64,000 nucleotides of DNA from Paenibacillus baekrokdamisoli (GTDB taxonomy: Bacteria > Bacillota > Bacilli > Paenibacillales > Paenibacillaceae). The position numbers were made by a program, and so were the translations under genes. Location: the NCBI RefSeq assembly GCF_003945345.1, contig NZ_AP019308.1, positions 6,877,001 to 6,941,000 of the forward strand, read 5' to 3'. Position 1 is the first letter of the stretch, and every line of letters starts with the position of its first letter. Below are positions 1 through 64,000 of the stretch, one piece after another. The notes beneath the pieces are model-generated. The model did no database searches. It was not told the origin of the DNA and worked only from the letters and a program-made list of their open reading frames with translations.

Positions 1-685
1 AGCTTCGTTTGGTGCCCCACGTCCCCTTATAGGAGTAGTTGTTGCCTACGGGAACGGGGAAAGCATGCTCGAAGAGGTCTAGCTTACCGAAAGCCGCATA
101 CAAGCGGGAGAACTGCTGAACACGTTGAACCGATCTCGCATTATGGTAATAATCCCACATACCAATCGCAAAATCCTCCTCTGAGCCCCCATATCGCATC
201 AAATGGCTGGCAACCGAATAGAGTAAATCTGTGTCATTTGTACGTTTTGCTATACCGTCTCCGTCTCCATCGGATCCAATACCGTTGAACCAACGAATGG
301 AGGCAGGAACCTCATCGTGAACGTCCGGGTTTAATTGTCCGCTCCAATCGGCTTCGGTTACGAATATGCTAATCCAACTGCCAAGCTGCTCTCGGGTCTT
401 GGAGCGAACCTTCGTAATATTTCGTTCATATTGATCAATTGCGGCAAGGCGGTACCACGGGATACTCGTTAATTCGCTGATTCGATTGTAAAGTTCCTGT
501 CTTTTCTCAAAGCCGTCATCCTTTGGTGCCGAAGTTGGATTTGCGGACATTTGGCTAGCAGGATTGAAGATAGTGATCGCTTGCGGCTGTACAGCAGCAG
601 AGGAAACACGGCTGTCGTAGAATGCTTCTGCTGTACCCATGACGATCGTGCTTAGTAGCGTAAGGCGTAATAAGTTATGTCTCAA
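1..685 (-). CDS. lytH: LytH-type M23 peptidoglycan endopeptidase, N-terminal part
   Basis: Partial gene running off the left edge. The protein opens with a signal-peptide-like stretch (LRHNLLRLTLLSTIVMGTAE). It then carries motifs I recall from Bacillus subtilis LytH/YunA: PWYRLAAIDQYERNI, WSGQLNPD, a GIGSDGDGDG loop, and FEHAFPVPVGNNYSYKGTWG, which leads into the M23 metallopeptidase domain. The zinc ligands lie beyond the edge, so activity cannot be judged. LytH is an L-Ala-D-Glu endopeptidase acting on the spore and cell wall. I chose TTG at 685 because GGGAG sits 8 nt upstream and it gives a full signal peptide; an inner ATG would truncate it. It is divergent from lipA, as in Bacillus, which supports the assignment. 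Confidence 0.8.
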   Translation of the reverse strand, partial: MRHNLLRLTLLSTIVMGTAEAFYDSRVSSAAVQPQAITIFNPASQMSANPTSAPKDDGFEKRQELYNRISELTSIPWYRLAAIDQYERNITKVRSKTREQLGSWISIFVTEADWSGQLNPDVHDEVPASIRWFNGIGSDGDGDGIAKRTNDTDLLYSVASHLMRYGGSEEDFAIGMWDYYHNARSVQRVQQFSRLYAAFGKLDLFEHAFPVPVGNNYSYKGTWGTKRS

Positions 686-793
686 TTGCTTCTTCTCCCA
701 ACCACAAAAGGTAAGCCTAGCTTGTAGGCTGGTCGTCTGACGAAATCAGAGTGAAATGGTGGCTGACCGACTGTTGTTATGATTTGCAAATCA

Positions 794-821
794 TTGGTTT
801 TTATTCGAAACATGTTATAAT
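794..821 (+). promoter_or_regulatory. sigma-A-type promoter for lipA
   Basis: TTGGTT (794-799) and a perfect TATAAT (816-821) are separated by 16 bp, about 36 nt before the lipA start. They lie in the divergent lytH/lipA intergenic region. Confidence 0.6.
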
Positions 822-857
822 AGGGCGAAGGAATCAACAGAAAGCAGGTATGCCCTC

Positions 858-1751
858 ATGAAGACCAAACAGAAGGAATCTCTTCCAAAACCGGACTGGC
901 TCCGAATTAAGCTAACAACAGGCGGCAATTATGCCGAACTTAAAGATATGATGCGTTCCAAAACACTTCACACGGTATGCGAAGAAGCGCGCTGCCCGAA
1001 CATTTATGAATGCTGGGCGAACCGAACAGCGACTTTTATGATACTTGGCGATATTTGTACAAGAGCATGCAGATTCTGCGCGGTAACAACGGGTATGCCA
1101 ACAGAGCTTGATCTGGAGGAACCAGAACGCGTAGCGGATGCAGCAGAACAAATGGGACTGAAGCATTGCGTCATTACTTCTGTAGCCCGTGATGATCTAG
1201 CTGATGGCGGGGCAATGATCTTCGCTGAAACGATTAAAGCTGTTCGTAAAAGGATGCCTTTATGCAGCGTTGAAGTACTTATTCCAGATTTTCTGGGTAA
1301 CATGGATGCACTCCAAACCGTTATGGATGCGAATCCGGATATTCTTAATCATAATATCGAGACCGTCGAGCGATTATCTGATCGCGTTCGCGCGAAAGCT
1401 AAGTACAGCCGTTCCATGGAGCTGCTGAAGCGTGCTAAAGAAATGAAGCCAGAAATCCCTACGAAGTCAAGTATTATGCTTGGTGTTGGGGAAGAATGGG
1501 ACGAGATTTTGCAGGCCATGGATGATCTCCGTGCCCATGACGTTAATATTTTAACACTTGGTCAATATTTGCAGCCTTCGCCAACTCATCTGGCAATCGA
1601 TCGTTATGTCCACCCGGATGAATTTGCTCAATTGAAGGTTGAAGGTTTGAAACGCGGGTTCAGTCACGTTGAATCTGCACCGCTTGTCCGAAGCTCTTAT
1701 CATGCGCATGAGCAGGTAAAGTCCGCTACCGAGGCAACGGCAACAATGTGA
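858..1751 (+). CDS. lipA: lipoyl synthase
   Basis: Radical SAM enzyme that inserts two sulfurs into octanoyl groups on lipoyl domains of 2-oxoacid dehydrogenases and the glycine cleavage H protein. Both cluster motifs are visible: the auxiliary 4Fe-4S cysteines C41, C46 and C52 ([12 protein letters not shown]) and the radical SAM triad C67, C71 and C74 (CTRACRFC). The C-terminal RSSYHA motif supplies the last ligand serine. The length of 297 residues is typical. The Shine-Dalgarno sequence is weak, but the start matches the family N terminus. It is followed 19 nt later by yutD, probably in the same transcript. Confidence 0.96.
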
Positions 1752-1770
1752 GAAGGAGTGGGGAGAACCT

Positions 1771-2586
1771 TTGATCTATATCAGCGGCAGAACTTACGAG
1801 CTAATGCATGAAAATAAAAATGGATGGAACATCGAAGCCTTTCGCGAGCGTTTCAGCGATGTTCTGGAACGATACGATTACGTTGTCGGTGATTGGGGCT
1901 ACAATCAGCTTAGGTTGAAAGGCTTCTTCCGTGATAATAATCCAAAAGTAACGCGCGATAGCGCTTTTTCCAGTATGGTAGATTACATCAATGAATATTG
2001 TAATTTCGGATGTGCATACTTCGTGCTCCATAAGCAGCCAGAGAGTCCGAAGCAAGGTGAGGATGCAGAGTTGTCTGGTCATGAAGAAGACGACGCTAAT
2101 GCTTCTGAGCATCGAGAGGGCAGCGAAGAGATTTATGAAACAGGCCCTTCTCGTACAGCGACTGTAGTCGAGGGTGAAGAAGGTGCCCAGGAATATCAAC
2201 AGGTCAAATTCCTGCCGCGTCATCAGCGTGATCAACGGAGGGAATTCCACCATAAGAATGTCCGGAAGGATGCTCCGAAGGAAACGGATAAAGATCAGCC
2301 GCCTGCCAAAGAAGGCCGTAAGCCCTTTAACAAGGACCGTGATAAAGGTGCTCCTAGGCAGCAGCAGGGTGGCAGTGCGAATCTTCAACAGCAGGAACGT
2401 GCCAGTAACGCAAATGAGCGTAGTGAACGACCGGAACGATCAGATCGTGGCGATCGTAACGAACGCAACCGTGCGAAGAGACAGCATTTCGCAGGCGCAG
2501 CCAAAGCTCCTGTTGCTGCAGCCTCCGAAACGGGTTCACCGCAGCAGCAAATGCGGGGAAAAGATCAAGGACCTAAGCTTAGTTAA
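1771..2586 (+). CDS. yutD: YutD-family protein with long disordered C-terminal tail
   Basis: Residues 1-90 match the YutD family as I recall it (DYVVGDWGYNQLRLKGFF and YCNFGCAYFVLHK). That family has no settled function and is normally about 100 residues. This protein has 271: residues from about 92 onward are a low-complexity tail, first acidic (Glu/Asp/Ser) and then strongly basic and Arg/Lys/Gln/Asn-rich with RNERS/RNERNR-like runs. The tail resembles nucleic-acid-binding disordered regions, but that is inference. The TTG start at 1771 is supported by GAAGGAG/GGGGAG upstream and by the family N terminus MIYISGRTYEL. It follows lipA by 19 nt and ends at a strong bidirectional terminator. 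Confidence 0.85.
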   Translation: MIYISGRTYELMHENKNGWNIEAFRERFSDVLERYDYVVGDWGYNQLRLKGFFRDNNPKVTRDSAFSSMVDYINEYCNFGCAYFVLHKQPESPKQGEDAELSGHEEDDANASEHREGSEEIYETGPSRTATVVEGEEGAQEYQQVKFLPRHQRDQRREFHHKNVRKDAPKETDKDQPPAKEGRKPFNKDRDKGAPRQQQGGSANLQQQERASNANERSERPERSDRGDRNERNRAKRQHFAGAAKAPVAAASETGSPQQQMRGKDQGPKLS

Positions 2587-2590
2587 TTAT

Positions 2591-2635
2591 AAAGAACCTT
2601 CAGTTCCACTTAATAGTGGAACTGAAGGTTCTTTT
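2591..2635. terminator. bidirectional terminator between yutD and the ABC exporter
   Basis: Perfect 19-bp stem (2591-2609 with 2616-2634) around a 6-nt loop, with an A run on the left and a short T run on the right. It lies between two convergent genes. Confidence 0.85.
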
Positions 2636-2673
2636 GCACATTTTATGGGATTGGTACAGGATCCATTCTTTGC

Positions 2674-4413
2674 CTACAAATGCTGCACATTATATAGCCT
2701 CGCATAAGCCCCGTCTTGCTCCATGAGCTCTTCATGCGTTCCTTGTTCGGTAATCGATCCATGCTCAATAACAACAATTAGATCCGCATGTGTGATGGTT
2801 GATAAACGGTGTGCAATTACGAGTGTGGTACGGTTCTGAGCTAGCTGAGCAAGTGATTCTTGAATGGCATGCTCCGACTCTAAGTCTAGTGCCGAGGTTG
2901 CTTCGTCAAGAACAAGAATGGCGGGGTTCTTCAAGAATACCCGTGCAATTGCAATACGCTGCTTTTGCCCCCCAGAGAGCTTGACACCGCGTTCTCCGAT
3001 CTCGGTGTCATAGCCCTTAGGTAGTGTCAGGATAAAATCATGGGCATTCGCTTGTTTGGCAGCTGTCAGCAGTTCCTCTTCTGAACCGAATGGATTACCA
3101 AGCTGAATATTCTCGCGGACAGATCCGCTAAATAGAATGTTATCCTGGAGCACCATGCCGATTTGTGAGCGTAAGCTTTGCTGCGTAACCTTACGTATAT
3201 CTTGTCCATCAATTGTGATTCTGCCTTCCTCGGCATCATAGAACCTGGCGAGAAGGCTGACCAACGAAGATTTGCCGCCGCCACTCATTCCGACAAGCGC
3301 TACCGTATGTCCACGGGGAATGGTTAAATGGATATGCTGGATGACCCAATCACTGTCATTGTCATAACGGAAAGAAACATCATTGAATGTGATATCGCCT
3401 TTTACCTTCATCATGCTAACCGCATCAGGCAAATCTTGAACTTCTGGTTCCTCATGAAGCAATTCCATGACACGTTCAAGTGAGGCCGACGCCTGCGTGA
3501 GCACTGTTGATGAATCAACAAGCCTGCGAAGCGGTCCATAAAGACGGTCCAGATAACCATAGAAGGCTACAAATTCACCAATTGTCAATCGGCTCTCAAT
3601 AACCAGATAACCGCCAAATAGAAGCACTAGAAGCGGTGCGATCTCCGTTAACGTGTTCACGATAGACTGAGTAAATGCATTCCATCTCGTAAGCGCGAAT
3701 GCACGTTCTAAAAAGCTTTTATTACGTGCACCGAACTGCTGTTCTTCGTAGGACTCTAGCGTAAAGCTTTTCACGACGGAAATGCCATTAATATGCTCAT
3801 TTAGATAGCCCTGCATCTCCGCAAGAGATTGGGAGCGCGAACTGGAATAACTACGGAGACGCTTATAGAGCTTTTTCACGGCGTATGCATAGAAAGGAAA
3901 GATAGCAATCGCTACGAGAGTTAATAGAACATTCATATTAAACATAATAAGCAAAGCAATAGAAAGAGTGAACAGATCGAGCCAAATGTTCATGAGGCCG
4001 GTTTCAACGATGGTTTTGGTCTGTTCTGCATCATTCATTATACGAGAAATGATCTCGCCTGATTTGCGGTTTTGATAGAATCGAATGGAGAGCCTCTGCA
4101 GATGAGCATACAGCTTGTTTCTTAAATCAAATAAAACGCGGCTCGTCGTGAGCTGCGCAAAATATTGGCGGAAGTATTCAATCGGATAGCGTATGATGAC
4201 AAATAGGATAAAGGCTAGTCCGACTGCATGGAATAACTTCTTGTATTTATCAGGAGCTGGAAGAGGCGCAAGCAATATATGATCAATGACATACTTAAGA
4301 AAGAGCGGCAATGTAAGCGGAATAGAGAATTTAATGATGCCGATCACAATCGTCCACCCGATTAACCATTTGTATGGCTTTACGATCTGCAAATAAGCAC
4401 GAAATACCTTCAT
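2674..4413 (-). CDS. ABC-type exporter half-transporter (membrane domain fused to ATPase)
   Basis: Residues 1 to about 310 form a six-helix type I exporter membrane domain. The C-terminal nucleotide-binding domain has Walker A (GMSGGGKSS, about residue 376), the signature LSGGQKQRIAIA, Walker B (LVLDEATSALD) and the H-loop IAHRLST. The fused arrangement of 579 residues is typical of homodimeric multidrug or lipid exporters such as Bacillus YgaD or BmrA. The substrate cannot be inferred. The ATG immediately follows the nadK stop (TAG-ATG, no gap), so translation is probably coupled to nadK. Confidence 0.88.
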   Translation of the reverse strand: MKVFRAYLQIVKPYKWLIGWTIVIGIIKFSIPLTLPLFLKYVIDHILLAPLPAPDKYKKLFHAVGLAFILFVIIRYPIEYFRQYFAQLTTSRVLFDLRNKLYAHLQRLSIRFYQNRKSGEIISRIMNDAEQTKTIVETGLMNIWLDLFTLSIALLIMFNMNVLLTLVAIAIFPFYAYAVKKLYKRLRSYSSSRSQSLAEMQGYLNEHINGISVVKSFTLESYEEQQFGARNKSFLERAFALTRWNAFTQSIVNTLTEIAPLLVLLFGGYLVIESRLTIGEFVAFYGYLDRLYGPLRRLVDSSTVLTQASASLERVMELLHEEPEVQDLPDAVSMMKVKGDITFNDVSFRYDNDSDWVIQHIHLTIPRGHTVALVGMSGGGKSSLVSLLARFYDAEEGRITIDGQDIRKVTQQSLRSQIGMVLQDNILFSGSVRENIQLGNPFGSEEELLTAAKQANAHDFILTLPKGYDTEIGERGVKLSGGQKQRIAIARVFLKNPAILVLDEATSALDLESEHAIQESLAQLAQNRTTLVIAHRLSTITHADLIVVIEHGSITEQGTHEELMEQDGAYARLYNVQHL

Positions 4414-5211
4414 CTACTTCACGTCATATCCAATAAACGCTTCACGCACACGGTTCCAGAAAGGAAACGGACGATAACGTGCGAAGCTGACTTTGAAACC
4501 GGCAACGCTGCAGCGAATGGATCGAATGTCGCTGCGAGTAATATTCAAATGATCAAAGGTCAGCTGTAAACGCTGATCCTTGCGCGAAATAATATCGCAA
4601 TGGTGATGCTGCGGCAGGACGACGGAAGAACCGAGCGTCCGGTAAACACGATTATTGATAGATGCAATCTCGGCAAGCTGCAGTGATTCAATGGAGGGAT
4701 GAATAATCGCGCCTCCCACGCTTTTATTATAAGCCGTGCTGCCTGATGGCGTGGAGACGACAATGCCATCGCCCCGGAACATTTCGAACAGCTGATCATT
4801 GATATTGATTTGTGCAACTAATGTATTGTCTACGCCTTTGACCGTAAACTCATTAAGTGCCAAGCGGGTGGAAAGTCCTTCTTCTGTATCTAATTCAATT
4901 TGGGCGAGCGGGTACCGTACGATGCGCGGATCACTCTCAGCCATCATACGTACAAGCTCTTCAAGCTCATCAGCTTTCCAGTCGGCAAAAAAACCAAGGT
5001 GACCTGTATGGACGCCGATGAAAGCGACATCCGTTATTCGATCCACATAAGTATGGAAAGCTTGCAGGAGGGTACCGTCACCGCCGATGGATATAACCAT
5101 CTCTGGCAGGTCATCGTTACGCTGAAGTCCATTAGCAGCTGCTAGGACGTGAAACCGCTCTGTAAGCTCTTTAGATAATCGATCTCCTCTATCCACAACG
5201 ACATAGTTCAA
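4414..5211 (-). CDS. nadK: NAD kinase
   Basis: Phosphorylates NAD to NADP. The glycine-rich GGDGTLL motif, GVHTGHLGFFADW, the substrate motif LNEFTVKG and the STPSGSTAYNKS motif are all present and match Bacillus NadF (YjbN) from memory. The frame is open upstream to 5358 and overlaps ylbJ. I place the start at TTG 5211 because GGAAGGAG lies 9 nt before it and the resulting N terminus (NYVVVDRGDRLS) aligns with MKFAVSSKGDQVS of NadF. This gives 265 residues, the usual length, and a 70-nt gap after ylbJ. It is directly adjacent to the downstream exporter gene. Confidence 0.93.
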   Translation of the reverse strand: MNYVVVDRGDRLSKELTERFHVLAAANGLQRNDDLPEMVISIGGDGTLLQAFHTYVDRITDVAFIGVHTGHLGFFADWKADELEELVRMMAESDPRIVRYPLAQIELDTEEGLSTRLALNEFTVKGVDNTLVAQININDQLFEMFRGDGIVVSTPSGSTAYNKSVGGAIIHPSIESLQLAEIASINNRVYRTLGSSVVLPQHHHCDIISRKDQRLQLTFDHLNITRSDIRSIRCSVAGFKVSFARYRPFPFWNRVREAFIGYDVK

Positions 5212-5281
5212 AGATGTAAGCTCCTTCCGCACTGATGATAAGATACATCGATCATAGCGGAAAATGCCGATGAATACAATG

Positions 5282-6373
5282 TTAGCCGGTGGGACCCAGA
5301 ATGCTCCAAAGAATATATACGAGCGCTGCAGCAATGCATCCATGAACGAGGCGAGCAATCAGAAAAGGTCGATATCGAAGGTCAGTACGACTTAACAGAC
5401 TGGCAACCTGCGCGTGAACAGATAACCCGCCCCAGGAAAGGACGAAGGCGGCTATTGCAGCCTGATGGATAAGTCCGCTACCTGCAGCGGCACCGGCTGA
5501 ACGCACACCGAGTGTCACTTCAAAAAGTCCATTAACGACACTATCCGATAAAGCTGCTGGAACGCCAATTAGATTAAGAATAGCTTGAATAGCTTCAGAA
5601 AGAACGCCAATTGCTCCAGCCTGCTTAAGCATCTCCATAATTACAGAGAAGACAACGACCAGCCCACCAACAACGATCATAAGTCTGAGCGCTGCTTGAA
5701 CGGCGTCCTGCAGTAAAGTCCCGATACTGCGTCCATCGAGCAGTCTTGCTTGATGCATCGTGCGAAGCGCTTCAGCTAAGCGTGATTTTTTACTTCTGGT
5801 GGACAGCATCGGTGGTTTGGCAGTTGGAGAGACGATGGTACCTGGAGAACGTCTGTCATGGAAGCGCATGAGGAAACCAATCAGGAGTCCGCCTCCGTAG
5901 TGGGCAGCAGCGAGAACCGGTGCCAATGCTGCGTTATGAAAGAAGCCAACGGAAACCGCCCCAATCAGGAAGATCGGATCTGAAGTGGTTGTAAAGGCAA
6001 CAAGCCTCTCACCCTCCGCTCGCGTTACAAGCTTCTGTTCCCAGAGCTGAGCAGTTAATCTAGCGCCGACCGGATAACCGGATGCATATCCCATCGTCAC
6101 CACGAAGCCGCCACTGCCAGGAAGCCTGAATAGTGGCCGCATAAGCGGATCAAGTATCGTGCCGAAGAAGTGAACAATGCCAAGGCCAAGCAGCAGCTCA
6201 GATATAACAAAGAAAGGGAAGAGTGCCGGGAATAGGACCTGCCACCAGATGGATAGGCCTCGAAGTGAAGACTCAAGCGCAGCAGAGGGAAAGAGAATAA
6301 GCAGCAAGGTGATAAGCACGGCCGACCATGCAGGAATGATTGCTGGACGAAGCATGAAACGAACCATAGACAC
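5282..6373 (-). CDS. ylbJ: sporulation integral membrane protein YlbJ
   Basis: Multi-pass membrane protein of the nucleoside-recognition (Gate) superfamily. The conserved stretches GLSIWWQVLFPALFPFFV, MGYASGYPVGARLTA and SDPIFLIGAVSVGFFHNAAL match YlbJ of Bacillus as I remember it, where it is made in the mother cell and needed for spore heat resistance. I prefer GTG 6373, with GGAGGGA 5-7 nt upstream, over the longer frame reaching 6442. ATG 6367 is the alternative. The gene precedes nadK and the exporter on the minus strand and may be the first gene of that transcript. Confidence 0.88.
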   Translation of the reverse strand: MSMVRFMLRPAIIPAWSAVLITLLLILFPSAALESSLRGLSIWWQVLFPALFPFFVISELLLGLGIVHFFGTILDPLMRPLFRLPGSGGFVVTMGYASGYPVGARLTAQLWEQKLVTRAEGERLVAFTTTSDPIFLIGAVSVGFFHNAALAPVLAAAHYGGGLLIGFLMRFHDRRSPGTIVSPTAKPPMLSTRSKKSRLAEALRTMHQARLLDGRSIGTLLQDAVQAALRLMIVVGGLVVVFSVIMEMLKQAGAIGVLSEAIQAILNLIGVPAALSDSVVNGLFEVTLGVRSAGAAAGSGLIHQAAIAAFVLSWGGLSVHAQVASLLSRTDLRYRPFLIARLVHGCIAAALVYILWSILGPTG

Positions 6374-6548
6374 AGGCGTCCCTCCATATGAATAAAAAAA
6401 TGACTTTCTATTTCTATATGAGCCAAGTAGGACAAACATCACTTGTTGAATTAAAAAGCATACTTTTTCCGTACAAAAATCAACTGGAAGGAGCTGTTAA
6501 ATTTTTGGAAAACGCTTGCATAAATGAGTATTATTTTCGACATAACTA

Positions 6549-6557
6549 TGATATAAT
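6549..6557 (+). promoter_or_regulatory. extended -10 promoter of the micro-ORF
   Basis: TGATATAAT is a TGn-extended perfect -10 box, 33 nt before the 30-codon ORF. No good -35 box is visible, which is common with extended -10 promoters. Confidence 0.5.
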
Positions 6558-6589
6558 AGAAGTACATCGAATGCTTGGGGTGATGACTT

Positions 6590-6682
6590 ATGAGTATTAT
6601 TGCCGGCATCCTCGTGTGCGCCTTCGTTTATGTCATCCGTGAGTCACTGATGGCTCCTGGTGAAGAGGATTATGAGAGCTAA
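6590..6682 (+). CDS. 30-residue single-pass membrane micropeptide
   Basis: Short ORF beginning MSIIAGILVCAFVYVIRE and ending in an acidic tail (APGEEDYES). The first 16 residues form a hydrophobic helix, so a small inner-membrane peptide is likely. Support comes from context: an extended -10 promoter at 6549-6557, a GGGGTGATG ribosome binding region 5-10 nt before ATG, and a U-tailed terminator beginning 31 nt after the stop. That makes it a self-contained transcription unit between divergent ylbJ and the globin gene. I do not recognise a family. Conservation in relatives would be decisive. Confidence 0.55.
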   Translation: MSIIAGILVCAFVYVIRESLMAPGEEDYES

Positions 6683-6713
6683 TTCTGTTGTTTATTCGTA
6701 CTAATACACACCG

Positions 6714-6742
6714 AATGCCCTCCTAGTGAAGGGCATTTTTTT
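6714..6742 (+). terminator. terminator after the micro-ORF
   Basis: 8-bp stem AATGCCCT/AGGGCATT (6714-6721 with 6730-6737) followed by a run of T. Confidence 0.75.
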
Positions 6743-6824
6743 GTTTTCTGGAAGCTATTTACTGGAAAAAAATAATTTTAAAGAACCACTACAAAAGACC
6801 TACAAATTGGAGATGAATTGGACG

Positions 6825-7205
6825 ATGAATAACTATAGTACTATTTATGAAGCGGTCGGCGAAACCGAGGGGGTAAGACGCATTGTTGAGGTCTTTTATC
6901 CCAAAGTGAAGGAGCATCCTTTACTTGGACCGCTTTTCCCGGAAGATATTACACCCGTTATGGATAAGCAAGCGCTATTTCTTTCTCAATTTTTTGGAGG
7001 GCCGCCGCTTTACTCTGATCAATATGGTCACCCGATGATGCGGGGGCGCCATATGCCTTTCCCAATAACGCCGGAACGTGCCGAGGCATGGCTGGATTGT
7101 ATGAATAGAGCGCTAGTTGATCTGGGTATGCCGGAGGAGCTGCGACTATTCATTATCGAGCGCTTGTCCGCTCCGGCCCATCATTTTATAAATACGGACG
7201 ACTAG
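6825..7205 (+). CDS. group II truncated haemoglobin (YjbI-like)
   Basis: The protein of about 126 residues matches Bacillus YjbI: YEAVG near the N terminus, FFGGPPLYSDQYGHPMMRGRH in the E-F region with the proximal His, and PFPITPERAEAWL. These are group II (trHbO-like) hallmarks. It probably binds haem and O2, and Bacillus YjbI has been linked to protection from oxidative damage. The start is uncertain: ATG 6825 has GGAG 12 nt upstream, while ATG 6813 directly abuts GGAG. The frame is open further upstream to 6726, but that part overlaps the terminator and has no family similarity. DUF2225 follows 18 nt later. Confidence 0.9.
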   Translation: MNNYSTIYEAVGETEGVRRIVEVFYPKVKEHPLLGPLFPEDITPVMDKQALFLSQFFGGPPLYSDQYGHPMMRGRHMPFPITPERAEAWLDCMNRALVDLGMPEELRLFIIERLSAPAHHFINTDD

Positions 7206-7223
7206 CCGAGGAGATGTGGTTGT

Positions 7224-7919
7224 ATGGAGCCGCTCTATATGATTTCGATGACTTGTATCTGCTGTGAAACACCTTACCAAACGTCCCGCGTAAGACCAAG
7301 CTTTAAGAAAGCTTCTTCACGGGACAGCGACTTTTGCTCTTATTTCAAGGGTGATGTTAATCCAGAATATTATGTTGTTCGTGTTTGTCCGACTTGCGGC
7401 TATGCATCTACGGAGAATGGAATAGGCCAATTGTCGGATAGACAAAAGAAACAATATCTGGATGGAATTGGGTCGAAATGGACATATAGGGATTTCAGTG
7501 GTACTCGAAGCGAGGATCAGGCCATGGATTGCTATAAGCTGGCACTGCTTTGTGCCCAAGCAATTGGTGAGAAGGAGCGGGTCGTAGCCGGTATTTTACA
7601 TCACATAGCTTGGCTTTATCGTTACAAAGGTATGCAGCAGCAGGAACTTCGTTTTCTGCGGTTTGCACTGGATTCCTATATTAACGTATATGAGACGGAA
7701 GTGGATTCACTTAACAATGCGAAGCTCATGTTCCTAATTGGTGAATTAAATAGACGGCTTGGTGAAGGAAAGACTGCCGTACGTTGGTTTTCTAAGGTTG
7801 TGAATGATAAGCGCATCGCGGATGCAGCCATGATTCGAGCATCACGTGATATGTGGCAGCTGCTGCGTAATGAACCTGTTGAGAGTGAAGCTTTAGAAGA
7901 AGAGCAAGCAATCGTTTAA
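7224..7919 (+). CDS. DUF2225 family protein
   Basis: 231 residues. The N-terminal part has a CICC pair and a later CPTC pair (CICCETPY and VCPTCGYAS), probably one zinc site. The rest is a helical repeat region with TPR-like spacing (ERVVAGILHHIAWLYRY, ELRFLRFALDSY, RRLGEGKTAVRWFSKV). This matches DUF2225, common in Bacillota and of unknown function. GAGGAGATG lies 7 nt before the ATG. It is close behind the globin gene and ends at a strong terminator. Confidence 0.85.
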   Translation: MEPLYMISMTCICCETPYQTSRVRPSFKKASSRDSDFCSYFKGDVNPEYYVVRVCPTCGYASTENGIGQLSDRQKKQYLDGIGSKWTYRDFSGTRSEDQAMDCYKLALLCAQAIGEKERVVAGILHHIAWLYRYKGMQQQELRFLRFALDSYINVYETEVDSLNNAKLMFLIGELNRRLGEGKTAVRWFSKVVNDKRIADAAMIRASRDMWQLLRNEPVESEALEEEQAIV

Positions 7920-7951
7920 TAAGGGTTGTTCCCGGATTACATGCATAGAAG

Positions 7952-7995
7952 AAGCCTCCAACTCCACTATCGTAGTGGTTTTTGGAGGCTTTTTC
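7952..7995 (+). terminator. terminator after the DUF2225 gene
   Basis: Stem AAGCCTCCA/TGGAGGCTT with an inner CCACTA/TAGTGG helix, followed by T5. Confidence 0.85.
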
Positions 7996-8080
7996 GTTCT
8001 AATATTGGGATTGACTCACAATGTGCAGCCCTTTTAAGAAAACCCGATGCTGATGATCGAGGCTTATCCGCTATAACTTT

Positions 8081-8314
8081 CTATCGTCTTAGCTTAGTAT
8101 CTGCGAGCAGATAATCCTGATCAGCATCAATAATCGTTAAACGTCCATGGCAGCAAGGGAAGACGAGTAAACGTTTCTTGCCCGTTCGAATGTCACCGAG
8201 TTCAGCTGGCTTAAGGGGAAGCAATACATTATCTTGGCCGCAGAAGGGACAAGAGGGGACGTAGACATCTTTCATGATGATATCATAAGGCCATGTTTGT
8301 TCAAACGGAATCAC
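8081..8314 (-). CDS. small zinc-ribbon-like protein
   Basis: 77 residues with a CPFC pair (PSCPFCGQDN) and a second pair in VFPCCHGRL, suggesting a small zinc-binding or treble-clef-like fold. I recognise it only as a conserved hypothetical type in Paenibacillaceae. The GTG start at 8314 overlaps the yycC stop (GTGA), so its translation is coupled to yycC. Function unknown. Confidence 0.65.
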   Translation of the reverse strand: MIPFEQTWPYDIIMKDVYVPSCPFCGQDNVLLPLKPAELGDIRTGKKRLLVFPCCHGRLTIIDADQDYLLADTKLRR

Positions 8315-8508
8315 GAATCGGTTGCTCCTTTATCAGCTTGATTATTCTCAGCTGTTGGTTCCGGTGCGTTATTACTGTTCTTAGCTAGCTCGGCTAGCTT
8401 CTGAAGTAAAATATGTTTGGGCATATGCATCAAATGCTCAAGTGGCACGTTTAGTTCCTTCGAGAGTTTAACAGCTGTTTCCGCAGACAATTGCAGAGGC
8501 TTGGACAT
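8311..8508 (-). CDS. yycC: YycC family small protein
   Basis: 65 residues. The core (LQLSAETAVKLSKELNVPLE followed by HLMHMPKHILLQKLAEL) matches the YycC family as I recall it; function unknown. The C-terminal 20 residues are polar and variable. AAGGAG lies about 8 nt before the ATG. It is the first gene of a two-gene unit with the zinc-ribbon-like protein, transcribed away from the oligopeptidase gene. Confidence 0.75.
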   Translation of the reverse strand: MSKPLQLSAETAVKLSKELNVPLEHLMHMPKHILLQKLAELAKNSNNAPEPTAENNQADKGATDS

Positions 8509-8707
8509 ACATTCAGCTCCTTATAACGTCCGATGCTGGATGAAGCATGCGGTCCGCTTGTTTAATGATTGGCTTTAGGGGTCACCTTTTCGATATAATT
8601 CAGTTATACACTGCAAAGATGGATTAAGCAACGTTGGGTAGTCCATACATAGGGAACTTAAGCTTATCCTTATAAGGTAAAGGATTCTATATTTTTAGGA
8701 GGTCATG

Positions 8708-10513
8708 ATGACAAATTACACTTTAACATGGGACTTAGATGCCATTTATGAGGGTGGCTCGGACTCTTCTGCTTTTGTCGCTGAGCTCGCTGGGATGGAA
8801 GCAGATATTGAGGTTTTGACACAGGAGCTGCAAGCAGCTGCGGAACAATCAAATGTTTCTAGAGAACCTGTGAAAGGTGAGCAACTGACGGCTTGGACCG
8901 GCACTGTTCAATCGATATTGCTGCGGCTTCGTCAGGTGGATTCCTTCGTTTCTTGCTTACTAGCACAGAAGATGAAGGATTCTACAGCACAGGGCCTGAA
9001 TGATCGAGTAAAGACCATGGCAGCCAAATTTAACAGTGCCTTAACGAGCTTTGATGAACAGCTCCGGTTGGTTGATGAAAGGGATTGGAAGCGATGGATC
9101 AAGCAAGAGGCTGTTAGCCCGGTCGCTTTTATATTGAATGAACGTCGCGAAGCTGCCAAAGAAAAGCTGCCCCCAAGCCTAGAGGCGCTTGCCGGTGAGC
9201 TTTCCGTTGATGGATACCATGGCTGGGGTGATTTCTATAATACAATCGTATCCCGGGCTCGCTTTCAGGTGACTGAGGAGGATGGAAGCACCAAGTTTCT
9301 ATCTGCGGGTCAAATGCATAATCGATTATCACATCCTGACCGTGACGTACGGTCAGCCGCATTCATCGAATGGGAGCGGGAGTGGGGCGAGCAGGCAGAG
9401 CTTAGTGCAGAGACACTCAATCGGATCTCAGGTTTCCGTCTGAAGCTTTATGGGAAGCGTGGATGGGAATCGGTGCTTAAAGAACCGCTGGAGATGAATC
9501 GCATGAGCGAAGCGACGCTTAATGCCATGTGGACGGCAGTCAATGAAGGCAAGCTGGAACTCGTTCGTTATCTAGACCGTAAGGCGGAACTGCTTGGTAT
9601 CGCCAAGCTTGATTGGCATGATGTAGATGCCCCAATCGGATCAGCAAGTCGGACGGTACCCTACGATGAGGCGGCGGCTTTTATCATTGATCAATTCCGA
9701 GCGTTCAGTCCGGATCTAGCTAAGTTTACAGAGAAGGCATTCGAAGAAGGCTGGATTGAAGCAGAAGATCGGCCGGGTAAGCGACCAGGTGGATTCTGCA
9801 CTTCTTTTCCGAAGAGCAAGCAAACTCGCATTTTCATGACCTATTCAGGTACAGCATCGAATATTTCAACGCTGGCTCATGAGCTTGGACATGCTTATCA
9901 TCAATATGTGATGGATGATTTGCCGCCGTTTGCACAGGAATATGCCATGAATGTTGCGGAGACGGCTTCTACGTTTGCTGAGCTTATCGTATCCGATTCG
10001 GCGCTGCAGGCTGCGATTGATCCTGAGGAAAAGCTGGGTCTGCTCGAAGATAAGCTGCAGCGCTCGGTTGCCTTTTTTATGAATATTCATGCACGCTTCC
10101 TGTTTGAAACACGCTTCTATGAACAAAGGAAAAAGGGCATGCTCAGTCAGGAAGAACTGTCCAGCTTGATGGAGGAAGCGCTGCGGGAAGCCTTTAATGG
10201 AGCCCTTGGCAAGCTGCATCCGAATTTTTGGGCATCTAAGCTTCATTTTTACTTGACCGACGTTCCATTCTATAACTTTCCGTATACGTTTGGATTTTTA
10301 TTCAGCTGTGGCATTTATGCAGTTGCGAAAAAGGAAGGCAAAGCCTTCGCCGATCGTTATGTGGAGCTATTGCGCGATACGGGCCGAATGACAGTCGAGG
10401 CGCTTGCAGAGAAGCATCTTGGCGTGCGTTTGGATGAGCCGGATTTCTGGAGAGGTGCTGTGGCGGTAACGACTGAGGATGTCCATACCTTTCTTAAACT
10501 TACAGAAAAGTAA
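8708..10513 (+). CDS. M3 family oligoendopeptidase (PepF-related)
   Basis: Cytoplasmic zinc metallopeptidase of about 601 residues that cleaves short peptides. The HEXXH motif is LAHELGHAYH (about residue 391), and downstream NVAETASTFAEL carries the third zinc ligand Glu. The N terminus TWDLDAIYEGG is characteristic of the PepF/M3 clade 3 proteins. Two adjacent ATG codons exist; AGGAGG ends at 8702, so ATG 8708 (5-nt spacing) fits better than 8705. A candidate -10 TATAAT is visible near 8593-8598. Confidence 0.92.
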   Translation: MTNYTLTWDLDAIYEGGSDSSAFVAELAGMEADIEVLTQELQAAAEQSNVSREPVKGEQLTAWTGTVQSILLRLRQVDSFVSCLLAQKMKDSTAQGLNDRVKTMAAKFNSALTSFDEQLRLVDERDWKRWIKQEAVSPVAFILNERREAAKEKLPPSLEALAGELSVDGYHGWGDFYNTIVSRARFQVTEEDGSTKFLSAGQMHNRLSHPDRDVRSAAFIEWEREWGEQAELSAETLNRISGFRLKLYGKRGWESVLKEPLEMNRMSEATLNAMWTAVNEGKLELVRYLDRKAELLGIAKLDWHDVDAPIGSASRTVPYDEAAAFIIDQFRAFSPDLAKFTEKAFEEGWIEAEDRPGKRPGGFCTSFPKSKQTRIFMTYSGTASNISTLAHELGHAYHQYVMDDLPPFAQEYAMNVAETASTFAELIVSDSALQAAIDPEEKLGLLEDKLQRSVAFFMNIHARFLFETRFYEQRKKGMLSQEELSSLMEEALREAFNGALGKLHPNFWASKLHFYLTDVPFYNFPYTFGFLFSCGIYAVAKKEGKAFADRYVELLRDTGRMTVEALAEKHLGVRLDEPDFWRGAVAVTTEDVHTFLKLTEK

Positions 10514-10644
10514 GGAAGAATGCTCGGATTAGGGTTGAAACATGGCTGATAATGGAAAACTAAAGAGTGAGGAAGAATTTGCTTAATCTTGCCCGCTGTT
10601 TAGTTTCTGTAAAAGCTTGTTTTCTGAAGGGAGCCCTACGTCAA

Positions 10645-11115
10645 ATGGAACGCACATTCGTTATGATTAAGCCTGATGGGGTGAAACGTCAGCTTATTGG
10701 TCCTATCATTACTCGGTTTGAACAGAAAGGGCTGCTGCTAACTGCCATTCAATTAATGACCATTGAGCAGTCGCTAGCCGAGCAGCATTACGGTGAACTT
10801 CAAAGTAAGCCTTTTTTCAGTGAATTGGTTCATTATCTGACATCAGGTCCGGTATGTGCCATGGTGTGGGAGGGGCAGCATGCAGTTGCTAATGCCCGCG
10901 CATTGATCGGCAAGACGAATCCTGTTGAAGCAGCTCCGGGAACGATTCGGGGAGATTACGCTTTGGATATTGCAGGGAATATTGTACATGGTTCAGATTC
11001 TACGGAAAATGCTCAGCGTGAAATCAATCTGTTCTTTCATGCGGATAGAGTAGATCCTATGTTATTCCACATGACAGGTTATGAAGACTCTGGTAACGTT
11101 AATATTTCACATTAG
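10645..11115 (+). CDS. ndk: nucleoside diphosphate kinase
   Basis: Transfers the terminal phosphate from ATP to NDPs through a phospho-histidine. [14 protein letters not shown] at the N terminus, [15 protein letters not shown] and the active-site NIVHGSDS motif are clear. The start at 10645 is chosen from the family N terminus, with AAGGGAG 11 nt upstream; the longer frame to 10567 adds an unrelated leader. At 156 residues it is slightly longer than usual, and its last 20 residues diverge from typical NDKs. A bidirectional terminator follows. Confidence 0.93.
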
Positions 11116-11117
11116 AC

Positions 11118-11168
11118 GCAAAAGCCCTTCGATTCCCCTTTTTAAAAGAGGGATTGGAGGGCTTTTGC
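11118..11168. terminator. bidirectional terminator between ndk and the nitroreductase
   Basis: Stem GCAAAAGCCCTTC.GATTCCC paired with GGGATTGGAGGGCTTTTGC, A- and T-rich on both flanks. It lies between convergent genes. Confidence 0.85.
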
Positions 11169-11176
11169 TTTATTTA

Positions 11177-11198
11177 AAATATATGAAAGTATAAGTTT
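11177..11198 (+). repeat. 22-bp dispersed element, copy 1
   Basis: Differs at one position from 29591-29612: both read AAATATA, then A or T, then GAAAGTATAAGTTT. Both copies lie just downstream of a terminator hairpin. Origin unknown. Confidence 0.5.
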
Positions 11199-11219
11199 TG
11201 ATGCGTTCGATAAATACGA

Positions 11220-11858
11220 TTAGAATGATTCTTTTATGACCGACTGTTCTAGTGTAATTCGGCCTGTAGCACGTCCTGGGCTAGCTGCTTCGCCAATAGG
11301 AATAATCATAACGGGAAGATAACGTGCAGGGATTTTGAGTGCTTCAATTAATCGATCCTTATCGTATCCACCCATAGGTACCGAATCATAGCCTTTGGCT
11401 TTTGCCGCAAGCATAAGCTGCATGGAAGCTAGACCAGCATTTTTAAGGGCTTCATCACGAGCGACCTGCTCAAATTTATAGGCGCCATCGATTTGACCAA
11501 GCAGTGTATCGCGAACCTCTGGAGCAAGCTCACCTGCGTCAACAGCTTGATTATAAATTTGGTGTCCGGTTAAATTGGCTTGAAGATCACCAAGGACCAC
11601 CACAACGACAGAGGCATCAGAAACTTGCTGCTGCCCATAGGCAATACCTTTGACAAGGTCCTTCTGAGCTTGTTCTTGAATGACGAGGAAACGCCAGTGC
11701 TGAAGATTCCATGCGGATGGTGCGGCTGAAGCCAGCTCCAGAATTTCGTTCAATGTGTCTGCTGGAATCGTTACATCCCGCTTGAAATTACGAACGGAAT
11801 GCCGTGTTTTGATAAATTCCTCTGCTGATAATACTGGGATTATAGTCGGTTGGCTCAT
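11220..11858 (-). CDS. nitroreductase family protein (MhqN/YodC-like)
   Basis: 212 residues. The FMN-binding nitroreductase features are TRHSVRNFKRD (phosphate-binding Arg), SAAPSAWNLQHWRFLVI and the C-terminal PIGEAASPGRATGR. It is closest in my memory to Bacillus MhqN/YodC, reductases of quinones and nitro compounds induced by electrophile stress. AGGAG lies before the ATG. The upstream region contains repeated GTAAG motifs and a TACAAT box, but no convincing operator could be defined. Confidence 0.85.
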   Translation of the reverse strand: MSQPTIIPVLSAEEFIKTRHSVRNFKRDVTIPADTLNEILELASAAPSAWNLQHWRFLVIQEQAQKDLVKGIAYGQQQVSDASVVVVVLGDLQANLTGHQIYNQAVDAGELAPEVRDTLLGQIDGAYKFEQVARDEALKNAGLASMQLMLAAKAKGYDSVPMGGYDKDRLIEALKIPARYLPVMIIPIGEAASPGRATGRITLEQSVIKESF

Positions 11859-11992
11859 AATATCTCACGTCTCCTATTTATATGTTTATTGTACACACTT
11901 ACTTATTTGGTGTATGCTTACTTTAGTATAGTTCATTTAGTTATGATAAGCAATCGGAATAATGGTAGTTTAAAAAAATTTTTTTCTGAGCA

Positions 11993-12022
11993 TTGACTGA
12001 TCACCTCACCTTATGGTAGATT
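11993..12022 (+). promoter_or_regulatory. candidate promoter upstream of the Tad locus leader
   Basis: TTGACT (11993-11998), 18 bp, then TAGATT (12017-12022). It lies 30-40 nt before a terminator hairpin and about 120 nt before tadZ. Confidence 0.4.
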
Positions 12023-12043
12023 ATGGGCAATTGAAAAAGGACC

Positions 12044-12096
12044 TTACGGAAGCACCGTAATAACGCAGATCATCTGTGTTGTTACGGTGCTTTTTT
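12044..12096 (+). promoter_or_regulatory. terminator with competing upstream repeat: possible attenuator before tadZ
   Basis: A near-perfect 20-bp hairpin (12051-12070 with 12072-12091, two G-U pairs) ends in T6: a textbook intrinsic terminator with no gene before it. TTACGG at 12044-12049 can instead pair with CCGTAA at 12055-12060 (5-nt loop), which would break the terminator stem because its 3' arm uses the same TTACGG at 12082-12087. This mutually exclusive arrangement suggests transcription attenuation of the pilus genes. It could also be the end of a short RNA. Confidence 0.5.
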
Positions 12097-12144
12097 GCGT
12101 CTTCATAACTCTCAATTGGCATAGGAAGTGTGGGGGTATTATCT

Positions 12145-13293
12145 ATGAGCAAACAGAGCTTGATTCTTGCAGTCAAGGAAGCGGATTATATTGAGCGCCT
12201 TGCCGATTATATTCGGCAGGATGCATTCGGTGAGAATTGGCAGCTGACTGCTTTTACGAATCCGACCGCGTTAAGGCATTTCATTCGGGCTGGTTATCGA
12301 GCTGATCTAATCGTTGCTCAGCAATCGATGCTCGAAGAGTTAGGAGAAGCAGCAGGAATAACGCCTACTGTGGTGCTTGTTGCCCACCTCGGACAATGTT
12401 CCATGTATACGGAAGTCATACAGTATCAGCCTTTGCCGCAGCTGCTTCAGTCATTCTCGGCTGTTCACGCCGCTTCGGCTTCGGGTGATCACATGGTTCA
12501 TGCTGAAGGGGGTGCTGGAGCTGTGGTTGTCTCTGTTTACTCGGCAAGCGGTGGAATAGGCAAAACTACGCTAGCGCTGCAGCTGGCAGGACAGGCCGGG
12601 ATGCGCCAAGCGCGAGTTTTTTATTTGAATTTGGAACAATGGAATGCCACTTCTCTTTATTTCGGAGAAGAGGGCGAGGATGATTTTTCGCAAATGCTCT
12701 ATACGTTACAGAGTCAACCGGAAAAGGCGCTAACGCGATTAACGCAGCTGCGCAAACGGCATGCGAACTTGAAGATTGATTATTTCGCTCCTTGCAGTAA
12801 TGCCGAAGAGCGGCTTTCTATAACAAGCGAGCAGGCGAAGCGGTTGTTACATGTGATTGCTGGGCTTGGTCAATATGACATGGTCGTTGTTGATCTGGAT
12901 AGCAGACTGGAGCCGCTCCATCAAGCGGTATATGAGGCTTCCGATCACGTGTTGTGGTTAGTCAGTGAGCAGAGTGTCGTCCTCCGCAAAACCGAGCTTG
13001 CGCTTAAGTATGGCGAACAGAAGTGGGGGGCAGCATTTTTGGAGCAAAGCCGCAAATTCCGCTTCATTCAAGCAAGGGCCCAGCGGCAGGAAATAAGCAT
13101 GGATACGAAATTGAATCTGCGAATCGATGGGGTGCTGCCCTATATAGCTGAATGGGACAACGGTGGTCAAGCTTTTGATACATTCGCTTCAGCGGCTTAT
13201 CTTGGAGCGGTAGATTCGCTATTAAGTCGGGTATCTCATGTCGAAGGGGGAGCAGGTGATGCAAGAGGAAGTCGTCATGCAGCTAAAGGCTAA
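12145..13293 (+). CDS. tadZ: TadZ/CpaE-type pilus localisation ATPase
   Basis: About 382 residues. The N-terminal 120 residues resemble a degenerate receiver domain. A MinD/ParA-like P-loop domain follows, with the deviant Walker A SASGGIGKTT at about residue 138 and a QYDMVVVDLD Walker B. This is the CpaE/TadZ architecture that positions Tad machines. The ATG 12145 start follows TGGGGG by about 8 nt; GTG 12130 is an alternative. The 3' end overlaps tadA by 35 nt. First gene of the locus. Confidence 0.85.
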   Translation: MSKQSLILAVKEADYIERLADYIRQDAFGENWQLTAFTNPTALRHFIRAGYRADLIVAQQSMLEELGEAAGITPTVVLVAHLGQCSMYTEVIQYQPLPQLLQSFSAVHAASASGDHMVHAEGGAGAVVVSVYSASGGIGKTTLALQLAGQAGMRQARVFYLNLEQWNATSLYFGEEGEDDFSQMLYTLQSQPEKALTRLTQLRKRHANLKIDYFAPCSNAEERLSITSEQAKRLLHVIAGLGQYDMVVVDLDSRLEPLHQAVYEASDHVLWLVSEQSVVLRKTELALKYGEQKWGAAFLEQSRKFRFIQARAQRQEISMDTKLNLRIDGVLPYIAEWDNGGQAFDTFASAAYLGAVDSLLSRVSHVEGGAGDARGSRHAAKG

Positions 13294-14497
13294 AATTCGG
13301 GATCAGCTCGATTTGGACAGTGCCATGTCAGATGAGGCATTCATGGAGCGAATTGAGCAGACCGTCTTTCAGTGGTGCCGTCTACATCCCTTAACAGCAA
13401 GCGGGAAGGTACAGCTTGTTAGGCGCTTGTTCCACTCCTTCCGGGGATTAGATTTACTTCAGCCCTTAATGGAGGATGAGACAGTAACGGAAATTATGAT
13501 CAATAGTCATGAGGAGCTGTTTGTGGAGCGTGCAGGGCAGTTAAGCCGTTTACCGCTCACATTTGAAAGCCAATCGCGTCTGGAGGATTTAATACAGTCC
13601 GTCGTTGCGGGAGTGAATCGGGTCGTGAATGAATCCTCACCTATAGTGGATGCCAGGCTGAAGGATGGCTCAAGGGTTCATATCGTTCTGCCGCCTGTGG
13701 CCTTGAAGGGACCCACAATGACGATTCGTAAATTTCCGGATAAGCCGCTTCAAATCACGGATTTAATAGCGCTGGGCGCGTTAAGCGAGGAGTCAGCCGA
13801 GTTTCTTCAGCAGCTTGTTGCCGCTAAGTACAATATCTTCATAAGCGGGGGAACGGGCTCGGGGAAAACCACCTTCCTGAATGCTTTGTCTCAATACATT
13901 CCTTCTGACGAGCGAATTGTAACCATCGAGGATTCGGCTGAGCTGCAAATACGTAACGTGCCAAACTTAGTTTCATTAGAAACACGTAATGCCAATACAG
14001 AAGGAAAAGGCGAAATCACGATACGAGAGCTGATCCGTGCTTCACTTCGGATGCGACCGAATCGAATTGTTGTTGGGGAAGTGCGGGGTGGTGAGGCGAT
14101 CGATATGCTGCAGGCTATGAATACTGGCCATGATGGAAGCTTGAGTACAGGGCATTCAAACAGTGCGCGGGATATGATGGCTAGGCTTGAGACGATGGTT
14201 CTTAGCGGAGCTGACTTGCCAGTTGCAGTCATTAGGCAGCAAATTGGATCAGCCATCGATATTGTCGTTCACCTGTCTAGAATGCGTGATCGAAGTCGGC
14301 GTGTAACCGAAATTTGTGAAATAACCGGTGTTGACGGAGGCGAGGTTAGCCTTCAATCGCTTTATCGCTTTGAAGAAGAAGGAGAGCAGGACGGCCGTGT
14401 AATTGGCGGTCTAGTAAGAACGAAGCAGCGATTGCAGCGGACCTGGAAGCTGCAGATGGCAGGTTTTACGCCGCTGAAAGGAGATGACGAGCAGTGA
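13259..14497 (+). CDS. tadA: TadA/CpaF secretion ATPase
   Basis: Motor ATPase for Flp pilus assembly, 412 residues. Walker A is ISGGTGSGKTTFLNAL, followed by an Asp box (IVTIEDSAELQI), Walker B (RPNRIVVGEVRGGEAIDMLQ) and a His box (NTGHDGSLSTGHSNSA), all family hallmarks. Of several in-frame starts I prefer ATG 13259, with GGGGGAG 6 nt upstream; it lies inside the tadZ end. The 3' end overlaps tadB by 4 nt (GTGA). Confidence 0.93.
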   Translation: MQEEVVMQLKAKIRDQLDLDSAMSDEAFMERIEQTVFQWCRLHPLTASGKVQLVRRLFHSFRGLDLLQPLMEDETVTEIMINSHEELFVERAGQLSRLPLTFESQSRLEDLIQSVVAGVNRVVNESSPIVDARLKDGSRVHIVLPPVALKGPTMTIRKFPDKPLQITDLIALGALSEESAEFLQQLVAAKYNIFISGGTGSGKTTFLNALSQYIPSDERIVTIEDSAELQIRNVPNLVSLETRNANTEGKGEITIRELIRASLRMRPNRIVVGEVRGGEAIDMLQAMNTGHDGSLSTGHSNSARDMMARLETMVLSGADLPVAVIRQQIGSAIDIVVHLSRMRDRSRRVTEICEITGVDGGEVSLQSLYRFEEEGEQDGRVIGGLVRTKQRLQRTWKLQMAGFTPLKGDDEQ

Positions 14498-15318
14498 GAA
14501 ACCAACGAAAGCGTTGGTTAGTCTGGCTTGGCTGGCCTCAGAGCAGAGATGATCCAAAGGTTAGACGGGGGAGCGTACTGCCGAATTACTCGGTATATGA
14601 CCTAACCGACAAACAATTTATAAGGGCTGCGCTTGTCGGGGGTGTTATCGCTTTTATTGCAACTTATTTGTTTTATAGATCGGTTAGCGTTTCGCTTATT
14701 TTATCGTTTGCAGGCCTTCTGGCACCTCGGCAGCATCGGAATTCACTTCTGCAAAGGCGTAGAGAAAGACTAAAGCTGCAATTCAAAGAAGCTTTGTATT
14801 CCTTAACCTCTTCACTAGCAGCAGGACGATCAGTTGAAAATGCGTTTGTAACCTCTCTTGAGGATCTGCGATTGCTTTATCCCGACCCGCGAACAGAGGT
14901 CATAACCGAATTCGAAATCATTAAATCACGAATGGCGTATGGGGAGCCGCTCGAACATGCGCTATCTGATTTCAGTAAGAGAGCACAAATCGATGATATC
15001 ACCCAATTCGTTGATGTCTTCATGACATGTAAACGCTCAGGTGGAGATTTAGTTGAGGTCATACGGCGCACATCGCAGACGATTGGTGAAAAGCTGGAAG
15101 TCCAACAGGAGATTGCGGTTATGGTCGCGCAGAAACGTTATGAATCTAGAATTATGATGGCTGTTCCATTTGTTTTTCTCGCTTTTCTAGGCATGACAGC
15201 TCCAGATTATATGGCTCCCCTTTATCACGAGATAGGCTATGTACTGCTAACCGTATCCCTTTTGCTCCTAGCGGTTTGTTATTGGGCTATGGTGCGAGTG
15301 ATGAACATTCGTATGTAG
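14494..15318 (+). CDS. tadB: TadB-like pilus platform protein (T2SSF domain)
   Basis: 274 residues. N-terminal transmembrane helices (ALVGGVIAFIATYLFYRS), a cytoplasmic T2SSF helical domain (FKEALYSLTSSLAAGRSVEN and FMTCKRSGGDLVEVIRRTS), and two C-terminal helices. It would form the inner-membrane platform with TadC. The GTG start overlaps the tadA stop, with AAAGGAG upstream. Confidence 0.87.
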   Translation: MRNQRKRWLVWLGWPQSRDDPKVRRGSVLPNYSVYDLTDKQFIRAALVGGVIAFIATYLFYRSVSVSLILSFAGLLAPRQHRNSLLQRRRERLKLQFKEALYSLTSSLAAGRSVENAFVTSLEDLRLLYPDPRTEVITEFEIIKSRMAYGEPLEHALSDFSKRAQIDDITQFVDVFMTCKRSGGDLVEVIRRTSQTIGEKLEVQQEIAVMVAQKRYESRIMMAVPFVFLAFLGMTAPDYMAPLYHEIGYVLLTVSLLLLAVCYWAMVRVMNIRM

Positions 15319-15350
15319 ATCAATAACGAACGAAGGAGGCATGACGCGCG

Positions 15351-16232
15351 ATGGCTGTACTAATCGGTATACTGCTTACGATGATTTGGGTTATAGGGTT
15401 CGTAATTTGTGAACATGATTCGGAGCAGTTCGGGCTTATGAAGATAGATAACGAGGCATTGAATAATCCATCTGTTAGACGATTAATCATTTTGCCTATG
15501 CGCTTATTACTGGAGAGAAGCGGTATTTTTGATCGTCTTCAACCCTTTATGGCAGCCCTGCATAGTAAGCTCTATGTGCTGTGTGGGGCAGGATGGTCGG
15601 TTGAAGCAACGAAGCAGTTTGCCTCGTTGGCCATAGGCTGCGGTTATGCTGCTGCAATTAGTGGAGCTTGGCTTAGTGTATTAAGCGGAGAACAAATACT
15701 TCTCTATCTCGGCTTACTGTTGGGCTTCGTTATTCCGACGGCGAAGTGGAGAGATACGCATAGCAAGTTTGATCAGCGTAAGCAAGATATTTTACTTATT
15801 ATTCCTGAAGTATTAAGTAAGCTGATGCTTCTGCTAGGAGCAGGAGAGACCGTCCAGCGGGCACTAATTCGGTGTGCGGAGCGCAAGGAAGAGAAGCTGG
15901 AAAATTCTTTTCTGATTGAGCTTCGCCGGATGAACGAGGAGGTGCGCAACGGCGAGTCCTTCAGTACTGCGATGGAAGCTTTCAGCAGACGCTGTGCAGT
16001 GCAGGAAGTATCTTTATTTACGACGACCATTCTGCTGAATTACCGAAGAGGCGGTGATCGTCTCGTATTGTCATTGAAGGAGCTGTCTTATTCCCTTTGG
16101 GAGAAGCGCAAAGCAGTTGCTCGATCAAGAGGAGAAGAAGCATCGACCAAGCTCGTATTCCCACTAGTAGGCATATTCCTCATATTAATGGCACTTGTTG
16201 CCTCACCGGCTATTCTCATGATGGGTGGATAA
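15351..16232 (+). CDS. tadC: TadC-like pilus platform protein (T2SSF domain)
   Basis: 293 residues with the same overall plan as the preceding gene: N-terminal helices, the T2SSF segment (VLSKLMLLLGAGETVQRAL and LNYRRGGDRLVLSL) and C-terminal transmembrane helices. It is the second platform component. GAAGGAGG lies before ATG 15351, with a 32-nt gap after tadB. Confidence 0.86.
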   Translation: MAVLIGILLTMIWVIGFVICEHDSEQFGLMKIDNEALNNPSVRRLIILPMRLLLERSGIFDRLQPFMAALHSKLYVLCGAGWSVEATKQFASLAIGCGYAAAISGAWLSVLSGEQILLYLGLLLGFVIPTAKWRDTHSKFDQRKQDILLIIPEVLSKLMLLLGAGETVQRALIRCAERKEEKLENSFLIELRRMNEEVRNGESFSTAMEAFSRRCAVQEVSLFTTTILLNYRRGGDRLVLSLKELSYSLWEKRKAVARSRGEEASTKLVFPLVGIFLILMALVASPAILMMGG

Positions 16233-16259
16233 AAAGAAAATTAAAGGAGAGATTCGATA

Positions 16260-16445
16260 GTGAAAAAATGGACAAAGACAATGCGTAAGTTCTGGAGCGA
16301 GGAAGATGGCCTGGGTACACTCGAGATCGTATTAATTATTGCGGTAGTCATTATTTTGGCCTTGTTGTTTAAGAAGTGGATCATCGCGCTTCTGAATAGC
16401 CTTATGGGTAATGCTGATAAAAAGGCAAATGAAATCTTTAATTAA
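16260..16445 (+). CDS. flp: Flp-type major pilin (Flp1-like)
   Basis: 61 residues. A basic leader, then EEDGLGTLEIVLIIAVVIIL, a prepilin signal with Gly before the hydrophobic helix and Glu five residues after the likely cleavage site (DG/LGTLE). This matches Flp1-like pilins of Gram-positive Tad loci. The mature pilin would be about 44 residues. The GTG start at 16260 follows AAAGGAG. Its 3' end overlaps or abuts the next gene. Confidence 0.87.
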   Translation: MKKWTKTMRKFWSEEDGLGTLEIVLIIAVVIILALLFKKWIIALLNSLMGNADKKANEIFN

Positions 16446-17160
16446 GAGGGGGATGCGCTGCTGGCCCAGAGGGGAAGAAGGAAGCTTTACGCTGGAATCC
16501 TCCATGGTCTTCCCTGCTATTTTCTTCGCTCTTTTAGTGTTGATTATGTTTAGTATGTACAGCTATCAGAAGATTGTCCTTTATTATACTGCTTCAGTAT
16601 CTGCTGAGCGAGCTGCGTTCCGCTGGGATAATAGTAAGCGTGACGTGAGCAGTGGAATTGGCTTGACGGGACAATATGATGGCTTGTATTGGCGAATGTC
16701 CAGTAACGGCGTCATTCAATCTTTATTTGGCTTTGATGATGCCTCCAGTCCCGATAAAAGTATGAGGGTTGAAATCAATCAGAAGGGCAGTCATAACCAG
16801 GATACTTCTGAGGCTTCCTCTTCGAATCTTCCCCTAGCTAAGATGAGCCGTATAGCAGATAGAATACCGGAACCCTTTGAAGGAAATATGAAATATTCCT
16901 ATGGTCTTATTGAGAAGCGGGTTGAGGTTGCACTTCGGCAGCCATTATCTATCACTCCTCTTGAGGCAATGCTTGGTTCTTCTGAACCTAACACGATGGG
17001 ACATGCCAATGTGGTGGACCCTGTTGAAGGTATACGCAATGTCGACTTGGTTCGTTATTACTCAGCTAAATTCAGTCAAATGACAGACAGTAAGGAAAAG
17101 AAGAAGCAGGCCTCAGATGTGCTCAGTAAGCGGAAAGTGTTGGATCTGAAGAATAAATGA
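16429..17160 (+). CDS. TadE-like pseudopilin
   Basis: About 243 residues. EEGSFTLESSMVFPAIFFAL is a TadE-type signal with the conserved Glu, followed by one transmembrane helix and an extracytoplasmic domain with no recognised fold. It probably acts as a minor pilin processed by the locus prepilin peptidase. The start is uncertain: 16411, 16429 and 16453 are all in frame. 16429 has AAGG three nt upstream, and 16453 abuts AGAGGGGG. It overlaps the flp 3' end. Confidence 0.75.
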   Translation: MKSLIKRGMRCWPRGEEGSFTLESSMVFPAIFFALLVLIMFSMYSYQKIVLYYTASVSAERAAFRWDNSKRDVSSGIGLTGQYDGLYWRMSSNGVIQSLFGFDDASSPDKSMRVEINQKGSHNQDTSEASSSNLPLAKMSRIADRIPEPFEGNMKYSYGLIEKRVEVALRQPLSITPLEAMLGSSEPNTMGHANVVDPVEGIRNVDLVRYYSAKFSQMTDSKEKKKQASDVLSKRKVLDLKNK

Positions 17161-17200
17161 AAAGGTATGTTTTCTATGCCTGAACCTGTGGAGAGGACGT

Positions 17201-19426
17201 GTGGACAGACTATTGCAATTCATCAATGCAAGCCTTAAACAAGAGCGATTCAAGTTATGGTCTGGCCAAAACGGTTCTGTATCGGTCTACCTCATAGTCG
17301 CTACAGCTGGGATTCTTTTATTAACTACTGTCTTGATTGATTATGCGAGAATTGCCGCCTTTCAGAAGCAGATAGAGATAGCTGCCCAATCCGGAATTCG
17401 TTCATCTTTATCCGCTTATGAGGGTGGGCTCTATGATCAATACGCATTATTCGGGACAGGTGGTTCCGATAGGGGAGAGCTGTTTAAACATTCGGCAGCG
17501 AACAATTTGAGATCGGCAAAAGATAAATCATTTCAATTGCTGCAGATTGACCTTCTCTCCTCTCATGTAGACAGCTACGAGGTTCTTGGCACTCATTCTG
17601 TATTTAATAGACAGGTACTTGAAGAAATGAAATATAAGGCGCCAATTGATTTCACAATGGAGGTCGCCTCCCGATTCGCACCTATTTCATCAGCGATGAA
17701 GGAGGCCTCCACTGCGGTTGATGTTCTGGAGAAGGTTCGCAAGTTGTATGATCAACGCGAGTCTCAGCTTCAGACTGTACTCGATTATCAAAGAGATTCG
17801 GCCAAGGCGGCTGAAGAAGTTGAAAACAGTGGGAATGGTCTAGCTGGCATGATCAGCACCTATAATTCTTATCTTGCTTGGCGTAACCATGATGTTTCCC
17901 TTAAGGAAGGGGAGAAAGCACTTTATATAAATGAGATTGCCGCTTATGAACGTAACGTAAGAACCGCAAGTGCGGAGCTTAGCAATAAGGTTGAATCGGC
18001 TTCAAGTTTTCATCAAAAGCTGGACAGTAAGGCGGTAGCGGCTTTGCAGGATGCAGAAATTTACAATGCCGATATGCGCGTTATCATTCAACAGATGAAG
18101 CAGAAGCAGACAGGGACTGGTTATGACCGCGTCAACAACCAGCAGTTAGATACCGGCACCACCGCTGCGGTAAGTGCTAATGATCTTACTCAAATGGATC
18201 AAACGAAACAAGCGGTGGAGCAGCTGCTTCTATCGCCTGAATGGTTTCTTGATTATCGGAAGGAGCTTGCTGAACAAACGGCTAAATTCCAAACTCTTCA
18301 AACAGAAGCATCCAGCTTCCAATCTAGCATGCTTATGGCACTTTCCAATCAAGCATCTATACAGCAGCTTAACGAAGGTTCTAATCGCTTACGCAATGTT
18401 TATAACGCTTACGCATATCCCTATATCCAACCGGCCGCCATTATTAAAGCGCGCGCTAATGAATTGTCGGGGAGGCAGTCCTTTGATGCGGAACGAAAGA
18501 AAAAGGAACAAGAGGCGAAGGTCAAATGGGGACAGGTAAGCAGCCTGCTGCAAAGCATGAAAGCCGTCCCGCAAAAGGAGGAGCATCAGAAGGAATTTGA
18601 TGAGGTGAAGAAGCGTTATGAAACAAACCTTCACTTTAATCAACTCTTGAAAGAAGGGGAGCTGACGGAGGAGGAAGGGGGTTCAACTGATAGCAATGGT
18701 GATATTAATGAGGAGGCTGAAGCTTCCATGTCCAAGATGGGCACCATTTTCACTGGCATGGCTGATATGCTCGAAGATATTCGGGACCCGCTATACATGA
18801 ATGAATACATCGTGCATCGGTTCACAACATTTGATCCATCTAAATTTAAAGCTATGATGCAAGGTTCGGACAGCAGCGAATTTAAAGATGCACTGAGCCT
18901 TCATAATCAAGAAGTCGAATATTTGTTGTATGGACTTCATAGTCCTGCTGCCAATGTGTCTGCTGCATATGGCGAGATATTCGCCTTTAGACTGGCAGTT
19001 CGTACGATGGAAGGACTTGTAGAGTGTCGCGCACTCGGTCATCCACTCCTTGTATTGGCAGCATCGATACTATACGGCCTAGAGAAAGCGATGGAGGACA
19101 TGTTATCACTTGCCCAGAAGGGATCGACACCGCTATCCAAATATGTGCGAGTCGATGTGACTTATCTTGATTATTTGAGGATTTTCTTACTCTTACATGG
19201 CAGTAGTGAAAGAAGAATGGCTCGTGCTATCGCAGTTATTGAACAGAATAGAGGAATCACGCTTACCCAGACATCTACTGGGTTATCCGGTGAGCTAACG
19301 GCCTCTGTGAACCTTTGGTTCCTACCTGGACTCATGAAGAGCTTTACCAGGTTCGGTATTTTGAAAGGAAAGGTAAAGGGTAACCGTTATGAAACGACAA
19401 AAACAATTGGCTGGTCGTACGGGTAA
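17201..19426 (+). CDS. large TadG-like membrane-anchored pilus protein
   Basis: 741 residues. The N-terminal region GSVSVYLIVATAGILLLTTV followed by LIDYARIAAFQKQIEIAAQS is the TadG-like anchor of Gram-positive Tad loci. The large extracytoplasmic part has a long helical, probably coiled-coil middle (roughly residues 190-500, rich in Glu, Lys, Gln and Ala) and a folded C-terminal region ending in SYG. I do not recognise a domain in the middle. The GTG start at 17201 follows GGAGAGGA. The 3' end overlaps the next TadE-like gene by 38 nt. Confidence 0.72.
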   Translation: MDRLLQFINASLKQERFKLWSGQNGSVSVYLIVATAGILLLTTVLIDYARIAAFQKQIEIAAQSGIRSSLSAYEGGLYDQYALFGTGGSDRGELFKHSAANNLRSAKDKSFQLLQIDLLSSHVDSYEVLGTHSVFNRQVLEEMKYKAPIDFTMEVASRFAPISSAMKEASTAVDVLEKVRKLYDQRESQLQTVLDYQRDSAKAAEEVENSGNGLAGMISTYNSYLAWRNHDVSLKEGEKALYINEIAAYERNVRTASAELSNKVESASSFHQKLDSKAVAALQDAEIYNADMRVIIQQMKQKQTGTGYDRVNNQQLDTGTTAAVSANDLTQMDQTKQAVEQLLLSPEWFLDYRKELAEQTAKFQTLQTEASSFQSSMLMALSNQASIQQLNEGSNRLRNVYNAYAYPYIQPAAIIKARANELSGRQSFDAERKKKEQEAKVKWGQVSSLLQSMKAVPQKEEHQKEFDEVKKRYETNLHFNQLLKEGELTEEEGGSTDSNGDINEEAEASMSKMGTIFTGMADMLEDIRDPLYMNEYIVHRFTTFDPSKFKAMMQGSDSSEFKDALSLHNQEVEYLLYGLHSPAANVSAAYGEIFAFRLAVRTMEGLVECRALGHPLLVLAASILYGLEKAMEDMLSLAQKGSTPLSKYVRVDVTYLDYLRIFLLLHGSSERRMARAIAVIEQNRGITLTQTSTGLSGELTASVNLWFLPGLMKSFTRFGILKGKVKGNRYETTKTIGWSYG

Positions 19427-20357
19427 CTTACGGTGTGAATCAGGGAGTATCGCGCTTGAAGCATCTCTCATTATGCCAATTGTATTGATGGTTATTATTT
19501 TCTTCATTTGCCTCATCCGCTTGTCTGCGGTTCAAATGGCGCTGCATGGCACGGTTTCCCAAACGGTTCGTCAGATGGCAGCTAATATATATCCTGTAGA
19601 GCTCGCCTTCGATGAGGTGGCATCATCCCTTCCAGCCTCAGGAAAGCCTGATTCCTCTTCATCTATGCAGAAGCTTCCGGGTCTCTCGTTTGCTTCCGAT
19701 AAGCTCGAGGAATGGCTTCCTTCACCTGCTGGGCCTTTAATGGCTGCAGTTTTACGTGGTGATTGGAAGGCTGTTAGTGATACAGCTTCAACGGAAATTG
19801 GTCGATCTGTCATTGAACCCTTACTTCGCCATGAGGCTGATCAAGCCATACTCGATCCAGAGCTGCTGAGACTTAGTAAGCTATCCCTGCCTGATTTCAA
19901 AGGGAAAACGGAAGCATACGTGCTTGTGGAAGCAGAGTATACGTTTAAGCTTGGTTTTCCATTTACGAAACGTTCCCTTATTGTACGTGAGCAGGCAGAG
20001 GAGAGAGCTTGGATTCGTGATTCTGTACCGGCAAATTCAGAGGGTGAAGAAACCGATCAGGACCATGCCCATATTCAGATTATCTCCATAGAGCCTGATC
20101 CACTGCGCCCAGGCAGAAAGGCACGATTAATCGTTCAGACCGATCCTTGCCGTGCATTGAATTTAGTCATTGATTATAAAAGTGGACGAAGCGAAGCGAA
20201 GCATATTGGTGAAACGACGGCAGATGATACTGGACGGGCTGAGTGGACATGGCTGGTATCCGGCAATACAACACCGGGTGTTTGGGAGCTTAGTGTATCG
20301 GCAGCGGACGGGACGACGGTATCCAGACATTTTATCGTAGAGAAAAAAAGTTCCTAA
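19389..20357 (+). CDS. second TadE/TadF-like pseudopilin with C-terminal beta domain
   Basis: 322 residues. SGSIALEASLIMPIVLMVII is a TadE-like signal with Glu and a transmembrane helix. The C-terminal 90 residues (IISIEPDPLRPGRKARLIVQ through WELSVSAADGTT) look like an immunoglobulin- or fibronectin-type beta sandwich, unusual for a TadE protein and suited to surface adhesion or capping. It overlaps the preceding gene by 38 nt, indicating translational coupling. Confidence 0.75.
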   Translation: MKRQKQLAGRTGNLRCESGSIALEASLIMPIVLMVIIFFICLIRLSAVQMALHGTVSQTVRQMAANIYPVELAFDEVASSLPASGKPDSSSSMQKLPGLSFASDKLEEWLPSPAGPLMAAVLRGDWKAVSDTASTEIGRSVIEPLLRHEADQAILDPELLRLSKLSLPDFKGKTEAYVLVEAEYTFKLGFPFTKRSLIVREQAEERAWIRDSVPANSEGEETDQDHAHIQIISIEPDPLRPGRKARLIVQTDPCRALNLVIDYKSGRSEAKHIGETTADDTGRAEWTWLVSGNTTPGVWELSVSAADGTTVSRHFIVEKKSS

Positions 20358-20358
20358 C

Positions 20359-20382
20359 AATTAGCTTGAGAATTAGCTTGAG
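20359..20382 (+). repeat. 12-bp tandem duplication before the prepilin peptidase gene
   Basis: AATTAGCTTGAG occurs twice in a row directly upstream of the ribosome binding site. It is probably a replication-slippage duplication. Confidence 0.8.
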
Positions 20383-20397
20383 AGGATGAAATGTACT

Positions 20398-20916
20398 ATG
20401 GCCGTTACCGTTTCTATCGGCGCATCGGCGTTGCTGCTGTTACTCGCATTCATTAATGATGTACGAAGAATGAAGATACCGAACAGTTTGACGGTAACGT
20501 TTGTGATTATGGGGATCGGCTATCATTCCGTTAATGCTGGGCTGGCTGGTAGCAGTTATTCCCTGCTTGGTGCTGCTGCTGGGTTTATACCTCTTCTAGT
20601 TCTTTATGCACTTAAGGGGATTGGAGCGGGGGATGTAAAGCTATTTGCTGCACTTGGTTCTTGGATGGGCGCGATAACGGTCTTTCAGGTTCTTGCTTAT
20701 GCCATCTTTTATGCGGGAGCTGTGGGCGTTTTCCTTCTTTTTGTTAACGGGTCTTTTGGCAGGCGTATATGGATGGGGATCCTTACGATGATGGTTCCAG
20801 GAACTGAAAGCAAGAGAGAAGTGCTCCTGGCATGGAATAAGAATGGCTTGCGATTTCCTTTTATGATTGCAGTTGTTCCGGCAGCGCTGACTGTTTGGTA
20901 TATCACTTATATGTAG
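20398..20916 (+). CDS. tadV: type IV prepilin peptidase (TadV/CpaA)
   Basis: Aspartic membrane protease of family A24 that removes the pilin leader. Its catalytic Asp residues lie in FINDVRRMKIPN and in GIGAGDVKLFAALG (GxGD motif). It has about 172 residues with roughly six hydrophobic helices and no methyltransferase domain, as in TadV. ATG 20398 is in frame 12 nt after GAGAGG; ATG 20386 abuts that sequence. It ends directly before the FHA gene. Confidence 0.87.
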   Translation: MAVTVSIGASALLLLLAFINDVRRMKIPNSLTVTFVIMGIGYHSVNAGLAGSSYSLLGAAAGFIPLLVLYALKGIGAGDVKLFAALGSWMGAITVFQVLAYAIFYAGAVGVFLLFVNGSFGRRIWMGILTMMVPGTESKREVLLAWNKNGLRFPFMIAVVPAALTVWYITYM

Positions 20917-20931
20917 ATGAGAGGAGGAGCT

Positions 20932-22536
20932 GTGTTGAATACAGAAGAATTGCGTGTTGATTTCTCTACAAGTCGGGGTCATGAGATGATTGTTGACCGA
21001 GATTCGGGGATACTGCGCGAAGAATTGGATGAGGTAGAGATACAAATGCTTCAAGGTCAACGAATTCCAAAGCTGCTTCCAATAGACTGGGTGGACATTG
21101 ATGGAAAGGTTACCTTCCGCTTTTCACTATCCGGGAGACGAATGTTGATTCATAGACTGCAGACGCAGCAGATCTCCATGCTTGAGTTTTATTCGCTGCT
21201 GTTAACAGTAGCTGAAGCACTTGATGATAGTCAGCATTACATGCTGCGTACGGAGGGTTTTATGCTTAGTGACCACTGTCTTTTTGTGGGCGAATCCTGG
21301 TCGGATGTGGCACTTGTTTATATGCCTCTGCGGGGGATAAAAGCTGTACCTTCCACAGGTGAAGCTGTACTTGCGATGACGGTAAAGTGGATTGGTTATG
21401 TCGATCAGCCAGATGGAGTGGGTCTTCAACGTATTCTTCACGATCTGAGAGAGGAGCATGTTTCATGGAGCCGTCTACGACAAACGATTCATTCCCTTTT
21501 AGGTACGATTCACAGTGAGGATATGGAACGTTTTAGTAGGCAAGCCGCCGCAGCGCAAATTCAAAATTCGAACCTAATTCCATTCAGAATGAAAGAGTCT
21601 TCAAATATAGAACTGCCAAAGATCAGCGAGGCTCAACCTAATTATACCCATTGGAATGTTGATAAAGAGCTGCCTCTTGTTCATATGGATAGCGAAGATA
21701 CTGAGCAAAATCCATCCAAAAAAGGCTGGATTTTAGGCACAATGTTTATTGTAATTGTCGGGATAATCTGGCGATTTCTTTATTTGCCCTCCCCTAATCA
21801 GACAAGTCTTCTAATCAGTACAGGACTAACAATTATGGCGGTAGCAGGATTATTAATATATTGGAAGGCGAAGCATGGTAATAACGAGGTCTCAGCTGAA
21901 GATTGGCGTCTTGGATCAAAGTGGAATGAAGAGGAAGATGGTTTCGTGCCTGATTCGATACCGTTGAGCAGAGCCGTTAAGAAACCAGGGCGCGTAATAC
22001 CGGGTAAAATGAATAGTCGCGATGAAGTGATGGTAGGGCTGGCTGGAAATGAGAATCGAACTCCCTTTGCTGCACGTAAAGAACCTGAAGTACAAGCACC
22101 TGAAGTACAAGCACCTGCTCCTGAGCCTGCAAGGCAGATGGAGATAGTTGCAAGTAGGAACAATAACAATGAGGCAACTGTTTTGCTTGGTAAAGAAGCA
22201 GATTACTCAGGCAGTACAAATGAATCGGCAAATTTTTGGGTAGAGCGTGAGACAGAGGGATCTGTGGAGAAAATTATTCTTCAAGCCAAAAGCTTTATAA
22301 TCGGACGTTCAGAGGAAGGCACAAACTATGTGGATAGCTCGTCAGGCATTTCACGTGCTCATTTGGAATTGACGTCAAGTCATGGAGGCTGGTCCGCCAA
22401 GGATGTCGGGTCTAGAAATGGAAGTACATGGAATGGTCAAATGATGATTCCTTATAAGGCCTACCCCTTAAACAGTGGGGATTGCGTACAGTTGGCTGGA
22501 GACAAGGGTCCAAAATACACGTATCGAACCTTATAA
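20932..22536 (+). CDS. DUF6382/FHA-domain membrane protein of the Tad locus
   Basis: About 534 residues. The N-terminal 190 residues match the DUF6382 type found next to FHA domains in Bacillota Tad loci. Two transmembrane helices follow (GTMFIVIVGIIWRFLYL and STGLTIMAVAGLLIYW), then a polar linker containing a duplicated EVQAP unit, then a C-terminal FHA domain (FIIGRSEEG, SGISRAHLEL, DVGSRNGSTWNG) that binds phospho-Thr. This suggests control of pilus assembly by a Ser/Thr kinase encoded elsewhere. GTG 20932 or TTG 20935 fits the AGGAGG at 20922-20927 better than ATG 20917. Last gene of the locus. Confidence 0.82.
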   Translation: MLNTEELRVDFSTSRGHEMIVDRDSGILREELDEVEIQMLQGQRIPKLLPIDWVDIDGKVTFRFSLSGRRMLIHRLQTQQISMLEFYSLLLTVAEALDDSQHYMLRTEGFMLSDHCLFVGESWSDVALVYMPLRGIKAVPSTGEAVLAMTVKWIGYVDQPDGVGLQRILHDLREEHVSWSRLRQTIHSLLGTIHSEDMERFSRQAAAAQIQNSNLIPFRMKESSNIELPKISEAQPNYTHWNVDKELPLVHMDSEDTEQNPSKKGWILGTMFIVIVGIIWRFLYLPSPNQTSLLISTGLTIMAVAGLLIYWKAKHGNNEVSAEDWRLGSKWNEEEDGFVPDSIPLSRAVKKPGRVIPGKMNSRDEVMVGLAGNENRTPFAARKEPEVQAPEVQAPAPEPARQMEIVASRNNNNEATVLLGKEADYSGSTNESANFWVERETEGSVEKIILQAKSFIIGRSEEGTNYVDSSSGISRAHLELTSSHGGWSAKDVGSRNGSTWNGQMMIPYKAYPLNSGDCVQLAGDKGPKYTYRTL

Positions 22537-22559
22537 GGGCATCTCTAATACGAAGAAGC

Positions 22560-23468
22560 TCAGTTTTTGTTCTTACCTACTAGTTCCTTCATAGCAATTT
22601 CAATAGTGGGATATCGGAATGTAAAGCCATGCTCCAATGCTTTACGAGGTACAGCTCGCTGTCCTTCCAGCAGTAAGAGTGACAATTCACCCAATACCGT
22701 TTTTAAAAGGAAAGCCGGTACTGGGAACCAATGTGGTCTGCTCATTGCTTGACTAAGTGCACGCCCAAACGAATCATTCGTTACCGATTCAGGCGCGCAT
22801 GCATTTACGGCTCCCTCTATCTCCTTATTATCCAGACAGAATAAAATAAGACGAGTAATGTCTTCTATATGTAACCATGGCATCCACTGCTTGCCACTTC
22901 CAACTCTGCCTCCCCCAAACAGTCGATAAGGCAGGGCCATCAAAGGAAAAGCACCGCCATTCTTACCAAGGACAAGTCCTACTCTAAGCTTTACTAAGCG
23001 AGAGACTGCAATGCGGTCAGCCGCCGCTTCCCATTTCTCAACGACTGAAGATAGAAAATCGCTGACGTTCCATGGACTATGCTCGTCAAATGTCTCCGTC
23101 AGCGACATACCATAAATAGAAATACCTGAAGCGTTAACAACGACTTGAGGCTTGGTTTTCAGGAAAGTAACGAAATGCTCGATCTGACTTGCGGCATCAA
23201 GTCTGGACTGAAGAATTCTTTCTTTCGCTGCTTTGGTCCATCGTTGATTAATGGATTCACCTGCTAAGTTTATGATCGCGTTCAAGCCTTCAAGCTTATT
23301 AGGGGAGGAGGCAAGTTCAGACCACGTAATCCGATGCAATCCAGAGCGCTCTATGGCCTTCTTGCCCTTCGAGCGTGAAATAATCCATACCTCATCACCA
23401 CGTTGTAGTAGTGCATCGACGACATTACTGCCGACAAAGCCAGTTCCACCGGTTACTGCGACCTTCAT
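22560..23468 (-). CDS. SDR epimerase, TIGR01777 family
   Basis: About 302 residues. The NAD(P)-binding motif TGGTGFVGSNVVDALL is at the N terminus. Other family motifs are INLAGESINQRWT, ASGISIYGMS and a C-terminal RAVPRKALEHGFTFRYP. This is the YfhF-like extended SDR family of uncertain substrate. ATG 23468 has GGAGG 8 nt upstream; the longer frame adds only MEAWA. It converges on the FHA gene with 23 nt between them and no visible terminator. Confidence 0.87.
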   Translation of the reverse strand: MKVAVTGGTGFVGSNVVDALLQRGDEVWIISRSKGKKAIERSGLHRITWSELASSPNKLEGLNAIINLAGESINQRWTKAAKERILQSRLDAASQIEHFVTFLKTKPQVVVNASGISIYGMSLTETFDEHSPWNVSDFLSSVVEKWEAAADRIAVSRLVKLRVGLVLGKNGGAFPLMALPYRLFGGGRVGSGKQWMPWLHIEDITRLILFCLDNKEIEGAVNACAPESVTNDSFGRALSQAMSRPHWFPVPAFLLKTVLGELSLLLLEGQRAVPRKALEHGFTFRYPTIEIAMKELVGKNKN

Positions 23469-23494
23469 AGCCCAAGCCTCCATTAATTCATTAA

Positions 23495-24010
23495 TTAACC
23501 AACTTTAATGCTAATCAGCCATAGCTGCTTAATCTTTTGGCTGCCATCATTAATTTCTTTCTCGACATACGTAAACGTAACAGCAGCATCATCGGCTATT
23601 TGACTTACTTTCTCGGACATCTTGTCATCCACTTGGAATACAGATGTTGTACCTTCTTTTGTCTTGATTTCAATGGAATTTGTATCTGCTTGACCTATAT
23701 AGGTGCCTTCTCCTTGCTTCTCTGCACTAGCAGTAGGCTTTGTACTAGGTTCGGTTTTATCGTCATTTGCTGGAGGAGTGGGTACTGTTGGTTCTGGCTT
23801 GACAACATTGGAGTCTGTTCCACCTGAAGAGTTGATACCTCCGGTGGTACTATCATTTGTAGTCCCTTCATTATGTACCTTTTCGTTCACACTATTTGCT
23901 GCAGGACTATCATTATTTTTCCCGCATCCAGCTGTAATTGAGAATACTACCATTACACTAATAATAAAAGCAAAAGCACGCTTACCTGTCTTCTTGTTCG
24001 TTTGATTCAT
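23495..24010 (-). CDS. secreted lipoprotein, low-complexity linker plus small beta domain
   Basis: 171 residues. Type II signal peptide with lipobox SITAGC (Cys at about 29), a Ser/Thr/Pro/Gly/Asn-rich linker of about 65 residues, then a C-terminal module (YIGQADTNSIEIKTKEGTTS then VFQVDDKMSEKVSQIADDAA). No family recognised. AGGAGGA lies 9 nt before ATG. What stands out is its leader: one full structured unit immediately before the ribosome binding site and a second tandem copy upstream, related to the tkt leader. Confidence 0.75.
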   Translation of the reverse strand: MNQTNKKTGKRAFAFIISVMVVFSITAGCGKNNDSPAANSVNEKVHNEGTTNDSTTGGINSSGGTDSNVVKPEPTVPTPPANDDKTEPSTKPTASAEKQGEGTYIGQADTNSIEIKTKEGTTSVFQVDDKMSEKVSQIADDAAVTFTYVEKEINDGSQKIKQLWLISIKVG

Positions 24011-24017
24011 GATGTGA

Positions 24018-24196
24018 TCCTCCTAAAAGTTTTTGCGTGGCTCTGCCTGATAGGCCGAAGAATGAGGCTATCAAGCAAAAACTACTTCGAAAGCATAACC
24101 TAAGTTTTTGCGTGGTTCTGCCTGATAGGCCGAAGAATGAGGCTATCAAGCAAAAACTACTTCGTAAGCATAACCCAAGTTTTGCGTGGCAAAACT
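24018..24196 (-). promoter_or_regulatory. tandem structured leader (75-bp unit) of the lipoprotein gene
   Basis: Two 75-bp direct repeats (24028-24102 and 24103-24177, only a few mismatches) and a collapsed third unit (24178-24196). Read in the gene's sense, each full unit is CTT(A/T)CGAAGT, then AGTTTTTGC, an inner hairpin TGATAGCC/GGCCTATCA, GGCAGA, then GCAAAAACT. The outer arms AGTTTTTGC and GCAAAAACT pair. The third unit keeps only the outer stem (AGTTTTGC-CAC-GCAAAACT). The proximal unit runs directly into CTTTTAGGAGGA, the ribosome binding site. The tkt leader has the same plan with a different but also self-complementary inner hairpin. Confidence 0.6.
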
Positions 24197-24280
24197 CACA
24201 TTTAACGCAAGTCTATACCTTCTTTAACGTATACATACCCTTGAAAGTTTCTCTTCAATCGTTAAACAGCCGCAGCATGC

Positions 24281-24312
24281 AACGAAAGCCGCCAGAATTG
24301 GCGGCTTTCGTT
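24281..24312. terminator. hairpin at the end of the DUF2621 gene
   Basis: Perfect 14-bp stem AACGAAAGCCGCCA/TGGCGGCTTTCGTT with a GAAT loop. The right end overlaps the stop codon of the leftward gene. The T tract is poor on both strands, so termination strength is uncertain. Confidence 0.6.
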
Positions 24313-24742
24313 ATTTATTCAATAAATGTTTATAGGGCAAATAATCAATGTTTTGTTTATCCAAGAATGTAATGAGGCTGCGGTAATCTCTCTTAGGGGT
24401 CGCGCGTATGTAGCCTTCTATGCAGTGATTCTGCGAGACTTCAGTAGCTCCGCTCTCTACAGCAACCTGCGCGATCTTGGCCGCAATAGAATGTCTAGCA
24501 ATATCACGGAAGGCGCCTGGTACCGGAGCAACCAACCGTTCCAGGAAGGTCTTTGAATCCTCGGGCCACATGCCGCGGCTGCGTTCCACCCAATAATTTT
24601 GCCAATCAAGCTTGGATTTGCCGTCCCGTTGAGGCAGTACCTTCAAGAATTTCCTGAACATAAAATAACCGCCAATCGACATGAAACCAAGCATGACGAA
24701 GGCCCAGAACACGATAAAATACATAAACCAATTGTTGCCCAT
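24311..24742 (-). CDS. DUF2621 family membrane protein (YneK-like)
   Basis: 143 residues. One N-terminal transmembrane helix (FIVFWAFVMLGFMSIGGYFM), then a cytoplasmic domain with LERLVAPVPGAFRDIARH and GYIRATPKRDYRSL. This resembles Bacillus YneK/DUF2621 from memory; function unknown. AGAGGTG lies upstream of the ATG. Confidence 0.75.
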   Translation of the reverse strand: MGNNWFMYFIVFWAFVMLGFMSIGGYFMFRKFLKVLPQRDGKSKLDWQNYWVERSRGMWPEDSKTFLERLVAPVPGAFRDIARHSIAAKIAQVAVESGATEVSQNHCIEGYIRATPKRDYRSLITFLDKQNIDYLPYKHLLNK

Positions 24743-25043
24743 GCCTCTTTTTCACCTCTACTACGAATTATACATTATTTGGTGGCGTCGAAGCCGCCTT
24801 ATTATGAGAAGTTCTCAAATCGCATTTTGAAAATTGATTCTATTATAAGCTATGCCCGATACACCTCGCAACCTGTTGACCGGTCAGAAGAAACTTGAAG
24901 ATCTACCGAATGTTGGGTCTAGTCCTTCTTCTTGAACCTAGATTTATTTCATTATTCCTTGTAAAATAGGAAGGACAAGCATTTCAATAGGTTAGCCATC
25001 TCATATGGGAAGGCTGGCAATAGAAAGGGAGCGAATAATAGCA
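24743..25043. other. divergent intergenic region between DUF2621 and nfo genes
   Basis: No gene seen. On the minus strand TATAAT (complement of 24767-24772) could be the -10 box for the DUF2621 gene. On the plus strand TAAAAT near 24962-24967 could serve nfo. Neither has a clear -35 box. The AAAGGGAG before nfo lies near 25024. Confidence 0.4.
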
Positions 25044-26171
25044 ATGTTGAAAATTGGATCTCACGTTTCATTTTCCGATAAGGGCTTGCTTACTGCGGCT
25101 ACTGAAGCTGCATCTTACGGTTCCAGCTCATTTATGATTTATACTGGCGCTCCTCAAAACACCCGGCGCAAGCCGATTGAAGATTTATACATCGAAGAAG
25201 GCAAAGCAGCAATGAGCAAGGCCGGAATTGACGAAATCGTCGTTCACGCCCCGTATATTGTTAACCTAGGTTCTTATAAGGATGATACATTTGAGCTTGC
25301 GGTTCGTTTTCTCCAAGAGGAGATTCGTCGCACGCATGCAATCGGTGTTCGTAATATCGTTCTGCATCCAGGTGCGTACACAGACAAGGATGCCGAATAT
25401 GGAATTGCACGCATTGCCGAAGGCTTGAACGAGGTGCTTGAAGGCACTAAAGAAACGAATGTCAACATCGCTCTGGAAACGATGGCGGGCAAAGGTACGG
25501 AAATTGGACGCAGCTTCGAGGAAATTGCGTCGATTATGGATAAGGTTCGCGACAACGAACGTCTGACTGTATGTATGGACACCTGCCATATGCATGATGC
25601 AGGCTATGATTTAGTCGGCAATATCGATGGCGTACTGGAAGACTTTGACCGTATCGTGGGTCTTAATCGTGTCGCGGTTGTTCACGTCAACGATAGCAAG
25701 AACCCTCGCGGAGCGGGTAAAGACCGTCATGCTCCAATCGGGGCAGGCTGGATCGGTTATGAAGCCATTCGCAATATCGTCCATCATGATGGGCTGAAGG
25801 GCCGACCATTTATTTTAGAAACACCATGGATTGGACAAGTAGACAAGACACAGCGTCCGATGTATGAAGCAGAGATCGCTCTGCTTAGGGGCGACGCGAT
25901 GAGTCGCTTCGGCGGTGAGTTTTTTGAGGATGTGGAGCGTCTTCGTTTCTTCTTCGATAAGGAAGAAATAGACCACCGTGCTTATGTACTTCATACGTGG
26001 GACGTACTTAAAAATGATGCCAAAGCAAAAAAAGCGGATCCGCGCGAGCCGATGGACCGTCTATACGAGCTAGTTGCCGAGCATCGTGTACTGCCTGAGT
26101 TGTCTGAAGAAGCAATCAATCAGCGTATTACAGCATGGTTTGCAGGTAAAGCGCTTCTCGTCAATGTTTAA
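25044..26171 (+). CDS. nfo: endonuclease IV (AP endonuclease) with C-terminal extension
   Basis: Zinc-dependent apurinic/apyrimidinic endonuclease of base excision repair. Motifs: [79 protein letters not shown] and FILETPW, which include the expected His, Glu and Asp metal ligands. The core ends near residue 285. A further ~90 residues (from about [14 protein letters not shown]) are not part of the usual ~290-residue enzyme and look helical; their role is unknown. ATG 25044 gives the family N terminus MLKIGSH. Confidence 0.93.
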
Positions 26172-26228
26172 GCTAGATCCAATAGCAGCGGAATAACTAA
26201 TTGTTTATGGAAGGAAGTCAGTCGTCTT

Positions 26229-27128
26229 ATGCCTAACACGTATCAACCCCAGCAATCTACACAGCGACCGGACAAGAGTAACCGAGCGAGAATGCTGATC
26301 TCATGCCCAGACCGCTCGGGAATCGTAGCGGCAGTGTCTCATTTTCTTTATGAGCATGGAGCGAATATCGTTCAATCCGACCAATACTCGATGGATCCAG
26401 GGGGCGGAATGTTCTTCATTCGTTTTGATTTTGATTTAAAGGATTTGGAACGTGAGCTGCCTGTACTGCAGGAGGATTTTGCACGCGTAGCAGATCGGTT
26501 CAGTATGAAATGGAGTACATTCCGTGCGAGCCGTAAGAAACGGTTAGCCATCTTTGTATCCAAAGAGGATCACTGTTTGCTTGAGCTGTTATGGCAGTGG
26601 CAAGCCGGTGATTTGGAAGCGGAAATTGCCATGGTTATCAGCAATCATAATGATATGAGACCGCTGGTCGAGTCATTCGGTATTCCTTTCCACCACATTC
26701 CGGTTACGGCTGATAACAAAGCAGAGGCGGAAGTGAAACAGCTTGAGGTTGTTTCAGATAAAGCCGATTTGATCGTACTTGCTCGTTATATGCAAATTAT
26801 TTCTCCAAAGTTTATTGAACAATTTCCGAACCGGATTATTAACATTCATCATTCGTTCCTGCCAGCATTTGTTGGTGGCAAGCCTTATGCACAGGCTTTT
26901 AACCGAGGTGTCAAAATCATCGGAGCAACAGCTCATTACGTAACTGAGGAGCTGGATGGCGGGCCGATTATTGAACAGGATGTGCAGCGTGTCAGTCATC
27001 GCGACAATGTCGATGATTTGAAACGAATTGGTCGTACAATTGAACGTGTCGTACTTGCGCGAGCAGTGAAATGGCACTCCGAGGATCGACTTCTGGTGCA
27101 CCAGAATAAAACGGTTGTTTTTAATTAA
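26229..27128 (+). CDS. purU: formyltetrahydrofolate deformylase
   Basis: Hydrolyses 10-formyl-THF to formate and THF. The N-terminal ACT-like domain (ARMLISCPDRSGIVAAVSHF) is followed by a formyltransferase-type domain with VISNHNDMRPLVESFGIPFH, NIHHSFLPAFVGGKPYAQAF and IGATAHYVTEELDGGPII, including the catalytic Asn/His/Asp set. 299 residues, normal length. GGAAGGAAG lies before the ATG. It is followed by an intrinsic terminator, so it is separate from tkt. Confidence 0.94.
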   Translation: MPNTYQPQQSTQRPDKSNRARMLISCPDRSGIVAAVSHFLYEHGANIVQSDQYSMDPGGGMFFIRFDFDLKDLERELPVLQEDFARVADRFSMKWSTFRASRKKRLAIFVSKEDHCLLELLWQWQAGDLEAEIAMVISNHNDMRPLVESFGIPFHHIPVTADNKAEAEVKQLEVVSDKADLIVLARYMQIISPKFIEQFPNRIINIHHSFLPAFVGGKPYAQAFNRGVKIIGATAHYVTEELDGGPIIEQDVQRVSHRDNVDDLKRIGRTIERVVLARAVKWHSEDRLLVHQNKTVVFN

Positions 27129-27181
27129 AGACGCGCATTGTCAGTTCTGTGGATAGATTCAAGCATTTTACTGACAATAAG

Positions 27182-27240
27182 AAGGGTCAAGCTGAGGTCT
27201 ATCGCCAAGATTTGAGGCGGGGCTCGCTTTGACCCTTTTT
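27182..27240 (+). terminator. terminator after purU
   Basis: Stem AAGGGTCAAGC/GCTTTGACCCTT with a long loop, followed by T5. Confidence 0.8.
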
Positions 27241-27304
27241 GCAATTGATTTTCGATAATTATTGCAGCGCTGTCGCATTAAGGATGGAAATGGGTTAAAG
27301 GTAA

Positions 27305-27313
27305 TGGTACAAT
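27305..27313 (+). promoter_or_regulatory. candidate extended -10 for tkt
   Basis: TGGTACAAT, a TGn-extended -10 box with a weak -35. If used, the tkt mRNA would have a 5' leader of about 180 nt that contains the structured element at 27411-27490. Confidence 0.4.
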
Positions 27314-27410
27314 ATCTCGTAGCCAGTGCGTGACAAACGCATATTAACAGAGAGAATAACATTTTTTCAAAAGTAAAGCCTATACAGAAGTAGAAAGTAA
27401 ACAAGATCCA

Positions 27411-27490
27411 TTCTTACGAAGTGAGTTTTTGCTCGAGCTTACCGATAATCGGTACGTTGGGGCAGAATTTCGCAAAAACTTTTAGGAGGA
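27411..27490 (+). promoter_or_regulatory. structured leader of tkt, related to the lipoprotein leader
   Basis: Shares CTTACGAAGT, AGTTTTTGCT, GGCAGA and CGCAAAAACTTTTAGGAGGA with the leader at 24018-24196, in the same order. The outer stem is 27424-27432 with 27472-27480. The inner part differs in sequence but is again self-complementary (TACCGAT-A-ATCGGTA, 27440-27454), which hints at compensatory change. The ribosome binding site follows the stem immediately. It could be a regulatory RNA or a mobile leader repeat. Confidence 0.55.
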
Positions 27491-27499
27491 ACTAACGCA

Positions 27500-29515
27500 A
27501 TGACAGTTACACAAAAATCAGTTGATCAGCTCTCCATTGATACGATCCGTACACTTGCAATTGACGCAATTGAGAAAGCAAACTCGGGTCACCCAGGAAT
27601 GCCTATGGGTGCTGCTCCAATGGGGTATCAATTATTCGCAAAAAGTATGAAGCACAATCCATCCAATCCAACTTGGATTAACCGCGACCGTTTCGTGTTA
27701 TCAGCGGGTCATGGTTCAATGCTGCTATACAGCTTACTACACCTATCCGGTTATGGTTTGTCAATCGACGAGCTGAAGAACTTCCGTCAATGGGGCTCCA
27801 AAACACCAGGTCACCCGGAATTTGGTCACACAGCGGGTGTTGATGCTACAACAGGTCCGCTTGGACAAGGGGTGGCAATGGCGGTTGGTATGGCAATGGC
27901 TGAGACACAGCTGGGCGCAACTTATAATAAAGACGGTTTGAACGTTGTTGACCATTTTACATATGCAATCTGTGGAGATGGCGATCTAATGGAAGGCGTC
28001 TCCAGTGAAGCGGCTTCCCTTGCTGCACATTTGAAGCTTGGTAAATTAGTTATGCTTTATGATTCCAATGATATCTCACTAGACGGTGAGCTGAACCTGT
28101 CTTTCTCTGAGAATGTTCAAGGTCGTTTCGAAGCTTACGGCTGGCAGGTTATTCGCGTAGAAGACGGTAATGATTTGAATGCACTTGCGAATGCAGTTGC
28201 AGCTGCTCAAGCAGAGACTGGTAAACCGACATTGATCGAAGTGAAGACAGTTATCGGTTACGGCAGCCCGAATAAAGGCGGCAAAGGCGGACATGTGGGA
28301 CCACATGGTTCACCGCTTGGTGCTGACGAAACAAAGCTGACGAAGGAATTTTATGGCTGGAATAATGAGCCTTTCTTCGTACCAGAGGAAGTTCGCGCAC
28401 ATTTTGCAGATGTAAAAGCGAAAGGCGAGAAAGCAAACGCAGAGTGGGATGCCATGTTTGCAGCCTACAAAGCAGCTAACCCAGAGCTTGCTGCGCAGTT
28501 CGAAACAGCTATCAGTGGGAAGCTTCCTGCAGGCTGGGATAAAGATTTGCCTGTTTATACTACTGACGACAAAGCGGTATCCACACGTGTTGCTTCCGGT
28601 AATGCATTGAATGGTCTAGCTAAGAATGTACCGAACCTAGTGGGTGGTTCTGCTGACCTTGAGAGTTCAACAATGACTCACCTTAAAGGCTTGCCTGTCT
28701 ACAAAGCTGGTAACTATGACGGACGCAATATTTACTTTGGTGTTCGTGAGTTCGCAATGGCTGCTGCTATGAATGGTATCGAGCTTCATGGCGGCTTGAA
28801 AGTATACGGTGCAACGTTCTTCGTATTTACCGATTACCTACGGCCGGCTGTTCGTCTGGCTGCGCTGATGAAGCTTCCAGTGGTCTATGTACTTACGCAT
28901 GATAGTATCGCTGTTGGTGAAGATGGCCCGACACATGAGCCGATCGAGCAGCTTGCATCACTTCGTATCATTCCGGACCTGACAGTTATTCGTCCAGCTG
29001 ATGCGAATGAAACTTCAGCAGCTTGGGCTTATGCGCTTGAGAATGGCAGCAAGCCTGTTGCACTCGTTCTGACTCGTCAAAACCTGCCGATTCTAGAAGG
29101 TACAGTCACGAATGCTCGTGAAGGTATTGCTAAAGGCGGTTATGTGGTATCCGAGGCTTCAAACGGTAAACCACAAGCCCAAATCATTGCAACTGGTTCT
29201 GAAGTGCAGCTTGCTGTTGCAGCGCAGGAGGCTCTTGCAGCGGAAGGCATCCAAGTTCGCGTCATCAGCTTACCAAGCTTCGATCTGTTCGAGCAGCAAT
29301 CACAAGCGTACAAAGACTCCGTTATTCTTCCTGACATTAAAGCGCGTCTTGCTATTGAGATGGCTTCACCATTTGGTTGGGAGCGTTATGTTGGCGACAA
29401 GGGAGCTATCCTTGCGATCAGCACATTCGGTGCTTCCGCGCCGGGTAACCGCGTCATCGAAGAGTACGGCTTTACGGTTGCTAATGTAGTTAGCAAAGTG
29501 AAAGCACTCCTGTAG
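27500..29515 (+). CDS. tkt: transketolase
   Basis: Thiamine-diphosphate enzyme of the non-oxidative pentose phosphate pathway, 671 residues. N terminus: [20 protein letters not shown]. ThDP/metal motif: [20 protein letters not shown] with a downstream Asn ([10 protein letters not shown]). The pyrimidine domain has [20 protein letters not shown], and [20 protein letters not shown] is also present. Full length and uninterrupted. AGGAGG lies 10 nt before the ATG, directly after the structured leader. Confidence 0.97.
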
Positions 29516-29554
29516 TCACATAACAGGACCCGCATCTCTAGAAGGAATTAGTGG

Positions 29555-29590
29555 GGCTTGCAGCTCTTAAGGGGCCGCAAGCCTTACCTT
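29555..29590 (+). terminator. hairpin after tkt
   Basis: GGCTTGC (29555-29561) pairs with GCAAGCC (29577-29583), with further inner pairing. The T tract is weak (TTACCTT). Confidence 0.55.
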
Positions 29591-29634
29591 AAATATAAGA
29601 AAGTATAAGTTTCCTCCATACTTTGCTTATATTT
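29591..29634 (+). repeat. inverted-repeat element containing the 22-bp dispersed sequence
   Basis: AAATATAAG-AAAGTAT on the left pairs with ATACTTT-G-CTTATATTT on the right, a 16-bp imperfect hairpin. The left arm is the second copy of the 22-bp element seen at 11177-11198. It lies between the tkt hairpin and ppnP. Confidence 0.6.
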
Positions 29635-29718
29635 CAGAGGGAAGAAACTTACTTTACCGCCAAGGACGGCGATAGCCGTTTCTTCTTAATTTTACATAAA
29701 AGGAGCTTGAATCTACCC

Positions 29719-30030
29719 ATGTCCCAGTTCGAAAATGTTACAATCGTGAAGCAAGCCAATGTCTATTTCGATGGTAAAGTAACTAGTCGTACCGTAGTTT
29801 TTGCAGATGGAACGAAGAAAACGCTCGGTATCATGCTTCCAGGTGAATACGAGTTTGGTACCGATACGACAGAAATCATGGAAATTCTCGCAGGGGATTT
29901 GCAGGTGCTTTTGCCAGGTGATTCGGAGTGGATCAGCATTTCCGGCAAAGGTGAGTTCACGGTTCCTGCTAACGCGAAGTTCAAGCTTATAGTGGCGACT
30001 GTAGCAGATTACTGCTGCTCATACTTGTAA
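29719..30030 (+). CDS. ppnP: pyrimidine/purine nucleoside phosphorylase PpnP (DUF1255)
   Basis: 103-residue cupin. [20 protein letters not shown], the [20 protein letters not shown] core, [20 protein letters not shown] and the YCCSYL end match the YaiE/PpnP family, which phosphorolyses various nucleosides. ATG 29719 gives the family N terminus; AAAGGAG lies 13 nt upstream. A bidirectional terminator follows. Confidence 0.9.
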
Positions 30031-30056
30031 GCCAGAAATTTAGCATGCATCTTCAA

Positions 30057-30110
30057 AAAAAGGCTGCTTCCTTATCGCCGTGAGATCGACGGTAAGGAGC
30101 AGCCTTTTCC
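30057..30110. terminator. bidirectional terminator between ppnP and the dehydrogenase-PilZ gene
   Basis: Long stem AAAAGGCTGCTTCCTTATCG paired with CGACGGTAAGGAGCAGCCTTTT; T4 on the plus strand and T7 on the minus strand. Confidence 0.85.
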
Positions 30111-30131
30111 CTATGAAGCCCTGTTTGCTAA

Positions 30132-31427
30132 TTAACCAGCGCTGATTGTTTGTTTATTAATGTAGGCTTCGAGCTGAAGACGCTGATAAGGCGCAAGTCC
30201 AGCAAGCATACAGCCATAGCGGAAAGTCTCTCCACTTGCTTCTATACGAATAATACGTCCAGTTACCGGCGGCAGATCAGAATCCTGTGGAAAGTGAATG
30301 ACGACAAACATGTCTTTCTCGAGTGGAGATTTGGAGGAGATTTGAATCCCACTTTCGGAAAGATCGCATAAGGTGCCTTCAATGAGCTGACCGGAGAAGG
30401 AGCCTTCCTGCTCCCATTGATAGACGGACAGCTTGAGCGGTACATCTAGGGAAAGTCTTCCGCTGCGTCTACGGTCGGAAGAATCAGCTTTGGAGTCTGC
30501 TGCGGCATCTAAAGCGGAAGGAATCGAATCTTGTGCCCCAGAGTTCGTAATTCGTTTATTAATCCATTGCTCATAACAATGAGCCAGTGCGGATAGGTCA
30601 AGCTCGCCAAGCCCCATGGAGTCGGCCATTTGGAATAAACTTTTCACCGTTTCAAGAATCGGAGTTGGGGTCTTTAAGTTGTCCGATAGGACAGAGGAAA
30701 GTCTCAAGTCTTTTAGCATGAGCTCCAATGAGAATTGAACAGTGAAATCACGATTGAGCAGCTTCGGTGCTTTTAGCTCTGCCATTTTGCTGGCAGCACC
30801 GCCGGATTGGACAAGTTCTAGGAAGGCTGCTGCATCGATACCGCCGCTAGCAGCGATGGCCATGCCTTCAACCAATGCGGCAGTGTTAATACCCACAATC
30901 GTATTATGTGCCAGCTTCGCTGTAGATCCGCTTCCATTTGGACCCATAGGTATAACTTTTCTACCCATTGCAAGCAGGACATCTTCGACCTTATCAACAA
31001 CGGCCTTGTCTCCGCCAACCATAAATACTAGCGTCCCACCCTCGGCAGCTGGTTTGCTTCCCGTTACGGGTGCATCCAGGAAGTCTGCAAATTTCGCAGT
31101 CACATCACGAGCAAGATCCCTAGCAAGAGAAGGAGAAATGGTGCTGCTGTCGACGATAATCGTACCTGGCATAATACTGCTTAGTATGCCGTTTTCACCG
31201 TAATAAACCTCACGAATGGCATCATCATTGCTAATCATTGTGATGACCAGTTCGGAAGCGCGCGTAACAGCAGCCGGCGTTGAAGCTTCGTCAGCACCGA
31301 GTTTAACTAGCTCATCGGCTTTACCAGCTGTGCGGTTATATAGCGTGACTTGATAGCCTTTACGTAGTAAATTTGCTGCCATTGGTGCCCCCATGACACC
31401 TAGTCCGATAAATCCAATTTTGTTCAA
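30132..31427 (-). CDS. beta-hydroxyacid dehydrogenase fused to a C-terminal PilZ domain
   Basis: 431 residues. Residues 1 to about 292 are an NAD(P)-dependent 3-hydroxyisobutyrate dehydrogenase-like enzyme: nucleotide motif GFIGLGVMG (5-13), substrate motif DAPVTG (118-123) and catalytic GSGSTAKLAHN with Lys171 and Asn175. After a Ser/Asp/Ala linker (about 295-317), residues 318-425 form a PilZ domain with the c-di-GMP-binding signature RRSGR (R320 to R324) and DLSESG (355-360). The fusion suggests c-di-GMP control of a metabolic step; the substrate is unknown. TTG 31427 has AAGGAG 9 nt upstream; ATG 31436 abuts that sequence and is the alternative. Confidence 0.85.
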   Translation of the reverse strand: MNKIGFIGLGVMGAPMAANLLRKGYQVTLYNRTAGKADELVKLGADEASTPAAVTRASELVITMISNDDAIREVYYGENGILSSIMPGTIIVDSSTISPSLARDLARDVTAKFADFLDAPVTGSKPAAEGGTLVFMVGGDKAVVDKVEDVLLAMGRKVIPMGPNGSGSTAKLAHNTIVGINTAALVEGMAIAASGGIDAAAFLELVQSGGAASKMAELKAPKLLNRDFTVQFSLELMLKDLRLSSVLSDNLKTPTPILETVKSLFQMADSMGLGELDLSALAHCYEQWINKRITNSGAQDSIPSALDAAADSKADSSDRRRSGRLSLDVPLKLSVYQWEQEGSFSGQLIEGTLCDLSESGIQISSKSPLEKDMFVVIHFPQDSDLPPVTGRIIRIEASGETFRYGCMLAGLAPYQRLQLEAYINKQTISAG

Positions 31428-31555
31428 GACTTTCATCTCCTTGTAGCCGATTAAATGATTCTTTTATTTTATCATAAAACAAGGTAGAGAAGAATTGAGC
31501 CTCCGATTCCCTTGTGTTTGCATAGAAAATCCATTATCCTAATGCTAACGCAAAA

Positions 31556-31584
31556 TTGGACAACCCTTTTGGTCATGGTACAAT
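31556..31584 (+). promoter_or_regulatory. sigma-A-type promoter for pgi
   Basis: TTGGAC (31556-31561), 17 bp, TACAAT (31579-31584), about 80 nt before the pgi start. Confidence 0.65.
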
Positions 31585-31662
31585 GGAGGGCAATCGCAAT
31601 TGAAGGCAGCTTTTAGGAGCAATTTTCCTCGATAACACAAATTTTTGGGAGGTTTCTTATTC

Positions 31663-33012
31663 ATGAGTAAAGCCGTTAAATTTGATTACAGTAAAGCGCT
31701 GGCCTTTATCGGGCAGCATGAAGTGGATTATTTAGCAGACCAGGTTCGTGCGGCCCACGATCAGCTGCATAATGGAACGGGCGCAGGCTCAGACTACTTA
31801 GGCTGGATCGACCTGCCAAACAATTATGATAAAGAAGAGTTCTCACGTATTCAACAGGCTGCTGCTAAGATCAAATCCGATTCTGAAGTATTGGTTGTTA
31901 TCGGTATCGGCGGTTCTTACCTTGGTGCGCGCGCTGCGATTGAAATGCTTTCGAATTCCTTTTATAACCTACAACCGAAAGAACAGCGCAAAGGTCCTCA
32001 AGTCCTGTTCGCAGGTAACAATATCAGCTCTACATATGTAACACATTTGAAGCAATTGCTTGAAGGTCGCGATTGGTCCATCAATGTTATCTCCAAATCC
32101 GGTACAACGACTGAACCGGCTATCGCTTTCCGCGTATTCCGTGAAGCACTCGAAAGCAAATACGGCAAGGCGGAAGCTCGCAAACGCATCTATGCAACAA
32201 CGGATCGTGAGAAAGGTGCACTCAAAAAGCTTGCTACAGAAGAAGGTTACGAGTCCTTCATCATTCCAGATGACGTAGGTGGACGCTACTCCGTGCTGAC
32301 AGCAGTTGGCTTGCTTCCAATTGCAGCAGCAGGTATCGACATTGAAGCGATGATGAAAGGCGCGGCTGATGCTACTGCAGCATACAGCAGCCCGAACCTG
32401 GCAGAGAACGAAGCTTACCAATATGCAGCGGCTCGCAACGCGCTTTATCGCAAAGGCAAAGCAACAGAAATCCTCGTAAACTACGAGCCGTCGCTTCACT
32501 TTGTATCGGAGTGGTGGAAACAGCTGTTTGGCGAAAGCGAAGGAAAAGACTACAAAGGGATTTTCCCAGCGGCAGTCGATTTCTCGACAGACCTTCACTC
32601 GATGGGACAATTCATTCAAGAGGGTAACCGCAATATCTTCGAAACGGTTATTCAAGTAGGTCATGTTGCCGAGCAAATCACGATCGAGCATGATGCGAAT
32701 GACTTGGATGGACTTAACTTCTTGACTGGCAAGACAATGGACTTCGTTAATAAAAAAGCATTTGAAGGTACACTGCTTGCTCATACGGATGGTCAAGTGC
32801 CAAACTTTATCGTCAACATTGCTGATCTAACACCATACACATTTGGTTACCTGGTTTATTTCTTCGAGAAAGCTTGTGGAATCAGCGGCTATCTGCTTGG
32901 CGTGAATCCTTTCGACCAACCGGGCGTTGAAGCTTACAAAAAGAACATGTTCGCGCTTCTTGGCAAACCAGGCTACGAGAAAGAAAAGGCGGAGCTTGAA
33001 GCTCGCTTATAA
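31663..33012 (+). CDS. pgi: glucose-6-phosphate isomerase
   Basis: Interconverts glucose-6-P and fructose-6-P. 449 residues, the compact Bacillus-type form. Motifs: [54 protein letters not shown] and [13 protein letters not shown] 31663 follows GGGAGG; the longer frame starts inside that ribosome binding site. Three nt separate it from yvyE, so the two are probably co-transcribed. Confidence 0.96.
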
Positions 33013-33015
33013 GCC

Positions 33016-33648
33016 ATGCTTAATCGATACAAGACTGTTCGTCAGCTAGGCAGTAAAGAGATTGTCATCAAGAAATCCCGTTTTATCGGCTTTGGCAAGC
33101 CCGTTGCTACGGAAGCGGAAGCCATCGCGTTCATAGAAGAAATGAAGAAGCAGCATTGGAATGCCACCCATAATTGCTCCGCCTATATGATTGGTGAGCG
33201 AGATGAGTGTCAGAAGCAATCCGATGATGGAGAACCTAGTGGTACAGCGGGAAAACCTATTCTGGAGGTCATGAAGAATCAAGGCCTCAAAAATACGGTT
33301 ATTGTTGTCACACGTTACTTTGGCGGTATCATGCTTGGCGCAGGAGGACTCATTCGAGCGTATACAGACGGTGCGGTTGCGGCTATTGAAGCCGCCGAAC
33401 CGATTACGCAGGTGCTGCACCAGGAAGTTATCGTGGATGTGGATTACACGTGGTATGGCAAGCTTGAGAATGAGCTGCACGCGCGTGGCGTGCGTGTGGG
33501 CGCTGTCGATTTCACGGACAGAGTCATCATTACTTGCTTGCCTGAAGCGCCAGATGCCGAGCGGTTCACTGCCTGGATTATTGATGTCACACAAGGTCAA
33601 GCAATCCTCTCAAGCGGCGAAAACAAGTATTTTATTGATGGAGAATAG
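33016..33648 (+). CDS. yvyE: YigZ/IMPACT family protein (YvyE)
   Basis: 210 residues. KSRFIGFGKPVATEAEAIAF, NATHNCSAYMIG, SDDGEPSGTAGKPILEVMKN and VIVVTRYFGGIMLGAGGLIRAY (shown in part) define the IMPACT/UPF0029 domain; a C-terminal DUF1949-like domain follows. Its role in Bacillus is unclear; the fold suggests ribosome or nucleic-acid association. It starts 3 nt after the pgi stop. Confidence 0.9.
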   Translation: MLNRYKTVRQLGSKEIVIKKSRFIGFGKPVATEAEAIAFIEEMKKQHWNATHNCSAYMIGERDECQKQSDDGEPSGTAGKPILEVMKNQGLKNTVIVVTRYFGGIMLGAGGLIRAYTDGAVAAIEAAEPITQVLHQEVIVDVDYTWYGKLENELHARGVRVGAVDFTDRVIITCLPEAPDAERFTAWIIDVTQGQAILSSGENKYFIDGE

Positions 33649-33671
33649 GCGACAATCCATTATCCCTAATA

Positions 33672-33717
33672 AAACGAAACTCCCCAGCGTTCGAAGCAGG
33701 GGAGTTTCGTTTTTTTT
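33672..33717 (+). terminator. terminator after yvyE
   Basis: Perfect 14-bp stem AAACGAAACTCCCC/GGGGAGTTTCGTTT followed by T5. Confidence 0.92.
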
Positions 33718-33749
33718 ACATAATCGATTACTTTTTCTTATATTAATGA

Positions 33750-33779
33750 TTGACTAGATTAGGCCTAAAATGCTAAATT
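33750..33779 (+). promoter_or_regulatory. candidate promoter of the sulfate transport operon
   Basis: TTGACT (33750-33755) followed after 17-18 bp by CTAAAT/TAAATT. It lies 70 nt before cysT. No S-box or T-box structure was seen in the short leader. Confidence 0.45.
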
Positions 33780-33848
33780 GAATATTACCAAGTAAATTAA
33801 TAGGGATTAGCGCGATTCCTCAAGGAAAGCGTCAGGGGGTAAGATAAG

Positions 33849-34664
33849 TTGAATTTTATGATGCGCAGCAGATGGTGGAGCTTCGGCTTTCGCACCACGA
33901 TAATATTGTATTTTGTTCTCCTCATCGTTATTCCCATTATAGGTATTTATACTCAGTCGTTTTCATTAGGCTTGAAGCCATTCTGGGAGAGCGTCACCGA
34001 TCCACTCGCGTGGAAGGCTGTAGGGCTAACGTTGAAGCTGTCCATTATCGCTACCATCATTAACATACTGCTAGGTACGATGATTGGCTGGGTATTGATC
34101 CGTTACCGATTCCCGGGCCGAAGACTCTTAAACAGTTTAGTTGATTTGCCTTTTGCGCTGCCGACAGCTGTCGGTGGGCTTATGATATTATTGCTGCTGG
34201 GTCCCAACAGCTTTGTTGGGGGACTATCAGAGAAACTCGGCATGGAAATTGTATTTCATGAACCAGCCATTATTATTGCCATGATTTTTGTTACCTTCCC
34301 TTTTGTTATAAGATCGGTTCAGCCGCTGCTGGAAGAGATGGACAAATCAGAGGAAGAGGCTTCTTATACACTTGGCGCGTCCAAGGCGAAGACATTCTTC
34401 CAAGTCATATTCCCTTCGATGCTGCCTGGTATTATAAGTGGTGCGATGTTAGCCTTCTCACGTGCGCTTGCTGAATTCGGGGCTGTCGTCCTCGTGGCGG
34501 GCAACATTCCTGGCAAAACGTTAATTGCCGCTGTTTACATTTTCGGAGAGATCGAAAGCGATAACACACAAGGTGCTGCTGCTGTCTCCGTTCTACTGCT
34601 CACGCTATCCTTCCTCATTCTATGGGCCGTTAACCTCGTCCAGTCGAGGAGGCTTGGCAAATGA
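33849..34664 (+). CDS. cysT: sulfate ABC transporter permease CysT
   Basis: 271 residues with about six transmembrane helices. The inner-membrane-component signature is EEASYTLGASKAKTFFQVIF with SRALAEFGAVVLVAGN, typical of CysT/CysU. LVDLPFALPTAVGGLMILLL is also characteristic. The TTG start at 33849 has GGGGG 9 nt upstream. It overlaps cysW by 4 nt (ATGA), so translation is coupled. Confidence 0.92.
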   Translation: MNFMMRSRWWSFGFRTTIILYFVLLIVIPIIGIYTQSFSLGLKPFWESVTDPLAWKAVGLTLKLSIIATIINILLGTMIGWVLIRYRFPGRRLLNSLVDLPFALPTAVGGLMILLLLGPNSFVGGLSEKLGMEIVFHEPAIIIAMIFVTFPFVIRSVQPLLEEMDKSEEEASYTLGASKAKTFFQVIFPSMLPGIISGAMLAFSRALAEFGAVVLVAGNIPGKTLIAAVYIFGEIESDNTQGAAAVSVLLLTLSFLILWAVNLVQSRRLGK

Positions 34665-35458
34665 AGAAGCTGTGGATTACCCTTACGTATCTCGTATTTC
34701 TTATCCTGCTCATTGCGCCGATTATCAAGATTTTCACGGGAGCATGGGAGGATGGCTGGAATGGTTTTGTAGAATCATTAACACGCGAACAGTCCGTACA
34801 TGCATTGATGATGACAGGGATTATCGTTGTGGTCGTTACGGTATTGAATACGATCTTCGGTGTTATGCTAGCTCTTTATCTGGTTAGAGCCACATGGATT
34901 GGAAGACGACTGAAGCAATTTCTTAATAGTATTGTCGATCTGCCCTTTGCTGTATCACCTGTCATTGGTGGACTGATGATCGTGCTGATGCTCGGGCCGA
35001 ATTCAATAATCGGAGCATTTTTTGAAGATATCGGATTTAAGGTTGTCTATGCACTGCCTGGTATGATCTTGGCCACGTTGTTCGTGACTTTCCCACTTAT
35101 GGTGCGAGAGGTTATGCCTGTACTGCAGGAGATCGGTGCACAGCAGGAGGAGGCTTCCTCGACGTTGGGTGCTTACTCATGGTATACGTTCTGGCATGTC
35201 ACCTGGCCATCGATTCGGTGGGGCGTCATCTATGGAGTCGTATTGACCGTCGCACGCTCACTCGGCGAGTTTGGAGCGGTGCTCGTTGTTTCAGGCAATA
35301 TTATGAACAAAACACAGACAGCGACAACGCTCGTCTATCAGGATGTGGAGAATTTCAATGTAACTTCCGCTAGCAGCGTTGCTCTAGTGCTTGCGGCCTT
35401 CTCAGTGGGATTGCTGTTACTTATGGAATGGGCCAAAAAAAGAAAGGAAGTGCATTAG
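34661..35458 (+). CDS. cysW: sulfate ABC transporter permease CysW
   Basis: 265 residues, the second permease subunit. IVDLPFAVSPVIGGLMIVLM, QQEEASSTLGAYSWYTFWHV and ARSLGEFGAVLVVSGNIMNK match CysW. AGGAGG lies 8 nt before the ATG, inside cysT. Three nt separate it from cysA. Confidence 0.92.
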   Translation: MKKLWITLTYLVFLILLIAPIIKIFTGAWEDGWNGFVESLTREQSVHALMMTGIIVVVVTVLNTIFGVMLALYLVRATWIGRRLKQFLNSIVDLPFAVSPVIGGLMIVLMLGPNSIIGAFFEDIGFKVVYALPGMILATLFVTFPLMVREVMPVLQEIGAQQEEASSTLGAYSWYTFWHVTWPSIRWGVIYGVVLTVARSLGEFGAVLVVSGNIMNKTQTATTLVYQDVENFNVTSASSVALVLAAFSVGLLLLMEWAKKRKEVH

Positions 35459-35461
35459 GCG

Positions 35462-36526
35462 ATGCATATCGAGGTGCGCGGTTTAAACAAACAGTTCGGT
35501 GACTTTCATGCCGTTAATGAGGTCAATTTTGAAATTGCAAAAGGACAGCTAATTGGCCTTCTTGGACCAAGCGGCGGCGGTAAAACATCGATTCTCCGAA
35601 TGCTTGCGGGACTGGAGACGCCAACATCAGGGGATATCATATTTCATGGCAAGCGTGTTAATGATCTGCCGCCTCAGGAGCGGGGAATTGGCTTCGTGTT
35701 CCAGAACTATGCCTTGTTCAAGCATATGACCGTTTACGATAATGTGGCATTCGGATTAAAGGTTAAGAAGCAGCCCAAAGACCAGATTCGTGACCGTGTC
35801 ATGTCCTTGGTGGAGCTTACAGGCTTGAAGGGCTTCGAGCACCGTTACCCGCATCAGTTGTCAGGTGGACAGCGTCAACGTGTTGCTTTTGCCCGTGCGC
35901 TGGCGCCTGAGCCGCAGTTATTGCTGCTCGATGAGCCATTCGCAGCGATTGATGCCAAGATCCGTTCAGAGCTTCGCACATGGCTGAAGGATATGATTGA
36001 GCGCCTTGGGATTACTTCCATTTTCGTTACACATGACCAAGATGAGGCCATTGAAGTGGCTGATGAAATTATGATTATTAACAAAGGGCGGCTGGAGCAA
36101 AAGGGATCGCCTTGGGATATATATAAGAATCCACAAACTCAGTTCGTTGCTAGCTTCATTGGCGAATCAACGATTGTAAGTCAGGTTGACCGTCTTCCAG
36201 GGTTCGAGGAAGCAGCCAATTGGACGGGAACGCAAGCCCTTATTCGTCCGGAGTATATCGAAATTGGCAAGCGTCATGAATTCCGTATGCCATCAGCGAC
36301 GGTGGAAGGCAAAGTGAAGCATATTCATTTTCGCGGCAGTGAATGGATGATCGAGGTGGAGGTTGGTGATATCAAGCTGATCACCTATCGTTCGCTCGAG
36401 AAAGATGTCCTGCAGCCAGGTGATAAAGTGAATGTCCTTATTCATCGGGCGTACTTGTTTAATGATAATGATACATGGATTATGGAAAACAAGCTGAAGG
36501 AAGATCCAATGCCGATTCATATCTAG
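35462..36526 (+). CDS. cysA: sulfate/thiosulfate ABC transporter ATP-binding protein CysA
   Basis: 354 residues. Walker A GPSGGGKTS, Q-loop, signature LSGGQRQRVAFARAL, Walker B LLLLDEPFAAID and H-loop VTHDQDEA. The C-terminal part from about residue 235 is a TOBE-like regulatory domain (ALIRPEYIEIGK, VKHIHFRGSEWMIEVEVGD). It energises uptake with CysT and CysW. Confidence 0.93.
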   Translation: MHIEVRGLNKQFGDFHAVNEVNFEIAKGQLIGLLGPSGGGKTSILRMLAGLETPTSGDIIFHGKRVNDLPPQERGIGFVFQNYALFKHMTVYDNVAFGLKVKKQPKDQIRDRVMSLVELTGLKGFEHRYPHQLSGGQRQRVAFARALAPEPQLLLLDEPFAAIDAKIRSELRTWLKDMIERLGITSIFVTHDQDEAIEVADEIMIINKGRLEQKGSPWDIYKNPQTQFVASFIGESTIVSQVDRLPGFEEAANWTGTQALIRPEYIEIGKRHEFRMPSATVEGKVKHIHFRGSEWMIEVEVGDIKLITYRSLEKDVLQPGDKVNVLIHRAYLFNDNDTWIMENKLKEDPMPIHI

Positions 36527-36573
36527 GTACTTGATTCACACTATTAGGCTTAATAGAAAGCGTTGTGTAGACG

Positions 36574-37650
36574 ATGAAACCTACCCTAACAAAAGGATGG
36601 CGGTTAATAAGCGTGACTCTGATATGTCTTTCTCTGCTCGTATTATCTGCATGCAATGGCAGCGGAAACGAGCAGAGCAAGAACGGGGAACCTGTCTCGC
36701 CTTCAAAAGGTGATATAACCCTCGTTATTGGGGCCTACTCTGTCGCCAAGGATGCATTCGCGAAGCTGCTCCCTAAGTTTCAAGCGGAGTGGAAGGCGAA
36801 GACGGGGCAGACCGTCACCTTTCAAGAGTCATATGAAGCATCTGGAACGCAGGCACGCGCGATTGCGGGTGGCTTTGAGGCTGACGTAGCCGTACTCGCT
36901 ATGGAAGGCGATATGGATAAGATTAAGAAGGCAGGCTTTATCACGCATGATTGGAAAAAAGCAGCGCCAAGCAATGGCATGATTACACGCTCTATTGCCG
37001 TTCTCGGAACGCGCGAAGGTAACCCGAAAGGAATTCATGATTGGGAGGATTTGACCCGCAAGGGGATCAAGGTACTGTACCCCAATCCGAAGACCTCCGG
37101 TGGCGCCCAGTGGGATATTAACGCGATATACGGAGCTGGGTTGAAGCAGTCGGAATTGAAGACGGGCAAGAAAGATCCCGCCTATGCAAAAGCCTTCCTT
37201 GAGCGTATCCATGCGAATGTTGAATCCCTCGATAAGAGTGGGCGAGCGTCAATGGCAGCTTTTGAATACGGGGTTGGCGATGTTATTGTTACTTACGAGA
37301 ATGAGCTGATCTCACGAATTAAACAAGGTGTCCATTATGAGATTGTTGTTCCGAAGTCGACGATTCTTATTGAGAACCCTGCAGCAGTAGTGGATGTCAA
37401 TGCTGACAAACACGGCACTCGCAAGGTAGCAGAGGCTTTCGTTGAGTACCTGCATAGCGAGGAAGCGCAGCGCTTGTTTGCCGACTTTGGCTTCCGTCCC
37501 GTTGATGAGAAAGTGATGCAGGAAGTGAAAAACAATTTCGTCATCCCAGCTGACTTATTTGATATCTCGTACTTAGGCGGCTGGGACTACGTTCGTAAGA
37601 CACTCTACTCCCCAAAAGGAGTTTGGTATCAGGTGCTCGCAGGCCTTTAG
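36574..37650 (+). CDS. sbp: sulfate-binding lipoprotein
   Basis: 358 residues. Type II signal peptide with lipobox LSAC (Cys about 27), then the sulfate-binding fold: GAYSVAKDAFAKLLPKFQ, ESYEASGTQARAIAGGFEAD, LYPNPKTSGGAQWDINAIYG and VTYENELI. In many operons the binding-protein gene comes first; here it is last, 47 nt after cysA, with a poor ribosome binding site. The operon ends at the terminator downstream. Confidence 0.92.
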   Translation: MKPTLTKGWRLISVTLICLSLLVLSACNGSGNEQSKNGEPVSPSKGDITLVIGAYSVAKDAFAKLLPKFQAEWKAKTGQTVTFQESYEASGTQARAIAGGFEADVAVLAMEGDMDKIKKAGFITHDWKKAAPSNGMITRSIAVLGTREGNPKGIHDWEDLTRKGIKVLYPNPKTSGGAQWDINAIYGAGLKQSELKTGKKDPAYAKAFLERIHANVESLDKSGRASMAAFEYGVGDVIVTYENELISRIKQGVHYEIVVPKSTILIENPAAVVDVNADKHGTRKVAEAFVEYLHSEEAQRLFADFGFRPVDEKVMQEVKNNFVIPADLFDISYLGGWDYVRKTLYSPKGVWYQVLAGL

Positions 37651-37710
37651 CGCAGCGATAGTAAGCGCATGTGCTGCAGACCCCAGATAAGTGCAAAAGA
37701 TCTTTAAATA

Positions 37711-37748
37711 CAAAGAAAAGCTCCCCAACCTAAGGGGAGCTTTTCTTG
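37711..37748. terminator. bidirectional terminator after the sulfate operon
   Basis: Stem AAGAAAAGCTCCCC/GGGGAGCTTTTCTT with a 7-nt loop, between convergent genes. Confidence 0.88.
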
Positions 37749-37812
37749 TTCCATTCGAAGGAACAACGTTCAAGCACTCATAGTTCTTGCGACCAGGGGA
37801 TTAATTAACGAT

Positions 37813-38958
37813 TTAAGAGCCAGTAGTAAAAGTTACAGCATTACTGGAATAGGCCACTTTAACCTTCAATACCTTTGAGAAGAAAGCAGCCGGAACATAG
37901 AGCTTTCCATTCTTTTGAACGGGAGCAGCACCGATCGTGAACGTAGGCAAGCCGTCTAGCCCGTAGTTATCTTTATTGGTTTCCAGGTAGGCTAATTGTT
38001 TTCCATTGGAAACACTTATTACTTTACTAGTACCAATCCGGTTTAATTGGTAACCAAGCGCTTCAGCGACTGTACGTAACGGGACCATTGCAATACCCTC
38101 GTCATTGGTATAAAGCGACGTGGACTTCAACGCTTTTCCATTAACCATAACAGATAGCGCGCTTAAATTTCCAGGTGTAGTTGTTGTGTGACCAGGGAGT
38201 GCGATATTAATTTCAGGTATGCCCGCAGCGTAAGGTGCGATTTCATACTGCTGGAACACAATAACCGCTCTACCATCCTGAACGTAGAAAGACTGTTCTT
38301 CAGAAATGCTTTTGAAGCCATCTTTATAATAACTTTCTGGATCCTTTGCGATTGTGCTTTTGATTTTCGCATTTATGACTTTTTTATAATGAGTGCCGAA
38401 TAGATCCTTCAACGTAATTCGGGTTGCGGCAGCTTTGTTTCGTACATTATAAGTATCGACTCGAGTCGAACCATGTGCACCACCGGTGTAGGTGGAAGTA
38501 AGCACTTTGAGCGATAAGATTCCGTTCGTACCTTTGCTTCCATTGGACTTCAACTCATATTGGACTTCGACATCATAGGGGTGGAATTCATAGGCTGGTG
38601 TAGGGTCTTTCTTAAGAGAAGCTGCTTCGTTATTAGCTTGCTTCTTAATAATAGTAAAGTCCTCCATCGCATGACGTGAGAGGATATCATTAAGCTCGGC
38701 TTGATACTTCTTATCTAACAGCCCATCGATCACGGGAATCTGCAATCTTGCTGTATAGTTATCTGTCGTCTCATTAAAGGTTTTAGTGGTAACCTTGACC
38801 GATGCCTGAATGGAGTTAGCAGCTGTAGCAGCGGTAGCTTTGTTCATCGATTGTGCATCTGAAGCGAAGGAAAGTTGGGCTCCTGTAGTAAGCAGTAGGG
38901 CACTGACGGCACCAATTGTCATGAGTTTCATAGGGATGTTCATTCTTGTGTGGGACAT
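37813..38958 (-). CDS. secreted DUF3298/DUF4163 protein with C-terminal stalk domain
   Basis: About 381 residues. Signal peptide (MKLMTIGAVSALLLTTGAQL, ending near FASD), then a DUF4163/DUF3298 region (about 60-250; LTSTYTGGAHGSTRVDTYNV and LKDLFGTHYKKVINAKI), as in RsiV and the PdaC N-terminal part. A copper-amine-oxidase-N-type stalk domain follows (MVNGKALKS, AMVPLRTVAEALGYQL, KLYVPAAFFSKVL). It is probably a cell-surface protein. ATG 38958 has GGAGGA 8 nt upstream; the longer frame to 39105 is not supported. Confidence 0.82.
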   Translation of the reverse strand: MSHTRMNIPMKLMTIGAVSALLLTTGAQLSFASDAQSMNKATAATAANSIQASVKVTTKTFNETTDNYTARLQIPVIDGLLDKKYQAELNDILSRHAMEDFTIIKKQANNEAASLKKDPTPAYEFHPYDVEVQYELKSNGSKGTNGILSLKVLTSTYTGGAHGSTRVDTYNVRNKAAATRITLKDLFGTHYKKVINAKIKSTIAKDPESYYKDGFKSISEEQSFYVQDGRAVIVFQQYEIAPYAAGIPEINIALPGHTTTTPGNLSALSVMVNGKALKSTSLYTNDEGIAMVPLRTVAEALGYQLNRIGTSKVISVSNGKQLAYLETNKDNYGLDGLPTFTIGAAPVQKNGKLYVPAAFFSKVLKVKVAYSSNAVTFTTGS

Positions 38959-39000
38959 ACTAGGGTTCCTCCAGTGATATAAGTTTCGTAATACAACGTT

Positions 39001-39144
39001 ATTATAGATGACTGGCTGAATACACAAGTTACAAATTAGTAAATATCGCCTTAGCTTCTTTTCCCCATACTCCTCTCTATAACAAACCGTTATCCTTTTC
39101 ATCACAATGATTGATTTCTCTTATCGAGTGATGCGCCGTATAAT
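39001..39144. promoter_or_regulatory. divergent promoter region of the stalk protein and YeiH genes
   Basis: TATAAT on the minus strand (complement of 39001-39006) lies 43 nt before the stalk-protein start. TATAAT on the plus strand (39139-39144) lies 30 nt before the YeiH start. Neither -35 box is convincing. Confidence 0.45.
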
Positions 39145-39174
39145 GAGAACAACATCAGGGAGGTGCTTACAAAC

Positions 39175-40224
39175 ATGCCTATACAATCAACAAGCAAACC
39201 TCTTAGCTTCAAAATGAGTCTGAATTCCTATAAACATAAGTTGAGCGGAATCAGTTTTACCTTTTTACTCGCATGCATCGGGTACGGGTTATCCTATCTT
39301 CCTGGTTTGCATCTTATAGGGCAAATGGCTTGTGCAATTTTACTTGCTGCGATCTATCGACATTTTTGGGGGTACCCAGAGAAGCTTCGGTTAGGCATAC
39401 AGTTCTCCAGTAAACAGCTGCTGCGGTTTGCCATTATTCTCTTCGGCTTGAAGCTGAATATTGGCGTTATCCTTCATCAAGGTCTGGGGTTACTCGTTCG
39501 CGATATGGCAATGGTTCTACTAGCAATTGGAATGACACTGCTGTTATCCAAATGGCTGAAAGGAGATACTTCCCTTTCACTCCTGCTTGGTATTGGCACA
39601 GGGATATGCGGTGCAGCAGCCATTGCTGCCGTATCGCCGATCCTTAAGTCGAAAGAAGAGGAGACAGCTCTTGGTGCGGGTCTGATCGCATTAGTAGGGA
39701 CATTATTTGCAATCGGCTATACGATCTTTCGTCCGTTCATCGGGCTGACTGATCTTCAATATGGCATTTGGTCGGGCACGAGTTTACATGAGATTGCGCA
39801 TGTTGCTTTAGCGGCAGCACCTGCTGGACAAGATGCATTGGCCATTAGCTTGCTCGCCAAGCTCGGTCGTGTCTTCCTGCTTATACCGCTTAGCTTCGTG
39901 CTGATGGTTTGGATGAGAAGGAAAAGAAAGGCAAGCAATGGAGCTGCTGCGCAAGAGAGTGGACGAATCGAGTTTCCCTGGTTCTTACTCGGGTTTATTG
40001 CAATGAGCTTGTTTGGCAGCTTTGTACTTAATCATGCTTTTATACTTCCTACACAAGTAACGGATTCCATCTCGACGGTTACCACATTTATTCTAACTAT
40101 GGCGATGGTCGGCCTTGGACTGAATGTTAATCTTCGGAATATGCGTATGGCAACGATCAAATCGCTTGCGGCGATGGCGATCACATCCGTATTGCTTTCA
40201 CTCGCTGCTTTACTGACAGTGTGA
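39175..40224 (+). CDS. YeiH family putative sulfate exporter (UPF0324)
   Basis: About 349 residues with roughly ten transmembrane helices. Motifs: LGIGTGICGAAAIAAVSPIL, KEEETALGAGLIALVGTLF and IWSGTSLHEIAHVALAAAPA, characteristic of the PSE/YeiH family. The sulfate-export annotation of that family is weak, but the gene lies near the sulfate importer. ATG 39175 follows GGGAGG. A bidirectional terminator follows. Confidence 0.88.
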   Translation: MPIQSTSKPLSFKMSLNSYKHKLSGISFTFLLACIGYGLSYLPGLHLIGQMACAILLAAIYRHFWGYPEKLRLGIQFSSKQLLRFAIILFGLKLNIGVILHQGLGLLVRDMAMVLLAIGMTLLLSKWLKGDTSLSLLLGIGTGICGAAAIAAVSPILKSKEEETALGAGLIALVGTLFAIGYTIFRPFIGLTDLQYGIWSGTSLHEIAHVALAAAPAGQDALAISLLAKLGRVFLLIPLSFVLMVWMRRKRKASNGAAAQESGRIEFPWFLLGFIAMSLFGSFVLNHAFILPTQVTDSISTVTTFILTMAMVGLGLNVNLRNMRMATIKSLAAMAITSVLLSLAALLTV

Positions 40225-40298
40225 GGCAAAGGTGAAACAGTATCATCTAGTAAGCCAAGCTGTTAAAGCTTGCATGAACAAGGTAGATGTATACGAGA

Positions 40299-40349
40299 AA
40301 AAGAGCTGCTTCGAGTCGTCACTAATTATGACGCGGGAAGCAGCTCTTT
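40299..40349. terminator. bidirectional terminator after the YeiH gene
   Basis: Stem AAAGAGCTGCTTC/GAAGCAGCTCTTT with an inner helix, between convergent genes. Confidence 0.87.
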
Positions 40350-40361
40350 ATTCGAATTCAT

Positions 40362-41168
40362 TTATACTTCTGTTTTACCGAGGATAAATTTGTTGATGAC
40401 ATGCATGACGCCATCTTCATTGTTGGATGTGGTTACATATTGAGCTAATTCCTTCAACTTTGGAATTGCATTGCCCATCGCGACTCCGAGTCCAGCGGCT
40501 TCAATCATCTCATGGTCATTCCAGGAATCACCGATAGCAATGACCTCGCCGAGCGTGCAGCCAATATGCTCAGCCATGAAAGAAATAGCGTGGCCCTTTG
40601 TACCTTCTTTATGCGTAACTTCTAGATAATGTGCCTTTGATTTCGTAATATGAACACGGTCCGCGATAAGGGGAGCAAGCTCTAGGGCAATTTGATCCAA
40701 ATAGTCAGGCTCACCAATCATGAGCATCTTCGTCGATGGCAGCTCGATAAGCTTCTCAAAATCCGGTTCTACGACGAACGGGATCTTGGCTAGCGCAGAG
40801 TAGCCGCGTGCTTCCTCGTTATCTTCTCTAACATACAGGACATCATGGATATAAAGCTGAAGATGCAAACCGCGTTCATGGCAAAATTGCATCAATTCCT
40901 TCGCTGCATCCTTCGGTACGCTGCGCTCATAAAGTACCTGCTCATCAAGCAATGTCTTTACTAATGAACCCTGGTAGGTAATGATCGGAACATTCAGTTC
41001 AATTTGCATGGCGATTTTCTTAGCGGATGGGAACATGCGGCCTGTAGCGAGTGTAACGAATACACCATTTGCAATCGCTTCTGTTAGTGCCGCCTTCGTT
41101 CCTTCGGTGACGACGAGGTCGTCATTAAGGATAGTATCATCAATATCGATAGCAATCATTTTGTACAT
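40362..41168 (-). CDS. Cof-type HAD phosphatase
   Basis: 268 residues. HAD motif I DIDDTIL (nucleophile Asp), motif II ATGRM, Lys in THKEGTKGHAISF, and motif IV IGDSWNDHEMI. The cap domain is of the Cof/IIB type (YkrA-like). It probably dephosphorylates sugar phosphates or flavin/PLP compounds; the specificity is unknown. AAAGGAG lies before the ATG. Confidence 0.9.
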   Translation of the reverse strand: MYKMIAIDIDDTILNDDLVVTEGTKAALTEAIANGVFVTLATGRMFPSAKKIAMQIELNVPIITYQGSLVKTLLDEQVLYERSVPKDAAKELMQFCHERGLHLQLYIHDVLYVREDNEEARGYSALAKIPFVVEPDFEKLIELPSTKMLMIGEPDYLDQIALELAPLIADRVHITKSKAHYLEVTHKEGTKGHAISFMAEHIGCTLGEVIAIGDSWNDHEMIEAAGLGVAMGNAIPKLKELAQYVTTSNNEDGVMHVINKFILGKTEV

Positions 41169-41255
41169 GTCGGTTTCTCCTGCTCCTTTTATATCTCTGT
41201 ATGTTTTTATTGATTGTAGCGCACAAGAGTTCAGTTGAACAAGTCTTATTATTCA

Positions 41256-41415
41256 TCATGACAAAGGGAGAAATAAGTTGCGGTAGGTACTTGGAGCCAT
41301 TTGTTCATTTTCTAGAAATCGTTTGTTAAAATAACTGGAATTCTCGTACCCGGATAATTGAGCGATCTGATGGATGGGCAGATCTGATTGCTCTACCAGC
41401 AGCCTGAATAGGGCA
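41256..41415 (-). pseudogene. relic of an AraC-family regulator (C-terminal HTH)
   Basis: About 53 codons ending in TGA read ALFRLLVEQSDLPIHQIAQL, then SGYENSSYFNKRFLENEQMA and PSTYR. This is the second helix-turn-helix of an AraC/XylS regulator, including the SYFNKRF and P-S-x-YR signatures. No start codon or upstream regulator sequence is present; upstream it merges into the promoter region of the S41 protease gene. It is a degraded remnant, not a working gene. Confidence 0.75.
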
Positions 41416-41513
41416 CCTTTTTTGCTTGATTTGTTGGAAGCTTGCGACCTATGCTCGAATGCGATAAAGTGAGTAACAGATTCATTTTTTTGTTTGATGA
41501 AAAGAGGTGGACG

Positions 41514-42938
41514 ATGAGCATTTTTGGTGAGAAAGCAGTAAAGCAGCGGAGAAGAGTGTCCGTTGGGATACTAGTGGTTGCCGCATGCCTAGTGGGCTTC
41601 GTTGGTGGACGAGTAAGCTTTCAGTGGCAGTACCCGATTACGAAAGAGGCGACATTCCGTAATCTGTCCTACGCTTATAAAGAAATCATGAATAACTACC
41701 TGAACGGTGCCGATTCCAAAGCGCTTATCGAAGGTGCGGCAGAAGGAATGGTTGCTTCGTTAGATGATCCTTACTCGATGTATTTATCAGGTGATAAAGG
41801 TGAGCAGTATATGAAATCCTATGAGGATCACTTTGTTGGAATCGGTATCGAGATTCGCGAGCAAGATGGCGATTTTATCATTGAGGATACGATAAAAGGT
41901 GCTCCTGCTGAGAAATCAGGCTTAAAATCGGGGGATACCTTCATCACCGTAGATGGCAAGAAGACGAAAGGAATTACTTTAGCGGAGCTGAAGCAGCTTG
42001 TACAGGGTAAGGAAGGAACCGTTGCCAAGCTGATGATTAACCGTGAAGGGCTCAAGGAGCCGTTAGAGGTGTCGGTCACTCGCGGCGCAGTACCGGTTCA
42101 TACCGTAGCTTCCCACATGGACAAGAATAATATCGGTGAAATTGATGTGACTCGCTTCGCCGAGAAAACAGATGAAGAATTTAAGGAAGCCCTTGATTCA
42201 CTTCAAAAGCAGGGCATGAAAGGACTTCTTATTGATCTTCGTGGCAACCCAGGTGGTCTGCTCGATCCGACGATTCAAATTGCGCAGAACTTCGTGCCAA
42301 AAGGAAAAGTTATTGTGCAGGTCGTTTATAAAGGGGAAAAGCAAATCATTACGCATAAATCTGAGCAGACAACGCCATGGAAGGTTCCCATTGCGATCTT
42401 GGTCGATGCACATACGGCTAGCTCAGCAGAGGTGTTGACCGCTGCGCTTAAAGATACCGCTGGTGCGACAGTGATCGGTGAGAAGACCTTCGGTAAAGGA
42501 ATCGTGCAGAACTTCCGTCAATTAAAGGATGGATCTGTGCTTAAATTAACCGAAGCGCAGTGGCGCTCTCCGAATGGACAATGGATTCACAAGAAGGGCA
42601 TTGTGCCGACTGTCAGAGTTGAGGCTCCTGCATACGCCGAACTGCCAAGACTTCCAGCAGGTTTACATCTGAAGGCTGGCGATTACGGAGAGAAAGTGCA
42701 GATTGCGCAAACCATGCTGCAGACATTGGGTTACAACGTAGGTGTTGGAAAAGGTATTTATGACACGGATACCGCTGAAGCTGTCAAAAAGTTTCAACGT
42801 GATGAAGCGCTGCCGAATTCAGGTGTGCTCAACGATAAGTCTGCTTATCGAATTACGCTGCGTTTGACGGAGAAATTCAAGGCCCAGGATCCTCAACGCA
42901 ATAAGGCGCTGGCTCTGCTCGAAGCAGCTGAGAAGTAA
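41514..42938 (+). CDS. S41 C-terminal processing protease with PDZ and peptidoglycan-binding domains
   Basis: 474 residues. N-terminal membrane anchor (VGILVVAACLVGFVGG), PDZ domain (about 95-185; VGIGIEIREQ, GLKSGDTFITVDG), S41 protease with LLIDLRGNPGGLLDPTI, catalytic Ser304 in TASSAEV and Lys328 in TFGKGIVQ, then a PG_binding_1 domain (about 395-460; GEKVQIAQTMLQTLGYNVG). This is the CtpA/CtpB layout of Bacillus; CtpB cleaves SpoIVFA during sporulation. Which paralogue this is cannot be decided here. ATG 41514 follows AGAGGTG. Confidence 0.92.
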   Translation: MSIFGEKAVKQRRRVSVGILVVAACLVGFVGGRVSFQWQYPITKEATFRNLSYAYKEIMNNYLNGADSKALIEGAAEGMVASLDDPYSMYLSGDKGEQYMKSYEDHFVGIGIEIREQDGDFIIEDTIKGAPAEKSGLKSGDTFITVDGKKTKGITLAELKQLVQGKEGTVAKLMINREGLKEPLEVSVTRGAVPVHTVASHMDKNNIGEIDVTRFAEKTDEEFKEALDSLQKQGMKGLLIDLRGNPGGLLDPTIQIAQNFVPKGKVIVQVVYKGEKQIITHKSEQTTPWKVPIAILVDAHTASSAEVLTAALKDTAGATVIGEKTFGKGIVQNFRQLKDGSVLKLTEAQWRSPNGQWIHKKGIVPTVRVEAPAYAELPRLPAGLHLKAGDYGEKVQIAQTMLQTLGYNVGVGKGIYDTDTAEAVKKFQRDEALPNSGVLNDKSAYRITLRLTEKFKAQDPQRNKALALLEAAEK

Positions 42939-42961
42939 TAGGATGACCAATTATTTGGTGA

Positions 42962-42994
42962 GAAACCCTGGATTTGGCTGGGGTTTCTTTTCTT
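42962..42994 (+). terminator. terminator after the S41 protease gene
   Basis: GAAACCC/GGGTTTC stem followed by TTTTCTTTT. Confidence 0.8.
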
Positions 42995-43076
42995 TTAAAC
43001 CTTCCATTGCTTGTTTCAAACCCGTGTGATATGCTTGTAAAAATTTATTCGGATTAAAACTTTCAGGAGGTCAATC

Positions 43077-44576
43077 ATGGCTCATTACTACACAGAACCA
43101 TCTCGAACATTTAGTGAATATCTCTTGGTGCCAAATTTAACATCAAAGGATTGCAATCCCTCAAAGGTGAGCTTGAAAACACCGATCGTTAAATTCAAAC
43201 AAGGCGAGGAGCCGGAGTTCTCACTCAATATTCCTTTCTCATCCGCAGTCATGCAGGCAGTCTCTGATGATCGAATGGCAGTTGCATTAGCGCGAAGTGG
43301 CGGCATTTCCTTTATATTCGGTTCCCAGTCTGTAGAAGGACAAGCGGAAATGGTGCGCAAGGCGAAAGGCTACAAAGCAGGTTTTGTTGTGAGCCGTTCG
43401 AATTTGACACCAGGTCACACGCTTAAGGATGTGCTGGATCTTAAGGAAAGAACAGGTCATTCCACAGTTGCGATTACGGATGACGGTACACCTACAGGGA
43501 AGCTGCTTGGTATCGTAACCGGACGTGATTATCGGTTAAGCCGGGACCCGCGGGTCAAGCCAGTTAGCGAATTTATGACGCCTTTCTCCAAGCTCATTTA
43601 CGGGAATGTCGGATTATCGCTATCGGAGGCCAATGACTTGATTTGGGACCATAAGCTTAATTGTCTACCGATTGTGGATGAGGAGCAGAAGCTGGTTTAT
43701 CTCGTATTCCGCAAGGATTATGATGAGCACAAAGAAAATCCTTATGAGCTGCTGGATGCGAATAAAAGCTATATCGTGGGCGCAGGAATCAATACGAAGG
43801 ATTACGAGGAGAGAGTTCCTGCTCTAGTTGCAGCTGGAGCGGATGTCCTTGTTATTGATTCTTCAGATGGCTACAGTGAATGGCAGCGCGAAACGATCCA
43901 ATATGTAAAATCGAACTTTAAGGTTAAAATTGGCGCAGGAAATATCGTTGATCGTGAAGGGTTCCTATATTTGGTCGAATCTGGGGCTGACTTCATAAAA
44001 GTTGGAATTGGCGGAGGCTCGATCTGTATCACTCGTGAGCAGAAGGGGATCGGCAGAGGTCAGGCATCCTCATTGATCGAGGTAGCAGCAGCGCGAGATG
44101 AGTATTATCGTGAGACAGGAATCTATATACCGATCTGCTCCGACGGAGGAATCGTTCACGATTACCATATTACGCTATCACTTGCTATGGGAGCTGACTT
44201 TGTTATGATGGGCAGATATTTTGCCCGGTTTGATGAGAGTCCGACGAGAAAGCTGAAGATTGGCAACAACTTCGTGAAAGAGTTCTGGGGCGAAGGCTCG
44301 AACAGAGCTCGCAACTGGCAGCGCTATGATACAGGTGGCAAGCAAGGACTTGTCTTTGAAGAGGGCGTCGACTCCTACGTGCCTTATGCAGGCAGCTTAC
44401 AAGAGAATTTGGACAAGACACTTCATAAGATCAAATCGACCATGTGTAACTGCGGCTCGCTCTCTATTGCTGAACTGCAGCAGAATGCTCGTATTACTTT
44501 AGTCTCTGCTACAAGCATCGTTGAAGGCGGCGCGCATGACGTTATTTTGAAGGAAAACAGCATTACTGGAGAATAG
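43077..44576 (+). CDS. IMP dehydrogenase, Tritrichomonas-type
   Basis: 499 residues. Oxidises IMP to XMP in guanine nucleotide synthesis. The catalytic loop [18 protein letters not shown] carries Cys317, and the flap [17 protein letters not shown] carries the Arg416-Tyr417 dyad; a CBS pair lies at about 100-215. The sequence matches the unusual Tritrichomonas foetus IMPDH, as I recall it, nearly motif for motif and with a constant two-residue offset (Cys319, Arg418-Tyr419 there). It clearly differs from the common GuaB form (GIGPGSICTTR). It is probably a second IMPDH beside a normal guaB elsewhere. AGGAGG lies upstream; it stands alone between terminators. Confidence 0.9.
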
Positions 44577-44611
44577 CAAACGAGATGATTTATAGATCTA
44601 TATAGGTATAG

Positions 44612-44660
44612 ATAAGGCTGACCAAAGTTCATAATGGACTTTGGTCAGCCTTATTTTGAT
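44612..44660 (+). terminator. terminator after the IMPDH gene
   Basis: Perfect 17-bp stem (44612-44628 with 44638-44654) followed by TTTT. Its mirrored A/T flanks may also serve the leftward carboxypeptidase gene. Confidence 0.9.
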
Positions 44661-44696
44661 AGATTAAGAAAGCAGAGGTCTATACAAATACTTCTT

Positions 44697-46181
44697 TTAA
44701 GCTGCTCCTACAGTGGTGGCTTCAGGAGTCACTGACGTTGGCGGTACAGCTGCTTTTGGCTCGCGAATCCAATAGGTGCCGCTATTCGTTTGAATAAGCA
44801 GCCATCCCTGCCAGCGCTCCACGATAGTTGCTGTCTGGTCAGTGAGTATGATTGGGGATGGCAGGGCAGCAAGCGGAGAGACATACGCGATCGTATTTGC
44901 ATCTATTGCAATCGTTGATTGCTCCAATACATCGAAAGGCCCTTTAATAATGGAGCGTGCTGAGATCCAGACGATTCCCTTTATCGTTTGAATTTCGATC
45001 CAATCGCCCTTGAGTCTGGAAGCAGTATAACGACCGGGTTCAACCTTTGTAACGATTCTTGATTTCAAATCCGGGTACATATAGCCGAATTCTCCAGCCG
45101 TTACTCGAATGTCTACATGTAATGGTGATGCAGCTTGCCGCTTCATCCATAACGCATAGCCTTCTTTGGCTAATAGCCAGACCGTATTTCTCTGCTGTCC
45201 CCAAATTCGATTCCATTCGGAGAGAGGAACATTTGTCTCACCCGCGGATCGACCCAGCTCTGGTGTTAATCCAGGACGCTCGAATTGGGTAATAAACCAG
45301 TCCGTGAAGCCACCGCCGGATGGATGAGGCTTGGGCTGAACGAGCTGATAGCTGGTTAGGCTGGCATAAGCATTCGCGATGGCTTGGTCCCTCGCAAAGA
45401 ATTGTGGCTTCGTCTTAAAGTTCCAGTATAAAATCTCACCGGAGGAATGATAGGCGACTGCGATCTCTGGTTTCGTGGAGAGAGTAAGGTCGTACATCGC
45501 TTTCGCTTCTTTGGCCTGAAGTGGCTGTAAGCCTTTGTAGTTCATATAGTAGGGAGCATTGCCCGGGTTATGAATATCACTCCAGCCGGCAGGATACGAA
45601 CGGTTCAGGTCAATCCCCTTACCATTTGCCTTCCACCGTTTAAAGTTGCTGCTTCCGCTGTTCATTTGAATGAGAGATGGATGCACAGCAGCTGGAAAAG
45701 CTGAGAGTCCGAGCTGCTGCAGGGTTACGCCATCGGGATTAACCATCGGTACAATTCGGAAGGTGACCCGGTCAAGTAAGTCACGCGCACGGTAACCACC
45801 AAATACGGAAGCGCCCTGTTCATATTGCTGTGCCATTTGTTCCATTAGCATCATAGAATTAATAGTCGTGATCCATTCTCGGGCATGATGCGATCCAAGA
45901 AGTAAGATCACAGCTGAGCCTTTACCGATATCAGCTGTCCAGAGCTCGCGTCCATATTCACTCTTTCCAGCTGAACTAAGCTGAATGAAGTCAGAATAAC
46001 GAGCAGCTAAAGCCTTTAAATCACGAGTCGTTGTCGCATACGTGTACACTTGCTGTGGATTGATAATGGGTTGAAGGGGTTGAGCGGTTTGGGCTGAAAC
46101 GGGTTTGTTCAGAACAAAGAAGAGGGAGGACATGAATAAAACGCTTGTAAACACGAGATGAATAGAACGATGAAAAGACAT
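44697..46181 (-). CDS. secreted M14 zinc carboxypeptidase with SH3-like tail
   Basis: 494 residues. Signal peptide ending near PVSAQ, then the M14 peptidase with zinc ligands His99-x-x-Glu102 (HHAREW) and His245 (AYHSSGE) and general base Glu308 (GLTPELG). Substrate residues appear in NPDGV and DLNRSYPAGW. The tail (about 350-480) has two SH3-like modules (YTASRLKGDWIEIQTIKGIV and IVERWQGWLLIQTNSGTYWI), consistent with cell-wall attachment. It probably trims peptides or peptidoglycan stems outside the cell. CAGGAGAT precedes the ATG and may be sequestered by an upstream complement. Confidence 0.88.
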   Translation of the reverse strand: MSFHRSIHLVFTSVLFMSSLFFVLNKPVSAQTAQPLQPIINPQQVYTYATTTRDLKALAARYSDFIQLSSAGKSEYGRELWTADIGKGSAVILLLGSHHAREWITTINSMMLMEQMAQQYEQGASVFGGYRARDLLDRVTFRIVPMVNPDGVTLQQLGLSAFPAAVHPSLIQMNSGSSNFKRWKANGKGIDLNRSYPAGWSDIHNPGNAPYYMNYKGLQPLQAKEAKAMYDLTLSTKPEIAVAYHSSGEILYWNFKTKPQFFARDQAIANAYASLTSYQLVQPKPHPSGGGFTDWFITQFERPGLTPELGRSAGETNVPLSEWNRIWGQQRNTVWLLAKEGYALWMKRQAASPLHVDIRVTAGEFGYMYPDLKSRIVTKVEPGRYTASRLKGDWIEIQTIKGIVWISARSIIKGPFDVLEQSTIAIDANTIAYVSPLAALPSPIILTDQTATIVERWQGWLLIQTNSGTYWIREPKAAVPPTSVTPEATTVGAA

Positions 46182-46189
46182 AAGTTAGA

Positions 46190-46236
46190 ATCTCCTGTTG
46201 ATTAGATTGGATGACAAATATTAGGTGTCAGGAGAT
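46190..46236 (-). promoter_or_regulatory. Shine-Dalgarno-sequestering complement upstream of the carboxypeptidase gene
   Basis: In the mRNA sense, ATCTCCTG (complement of 46229-46236) is a perfect 8-nt complement of the ribosome binding site CAGGAGAT (complement of 46190-46197), with a 31-nt spacer. The pairing could mask translation initiation. It may be chance, since any anti-Shine-Dalgarno sequence would do this. Confidence 0.35.
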
Positions 46237-46421
46237 ATTTATTCGACATATTTTTCTGTTTTCCTTCGAAAAAGAGCAAAAAACGACAAAAAGGCCGTCA
46301 ATCCAATCGTTGGTTAGCGGTCAGGTGGAGGAGCCATGCTCTGTGGAATAGCCTTTTTTCATAGGATGATTAATCATTGAAGTCCAGTTCATGTAACGCA
46401 TGTGTAATTCCGAGAGGAAAT

Positions 46422-46446
46422 AAAAATAGACCCTTAAGAAGGGTCT
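46422..46446 (-). terminator. terminator of the LSm-like small gene
   Basis: AGACCCTT/AAGGGTCT hairpin. Read leftward it is followed by TATTTTTATTT. It lies 45 nt past the stop of the 78-residue gene. The rest of the 46182-46491 interval shows no gene. Confidence 0.7.
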
Positions 46447-46491
46447 GAGGGGTATCAAAGAGGATTAATACTCTTTGTCTATTTTCTTACA

Positions 46492-46728
46492 TTAGATCAA
46501 AGCTATAGCAAGAAGGGTAAAGAGAGACAAAGTTAGAATATCATTTGAAGGTCCAAACCATGCCGATGTTTGAACTTTACCCGATGTACGGACTCCACCC
46601 GATGTCCGTAAGTAAACATTGTTTCCATCTACGTTAACGATAACGCCCTCGTGGATTTCTCCAAAGCAAGTATGCACGCGAACTCTGCGATTCATATGCC
46701 TCATGCATAAATGATATATCTCATCCAT
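46492..46728 (-). CDS. small LSm-like protein with hydrophobic C terminus
   Basis: 78 residues. The first half (HMNRRVRVHTCFGEIHEGVI then VNVDGNNVYLR) has the strand pattern of a small Sm/SH3-like beta barrel. The last 20 residues (NDILTLSLFTLLAIALI) are hydrophobic and could anchor it in a membrane or spore layer. I recognise only a conserved-hypothetical type. GGGGAGGT lies before the ATG, and a terminator follows. Confidence 0.6.
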   Translation of the reverse strand: MDEIYHLCMRHMNRRVRVHTCFGEIHEGVIVNVDGNNVYLRTSGGVRTSGKVQTSAWFGPSNDILTLSLFTLLAIALI

Positions 46729-46905
46729 TTAGTTCTACCTCCCCTCATCATCAACATAATCACAGTATCCAAGTAAGCTTATTGAGATGGAAAAGTCGAG
46801 AACATACAGTAGACGGAAGTCTCTACGGCACTTCTGCATTCTATGAAAGGAATCCATTCGGGGACTGGACTGCTTGCAAAATGTGCGAATGGAACCCTTA
46901 GGAAG

Positions 46906-46978
46906 TTGACAATTCAATCCTACTGTAATATCATCTAATTTAACGATTCATAAATTAGATACTTGTTAAATTAGATGA
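46906..46978 (+). promoter_or_regulatory. promoter and perfect inverted-repeat operator of the ArsR/DUF2087 gene
   Basis: TTGACA (46906-46911), 17 bp, TATCAT (46929-46934): a near-consensus promoter. A perfect 14-bp inverted repeat TCATCTAATTTAAC / GTTAAATTAGATGA (46931-46944 and 46965-46978) starts inside the -10 box and spans the likely transcription start. The spacer holds a further AAATTAGAT copy. This geometry fits repression by the encoded ArsR-type protein. Confidence 0.75.
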
Positions 46979-46988
46979 GGGAGGTTGA

Positions 46989-47603
46989 ATGCGACTGATG
47001 CAATTGGATAAGGTGGTTAGCTATCATAAAGCTCTTGCAGATCCTACAAGAATAAAGATTTTAATTCTGCTTGCTGATGGAGAACTTAATGGTCAAGTTT
47101 TGGCAGAAAAGCTATTTGTTACACCTGCAACAATAACTCACCATGCTGCGAAACTGCGGGAAGCTAGTCTGATTAACGAGCGAAGGGTTAAAAATACGAT
47201 CTATTTTTCATTAAATGATTACTTCATCAAGAATAACGCCACCGCTACAGAAAATTTGATTTACCGAAAAGCAGATTCCAAAGGAGGTACGGACATTTTG
47301 CATGATGACCATAAGCGAATAAAGGATTCCGTCATTAAGAACTTCTTCACATCCGAAGGAAAATTGAAAAGTCTGCCCGTTCAACTTAAGAAAAAACTCA
47401 TTGTGTTGGAACATTTAGTCTCCCAGTTGGAAAAGGGGCGGAAGTACACTGAGAAGGATATCAATGCTTTTATTAAGAATTTCCATGAAGATTTCGCAAC
47501 GATACGCAGGGAATTTATTATGCACCAATTCATGTATAGGGAAAATCAAATTTACGAGTTAAATCCACAAGAAATGTGGGCGAGGTGGGAGATTCTGTCG
47601 TGA
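46989..47603 (+). CDS. ArsR-family regulator with C-terminal DUF2087 domain
   Basis: 204 residues. The N-terminal winged helix (about 5-75) has KALADPTRIKILILLADGEL and recognition helix TPATITHHAAKLREASLI. No metal-binding cysteine motif is visible. The C-terminal half (LKSLPVQLKKKLIVLEHLV, FHEDFATIRREFIMHQFMYR) matches DUF2087, often attached to ArsR domains. The ligand is unknown. It lies directly behind its own promoter/operator and overlaps the next gene by 4 nt (GTGA). The AT-rich composition differs from the flanks. Confidence 0.85.
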   Translation: MRLMQLDKVVSYHKALADPTRIKILILLADGELNGQVLAEKLFVTPATITHHAAKLREASLINERRVKNTIYFSLNDYFIKNNATATENLIYRKADSKGGTDILHDDHKRIKDSVIKNFFTSEGKLKSLPVQLKKKLIVLEHLVSQLEKGRKYTEKDINAFIKNFHEDFATIRREFIMHQFMYRENQIYELNPQEMWARWEILS

Positions 47604-48241
47604 CCACTGTAGGTATTCTAGGATTGGTTCATGATCATGAACTTAGGCAAAAGTATAATTTATCTTTGGAGTTCATAAAGGAGTTAATTTTAGAATTTAA
47701 TCCAGATGTTATTTGTGGTGAGGTACTTCCCAACAGCTGGGAAAAATATAATAAAGACAGCAATCATCGAGGATATTGGGGAGAACCTGCAAGTGAATAT
47801 TGGGATTTAATCTTTCCTCTATGTGAAGAAGAAAAATATGAATTTGTACCTATTGATTGGGTTGAACTTGATGTTTGGATGGATTTCGACCCTTTTAATA
47901 GTTATAACGAACAACAAAGGCAAAAATTGAATGTTGAGTTAGAGCAATGGTTTCAGAGACAGCTCTCAACATGGAATTCAAGTGTTATTCCATTAAATTC
48001 ACTAGAATATGACGCTGTTACGAAACAGAAGTACGAATGGCTAGAACGAATTAACCCTCAAGCGCAATTATTTAGGTGGGTATGTAGACATCTTATTATG
48101 ATTCAGCGAATAAAAAACGCCATTAAGAAGTACTCAGGGAAACGAATCTTGTCTATTGTAGGTGCAGACCATAATCATGTCTTGTATGAAGGGCTAATTG
48201 CAGAAAAGGACATACAACTCGTATATCCCTTGAGAAAATAA
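47600..48241 (+). CDS. unknown protein, possibly TraB/ChaN/EreA-like fold
   Basis: 213 residues, no confident family. The N terminus TTVGILGLVHDHELRQKYNL then FNPDVICGEVLP, and the C-terminal RILSIVGADHNHVLYEGL, resemble the paired G-x-x-H and Glu motifs of the TraB/ChaN/EreA-like superfamily; this is only a hint. The middle is rich in Trp and Tyr. GTG 47600 overlaps the regulator stop (GTGA), with GGTGGGAG 8 nt upstream, so both genes are translated from one mRNA. The encoded activity is probably what the regulator controls. AT-rich, likely horizontally acquired. Confidence 0.65.
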   Translation: MTTVGILGLVHDHELRQKYNLSLEFIKELILEFNPDVICGEVLPNSWEKYNKDSNHRGYWGEPASEYWDLIFPLCEEEKYEFVPIDWVELDVWMDFDPFNSYNEQQRQKLNVELEQWFQRQLSTWNSSVIPLNSLEYDAVTKQKYEWLERINPQAQLFRWVCRHLIMIQRIKNAIKKYSGKRILSIVGADHNHVLYEGLIAEKDIQLVYPLRK

Positions 48242-48339
48242 AGAGAGCAAATACTATTTCCTGGACACAGCGAATGCTTGACCGTAAGATTTGCGAATTC
48301 AATACTGTTTATGATGAACGACTGTTTTTAGACATAATA

Positions 48340-48378
48340 ATAGGGATTCTGCTTGTCTGAGACAACCAGAATCCCTAT
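48340..48378. other. strong hairpin downstream of the two-gene unit
   Basis: ATAGGGATTCTG/CAGAATCCCTAT with an inner TTGTC/GACAA helix. There is no T tract on either strand, so it may be an imperfect terminator or an RNA-stabilising element. Confidence 0.5.
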
Positions 48379-48444
48379 CGGTACTCCTCAATCGTATTCA
48401 ATTGGTACTTACACACTCCATTCAAACAACTTCCGTTGCATTAG

Positions 48445-48564
48445 TTAACCTTACTTAACCTTACTTAACCTTACTTAACCTTACTTAACCTTACTTAACC
48501 TTACTTAACCTTACTTAACTTTGCTTAACCTTACTTAACTTTGATTAACCTAACTTTACTTTGA
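48445..48564 (+). repeat. 10-bp tandem repeat array
   Basis: Seven perfect tandem copies of TTAACCTTAC (48445-48514), followed by five degenerate copies in the same 10-bp register to about 48564. It is non-coding and lies in an AT-rich gene-poor interval. Confidence 0.95.
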
Positions 48565-48990
48565 TTTCATTGGTCAGAGTACAATCAATTTCGATCGACG
48601 TCATCCTTGCCGCTGGTCCCCACATGTCCTGTAAGCAAATAACTTAATCTTGCTTACTCCTTTCCCAATTAGTGATAGGACACGCTTCGCTTACCTGCTT
48701 CATTGGACTATCCCCTCTCGGTGGAGTACTTGTACTTACTCCGACAATCACTCAGGTTCATTCATTCTTCTTTTGGAAAACGTTGTCTGAATGATATGAG
48801 CTAAGTGTACACGCTTTGTGTTAGTTTTGTAAATATTCAGAATAATCAAATTAAAGAGAAAATTGTAGGTTTATTGCCTATTTCCTCGCAATTACTCCTT
48901 TATCTTTACTATTTCGCAACTTGACTAAGAGGAAGCCGTGAGTGTCAGTTAATCCGAAGCGAGAGCACACCTCGTGAGCGCGATCAAAAC
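48565..48990. other. gene-free stretch
   Basis: No ORF with family resemblance and no convincing ribosome binding site on either strand. There is a small inverted repeat near 48722-48742 (GGAGTAC...TTACTCC) and several short pyrimidine-rich segments. It could be decayed sequence from the acquisition of the neighbouring AT-rich genes. Confidence 0.4.
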
Positions 48991-48992
48991 TA

Positions 48993-49050
48993 TTGACAGA
49001 ATAATTGATTTTGGTTATATTATAACCAGCGGTTAGTAACCAGTGGTTAC
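48993..49050 (+). promoter_or_regulatory. promoter with three overlapping palindromes before the MBL gene
   Basis: TTGACA (48993-48998), 17 bp, TATATT (49016-49021). Palindromes: GGTTATATTATAACC (49013-49027) over the -10, GGTTAGTAACC (49031-49041), and GTAACCAGTGGTTAC (49036-49050), all built on GGTTA/TAACC half-sites. This is a clear repressor-operator layout, probably TetR- or MarR-type. No such regulator gene is adjacent. Confidence 0.75.
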
Positions 49051-49073
49051 ATGAAGAAACGGAGATGATCGAG

Positions 49074-49742
49074 ATGAAAATTAAACAAATTTCCGAGCAT
49101 ATTTGGAGTTTGAAAACATGGCTGTTAATTCCGATTCATGTGTGGGTTGTGGTGGAGAAGGATGGTGTTATTCTCGTGGATGCGGGAATGGGTTTGATGA
49201 CCAAAGGAATTTTATCTTTCATAGATAAACTGCAAGCAGGACCCCTTAAGGCGATCGTTCTGACTCACGGGCATTCCGATCATGTTGGAGCGATCAAACG
49301 TATTCAACAGCAGCATCAGGTACCTGTCTATGCGCATCGTATCGAGATGCCCTATATGGAAGGTAAGCTTCCCTATCCGAAACGAAAGAAAGTTGAACAG
49401 ACGGTTGCTGCTGGCTTGGCAATACCGCTGAAGGAGGAGGCTTCTGGTGAGCTTGAGCTTGTCGGAGGATTAAGGCCGTATTTGACACCCGGTCATTCAC
49501 CGGGCCATGTCGTTTATTATCATGAGCAGGATCAAGTGATGTTGGCAGGTGATTTGTTTACATCCAAGAAAGGCCAGCTTCGCAAGCCAATGGCGATGTT
49601 TACAGCGGATATGAAGGAAGCGATTGTCAGCAGTGAAATTGTGCGAAAGCTGCAGCCCAAACGACTTGAAGTCTGCCATGGTAATTCGGTCCTGCTGCCG
49701 GGAGAGCAAATCGATGCTTATATAGCCTCTAATAGCATATAA
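49074..49742 (+). CDS. MBL-fold metallo-hydrolase
   Basis: About 222 residues. The metallo-beta-lactamase motif LTHGHSDHVGA (HxHxDH), GHSPGHVVYY (His), GDLFTSKK (Asp) and CHGNSVL (His) provide the dinuclear metal site. The substrate is unknown. ATG 49074 has GGAG 9 nt upstream, while ATG 49065 abuts GGAG. It is tightly flanked by an operator-rich promoter and a terminator, so it is a regulated single-gene unit. Confidence 0.87.
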   Translation: MKIKQISEHIWSLKTWLLIPIHVWVVVEKDGVILVDAGMGLMTKGILSFIDKLQAGPLKAIVLTHGHSDHVGAIKRIQQQHQVPVYAHRIEMPYMEGKLPYPKRKKVEQTVAAGLAIPLKEEASGELELVGGLRPYLTPGHSPGHVVYYHEQDQVMLAGDLFTSKKGQLRKPMAMFTADMKEAIVSSEIVRKLQPKRLEVCHGNSVLLPGEQIDAYIASNSI

Positions 49743-49779
49743 TTTGGTCCACTTCAGGGGTGAACATAGCTGCATGAAT

Positions 49780-49819
49780 AGGCGCCTTCTTTCTCGACCA
49801 AGCCGAATAGAAGACGCCT
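49780..49819. terminator. hairpin between the MBL and RluA-type genes
   Basis: AGGCGCCTTCT/AGAAGACGCCT, one mismatch, between convergent genes. Confidence 0.65.
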
Positions 49820-49830
49820 TAAATTACCTC

Positions 49831-50865
49831 CTATTTCACTAGGAACCCTTCACGGAATGGATTCAGAAACATTTTTGGAATTTCCGTTTCGAATTTCAGA
49901 AGAGCTCCTGTTCTAGGATGCACGAAGCTCAATACGCGCGCATGTAGGCCCAGCCGGTTAATCGCTTTGGATTTGGAGCCGTACTTCTTATCATTAACGA
50001 TAGGATGACCAATGTCCTCCATATGTACCCGAATCTGATTCTTACGTCCAGTCTCAAGGGAAACCTCAAGTAAGGAGAAATTTTTATTGGACTGTATGAC
50101 TTTATAATGGGTTATCGCGTGCAGTCCATCATTCGGGTAGTGGCTGGAATACATTTTCAACGTCTTACTTTCCTTCAACCATGAGTTAATTGTTCCTTCT
50201 GGTTTCTTGACCATGCCTTCAACCAAAGCGACATATGTGCGCTCCTTTACGGTTTCCTGCCATGAATTTTGCAGCTGCTGCTGTATTTCTTCACTCTTCG
50301 CAAACATCATAACTCCGGAAGTATCCCGATCCAGTCGATGTACGACAAAAATTCGATTATATTCATTTCCGCTCGCTCGTACATGAGCAGTCAGCTGCCT
50401 GTAGGCCGTCAGGTCTGTTTCTTTATCTGAGGCAATAGATAACAGGCCGGCATCCTTCACAACGATAATAAGATCCTCATCCTCATGCAGAATCGTAAGT
50501 CCGATAAGAGGAGGCATCTCGACTACTTTATCTTTGGATAGAGTAACCGTTTGTCCGACTTGGAGCTGATAATTAAAGGCGGTCACTACCTTGCCGTTAA
50601 CTGAAATTTGACCGCGGCCCAGCATAGATTTGATCGCGTTTCGTCCGCCACTTGTAATGTTTTTCAATAAAAAAGGAAGCAGCTCCATCGGTTCTTGAAC
50701 AACGAAGGGTTTACTTGTTGACTCACGGGCAGAACGATCCGTTACGGAAGTCATCTTGCTTCCTTTCACGTTAGGCTTGAGAGCGGGTCTGCCTTCTGAG
50801 CGCCTGCTTGGCGAGCTCTGTTTTCCATTGGGCTGACGCTTTGAATCTGTTTTACGTTTGTCCAT
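49831..50865 (-). CDS. RluA family RNA pseudouridine synthase
   Basis: 344 residues. About 50 residues at the N terminus are basic and disordered (Lys/Arg/Ser-rich). An S4-like domain follows (LLPFLLKNITSGGRNAIKSM), then the RluA catalytic domain with HRLDRDTSGVMMFAKS (catalytic Asp in the second RD), TYVALVEG and GRKNQIRVHMEDIGHPIVND. The target U in rRNA or tRNA is unknown. An AACGGTT-containing palindrome lies upstream. Confidence 0.9.
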   Translation of the reverse strand: MDKRKTDSKRQPNGKQSSPSRRSEGRPALKPNVKGSKMTSVTDRSARESTSKPFVVQEPMELLPFLLKNITSGGRNAIKSMLGRGQISVNGKVVTAFNYQLQVGQTVTLSKDKVVEMPPLIGLTILHEDEDLIIVVKDAGLLSIASDKETDLTAYRQLTAHVRASGNEYNRIFVVHRLDRDTSGVMMFAKSEEIQQQLQNSWQETVKERTYVALVEGMVKKPEGTINSWLKESKTLKMYSSHYPNDGLHAITHYKVIQSNKNFSLLEVSLETGRKNQIRVHMEDIGHPIVNDKKYGSKSKAINRLGLHARVLSFVHPRTGALLKFETEIPKMFLNPFREGFLVK

Positions 50866-50948
50866 TTATTACGCACACCGTCCTATCTAAGTTAACCTCC
50901 ATATTAGCATGAAACGGCCTACCAAAGCTATGAGACCTCAAGTGCTCC

Positions 50949-50975
50949 AACGGTTCGAAACGGTTTCAAACCGTT
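50949..50975. promoter_or_regulatory. AACGGTT repeat/palindrome upstream of the RluA-type gene
   Basis: AACGGTT at 50949-50955 and 50959-50965 in direct orientation, with AACCGTT at 50969-50975 forming a perfect palindrome with the second copy (3-nt spacer). It is operator-like; the regulator is unknown. Confidence 0.4.
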
Positions 50976-51067
50976 CTCAGGAATAAAGCACCGAGCTGGA
51001 GATCTTCGCGGTAACGATTCGTACGGAGCGGTAGTACTCCCTTCTTGTGAACAGTTCATCCATATAC

Positions 51068-51112
51068 GACGAACAAACCGATTAACCCTCAAGGGCTGAT
51101 CGGTTTGTTCGT
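51068..51112. terminator. hairpin after the PhyH gene
   Basis: CGAACAAACCGAT paired with ATCGGTTTGTTCG plus an inner AACCCT/AGGGCT helix. It lies just past the stop of the leftward PhyH gene; the T tract is weak. Confidence 0.6.
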
Positions 51113-51126
51113 GATCGGAGGCAAGT

Positions 51127-51945
51127 CTACTTCTGATAAACGACTGGAAAATGTGGACCAGTCAGCAGCTCACCTGGTTCAACTGTAACGTATGGAAGCA
51201 TCGCATGGCCGCCAATCGGCTCGTATCTCGTATGGCCTGGCATATAATGAACCGCGATTGCCCGGCGTTTCTTGTCTGAACGGTTATGCGGACTGCCGTG
51301 CCAAGTTAGGCAATGATGATAGCCGACCTGGCCTTTCTTGATTTCAAAAGGTACGGCTTCAACCTTTGCATGATTAGGCAGCATTTCAGGCTGTTTATGG
51401 AAGGGCAAGAAATCTTCTGTGCTGGAGAGATAGCGTTGGTGGTTGCCCCACTTGTGACTGCCTGGTACCATCCACATGCAGCCGTTCTCAATTATTGCAT
51501 CGTCTAAAGCGACCCATGCGCTGACTAGGTCAGAGGGCTGAATGATCGGCCACAGCGGGTGATCCTGATGCCAAGCTGTCGGTCCGCCGGTTATTGGCGG
51601 CTTATATTGAATTTGATCATGCCAAATCCGCAAGGTATCGGTGTGAGAGAGCTGAGCGATTTCCTCGCAGATGGTTTGGTTAGCTGCATGTTTCAAGAAT
51701 AGATCGCTAGCCATCCAAATATTGACGATTTGGACAACCTTAGAGCTAACCGTCATTTTCATATTGTCATAGGGAGAGTCGTCCTGAAGCATGTCACGGT
51801 TCAGAACCGGTTTTTTGACCGATTGCCCGTCCATGACGAGATCGAGTTCCTCGCGCAGCGCTTCTACCTCAGCATCATCCAGAACAACACTGCCCTTTAG
51901 AAATCCGTTGTTTTCAAACTCATTTAATTGTGCTTGACTTAACAT
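51127..51945 (-). CDS. phytanoyl-CoA dioxygenase (PhyH) family protein
   Basis: 272 residues. Fe(II)/2-oxoglutarate oxygenase with the facial triad WHQDHPLW (HxD) and the distal His in HHCLTWHGSPHNRSDKKRRA, whose Arg binds 2-oxoglutarate. The substrate is unknown. AGAGGTG lies before the ATG. It is divergent from an AraC-type regulator, a common local control arrangement, suggesting induction by a small ligand. Confidence 0.87.
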   Translation of the reverse strand: MLSQAQLNEFENNGFLKGSVVLDDAEVEALREELDLVMDGQSVKKPVLNRDMLQDDSPYDNMKMTVSSKVVQIVNIWMASDLFLKHAANQTICEEIAQLSHTDTLRIWHDQIQYKPPITGGPTAWHQDHPLWPIIQPSDLVSAWVALDDAIIENGCMWMVPGSHKWGNHQRYLSSTEDFLPFHKQPEMLPNHAKVEAVPFEIKKGQVGYHHCLTWHGSPHNRSDKKRRAIAVHYMPGHTRYEPIGGHAMLPYVTVEPGELLTGPHFPVVYQK

Positions 51946-52025
51946 GAGACTGACACCTCTTTTATAGGAATTGTGGTTGATAACGCAATCATAATGGATA
52001 ACAGCAAGCTCGTATTTACATTAAC

Positions 52026-52040
52026 GCAACAGGGTGTTGC
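52026..52040. promoter_or_regulatory. palindrome in the PhyH/AraC intergenic region
   Basis: GCAACA-GGG-TGTTGC, perfect 6-bp arms, between the divergent genes. Candidate binding site of the AraC-type regulator. Confidence 0.35.
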
Positions 52041-52088
52041 ACTTTTCAAACATCATCGAGTGATTCGGTTAAAGGAGATGCGAATTCA

Positions 52089-52964
52089 TTGGACAGCTAT
52101 CAATTAGGATCCATATATGAGATTCAGCCGACGGTTAATTTCATCGGTCATGCGGAAGCGGCTGCTGGTATTGCTTGGGGGCCGCGGTTCATCCCGGACT
52201 ACCAGCTTTTTCATATCGTATCAGGAGAAGCTGAAGTTTATTATGGTGCAGAACATTATGTACTGGGGCCCGGAGATTGTACCTTCTACGGCCCCCAAGT
52301 TCCTCATAAGCTAGTTGTAATAAGACCCGTTGTTTATTTCAGCCTCCACTTTCAGCTGCGGCATTCATCGCCGGAGCCTCAGCATCCTGCCTACAACATT
52401 CAACCTTGCAGCGAGGGGGATTTACTTCAACATACGAAGCTTAACTACTATCTGGGTATTCCTAACCATGAACCTTTATTAATTCCACCTGTGTTCTCTA
52501 TGCCAGCTTTGGAGTCAATCATGCTGCGTATTGCGAATGAATATCGGAATGAACAGACCGGCTATGCGATCGTGCTTCGCGCATTACTGACAGAATTGAT
52601 TGCAAGCATCGTCAGAGATCGTTTAGCAGCACGTCCGCACTCACTAGAACGAACGAAGGTCGACCCAGCTCTTCGCGCAATCGCTATGCATCCGGAGAAT
52701 AATTGGACGATTCCACAGCTGGCTGCGTTATGCGGCTATCATGTCATCTATTTCTCTTCCTTATTTAAGAAATGTACAGGTGTGAGTCCCAAGCAATATC
52801 TCATTACAGAGCGCATTCGCAAAGCTAAATCCTATCTATTGGGAGGGGAGAAGCTGGAAACTATTGCAGGCAAGCTAGGTTATACCAGCATTCACTATTT
52901 TTCGAGAAACTTTAAAGAGGAGACAGGTCTGAGCCCAACTGAATTTAAGCAGCAGGAGCAGTAA
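52089..52964 (+). CDS. AraC family transcriptional regulator
   Basis: 291 residues. N-terminal cupin sensor domain (IVSGEAEVYYGAEHYVLGPG, PHKLVVIRPVVYFSLHFQL), then two helix-turn-helix motifs (TIPQLAALCGYHVIYFSSLF and LETIAGKLGYTSIHYFSRNF) ending KEETGLSPTEFK. The TTG start at 52089 follows AAAGGAG by 11 nt; no better in-frame start is visible. Divergent from the PhyH gene, its likely target. Confidence 0.9.
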   Translation: MDSYQLGSIYEIQPTVNFIGHAEAAAGIAWGPRFIPDYQLFHIVSGEAEVYYGAEHYVLGPGDCTFYGPQVPHKLVVIRPVVYFSLHFQLRHSSPEPQHPAYNIQPCSEGDLLQHTKLNYYLGIPNHEPLLIPPVFSMPALESIMLRIANEYRNEQTGYAIVLRALLTELIASIVRDRLAARPHSLERTKVDPALRAIAMHPENNWTIPQLAALCGYHVIYFSSLFKKCTGVSPKQYLITERIRKAKSYLLGGEKLETIAGKLGYTSIHYFSRNFKEETGLSPTEFKQQEQ

Positions 52965-53111
52965 AAAGAACTAGCCTTATCGTCATTTTATGGAAATTTA
53001 CATGGGCACTTCACATTTGAATCTAGTAATTTAGATATAATAGACAAAAGAGATAGCTGGTGTTACGATAACGACTGAGAGATTAGGAGATAATTGGAGG
53101 AAACTAAAGGC

Positions 53112-54680
53112 GTGAAACTACAAAAGAGGTTCAATATGAAGCAAAAGCTATTATTATCCGTTCTTGCTGCCGGACTCGTATTCGCCCCCCTACAAGGGCT
53201 GACCGGCAACACAGCCGCAGCTGCCGCACAGAGCTCAACAACTGCCATCCAGACAGCCAAGATTCAAGTTTTCATTGATGGGAAGAAGCTTTCACTTGCT
53301 CCAGCACCGGTAACGATAAAAGGCATAACCGTCGTCCCGATGCGATCTATCTTTACCGCACTACAGGCGACTTTGATTTGGGAGCCCTCGACAAAGACGA
53401 TATTAGCAACGAAGGGCAGTACAACGATTACTCTGCAGCTTGGTTCTACTAAGGCTTATAAGAATGGTAAAGCTGTTACATTAACTGCACCACCACTGCA
53501 GATGAACGGCAGCACGATGGTACCGCTTCGGTTTGTAGCTGAGGCGCTGGGTGCTGAGGTTCAAATGGACAATGCGACGCAAGTGATTCGAATTACATCA
53601 GCGGAAGCCCTTTATAAGCAGCTTCTGGAAGCAGCTGCAAAAGCAAAAGAGTATGCTGATAAGCTTGCGGCAGCAACAGTGCTCACTACCAAACAAATTA
53701 TAGATAAGAATGATAGCAAGGTTGTCATGATTACCACTAACGCTGGACAAGGCAGCGGCGTGGTCATTGGCACGAATCAAATTTTGACTAACCTACATGT
53801 TATGCAGGATGCAACATCAGGAAGTATTACCCTTCTGAACGGCAAAACGATTGAAATCCAAGGACTCGTTGGTTATGACGAGGATACAGATTTGGCAGTG
53901 ATCCAGACGAAAGCACCGGTAAATGTTGCTCCCGTTTCAATTGGATTCAGAGCAAGCAAAGGGGATCATGTTGTTGCTATAGGCAGTCCGCTAGGCTTAC
54001 AGAATACAGCCTCTGAAGGTATTATTAGCAACATCGTCAATGATTACCAAGAGACGTATCAGATTAGCGTTCCAATTGATCACGGCAGCTCTGGCGGGGG
54101 TTTGTTTAATGATCATGGCGAGCTCATTGGGATTACTTCTTCCGGTGTTGATGCGACCAATGCAAATTTGAATTTTGCCGTATCTGTTCTGAACATTCAT
54201 ATGCTTCTCTTCCAAATCGAAGATGAGCCGTTGGATAAAATCGCTTTTTTACCGAGTCAGCTTCCAGATACGCTCGTTGGTGCTTCTGATGACCAAATCC
54301 GCGAATTGCTGGAGAAGCAGTTCGCTGACATTCAAACGTCCCAAGGGACAACCAAGCTGAAGCACTTTGAAGTGAAACGCGATTCGGAGGGCTGGCTCGT
54401 TATTAGCGCCGTCATTGATCCGGCCTTCTACATGGTTTATGGCAATAGCTCTAATGATGATCTTCGTTACTGGGCAATTAACACCGGCTATGAGTTCACT
54501 AAATTGCTGCCTAAAGATACGATTCAGCTGACGGTTTACTATGATCAAACATTCAGCTATAAGCCTCGGGGCTTTACAGCAGATGAAGTGACCGCAAACG
54601 CGGATGGTACTTATCGTGTTCGTTTCCCAGTTATTGAAATGCAAGGAAAAGAGAAAATGATTGTTAAAGTTCGCACGTAA
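53112..54680 (+). CDS. secreted stalk-domain HtrA-like serine protease
   Basis: About 522 residues. Signal peptide (LLLSVLAAGLVFAPLQGLTG), a copper-amine-oxidase-N stalk domain (about 40-155; VVPMRSIFTALQATLIWEPS, MVPLRFVAEALGAEVQMDN), a short Ala-rich helix, then a trypsin-like S1C protease (about 185-365). The triad is His in TNLHVMQD, Asp in EDTDLAVIQ and Ser in HGSSGGGLF. A further ~150-residue C-terminal domain is unrecognised; no PDZ is seen. GTG 53112 (GGAGG 11 nt upstream) and ATG 53136 are both possible starts. Confidence 0.87.
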   Translation: MKLQKRFNMKQKLLLSVLAAGLVFAPLQGLTGNTAAAAAQSSTTAIQTAKIQVFIDGKKLSLAPAPVTIKGITVVPMRSIFTALQATLIWEPSTKTILATKGSTTITLQLGSTKAYKNGKAVTLTAPPLQMNGSTMVPLRFVAEALGAEVQMDNATQVIRITSAEALYKQLLEAAAKAKEYADKLAAATVLTTKQIIDKNDSKVVMITTNAGQGSGVVIGTNQILTNLHVMQDATSGSITLLNGKTIEIQGLVGYDEDTDLAVIQTKAPVNVAPVSIGFRASKGDHVVAIGSPLGLQNTASEGIISNIVNDYQETYQISVPIDHGSSGGGLFNDHGELIGITSSGVDATNANLNFAVSVLNIHMLLFQIEDEPLDKIAFLPSQLPDTLVGASDDQIRELLEKQFADIQTSQGTTKLKHFEVKRDSEGWLVISAVIDPAFYMVYGNSSNDDLRYWAINTGYEFTKLLPKDTIQLTVYYDQTFSYKPRGFTADEVTANADGTYRVRFPVIEMQGKEKMIVKVRT

Positions 54681-54689
54681 TCAATGTAG

Positions 54690-54749
54690 AGGGCCGCTTC
54701 AGGTGGACAGCTTAGGCTGTGCTGCCGAGGCTGCCCTTCTTTTTTTTGT
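54690..54749 (+). terminator. terminator after the stalk-protease gene
   Basis: Imperfect hairpin AGGGCCGCTTC...GAGGCTGCCCT followed by TCT8. Confidence 0.75.
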
Positions 54750-54804
54750 TGAATTTCGGTACAATAGAAGACATTAAGATAGACAAATGAGGGATTGAAA
54801 CCAA

Positions 54805-56619
54805 ATGAAAGTTGTACTGGCGACCTTGAACGCCAAATTTATCCATACTTCACTCGCGCTTCGCTGCCTGAAAGCTTTCAGTCAGCATGAATTTGATATT
54901 GATATCGCAGAATATACGATCAAAGATCCGGCTATGAACATTGTAGCGGATTTGTTCTCGCGAGACCCCGATGTTGTCGGATTCTCCTGTTATATATGGA
55001 ATATTGAAGAGACCATAACCGTTATCGATATGCTGCGCAAAATTAAGCCTTCGATCCGAATCGTCCTTGGCGGTCCGGAAGTGAGCTACGATACTGCCTT
55101 TTGGCTGGAGCGGCTGACTCAGGTAGATTTTATCGTCGTTGGCGAAGGGGAAGAGACGTTCCACCACCTGCTGACCGAGCTGCGTGATAGCTGTAAGCTG
55201 CATATGGTATTTGGAGTTGCCTATCGCAAGGAACATGCCAATGGCGAGATTGAGATTATTGTCAATCCACCACGCCCGAAGCCAAGTCTAGCTTCGCTTC
55301 CGTCACCTCATCGCTTCCCAGAGGATGTGGCTAACCTAGGAAGTCGAGTTACTTATTTTGAGACAAGCAGGGGCTGTCCTTTCAGCTGCCAATTTTGTCT
55401 ATCGAGTATTGAGGTTGGTGTCCGTTACTTCGATATTGAGCGTACCAAGGCGGACCTGCTGTACTTAATTGATTCCGGGGCAAAGCTTATTAAGTTCGTT
55501 GACCGTACCTTCAACATCAAGCGGGATTATGCGCTAGAGATGTTTCGATTCTTAATCGAAAATCATCGAGGCTGTGTATTCCAGTTTGAGATAACGGCTG
55601 ATATTATGCGTCCTGAAGTGCTTGATTATTTGTCTGAGCATGCGCCTCCTGGTGTATTCCGATTCGAGATCGGGGTTCAGTCGACAAACGATATTACGAA
55701 TGAAGCGGTTCAACGCCGGCAAAATTTTGCCAAGCTGACTCGCACCGTGATGAAGGTAAAAGAAAGCGGAAAGATCGATCAGCATCTTGATTTGATTGCC
55801 GGCCTCCCGCATGAGAATTACGATTCATTCCGTAAAACCTTCAATGACGTATTCGAACTGCGTCCCGAAGAAATGCAGCTTGGGTTTCTGAAGATGCTGC
55901 GTGGCACAGGTATGCGCCTTGATGCCGAGAAGCACGGATATATCTATATGGATCGCGCACCTTACGAAATTCTGGGCAATGATATTTTACCGTTCTCGGA
56001 TATCGTAAGAATCAAACGCGTGGAAGATGTACTAGAGAAATATTGGAATGCACATCGAATGGATCATGCCCTCCTTTATCTAGTGGAGAGAGCTTTCACC
56101 TCACCATTCGACTTCTTCCAACAGTTCGGTGATTTCTGGGAAGGTCGCGGCTGGCAAAAAATCGGACATCAGCTGGAGGACTTGTTCTCACGGCTGTGGT
56201 CATTCTTGTCTGAGGCGCATTCGCTGCGAGCGAAGCAGGAAGGTCTTGTTTGGGAGCCGGATGTTGTGCTTGGCTTGATGAAGCTGGATTATTTCCTGGG
56301 ACATAAATATAAGCCGCGCAAGCTATGGTGGGATTTTACGATGGACAAATCGGTCTGGAGCGGCTGGATGCAGCGTCTTGCTCAACGACCCGAGGAAGTA
56401 TCCGAAGCGTTTCAGGCTCTCGGCCTTGCTGAGAGAGAGCTGCAAAAGCATGCAGTAATTGAGCTGCTTCCGTTTGATCTCGAACTTTACTTGCAGGAAG
56501 GCATCGTGTCCAAGGATAAGGAGACGCTCCTAATTGTGATTTATAATGGTGGCGGTAAAGAGGACGTGACGTCTGCTAAGCCATTTATGTTATCTTTAGT
56601 TAAAGCAGAGCATTCTTGA
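54805..56619 (+). CDS. B12-binding-domain radical SAM protein (DUF4080)
   Basis: 604 residues. N-terminal cobalamin-binding-like domain (about 1-130; IRIVLGGPEVSYD, VGEGEETFHHLL), then the radical SAM cluster motif RGCPFSCQFC with Cys191, Cys195 and Cys198, and barrel motifs (KFVDRTFNIKRDYALEMF, FEIGVQSTNDITNEAVQR). The C-terminal ~200 residues correspond to DUF4080. The reaction is unknown. GAGGGATTG lies upstream; 9 nt separate it from the next reading frame. Confidence 0.9.
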   Translation: MKVVLATLNAKFIHTSLALRCLKAFSQHEFDIDIAEYTIKDPAMNIVADLFSRDPDVVGFSCYIWNIEETITVIDMLRKIKPSIRIVLGGPEVSYDTAFWLERLTQVDFIVVGEGEETFHHLLTELRDSCKLHMVFGVAYRKEHANGEIEIIVNPPRPKPSLASLPSPHRFPEDVANLGSRVTYFETSRGCPFSCQFCLSSIEVGVRYFDIERTKADLLYLIDSGAKLIKFVDRTFNIKRDYALEMFRFLIENHRGCVFQFEITADIMRPEVLDYLSEHAPPGVFRFEIGVQSTNDITNEAVQRRQNFAKLTRTVMKVKESGKIDQHLDLIAGLPHENYDSFRKTFNDVFELRPEEMQLGFLKMLRGTGMRLDAEKHGYIYMDRAPYEILGNDILPFSDIVRIKRVEDVLEKYWNAHRMDHALLYLVERAFTSPFDFFQQFGDFWEGRGWQKIGHQLEDLFSRLWSFLSEAHSLRAKQEGLVWEPDVVLGLMKLDYFLGHKYKPRKLWWDFTMDKSVWSGWMQRLAQRPEEVSEAFQALGLAERELQKHAVIELLPFDLELYLQEGIVSKDKETLLIVIYNGGGKEDVTSAKPFMLSLVKAEHS

Positions 56620-56685
56620 GCAGATTCTATGATTAGTGTTACAATGCAAGAGGTTTCATTAATAGCAAATAAGGGAGCGATACAG

Positions 56686-57678
56686 ATGGTATTTCAGGCG
56701 AACAATGAGCGTTACGCTTCAATGACATATAACCGCTGCGGGCGGACAGGCCTTAAGCTTCCAGCCATTTCACTCGGATTATGGCATAACTTCGGTGGTG
56801 TTGATACTTACGAGAACGGACGCGCAATGCTCCACAGAGCATTTGATCTTGGAATTACTCATTTTGATTTGGCCAATAATTATGGGCCACCAGCGGGATC
56901 AGCGGAAGAGATGTTCGGTCGTATGATGGCTAGCGATTTCAAGCCTTACCGCGATGAAATGATTATTTCGTCAAAAGCGGGCTACTACATGTGGCCGGGA
57001 CCTTATGGCGAATGGGGTTCACGCAAATATTTAATCGCAAGCCTCGAGCAAAGCTTGAAGAGGATGGCAGTCGATTATGTCGATATTTTCTACTCCCACC
57101 GTCCAGATCCCGAAACGCCACTTGAAGAAACAATGGGTGCATTGGACTCGATGGTACGTTCAGGCAAAGCTTTGTATGTGGGAATCTCCAGTTATAATGC
57201 CGCTCAAACGGCTGAAGCTATTGCGATTATGAAACGTCTTGGAACACCGCTTGTTATCCATCAGCCGAGCTATAACATGTTCGATCGTTGGATCGAAGAA
57301 GATGGCTTACAGGATGTGCTGGAAGAGAACGGTGTAGGCAGTATTGCTTTCTGTCCACTTGCACAAGGACTGCTCACTAATAAATATTTGGGTGGTATTC
57401 CATCTGATTCGCGTGCGGCAAGCACAACGGGTGCTTTGAATGAGAATGCGGTAACGCCGGATCGGATTGCTAGACTGCAAAAGCTAAATGCCATAGCTGC
57501 TGAGCGCGGTCAGTCACTTGCTCAGATGTCTCTAGCTTGGGTGCTGCGTGGTGGACGTGTGACTTCGGCCTTGATCGGCGCAAGCCGTGTTAGCCAAATC
57601 GAGGACAACGTTGCTGCGTTGAATAATTTGGCTTTCTCAAGCGAAGAACTCGAGCAGATTGAAGCTATTCTGCGTTAA
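56686..57678 (+). CDS. aldo/keto reductase, YghZ/GPR type
   Basis: 330 residues. TYNRCGRTGLKLPAISLGLW, DLANNYGPPAGSAEEMFGRM (catalytic Asp-Tyr), SKAGYYMWPGPYGEWGSRKY (Lys) and DIFYSHRPDPETPLEETMGA (His) are typical of the L-glyceraldehyde-3-phosphate reductase / methylglyoxal reductase group. NADPH-binding Arg residues lie in GASRVSQIEDN. ATG 56686 follows AAGGGAG by 8 nt; the longer frame to 56629 is not supported. Probably co-transcribed with the DUF4080 gene. Confidence 0.92.
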   Translation: MVFQANNERYASMTYNRCGRTGLKLPAISLGLWHNFGGVDTYENGRAMLHRAFDLGITHFDLANNYGPPAGSAEEMFGRMMASDFKPYRDEMIISSKAGYYMWPGPYGEWGSRKYLIASLEQSLKRMAVDYVDIFYSHRPDPETPLEETMGALDSMVRSGKALYVGISSYNAAQTAEAIAIMKRLGTPLVIHQPSYNMFDRWIEEDGLQDVLEENGVGSIAFCPLAQGLLTNKYLGGIPSDSRAASTTGALNENAVTPDRIARLQKLNAIAAERGQSLAQMSLAWVLRGGRVTSALIGASRVSQIEDNVAALNNLAFSSEELEQIEAILR

Positions 57679-57715
57679 TGAAAGGGCTCAACGTAAATTA
57701 AGTGCCTGATGTGTC

Positions 57716-57856
57716 GCGAAGAAGCCCGCTGCGCGGACGGATCATTCTTACGATCGCTGTTGTCTCCCTATTTCCTTGATTCTATCCCTTAGGGGTAGAA
57801 ATAAGGAGACAAAGGCGAACGCTATCGCTTCTTCAGAACGATTCCGTCCGCTTCGC
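57716..57856. repeat. 141-bp imperfect inverted-repeat element
   Basis: Nested arms: GCGAA/TTCGC at the ends, GCGGACGGA (57733-57741) with TCCGTCCGC (57843-57851), and TTGTCTCC (57760-57767) with GGAGACAA (57805-57812), plus a CTATCC/GGGGTA tip. The whole interval can fold into one long hairpin. It is followed by a short GAACTCGT tandem duplication. It looks like a non-coding MITE- or REP-like element. Confidence 0.7.
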
Positions 57857-57927
57857 TATGTACTTCGTGAACTCGTGAACTCGTGATGGCAAGCACTGAT
57901 TATGGTTGAGAACCGATGAAAGATAGA

Positions 57928-57966
57928 CAAAAAGCCTTTCGCCCATTAGAGCGAAAGGCTTTTTGT
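57928..57966. terminator. strong bidirectional terminator hairpin
   Basis: Perfect 16-bp stem ACAAAAAGCCTTTCGC/GCGAAAGGCTTTTTGT with a CCATTAG loop. Likely end of the DUF4080/aldo-keto reductase transcript. Confidence 0.9.
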
Positions 57967-58014
57967 GCTCTCGTAAGGGAAGCTATTACTGCAGCCTACG
58001 AGTGTTTGGGTGAT

Positions 58015-58126
58015 GCAAAAAAAGCTGATAGACCGAGGTCTACCAGCTTTTCTCTATGAAAGCAGGAGCATCGGTGAATATCACCTTGGCTTCAAATAAT
58101 CGATGTGAAATTTTATCAAGACCTAA
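58015..58126 (-). ncRNA. candidate small RNA (about 110 nt)
   Basis: On the minus strand a promoter (next entry) is followed by about 110 nt with no ORF. It contains a nested hairpin (CATCG...CGATG enclosing GGTGA-TAT-TCACC) and ends in a Rho-independent terminator, AAAAGCTG.TAGACC/GGTCTA.CAGCTTTT followed by T7. No minus-strand gene precedes or follows within reach, so the unit is most simply a small RNA. Unverified. Confidence 0.4.
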
Positions 58127-58132
58127 CTCAAC

Positions 58133-58161
58133 ATCATATCAGAGCTGTCAGAAACAGTCTA
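58133..58161 (-). promoter_or_regulatory. promoter of the candidate sRNA
   Basis: In minus-strand sense: TAGACT, 17 bp, TATGAT preceded by TGA (extended -10). Confidence 0.4.
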
Positions 58162-58212
58162 TATTTTTTTTGGTTTTTACTTTAAATTAGGTGATGCAAT
58201 AACAAATAACGA

Positions 58213-59205
58213 ATGGAATGGGGCCTGAGTGGAATGGATAGAGATGAGCATTGTCCGATAAGTAAGGCGTATTTAACCAAATGTTTTAAAGAAGTTCTTG
58301 GCATAACGAGTAAGATCACAAACCTAACCAACTTTCATGGCGGTGCGCAAAAAACAGTATTCAAAGTCCAATTTGAGGATGGATTGCAGCTTGTTCTGTA
58401 TATTTGGGATTTAACTAGTAATTACTTTGAAGAGGAAATTAATACATCAACGGATGAACATGAATCCTTCGGTGCAGAGCTATTCGAGAACAATAATCGG
58501 TTTCTGATTCATCAAGGAATCAAGACACCGGCCCTCTATTACATGAATAAAGAGAGAACGCAGTACCCCTTCGATTTTGCGATTGTGGAGTATGTATCAG
58601 GTGATAATTTAAGTGAATTCATTAATTCTGAATCGGGAGTTGAGGCTATCGTTTTTGATAGATTCGCTCAGCTGCTGGAGCGCATGCACAGTATTCGGAG
58701 TATGGGATGGGGACAGGTGGGGAAAGTGAAGCATACGGAGCCCTGCCATCGCATGGTCTATGACAATACGCTGGAGGCTATTCGTTACACTTGCGGCTAT
58801 GTAGAGGTATTCGCTATGAATGAAAGCCGGTTGGTTGAGATGCTTCAACGATTGAATGCGGCGATTCGTCCTAGGCAAGATTATGGCTTCATTCATGATG
58901 AGTTAGGTCCGGATCATGTACTAGTGAATGATAAGCTTGAGCCTTACTTAATAGACATTGAAGGCGCAAGGTGGTTCGATATCGAGCATGAGCACAGCTT
59001 CCTGCAATTCAGATTCGAGAACTACAATCGTTATCTATCTCGAACGGATCTGGACGAGGATCGCATGCGGTTCTATAAACTGTGCCATCATCTATCCTGC
59101 GCGTCGGGTGGTTTGAAGCTCATGCAGCGAGGCTTTCCGAACCAGAAGCTGGCTAAGGAGATCTTCGAATCTAACGTGCAGAGCTCATTGAATTTCCTCC
59201 GTTAA
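58213..59205 (+). CDS. APH-fold phosphotransferase
   Basis: 330 residues. Aminoglycoside phosphotransferase/choline kinase-like fold with GGAQKTVFKVQFEDG (nucleotide loop), VEYVSGDNLSEFI (hinge), the catalytic loop FIHDELGPDHVLVND (a variant of HGDxxxxN with HDE) and metal-binding DIEGARWFDIE. The replacement of the usual HGD by HDE is notable. The substrate is unknown; resistance cannot be inferred. The start may be ATG 58213 or 58234. It converges on the EmrE-like gene, overlapping it by 4 nt. Confidence 0.8.
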   Translation: MEWGLSGMDRDEHCPISKAYLTKCFKEVLGITSKITNLTNFHGGAQKTVFKVQFEDGLQLVLYIWDLTSNYFEEEINTSTDEHESFGAELFENNNRFLIHQGIKTPALYYMNKERTQYPFDFAIVEYVSGDNLSEFINSESGVEAIVFDRFAQLLERMHSIRSMGWGQVGKVKHTEPCHRMVYDNTLEAIRYTCGYVEVFAMNESRLVEMLQRLNAAIRPRQDYGFIHDELGPDHVLVNDKLEPYLIDIEGARWFDIEHEHSFLQFRFENYNRYLSRTDLDEDRMRFYKLCHHLSCASGGLKLMQRGFPNQKLAKEIFESNVQSSLNFLR

Positions 59206-59573
59206 CTATAACGCGCCGAAAGACCTATACAGGCAACTCCAGCTAAGATGAGCAGACATCCAGTAATTTTTAAGGCGGACAAGGATTCATTAAAGATATA
59301 GTAGGCACCGACAATGGAGATGATGTACGCCAAGCTTTGAATCGGATAAGCAAGGCCGAGATCGACTTTAGAGACGATATAGAGCCACAACACAGTGGCA
59401 CAAGCATAAATAAATAAGCCTCCGATAATATAGGGTGAGAACATAAGCTCAATTATGGAGCGAAGGCTTTCAAAAGGCTTATCACGCTGCATTAACCCAT
59501 ATTTCCAAAGGAATTGTCCTGTGACCAACATCAGTGTATTAGCAAGAATGAGTATTAATTGCATGAAGCTCAA
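59202..59573 (-). CDS. EmrE/EamA-type small membrane transporter
   Basis: 123 residues, four transmembrane helices (LILILANTLMLVTGQFLW, YIIGGLFIYACATVLWLYIV, YPIQSLAYIISIVGAYYIF, ITGCLLILAGVACIGL). It resembles ArnE/ArnF-like flippase subunits of the DMT superfamily. TTG 59573 overlaps the DUF2304 stop (TTGA); ATG 59564 is the alternative. With GT2, DUF2304 and the divergent GT-C enzyme it suggests flipping of an undecaprenyl-linked sugar. Confidence 0.8.
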   Translation of the reverse strand: MSFMQLILILANTLMLVTGQFLWKYGLMQRDKPFESLRSIIELMFSPYIIGGLFIYACATVLWLYIVSKVDLGLAYPIQSLAYIISIVGAYYIFNESLSALKITGCLLILAGVACIGLSARYS

Positions 59574-59932
59574 TTTATTTCACGTCCCTTAACTTGGTCT
59601 TGCAGTTCTAAGATTTTCTTTTCCATAACGGCGAATTCCTGTGTTAACACCTTCATTCGCTCAGAATATTTAGATAAACTAATCGTTTGCCTCACTAATA
59701 ATCCCAATATGAAAATAATCGTCACAAGAAAGACAAAAGTTGGCATATAGGATATGCCAATCCATAACGCAAATCGATTAAGGAGCGGAATACAGATTGC
59801 AGCCATGACTCCTGCAATGGCTGTAACCAGCCACAGGAAGGCATATCGGTCCTTTAGTTTATGCGTAACGGTAAAAGAAATAATAAGTCCTAAGAATAGG
59901 AGGGTAATGATTACAGCGACTAATTGGTTCAT
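59570..59932 (-). CDS. DUF2304 membrane protein
   Basis: 120 residues with three transmembrane helices (VAVIITLLFLGLIISFTV, YAFLWLVTAIAGVMAAICI, MPTFVFLVTIIFILGLLV) and a C-terminal coiled coil (SERMKVLTQEFAVMEKKILE). It matches DUF2304, which is usually found next to GT2 enzymes. It lies 20 nt after the GT2 gene and overlaps the EmrE-like gene by 4 nt. Confidence 0.83.
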   Translation of the reverse strand: MNQLVAVIITLLFLGLIISFTVTHKLKDRYAFLWLVTAIAGVMAAICIPLLNRFALWIGISYMPTFVFLVTIIFILGLLVRQTISLSKYSERMKVLTQEFAVMEKKILELQDQVKGREIN

Positions 59933-59952
59933 AGTTGGTATGGATCCTTTCC

Positions 59953-60657
59953 TTAAGAGAAACTTTTGCGAATGAGTGAGAACATGGTTACTTTTAGCAT
60001 ATAATAGATGGATTTTGACCAGTTGATGGACGAGGTTCCACCTTGTCTCCCACGCATTTCGACGTGGATTTCTTTTACTTTTCGTTTCTGCTTGGATAGG
60101 CTAATAAGGACCTCTACCTCTGGATAATCTGTTGGGTAAGTACGGGAAAAAAGCTCGATAGTCGAGCGGCTTACGATTCGAAAGCCTGAGGTAGGATCAT
60201 AAATGCGAGTCCCTGTAAGCAGGAAGACGAGCACATGAAAATAGAAAATACCAAGTCGGCGGGATAGGCTTCCACGGTAGCTGCTCGATTCAACGAAACG
60301 AGAACCGATTACCATATCGTAATTGGTTGTTTGAATTTCTTCGACAAGCTTGGCGATATCCTCAGGACGATGCTGTCCATCTGCATCTAGTTGAATGGCA
60401 TATTGATAACCGTTCTGATCGGCATATCGATAACCGCTTTGCATAGAACCGCCAATCCCTAAATTCACGGCATGACGAAGGGAGGGGAAGCCTTCTTGGC
60501 GAATAATAGCCGATGTACGGTCCTTAGAGCCATCATCAATAACGACAAAATCATAAGGAGTATGCAGCTTTAGCTCATGAATGGTGCGAGCAATATTTGC
60601 CTCCTCGTTAAAGGCAGGAATAATGACGAGAATATGACTTTTACTAACATTTTGCAT
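59953..60657 (-). CDS. GT2 glycosyltransferase (dolichyl/undecaprenyl-phosphate sugar synthase type)
   Basis: 234 residues. ILVIIPAFNEEANIARTIHE, VVIDDGSKDRT, AIQLDADGQHRPED (DxD-like) and FVESSSYRGSLSRRLG match DPM1-like GT2 enzymes that charge a polyprenyl phosphate with a sugar. There is no C-terminal transmembrane pair, so DUF2304 may supply membrane contact. First gene of the leftward three-gene unit. Confidence 0.88.
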   Translation of the reverse strand: MQNVSKSHILVIIPAFNEEANIARTIHELKLHTPYDFVVIDDGSKDRTSAIIRQEGFPSLRHAVNLGIGGSMQSGYRYADQNGYQYAIQLDADGQHRPEDIAKLVEEIQTTNYDMVIGSRFVESSSYRGSLSRRLGIFYFHVLVFLLTGTRIYDPTSGFRIVSRSTIELFSRTYPTDYPEVEVLISLSKQKRKVKEIHVEMRGRQGGTSSINWSKSIYYMLKVTMFSLIRKSFS

Positions 60658-60776
60658 ATATAGTAAACCTTCTCTCCTCTGGTTTTACAATCTAATTTCT
60701 ATAAAACAAACTTTGTATAGTATAATAGAAAAATGTTACACATGGATACCGCAATTTTTGGGAAGGAGTTTTATTA

Positions 60777-62057
60777 TTGTTTTCTTTACAATCTGAACCA
60801 CCTAAGATTCGAAAATTCGTCTTTCTTATCGTAGCAATCGTATTTCTTGTAAATGTGATCGTTGTATTAGCTTTAGGTGACCACTTTCTTCTTGGCTCCT
60901 ATGAGAAGAGAAATAATGATGATGTGAAATATGTCTATGCAGCACAGATGCTGCTAGAAAAGCATACCCTTGTTTATAACAGCGGGGATAAGCCGACCAA
61001 TTTCATAATGCCGACCATACCGGTTCTATTGAGTGGGTTCCTAACCTTCCTGGATAGAGATGCTGCAGTGATGGGGTTTAGACTTCTACAATGCTTGATG
61101 CAGGCGATATCTGTCTTTCTAATCTTTGTACTGGCAAGAGAAGTTGCGAACCGTAAGGTGGCTGTTGTTGCTATGATTCTGTCCGCACTCTACATTCCTG
61201 ATTTATTTGCCTCTGGTGCGATCCTAACAGAATCGACGTTTAAACTGCTCTTATTGTTGCTCATTTGCAGTACAATAAATGCTATTCGCACAAAAAAAGC
61301 TAGTGCATACGTTCTCGTTGGCATCATGTTGGGTCTGTCATGCTATGTAAAACCCCAAAGCGCTTTGTTTCCAATTTGTCTTTTGATCTTATGGCTGGTT
61401 CATCATTACAGTTGGAAGGAAATTGTGAAATTCACAGCAATTGTAGGCATTTGCAGTATGACACTGCTATCCCCCTGGTGGATTCGTAACTATTCCATCT
61501 TTCATGAATTTATACCGTTTACCAAATCAACGGGAAATCCTATGCTGCTTGGTGCGCTTATTAAACGAGGAGCACCGCCAAAAGGTTTTTTTGAAGAATT
61601 CCCGGAATATAAGGATAATAAGCTATTTGGTGTTAACGACACGGCGCAGAAACTTGCCGCACAGCGTGTTATAGCATACGGCTTCAAGCATAAACCGCTT
61701 GATTATACGTATTGGTTCACCGTGGGAAAATCGATCCAGCTATTTGATACGCCGTTCTATTCACGGCCAGTGCCTGGGCTTCCTCGATCGTCGATTAATG
61801 TTCTTCATATATTTTACGTATTCATAGGCTTCTCGGGTATTGTCATCACTACTCTGAGAAGACGGGTGAAGCAGACACTGCCGATCCTGCTGCCATTTGT
61901 TTATTTCTGGCTCATTCATCTCCCATTTATTACGTTTGCTCGCTACGGGTATCCGCTCATGAGTCTATTAACGATATTCGCAGCGGCTGCTATTGTTGCC
62001 ATAATAGAAATACGAAGTAAACGCAAGCATAACTCTAGTACCCTTATACAGGGGTAA
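60777..62057 (+). CDS. GT-C glycosyltransferase (ArnT/PMT-like)
   Basis: 426 residues, about ten transmembrane helices. An acidic first loop (SYEKRNNDDVKYVYAAQMLL) carries the Asp typical of GT39/PMT-type enzymes that use polyprenyl-phosphate sugars. The acceptor is unknown. The TTG start at 60777 follows GAAGGAG by 8 nt; a TATAAT lies near 60719-60724. It is divergent from the GT2/DUF2304/EmrE-like unit, with which it forms a plausible pathway. Confidence 0.85.
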   Translation: MFSLQSEPPKIRKFVFLIVAIVFLVNVIVVLALGDHFLLGSYEKRNNDDVKYVYAAQMLLEKHTLVYNSGDKPTNFIMPTIPVLLSGFLTFLDRDAAVMGFRLLQCLMQAISVFLIFVLAREVANRKVAVVAMILSALYIPDLFASGAILTESTFKLLLLLLICSTINAIRTKKASAYVLVGIMLGLSCYVKPQSALFPICLLILWLVHHYSWKEIVKFTAIVGICSMTLLSPWWIRNYSIFHEFIPFTKSTGNPMLLGALIKRGAPPKGFFEEFPEYKDNKLFGVNDTAQKLAAQRVIAYGFKHKPLDYTYWFTVGKSIQLFDTPFYSRPVPGLPRSSINVLHIFYVFIGFSGIVITTLRRRVKQTLPILLPFVYFWLIHLPFITFARYGYPLMSLLTIFAAAAIVAIIEIRSKRKHNSSTLIQG

Positions 62058-62112
62058 GAACAACAAAAGAGGCATTCTGAGATGTTTATCCCAGGGTGCC
62101 TCTTTGTTGTTC
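62058..62112. terminator. bidirectional terminator between the GT-C gene and manA
   Basis: GAACAACAAA.GAGGCA paired with TGCCTCTTTGTTGTTC, between convergent genes. Confidence 0.85.
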
Positions 62113-62113
62113 T

Positions 62114-63079
62114 TTAAGGGGTAACGCTCCGTAAAACGGTTAAATTACCATCCAGCTCATAAGCGCCAAGGCTTGCAGGGAGCAGGAAGCATTCGCCAGC
62201 TTTGAGCTCTAGTTTGCCGTCTTCCCAGCTAAGCGAGCCGGTTCCTTCGGCGATGACGAGAATAACGAAACTCTCTTGTGTTGTGGATAGCTTCCAAGGT
62301 GCACGTACGAGCCCTTTCTCCACAATAAAATACGGTGATTCTGCAATTTGAAGCCATTCATTGTCACCAATATTATCGGTCTTCATACGGCTTGCTCCAG
62401 CACCTTCATAAGCGGTTACGTTAAGCGAATCTTCAACATGCAGCTCGCGAAGCTTACCATCAAGACCTGGACGGTTGTAGTCGAACACACGGTAGGTTGT
62501 ATCGGAATTCTGTTGAATCTCGGCAACCACTACACCTGCACATAGTGCATGAACGGTACCCGCTGGAATGTAGAAGGCATCTCCCGCCGCTACAGGTACT
62601 TCCTGGAGCGTATCCATTACACGGCCTTCTTCAATCGCGGCAGCAAGGGCAGCGCGATCTACGCCATCTTTTAATCCGTAAATGATCTTTGCGCCTGGCT
62701 TTGCATCAAGAACGTACCACATTTCTGTTTTGCCAAGCTCGCCCTTTGGAAGTCCTTCGTAGGAATCGGTCGGATGTACTTGGATGGAGAGGTCATCATT
62801 ACAATCAAGCAGCTTGATAAGTAGAGGGAAGCGGCCCCCTTCGGCATAACCCTTCGTACCGAAGAATTCACGTCCATAGCGCTCGCGTATGTCATCAAGC
62901 CCGAGTCCAGCAAGCTCTCCATTCATAACCTTAGTCGTACCATTCGGGTGGTCGCCAATCATCCAACCCTCACCGATTGATCCTTCTGGCAGTGTCAGAC
63001 CGAACTGCTCAAGCGCTCGTCCACCCCAAATGCGTTCCTTCATTTCTGGTTTAAATTGTAAGGGATAAGCCTTAGTCAT
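62114..63079 (-). CDS. manA: mannose-6-phosphate isomerase, class I (Bacillus type)
   Basis: 321 residues. Interconverts mannose-6-P and fructose-6-P. ERIWGGRALEQFG, LIKLLDCNDDLSIQVHPTDS (Gln and His zinc ligands), GKTEMWYVL (Glu ligand), AGDAFYIPAGTVHAL and QNSDTTYRVFDYNR match the short Bacillus ManA/YvyI type. AAAGGAG precedes the ATG. It may supply mannose units for the neighbouring glycosylation genes, but that is only proximity. Confidence 0.95.
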   Translation of the reverse strand: MTKAYPLQFKPEMKERIWGGRALEQFGLTLPEGSIGEGWMIGDHPNGTTKVMNGELAGLGLDDIRERYGREFFGTKGYAEGGRFPLLIKLLDCNDDLSIQVHPTDSYEGLPKGELGKTEMWYVLDAKPGAKIIYGLKDGVDRAALAAAIEEGRVMDTLQEVPVAAGDAFYIPAGTVHALCAGVVVAEIQQNSDTTYRVFDYNRPGLDGKLRELHVEDSLNVTAYEGAGASRMKTDNIGDNEWLQIAESPYFIVEKGLVRAPWKLSTTQESFVILVIAEGTGSLSWEDGKLELKAGECFLLPASLGAYELDGNLTVLRSVTP

Positions 63080-63120
63080 TGGGTTAATCTCCTTTATCTC
63101 TATGTAGTAGATACTGCTGT

Positions 63121-63513
63121 TTACTTGGATGCAGGCTGAAACATTTCTAAGAATTCACCATCAGGGCCATAGAAGAAGAAGTAGCGGCTCCCATTTGGCA
63201 ATGTCGAAATCTCCGTGTCCCTTAATGGAACGCCAAGTCCTTGGATACGAGCAAACTCAGCTTCGACATCATCAACGGTAAAGGCCACATGGTGGGTAAG
63301 GCCCTCCGCCGGCAGTTCGCCTTGGTAACCCTCAATGAGTTCGATTTCGGATTCGCGTGCTTCAGCTCCAGCTAGAAAGGCAAGACGAATAACGCCATTG
63401 GAATGAGGTAATGTGTATAAGTACGTCAAACCGACAATTTCTGTATAAAAGGCAATTGATTTCTCCAAATCTTTAACCATAATACCAACATGCTCTAATT
63501 TACGTACGGCCAT
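63121..63513 (-). CDS. VOC-fold protein, glyoxalase I-like
   Basis: 130 residues. Two beta-alpha-beta-beta-beta modules: KLEHVGIMVKDLEKSIAFYT and LTHHVAFTVDDVEAEFARIQ. Metal ligands His (EHVG), Glu (EIELIE), His (THHV) and Glu (GEFLEMFQ) are all present, so a metal-dependent lactoylglutathione-lyase-like activity is possible; the substrate is unproven. GAGGAGG lies before the ATG. It lies 41 nt upstream of manA on the same strand. Confidence 0.85.
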   Translation of the reverse strand: MAVRKLEHVGIMVKDLEKSIAFYTEIVGLTYLYTLPHSNGVIRLAFLAGAEARESEIELIEGYQGELPAEGLTHHVAFTVDDVEAEFARIQGLGVPLRDTEISTLPNGSRYFFFYGPDGEFLEMFQPASK

Positions 63514-63583
63514 TTGGGTTTCCTCCTCGTAATCGTCTCAAATTGTTCATTGCTCCATCATAAAGCTTATGTGGGAAAAGGGG

Positions 63584-64000
63584 CTATAGTTTTTCGATCG
63601 CCACTAAAAAAGGTGCGTCGGACCGCTGTATCCTTTTGTAAACAACAGCCTGTCCGATTTGCTGTGGCAAGTTGGCAGCCCATTGCTCTACCGCAATCGT
63701 TTCTGCATCTCCTCCAGAGTGACCGGGATAAAGCACAATTGTGAGGATTCCGCCTTTGCGCAGCAGCATAATTGCAGACTGAAGTGCGATAAGTGTTGGT
63801 TCTGTCAGAGTAATAATACTTGGGTCTGCACCTGGAAGGTAGCCAAGATTGAACATAATTGCGGCGATTTGACCTTGAGAATTAACAGCTATATGATTAG
63901 CCATCACTTCGTGGCTGTCAAGCACCAGATGCAGCTTCGGAAGTGGGTATTCTTTCATCGAATTCGCTCTGGAAGGAGCTGGACCTTCAGCCTGTGAGGC
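63584..64000 (-). CDS. ytqB: YtqB-type class I SAM methyltransferase, C-terminal part
   Basis: Partial at the right edge; the frame stays open to base 64000, so the ATG at 63958 is internal, not the start. The visible part (LVLDSHEVMANHI, IAAIMFNLGYLPGADPSIIT, GGILTIVLYPGHSGGDAETI, PFLVAIEKL) matches the rRNA-methylase-like YtqB family of Bacillus. The SAM-binding GxGxG region lies outside. The 71-nt gap to the VOC gene suggests one leftward transcript. Confidence 0.82.
   Translation of the reverse strand, partial: ASQAEGPAPSRANSMKEYPLPKLHLVLDSHEVMANHIAVNSQGQIAAIMFNLGYLPGADPSIITLTEPTLIALQSAIMLLRKGGILTIVLYPGHSGGDAETIAVEQWAANLPQQIGQAVVYKRIQRSDAPFLVAIEKL

Follow-up and report, generated by a model that had tools for sequence, protein, structure and literature searches.

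The window, i.e. the whole stretch of 64,000 nucleotides of Paenibacillus baekrokdamisoli DNA that was analysed, contains two genes that are preceded by related leaders. One of them (23495..24010, minus strand, with its ATG at 24010) encodes a protein of 171 aa that has no Pfam match and that we take to be a lipoprotein from the look of its start; the other is tkt, encoding transketolase (27500..29515, plus strand; PF00456, 2.8e-150). Exactly two copies of GCAAAAACTTTTAGGAGGA are present in the window, at 24018-24036 (minus) and at 27472-27490 (plus); with up to three mismatches allowed, 0.03 matches would be expected in shuffles. Both leaders end in a Shine-Dalgarno sequence (SD) AGGAGG, located at 24019..24024 (minus) in the case of the lipoprotein gene and at 27484..27489 (plus) in the case of tkt, the ATG of which lies at 27500. 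A sequence-only reading of this DNA had proposed that the two genes share a leader that ends in the ribosome binding site, and that proposal stands.

The full units in the window were called with a covariance model, R1, that was built without the SD and that has the units at 24027 and 27409 among its training rows. Upstream of the lipoprotein gene, the SD-proximal unit (24027..24097, minus; 79.7 bits, direct repeat D1) consists of the core TATGCTTTCGAAG, the outer stem AGTTTTTGC/GCAAAAACT, an inner hairpin and GGCAGAGCC. Beyond it lie a second tandem unit (24102..24172, minus; 75.2 bits) and a collapsed distal unit (24177..24211, minus) with the minimal hairpin GTTTTGCCACGCAAAAC, which R1 matches weakly (11.9 bits, E 0.73) and which was read directly. 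Identity between the two 75-bp copies is 96%, and the earlier description of two copies plus a collapsed third is accurate. A single unit precedes tkt (27409..27481, plus; 66.8 bits): its core, CATTCTTACGAAG, has diverged, its outer stem is that of the lipoprotein unit and its inner hairpin, TACCGAT/ATCGGTA, is a different one. In both leaders the outer arms can pair with each other perfectly, as had been noted, though the tkt leader is predicted to leave the outer stem unused in its minimum-energy fold, in favour of another pairing with the GGGGCAGAA segment; the inner arms differ and yet are self-complementary in each leader, with a one-base bulge in the lipoprotein copy. Folding is clearly better than that of shuffled sequences for the tkt leader only (z -4.1; the other copies have -1.7 and -1.5). 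Viewed alone, the two copies would suggest a riboswitch candidate, as they did in the sequence-only reading.

The two leaders are, however, members of a dispersed repeat family. The genome of the window carries at least 95 units at 52 places (a lower bound, with scores for 150 of 2696 initial candidates), and of 148 sampled Paenibacillaceae genomes 59 have one copy or more. Within the genus, arrays are present in G000, G002, G004, G010, G011, G013 and G015, and the core pattern has no match in G001, G005, G008, G012, G014 and G018; P. mendelii and P. glycinis are array-rich species. All share a common anatomy, in which a conserved motif, TATGCTTNCGAAG, is followed by a hairpin of locus-specific sequence, and in which the final unit of an array continues into TTTTAGGAGG, the SD site of the gene. 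In the window's genome the core motif has 105 exact matches versus 5 for the reversed pattern, and the end motif 43 versus 0. Among the 111 last units that were tallied (units found with a loose form of the same motif) the tag reads TATGCTTNCGA(A/T)G, and between core and stem many units have GTAG, others GTGAG, GCGAG or GCCAG. Neither the outer nor the inner stem is constrained in sequence across loci. Members of one array differ little from each other (median identity 96%, versus 82% to the best other locus), while units from different loci of one genome reach up to 92%. Upstream of the first core a partial unit of variable length is present in 81 of 111 arrays according to a loose score and absent in the other 30, and a fixed left module was not seen in any of the 111. 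Three further ideas were dropped: growth of the arrays from the SD side, for which 27 arrays gave no significant trend towards older units at the distal end (p 0.49); a second small hairpin, NNAGTTTTTGCTNN, that was weakly above expectation in 60 units; and a very short ORF in the leader, ATGCTTNCGAAGTAG, whose stop codon varies and whose inner copies have no SD.

The family is tied to the SD. In 47 of the 52 clusters of the window's genome, the SD is directly followed by an ORF of 60 aa or more, and of the 36 named loci that were fetched with an SD-free pattern 34 lead straight into an SD, 32 of which continue into such an ORF or to the end of the available DNA; the exceptions are L275 (a weak SD, GGGAGG) and L289 (with some 45 additional nt in front of its SD) with respect to the strict SD rule, and L271 (no ORF) and L288 (47 aa) with respect to the ORF. 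The repeat is thus not scattered regardless of gene starts or strand, which is what the sequence-only reading had named as evidence against its own proposal. The element is oriented along the sense strand of the gene at a near-constant distance to the SD (in 81 of 111 arrays, the longest stem ends 1-3 nt short of the hexamer), and the upstream units of arrays have no SD of their own. A larger set of 128 arrays is weaker than these two counts, since it comprises in part loci fetched with an SD-containing pattern and since every start triplet was accepted, as was every SD-like hexamer 25-125 nt downstream of the final core; the 17 arrays in it without an SD-like site are, judging by the printed sequence, chance core matches, degraded copies or misread units. 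The genes that follow, which we take from their translations to include glpX, hemB, def, pdhB, prs, leuS, ffh, atpC, gatA, tkt, leuA and dnaK (with a Pfam check for tkt alone), are unrelated housekeeping genes with no evident common function, which makes a metabolite switch unlikely.

The presence of the element among orthologues is patchy. We compared by eye 95 upstream regions of eight genes from 12 relatives and found eight clear elements, three degraded ones and a doubtful one before atpC of genome G006 (a similar sequence occurs in G002 and G015), the rest having none. Most orthologues in the relatives lack the element and yet retain the SD. Before ffh, for instance, AGGAGGTGACGATC-ATG is identical in genomes with the element (G002, G015) and without it (G001, G003, G005, G011, G012). 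The acs gene provides one clean empty/filled pair, from genomes G001 and G002, which are not sister strains: TTGTAG directly adjoins GAGGAGGCG in the empty site, whereas CTGTAA is separated from GAGGAGGCG by 67 nt in the filled one, the extra sequence lying between the upstream stop codon and GAGGAGG. Neither acs nor ffh shows an evident target-site duplication of the kind that a MITE would leave, a 6-nt resemblance at acs (ACGCTG/ACGTTG) being perhaps due to chance. In the case of gatA, tkt and leuA the element is present in the window's genome and in 0/12, 0/12 and 0/11 relatives, respectively. Conversely, the pgi element occurs in G002, G004 and G006 and is absent from the window, and in G015 just the 3' arm ACGCAAAAACTTTC is left before AGGAGG, possibly a remnant after loss. 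The genes acs, pepF and pgi have arrays in several related species, so that arrays may also persist vertically, kept for a function. In 20 further regions the genes were picked because some of those genomes have arrays there.

We consider it probable (roughly 0.7) that small palindromic repeats of the Paenibacillaceae insert directly 5' of an existing SD, in the direction of the gene, and then multiply in tandem. This estimate covers insertion beside the SD by whatever route, and gain as the direction of change is inferred by parsimony, loss from an ancestor being possible at individual genes. The earlier alternative of a mobile repeat that carries a ribosome binding site is thereby retained in part: a mobile repeat fits better, whereas the SD seems to have been there before the insertion rather than to travel with it. 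As the SD remains usable, insertion would be tolerated before essential genes. With respect to the movement step, which we infer, copying by DNA template switching appears most likely: a nascent strand ending in CCTCCT would pair with the AGGAGG of another gene, copy one or more hairpin units and return. The hairpins may stall the fork, tandem expansion would proceed through slippage, and the complementarity of the arms could be kept by copying one arm from the other. DNA template switching has been proposed, in the portion of PMC8794818 consulted, to create and maintain RNA hairpins. That a 13-nt motif is conserved between genera suggests that some factor recognises it, a feature for which template switching alone does not account, and the main alternative for this step would be an unknown recombinase that recognises TATGCTTNCGAAG plus hairpin.

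A related account, which overlaps with insertion beside the SD and differs in the route only, is that a dedicated enzyme acting on single-stranded hairpins moves the repeat, as is thought for REPs and their RAYT (Y1) transposases; seen on the other strand, insertion would occur 3' of CCTCCT beside a hairpin. A conserved motif next to a variable hairpin, one precise end and one orientation speak for it, as does the likeness to GTAG-tagged REPs, which the sections of PMC3733652 consulted describe as palindromes of small size, present in many copies per genome, in which a variable hairpin adjoins a short conserved tag. Unlike these, the element has the tag TATGCTTNCGAAG, a single orientation to the gene and a place before the SD, in a genome without a Y1 transposase: PF01797 has no match in the window's genome or in 14 genomes of the same genus, and the two of 23 searched genomes that contain it belong to other families. 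The distribution of Y2 transposases and reverse transcriptases does not follow the element either, PF04986 being found in one of the 23 genomes (the window's own) and PF00078 being absent from the array-bearing G004, G006 and G010. Mobilisation by RAYT, IS91-type or reverse-transcriptase enzymes was accordingly set aside as not found or not required, and we regard the dedicated enzyme as a minor possibility that still deserves to be taken seriously. CGTC-tagged palindromic repeats, said in the same sections of PMC3733652 to lack a dedicated transposase, resemble the element in this respect and differ in tag; an association with the SD is not mentioned there, and neither "Paenibacillus" nor "start codon" appears in the main text. 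The BOX elements known from Streptococcus pneumoniae, as portrayed in the extracts of PMC3049150 consulted, are interspersed, have a variable number of central boxB modules and predicted stem-loops, and in one case lie between two T-box leaders; they are enriched between convergent genes, the sites at which they are tolerated best, whereas the element lies before SDs, and the order boxA-boxB(n)-boxC with fixed ends does not apply to its arrays, a distinction that is based on description and not on sequence. A description of the repeat itself was not found among the best matches in open-licence papers, and a search with the sequence gave unrelated papers.

The element's hairpins are real: the longest stem has on average 8.6 Watson-Crick pairs versus 5.2 in base-shuffled units, with at least seven in 104 of 111. 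The structure could mean, as the sequence-only reading had it, that the leaders form a class of cis-regulatory RNA, in which the folded leader would expose or mask the SD in response to some signal or bound protein, tandem copies sharpening the response. The sense orientation at a near-constant SD distance, the fold of the tkt leader and the alternative pairings of the 5' arm are in line with this, and so is covariation, which had been suspected from the two leaders. In an alignment of 17 units the covariation score is 0.234 versus 0.113 (reached by 0 of 500 shuffles) and 11 of 22 pairs changed on both sides versus 8.1 in shuffles (14 of 500 reach this), in a test for which the structure was chosen on the same sequences and in which palindromes at the DNA level would score equally. 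All but one of these 11 pairs lie in the inner hairpin, where 10 of 10 pairs have two-sided changes, and a C-G to U-A change occurs in the small GGC/GCC hairpin; the outer stem has none in this alignment, changes there being visible only by eye at other loci. Tandem riboswitches and T-box leaders are likewise structured and sometimes repeated, but the element serves unrelated genes and matches no Rfam aptamer: Rfam models gave no match in the window, two T-boxes outside the arrays as the only matches at 16 loci (E <= 0.1), and four riboswitches, none at element positions, at the 36 named loci. Before leuS of the window's genome, the array sits between a full-length match to a genuine T-box and the gene.

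Control of access to the SD, the other part of the cis-regulatory proposal, is not supported. In predicted folds the probability that the SD is unpaired is 0.39 with the element (n=14, eight of them from the window's own genome) and 0.47 without it (n=80; p 0.13), in a comparison for which an automatic rule used 94 of 103 regions (nine lack a recognisable SD), counted def of G016 as empty despite its element, did not count ffh of G013 and G021 as filled and took the doubtful atpC of G006 as filled. For 47 arrays of the window's genome it is 0.42 versus 0.36 in base-shuffled leaders (p 0.017). Predicted pairing of the SD is therefore not significantly increased by the element, and folding shows no hidden SD. 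Sequestration by a CUUNC/GGAGG pairing was rejected on the basis of this comparison and of the free base of the core: 38 of 111 last units have an A there, which breaks the possible pairing. Wobble pairs on the transcribed strand (14 G-U versus 20 A-C) form a test that lacks power, its T-box and Rfam controls being inconsistent: G-U:A-C is 27:3 for 10 orthologous T-box leaders, 10:8 to 20:13, depending on the setting, for 29 different ones from the window's genome, and 4:3 for six Rfam RNAs. The contrast with the 10 leaders vanished with the better control of 29, and strand asymmetry was abandoned as evidence, so that selection may still act at the level of the RNA; tRNA genes, a further control, were absent from the window and the 36 named loci. 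With unrelated genes downstream, upstream units without an SD, stems that are free in sequence, and an element missing from most orthologues examined, the cis-regulatory class is unlikely, although a few genes do keep arrays in several species.

We rate as quite unlikely a mobile 5' leader that docks on the SD itself without a transposase of its own and thereby equips dozens of unrelated housekeeping genes with one common tandem hairpin and with TATGCTTNCGAAG; if it were true, an RNA- or DNA-binding factor could use TATGCTTNCGAAG to control these genes jointly. That ancestral leaders were lost in most species and homogenised within loci, without any movement, would agree with the same-gene arrays of acs, pepF and pgi and with possible remnants but is very improbable in view of the gatA, tkt and leuA distribution, the acs and ffh comparisons, which look like clean insertion, and the high identity of units from different loci.

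Insertion beside the SD, by a family that settles before housekeeping genes without visible block, would constitute a natural experiment in the rewiring of translation starts, and the element is a system in which one can ask what maintains palindromes whose arms change, selection on the RNA or template switching of the DNA. On a viral contig, one array lies before a tail-sheath gene.

The leader motif that the sequence-only reading had described as common to tkt (27500, plus strand) and the lipoprotein-like gene (24010, minus strand) was recovered, as GCAAAAACTTTTAGGAGGA occurs exactly twice in the window, once 5' of each gene, where 0.03 copies are expected; the tandem copies it had noted at the lipoprotein gene also hold, being 96% identical and spaced 75 bp. 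A covariance model that was constructed without the Shine-Dalgarno (SD) site places full units at 24027-24097 (minus) and 27409-27481 (plus), both among its training rows, as well as a full unit at 24102-24172 (minus) and a weak remnant at 24177-24211 (minus). Folding received strong support for the tkt leader (z -4.1) and weak support for the other window copies (z -1.7 and -1.5).

A unit runs from a core, TATGCTTNCGAAG, through a hairpin to CTT, with lengths of mostly around 35-42, 57-70 or 72-82 nt. In most cases the outer stem reads AGTTTTTGC/GCAAAAACT; quite divergent forms (e.g. GCTTCAC/GTGAAGC, GCATTTC/GAAATGC and GCGCTTTAC/GTAAAGCGC) exist, and the longer units carry an extra inner hairpin of free sequence, often together with GGCAGAGCC. 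Units of one array, i.e. in tandem at one gene, are separated by a linker such as AAGCT, and the last one continues into TTTTAGGAGG. At the eighth core position, which is free, C occurs in 38, A in 38, T in 33 and G in 2 cases (n=111). Among 17 units, the inner stem shows two-sided changes at 10 of 10 pairs, with 64% of cells pairing, whereas the outer stem, with 94% pairing, shows them at no pair; taken over the whole structure, pairing reaches 81% of cells, and a covariation score of 0.234 compares with 0.113 after shuffling. The longest Watson-Crick stem averages 8.6 pairs, as compared to 5.2 in base-shuffled units.

In the own genome (7.26 Mb, single contig) the model, applied to 150 of 2696 first-look candidates, recovers at least 95 units at E <=0.01; these form 52 clusters, each holding 1 to 5 of them. 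Exact matches to the core TATGCTTNCGANG number 105 there versus 5 for its reversed control, and the end motif that runs into the SD has 43 matches with up to two mismatches (12 exact), its reversed control yielding 0. A further 12 of the listed core matches lie beyond these clusters; 8 belong to elements whose stems differ or are degraded, and the remaining 4 (L296, L298, L299 and L300) resemble chance core matches.

At 47 of the 52 clusters the SD is directly followed by an ORF of 60 aa or more, and at a further cluster by one of 59 aa; cluster 52729 has an ATG just 2 nt past the SD, no ORF was found behind the SD of cluster 55493, and clusters 641887 and 1422614, outside the ORF-positive set, are degraded copies. 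Judging from their translations, the array genes presumably include glpX, hemB, def, pdhB, prs, dnaK, leuS, ffh, atpC, gatA and leuA; tkt alone among the named ones was confirmed by family search. At 29 of the 52 clusters a mechanically called open frame on the same strand, 80 codons or longer, ends within 200 nt upstream, so that about half may be operon-internal. In an independent sample of 36 named loci, fetched by a pattern without the SD, the SD directly follows the array at 34, of which 32 continue with an ORF (60 aa or longer) or reach the sequence end. When all loci are pooled, a looser rule, applied to loci partly selected through an SD-containing pattern, assigns an SD-like site to 111 of 128 parsed arrays, and 109 of these have a start triplet 3-14 nt on; the longest stem stops 1-3 nt short of the SD hexamer in 81 of the 111. 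At one P. cymbidii locus (L289, 424, plus) some 45 extra nt separate array and SD.

Comparison with relatives yields both filled and empty sites. Among 95 upstream regions, collected for eight own array genes from 12 same-genus genomes by one search with joined N-termini, 8 carry clear elements by eye (leuS of G010 and G011; pdhB and def of G016; ffh of G002, G013, G015 and G021) and 3 a degraded one (pdhB of G010, G011 and G013). The case of atpC in G006, which G002 and G015 resemble in sequence, is doubtful; in the remaining regions the element is absent by eye, including all relatives for tkt (12/12), gatA (12/12) and leuA (11/11). A second set of 20 regions, from four genes chosen for arrays in some relatives, comprises 12 clearly filled regions, 2 possible remnants (pgi of G015 and the L272 gene of G004) and 6 without element. 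The window's own pgi (start 31664) lacks the element; the orthologues of G002, G004 and G006 have it. At ffh, G002 and G015, which have the element, share an identical SD and spacer (AGGAGGTGACGATC) with G001, G003, G005, G011 and G012, which lack it. At acs, TTGTAG is joined directly to GAGGAGGCG in G001, whereas in G002 CTGTAA is followed by 67 nt and then GAGGAGGCG, with small differences downstream of the SD. An insertion immediately 5' of AGGAGG is the best reading of the element.

Within arrays, identity to the nearest unit has a median of 96% (lowest 62%; 70 units having a partner), as compared to a median of 82% (highest 92%; 95 units) to the nearest unit elsewhere. Mixed arrays occur (L106, L304). 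By a loose score, a partial unit of variable length flanks the first core on its 5' side in 81 of 111 arrays, and no age gradient along arrays was significant. As to the machinery, PF01797 was not found in the own genome or 14 same-genus genomes, PF04986 was found in the own genome only among 23 searched (a Y2, IS91-type, transposase at G000:C1:1965667-1966227, plus, the sole case), and PF00078 was not found in the array-bearing G004, G006 and G010. We would therefore favour template switching, which has reportedly been put forward as a source of hairpins (PMC8794818), here acting between SD sequences; it would explain the precise right end, ragged left end, single orientation and complementary arms, and hairpins may then drive tandem growth. 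Template switching would leave the conserved core unexplained, which points to a binding factor.

With the element, predicted SD openness comes to 0.39 (14 sites), versus 0.47 without (80 sites; p 0.13); for 47 own arrays it is 0.42, versus 0.36 in shuffled leaders (p 0.017). These predictions do not clearly point to a closed SD, and the element possibly insulates it mildly. The wobble-pair test gave 14 G-T versus 20 A-C for the elements, the T-box controls differing widely by set: 10 related T-boxes gave 27:3 (contrast with elements p 6e-5), whereas with 29 different T-boxes (10:8 to 20:13 by setting) and with six Rfam RNAs (4:3) the contrast was gone. Unrelated upstream DNA gave 28:26. The own genome has 29 T-box matches at E <=0.001 (L334-L362), 12 of them above the family gathering score. 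At leuS of the own genome, a known switch and the repeat coexist in one leader, a full-length T-box match (L082, 2336-2589, minus) lying 5' of a three-unit array.

Rfam gave no match to the element, and no account of it was found among the open-licence papers listed for topic and sequence queries. The nearest kinds are REP and CGTC-tagged palindromes (PMC3733652) and BOX elements (PMC3049150); we rate the element as one of the small interspersed palindromic repeats, and its tie to the SD site as its distinguishing mark among them.

The model matches at E <=1e-4 in 24 of 78 genomes, the own one included. The pattern TATGCTTNCGAAGNNNGTTTT is present in 59 of 148 Paenibacillaceae genomes (12 of 19 genera), with 1 match for its reversed control across the 148; within the window's genus it occurs in 10 of 16 listed genomes (own included) and was not found in 6, where units with other stems could escape it. 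A scan of a named genome collection returned 36 stretches; the titles of 35 name Paenibacillus or Paenibacillaceae, and that of the other names Bacillus sp. FJAT-28004. In viral contigs, the core-plus-stem pattern has one chance-like match and the core-to-SD pattern one real array, on an IMG/VR contig (L313, ~13381-13444, minus) with a tail-sheath gene (PF04984) directly after it; the repeat thus reaches phage or phage-tail-like gene clusters.
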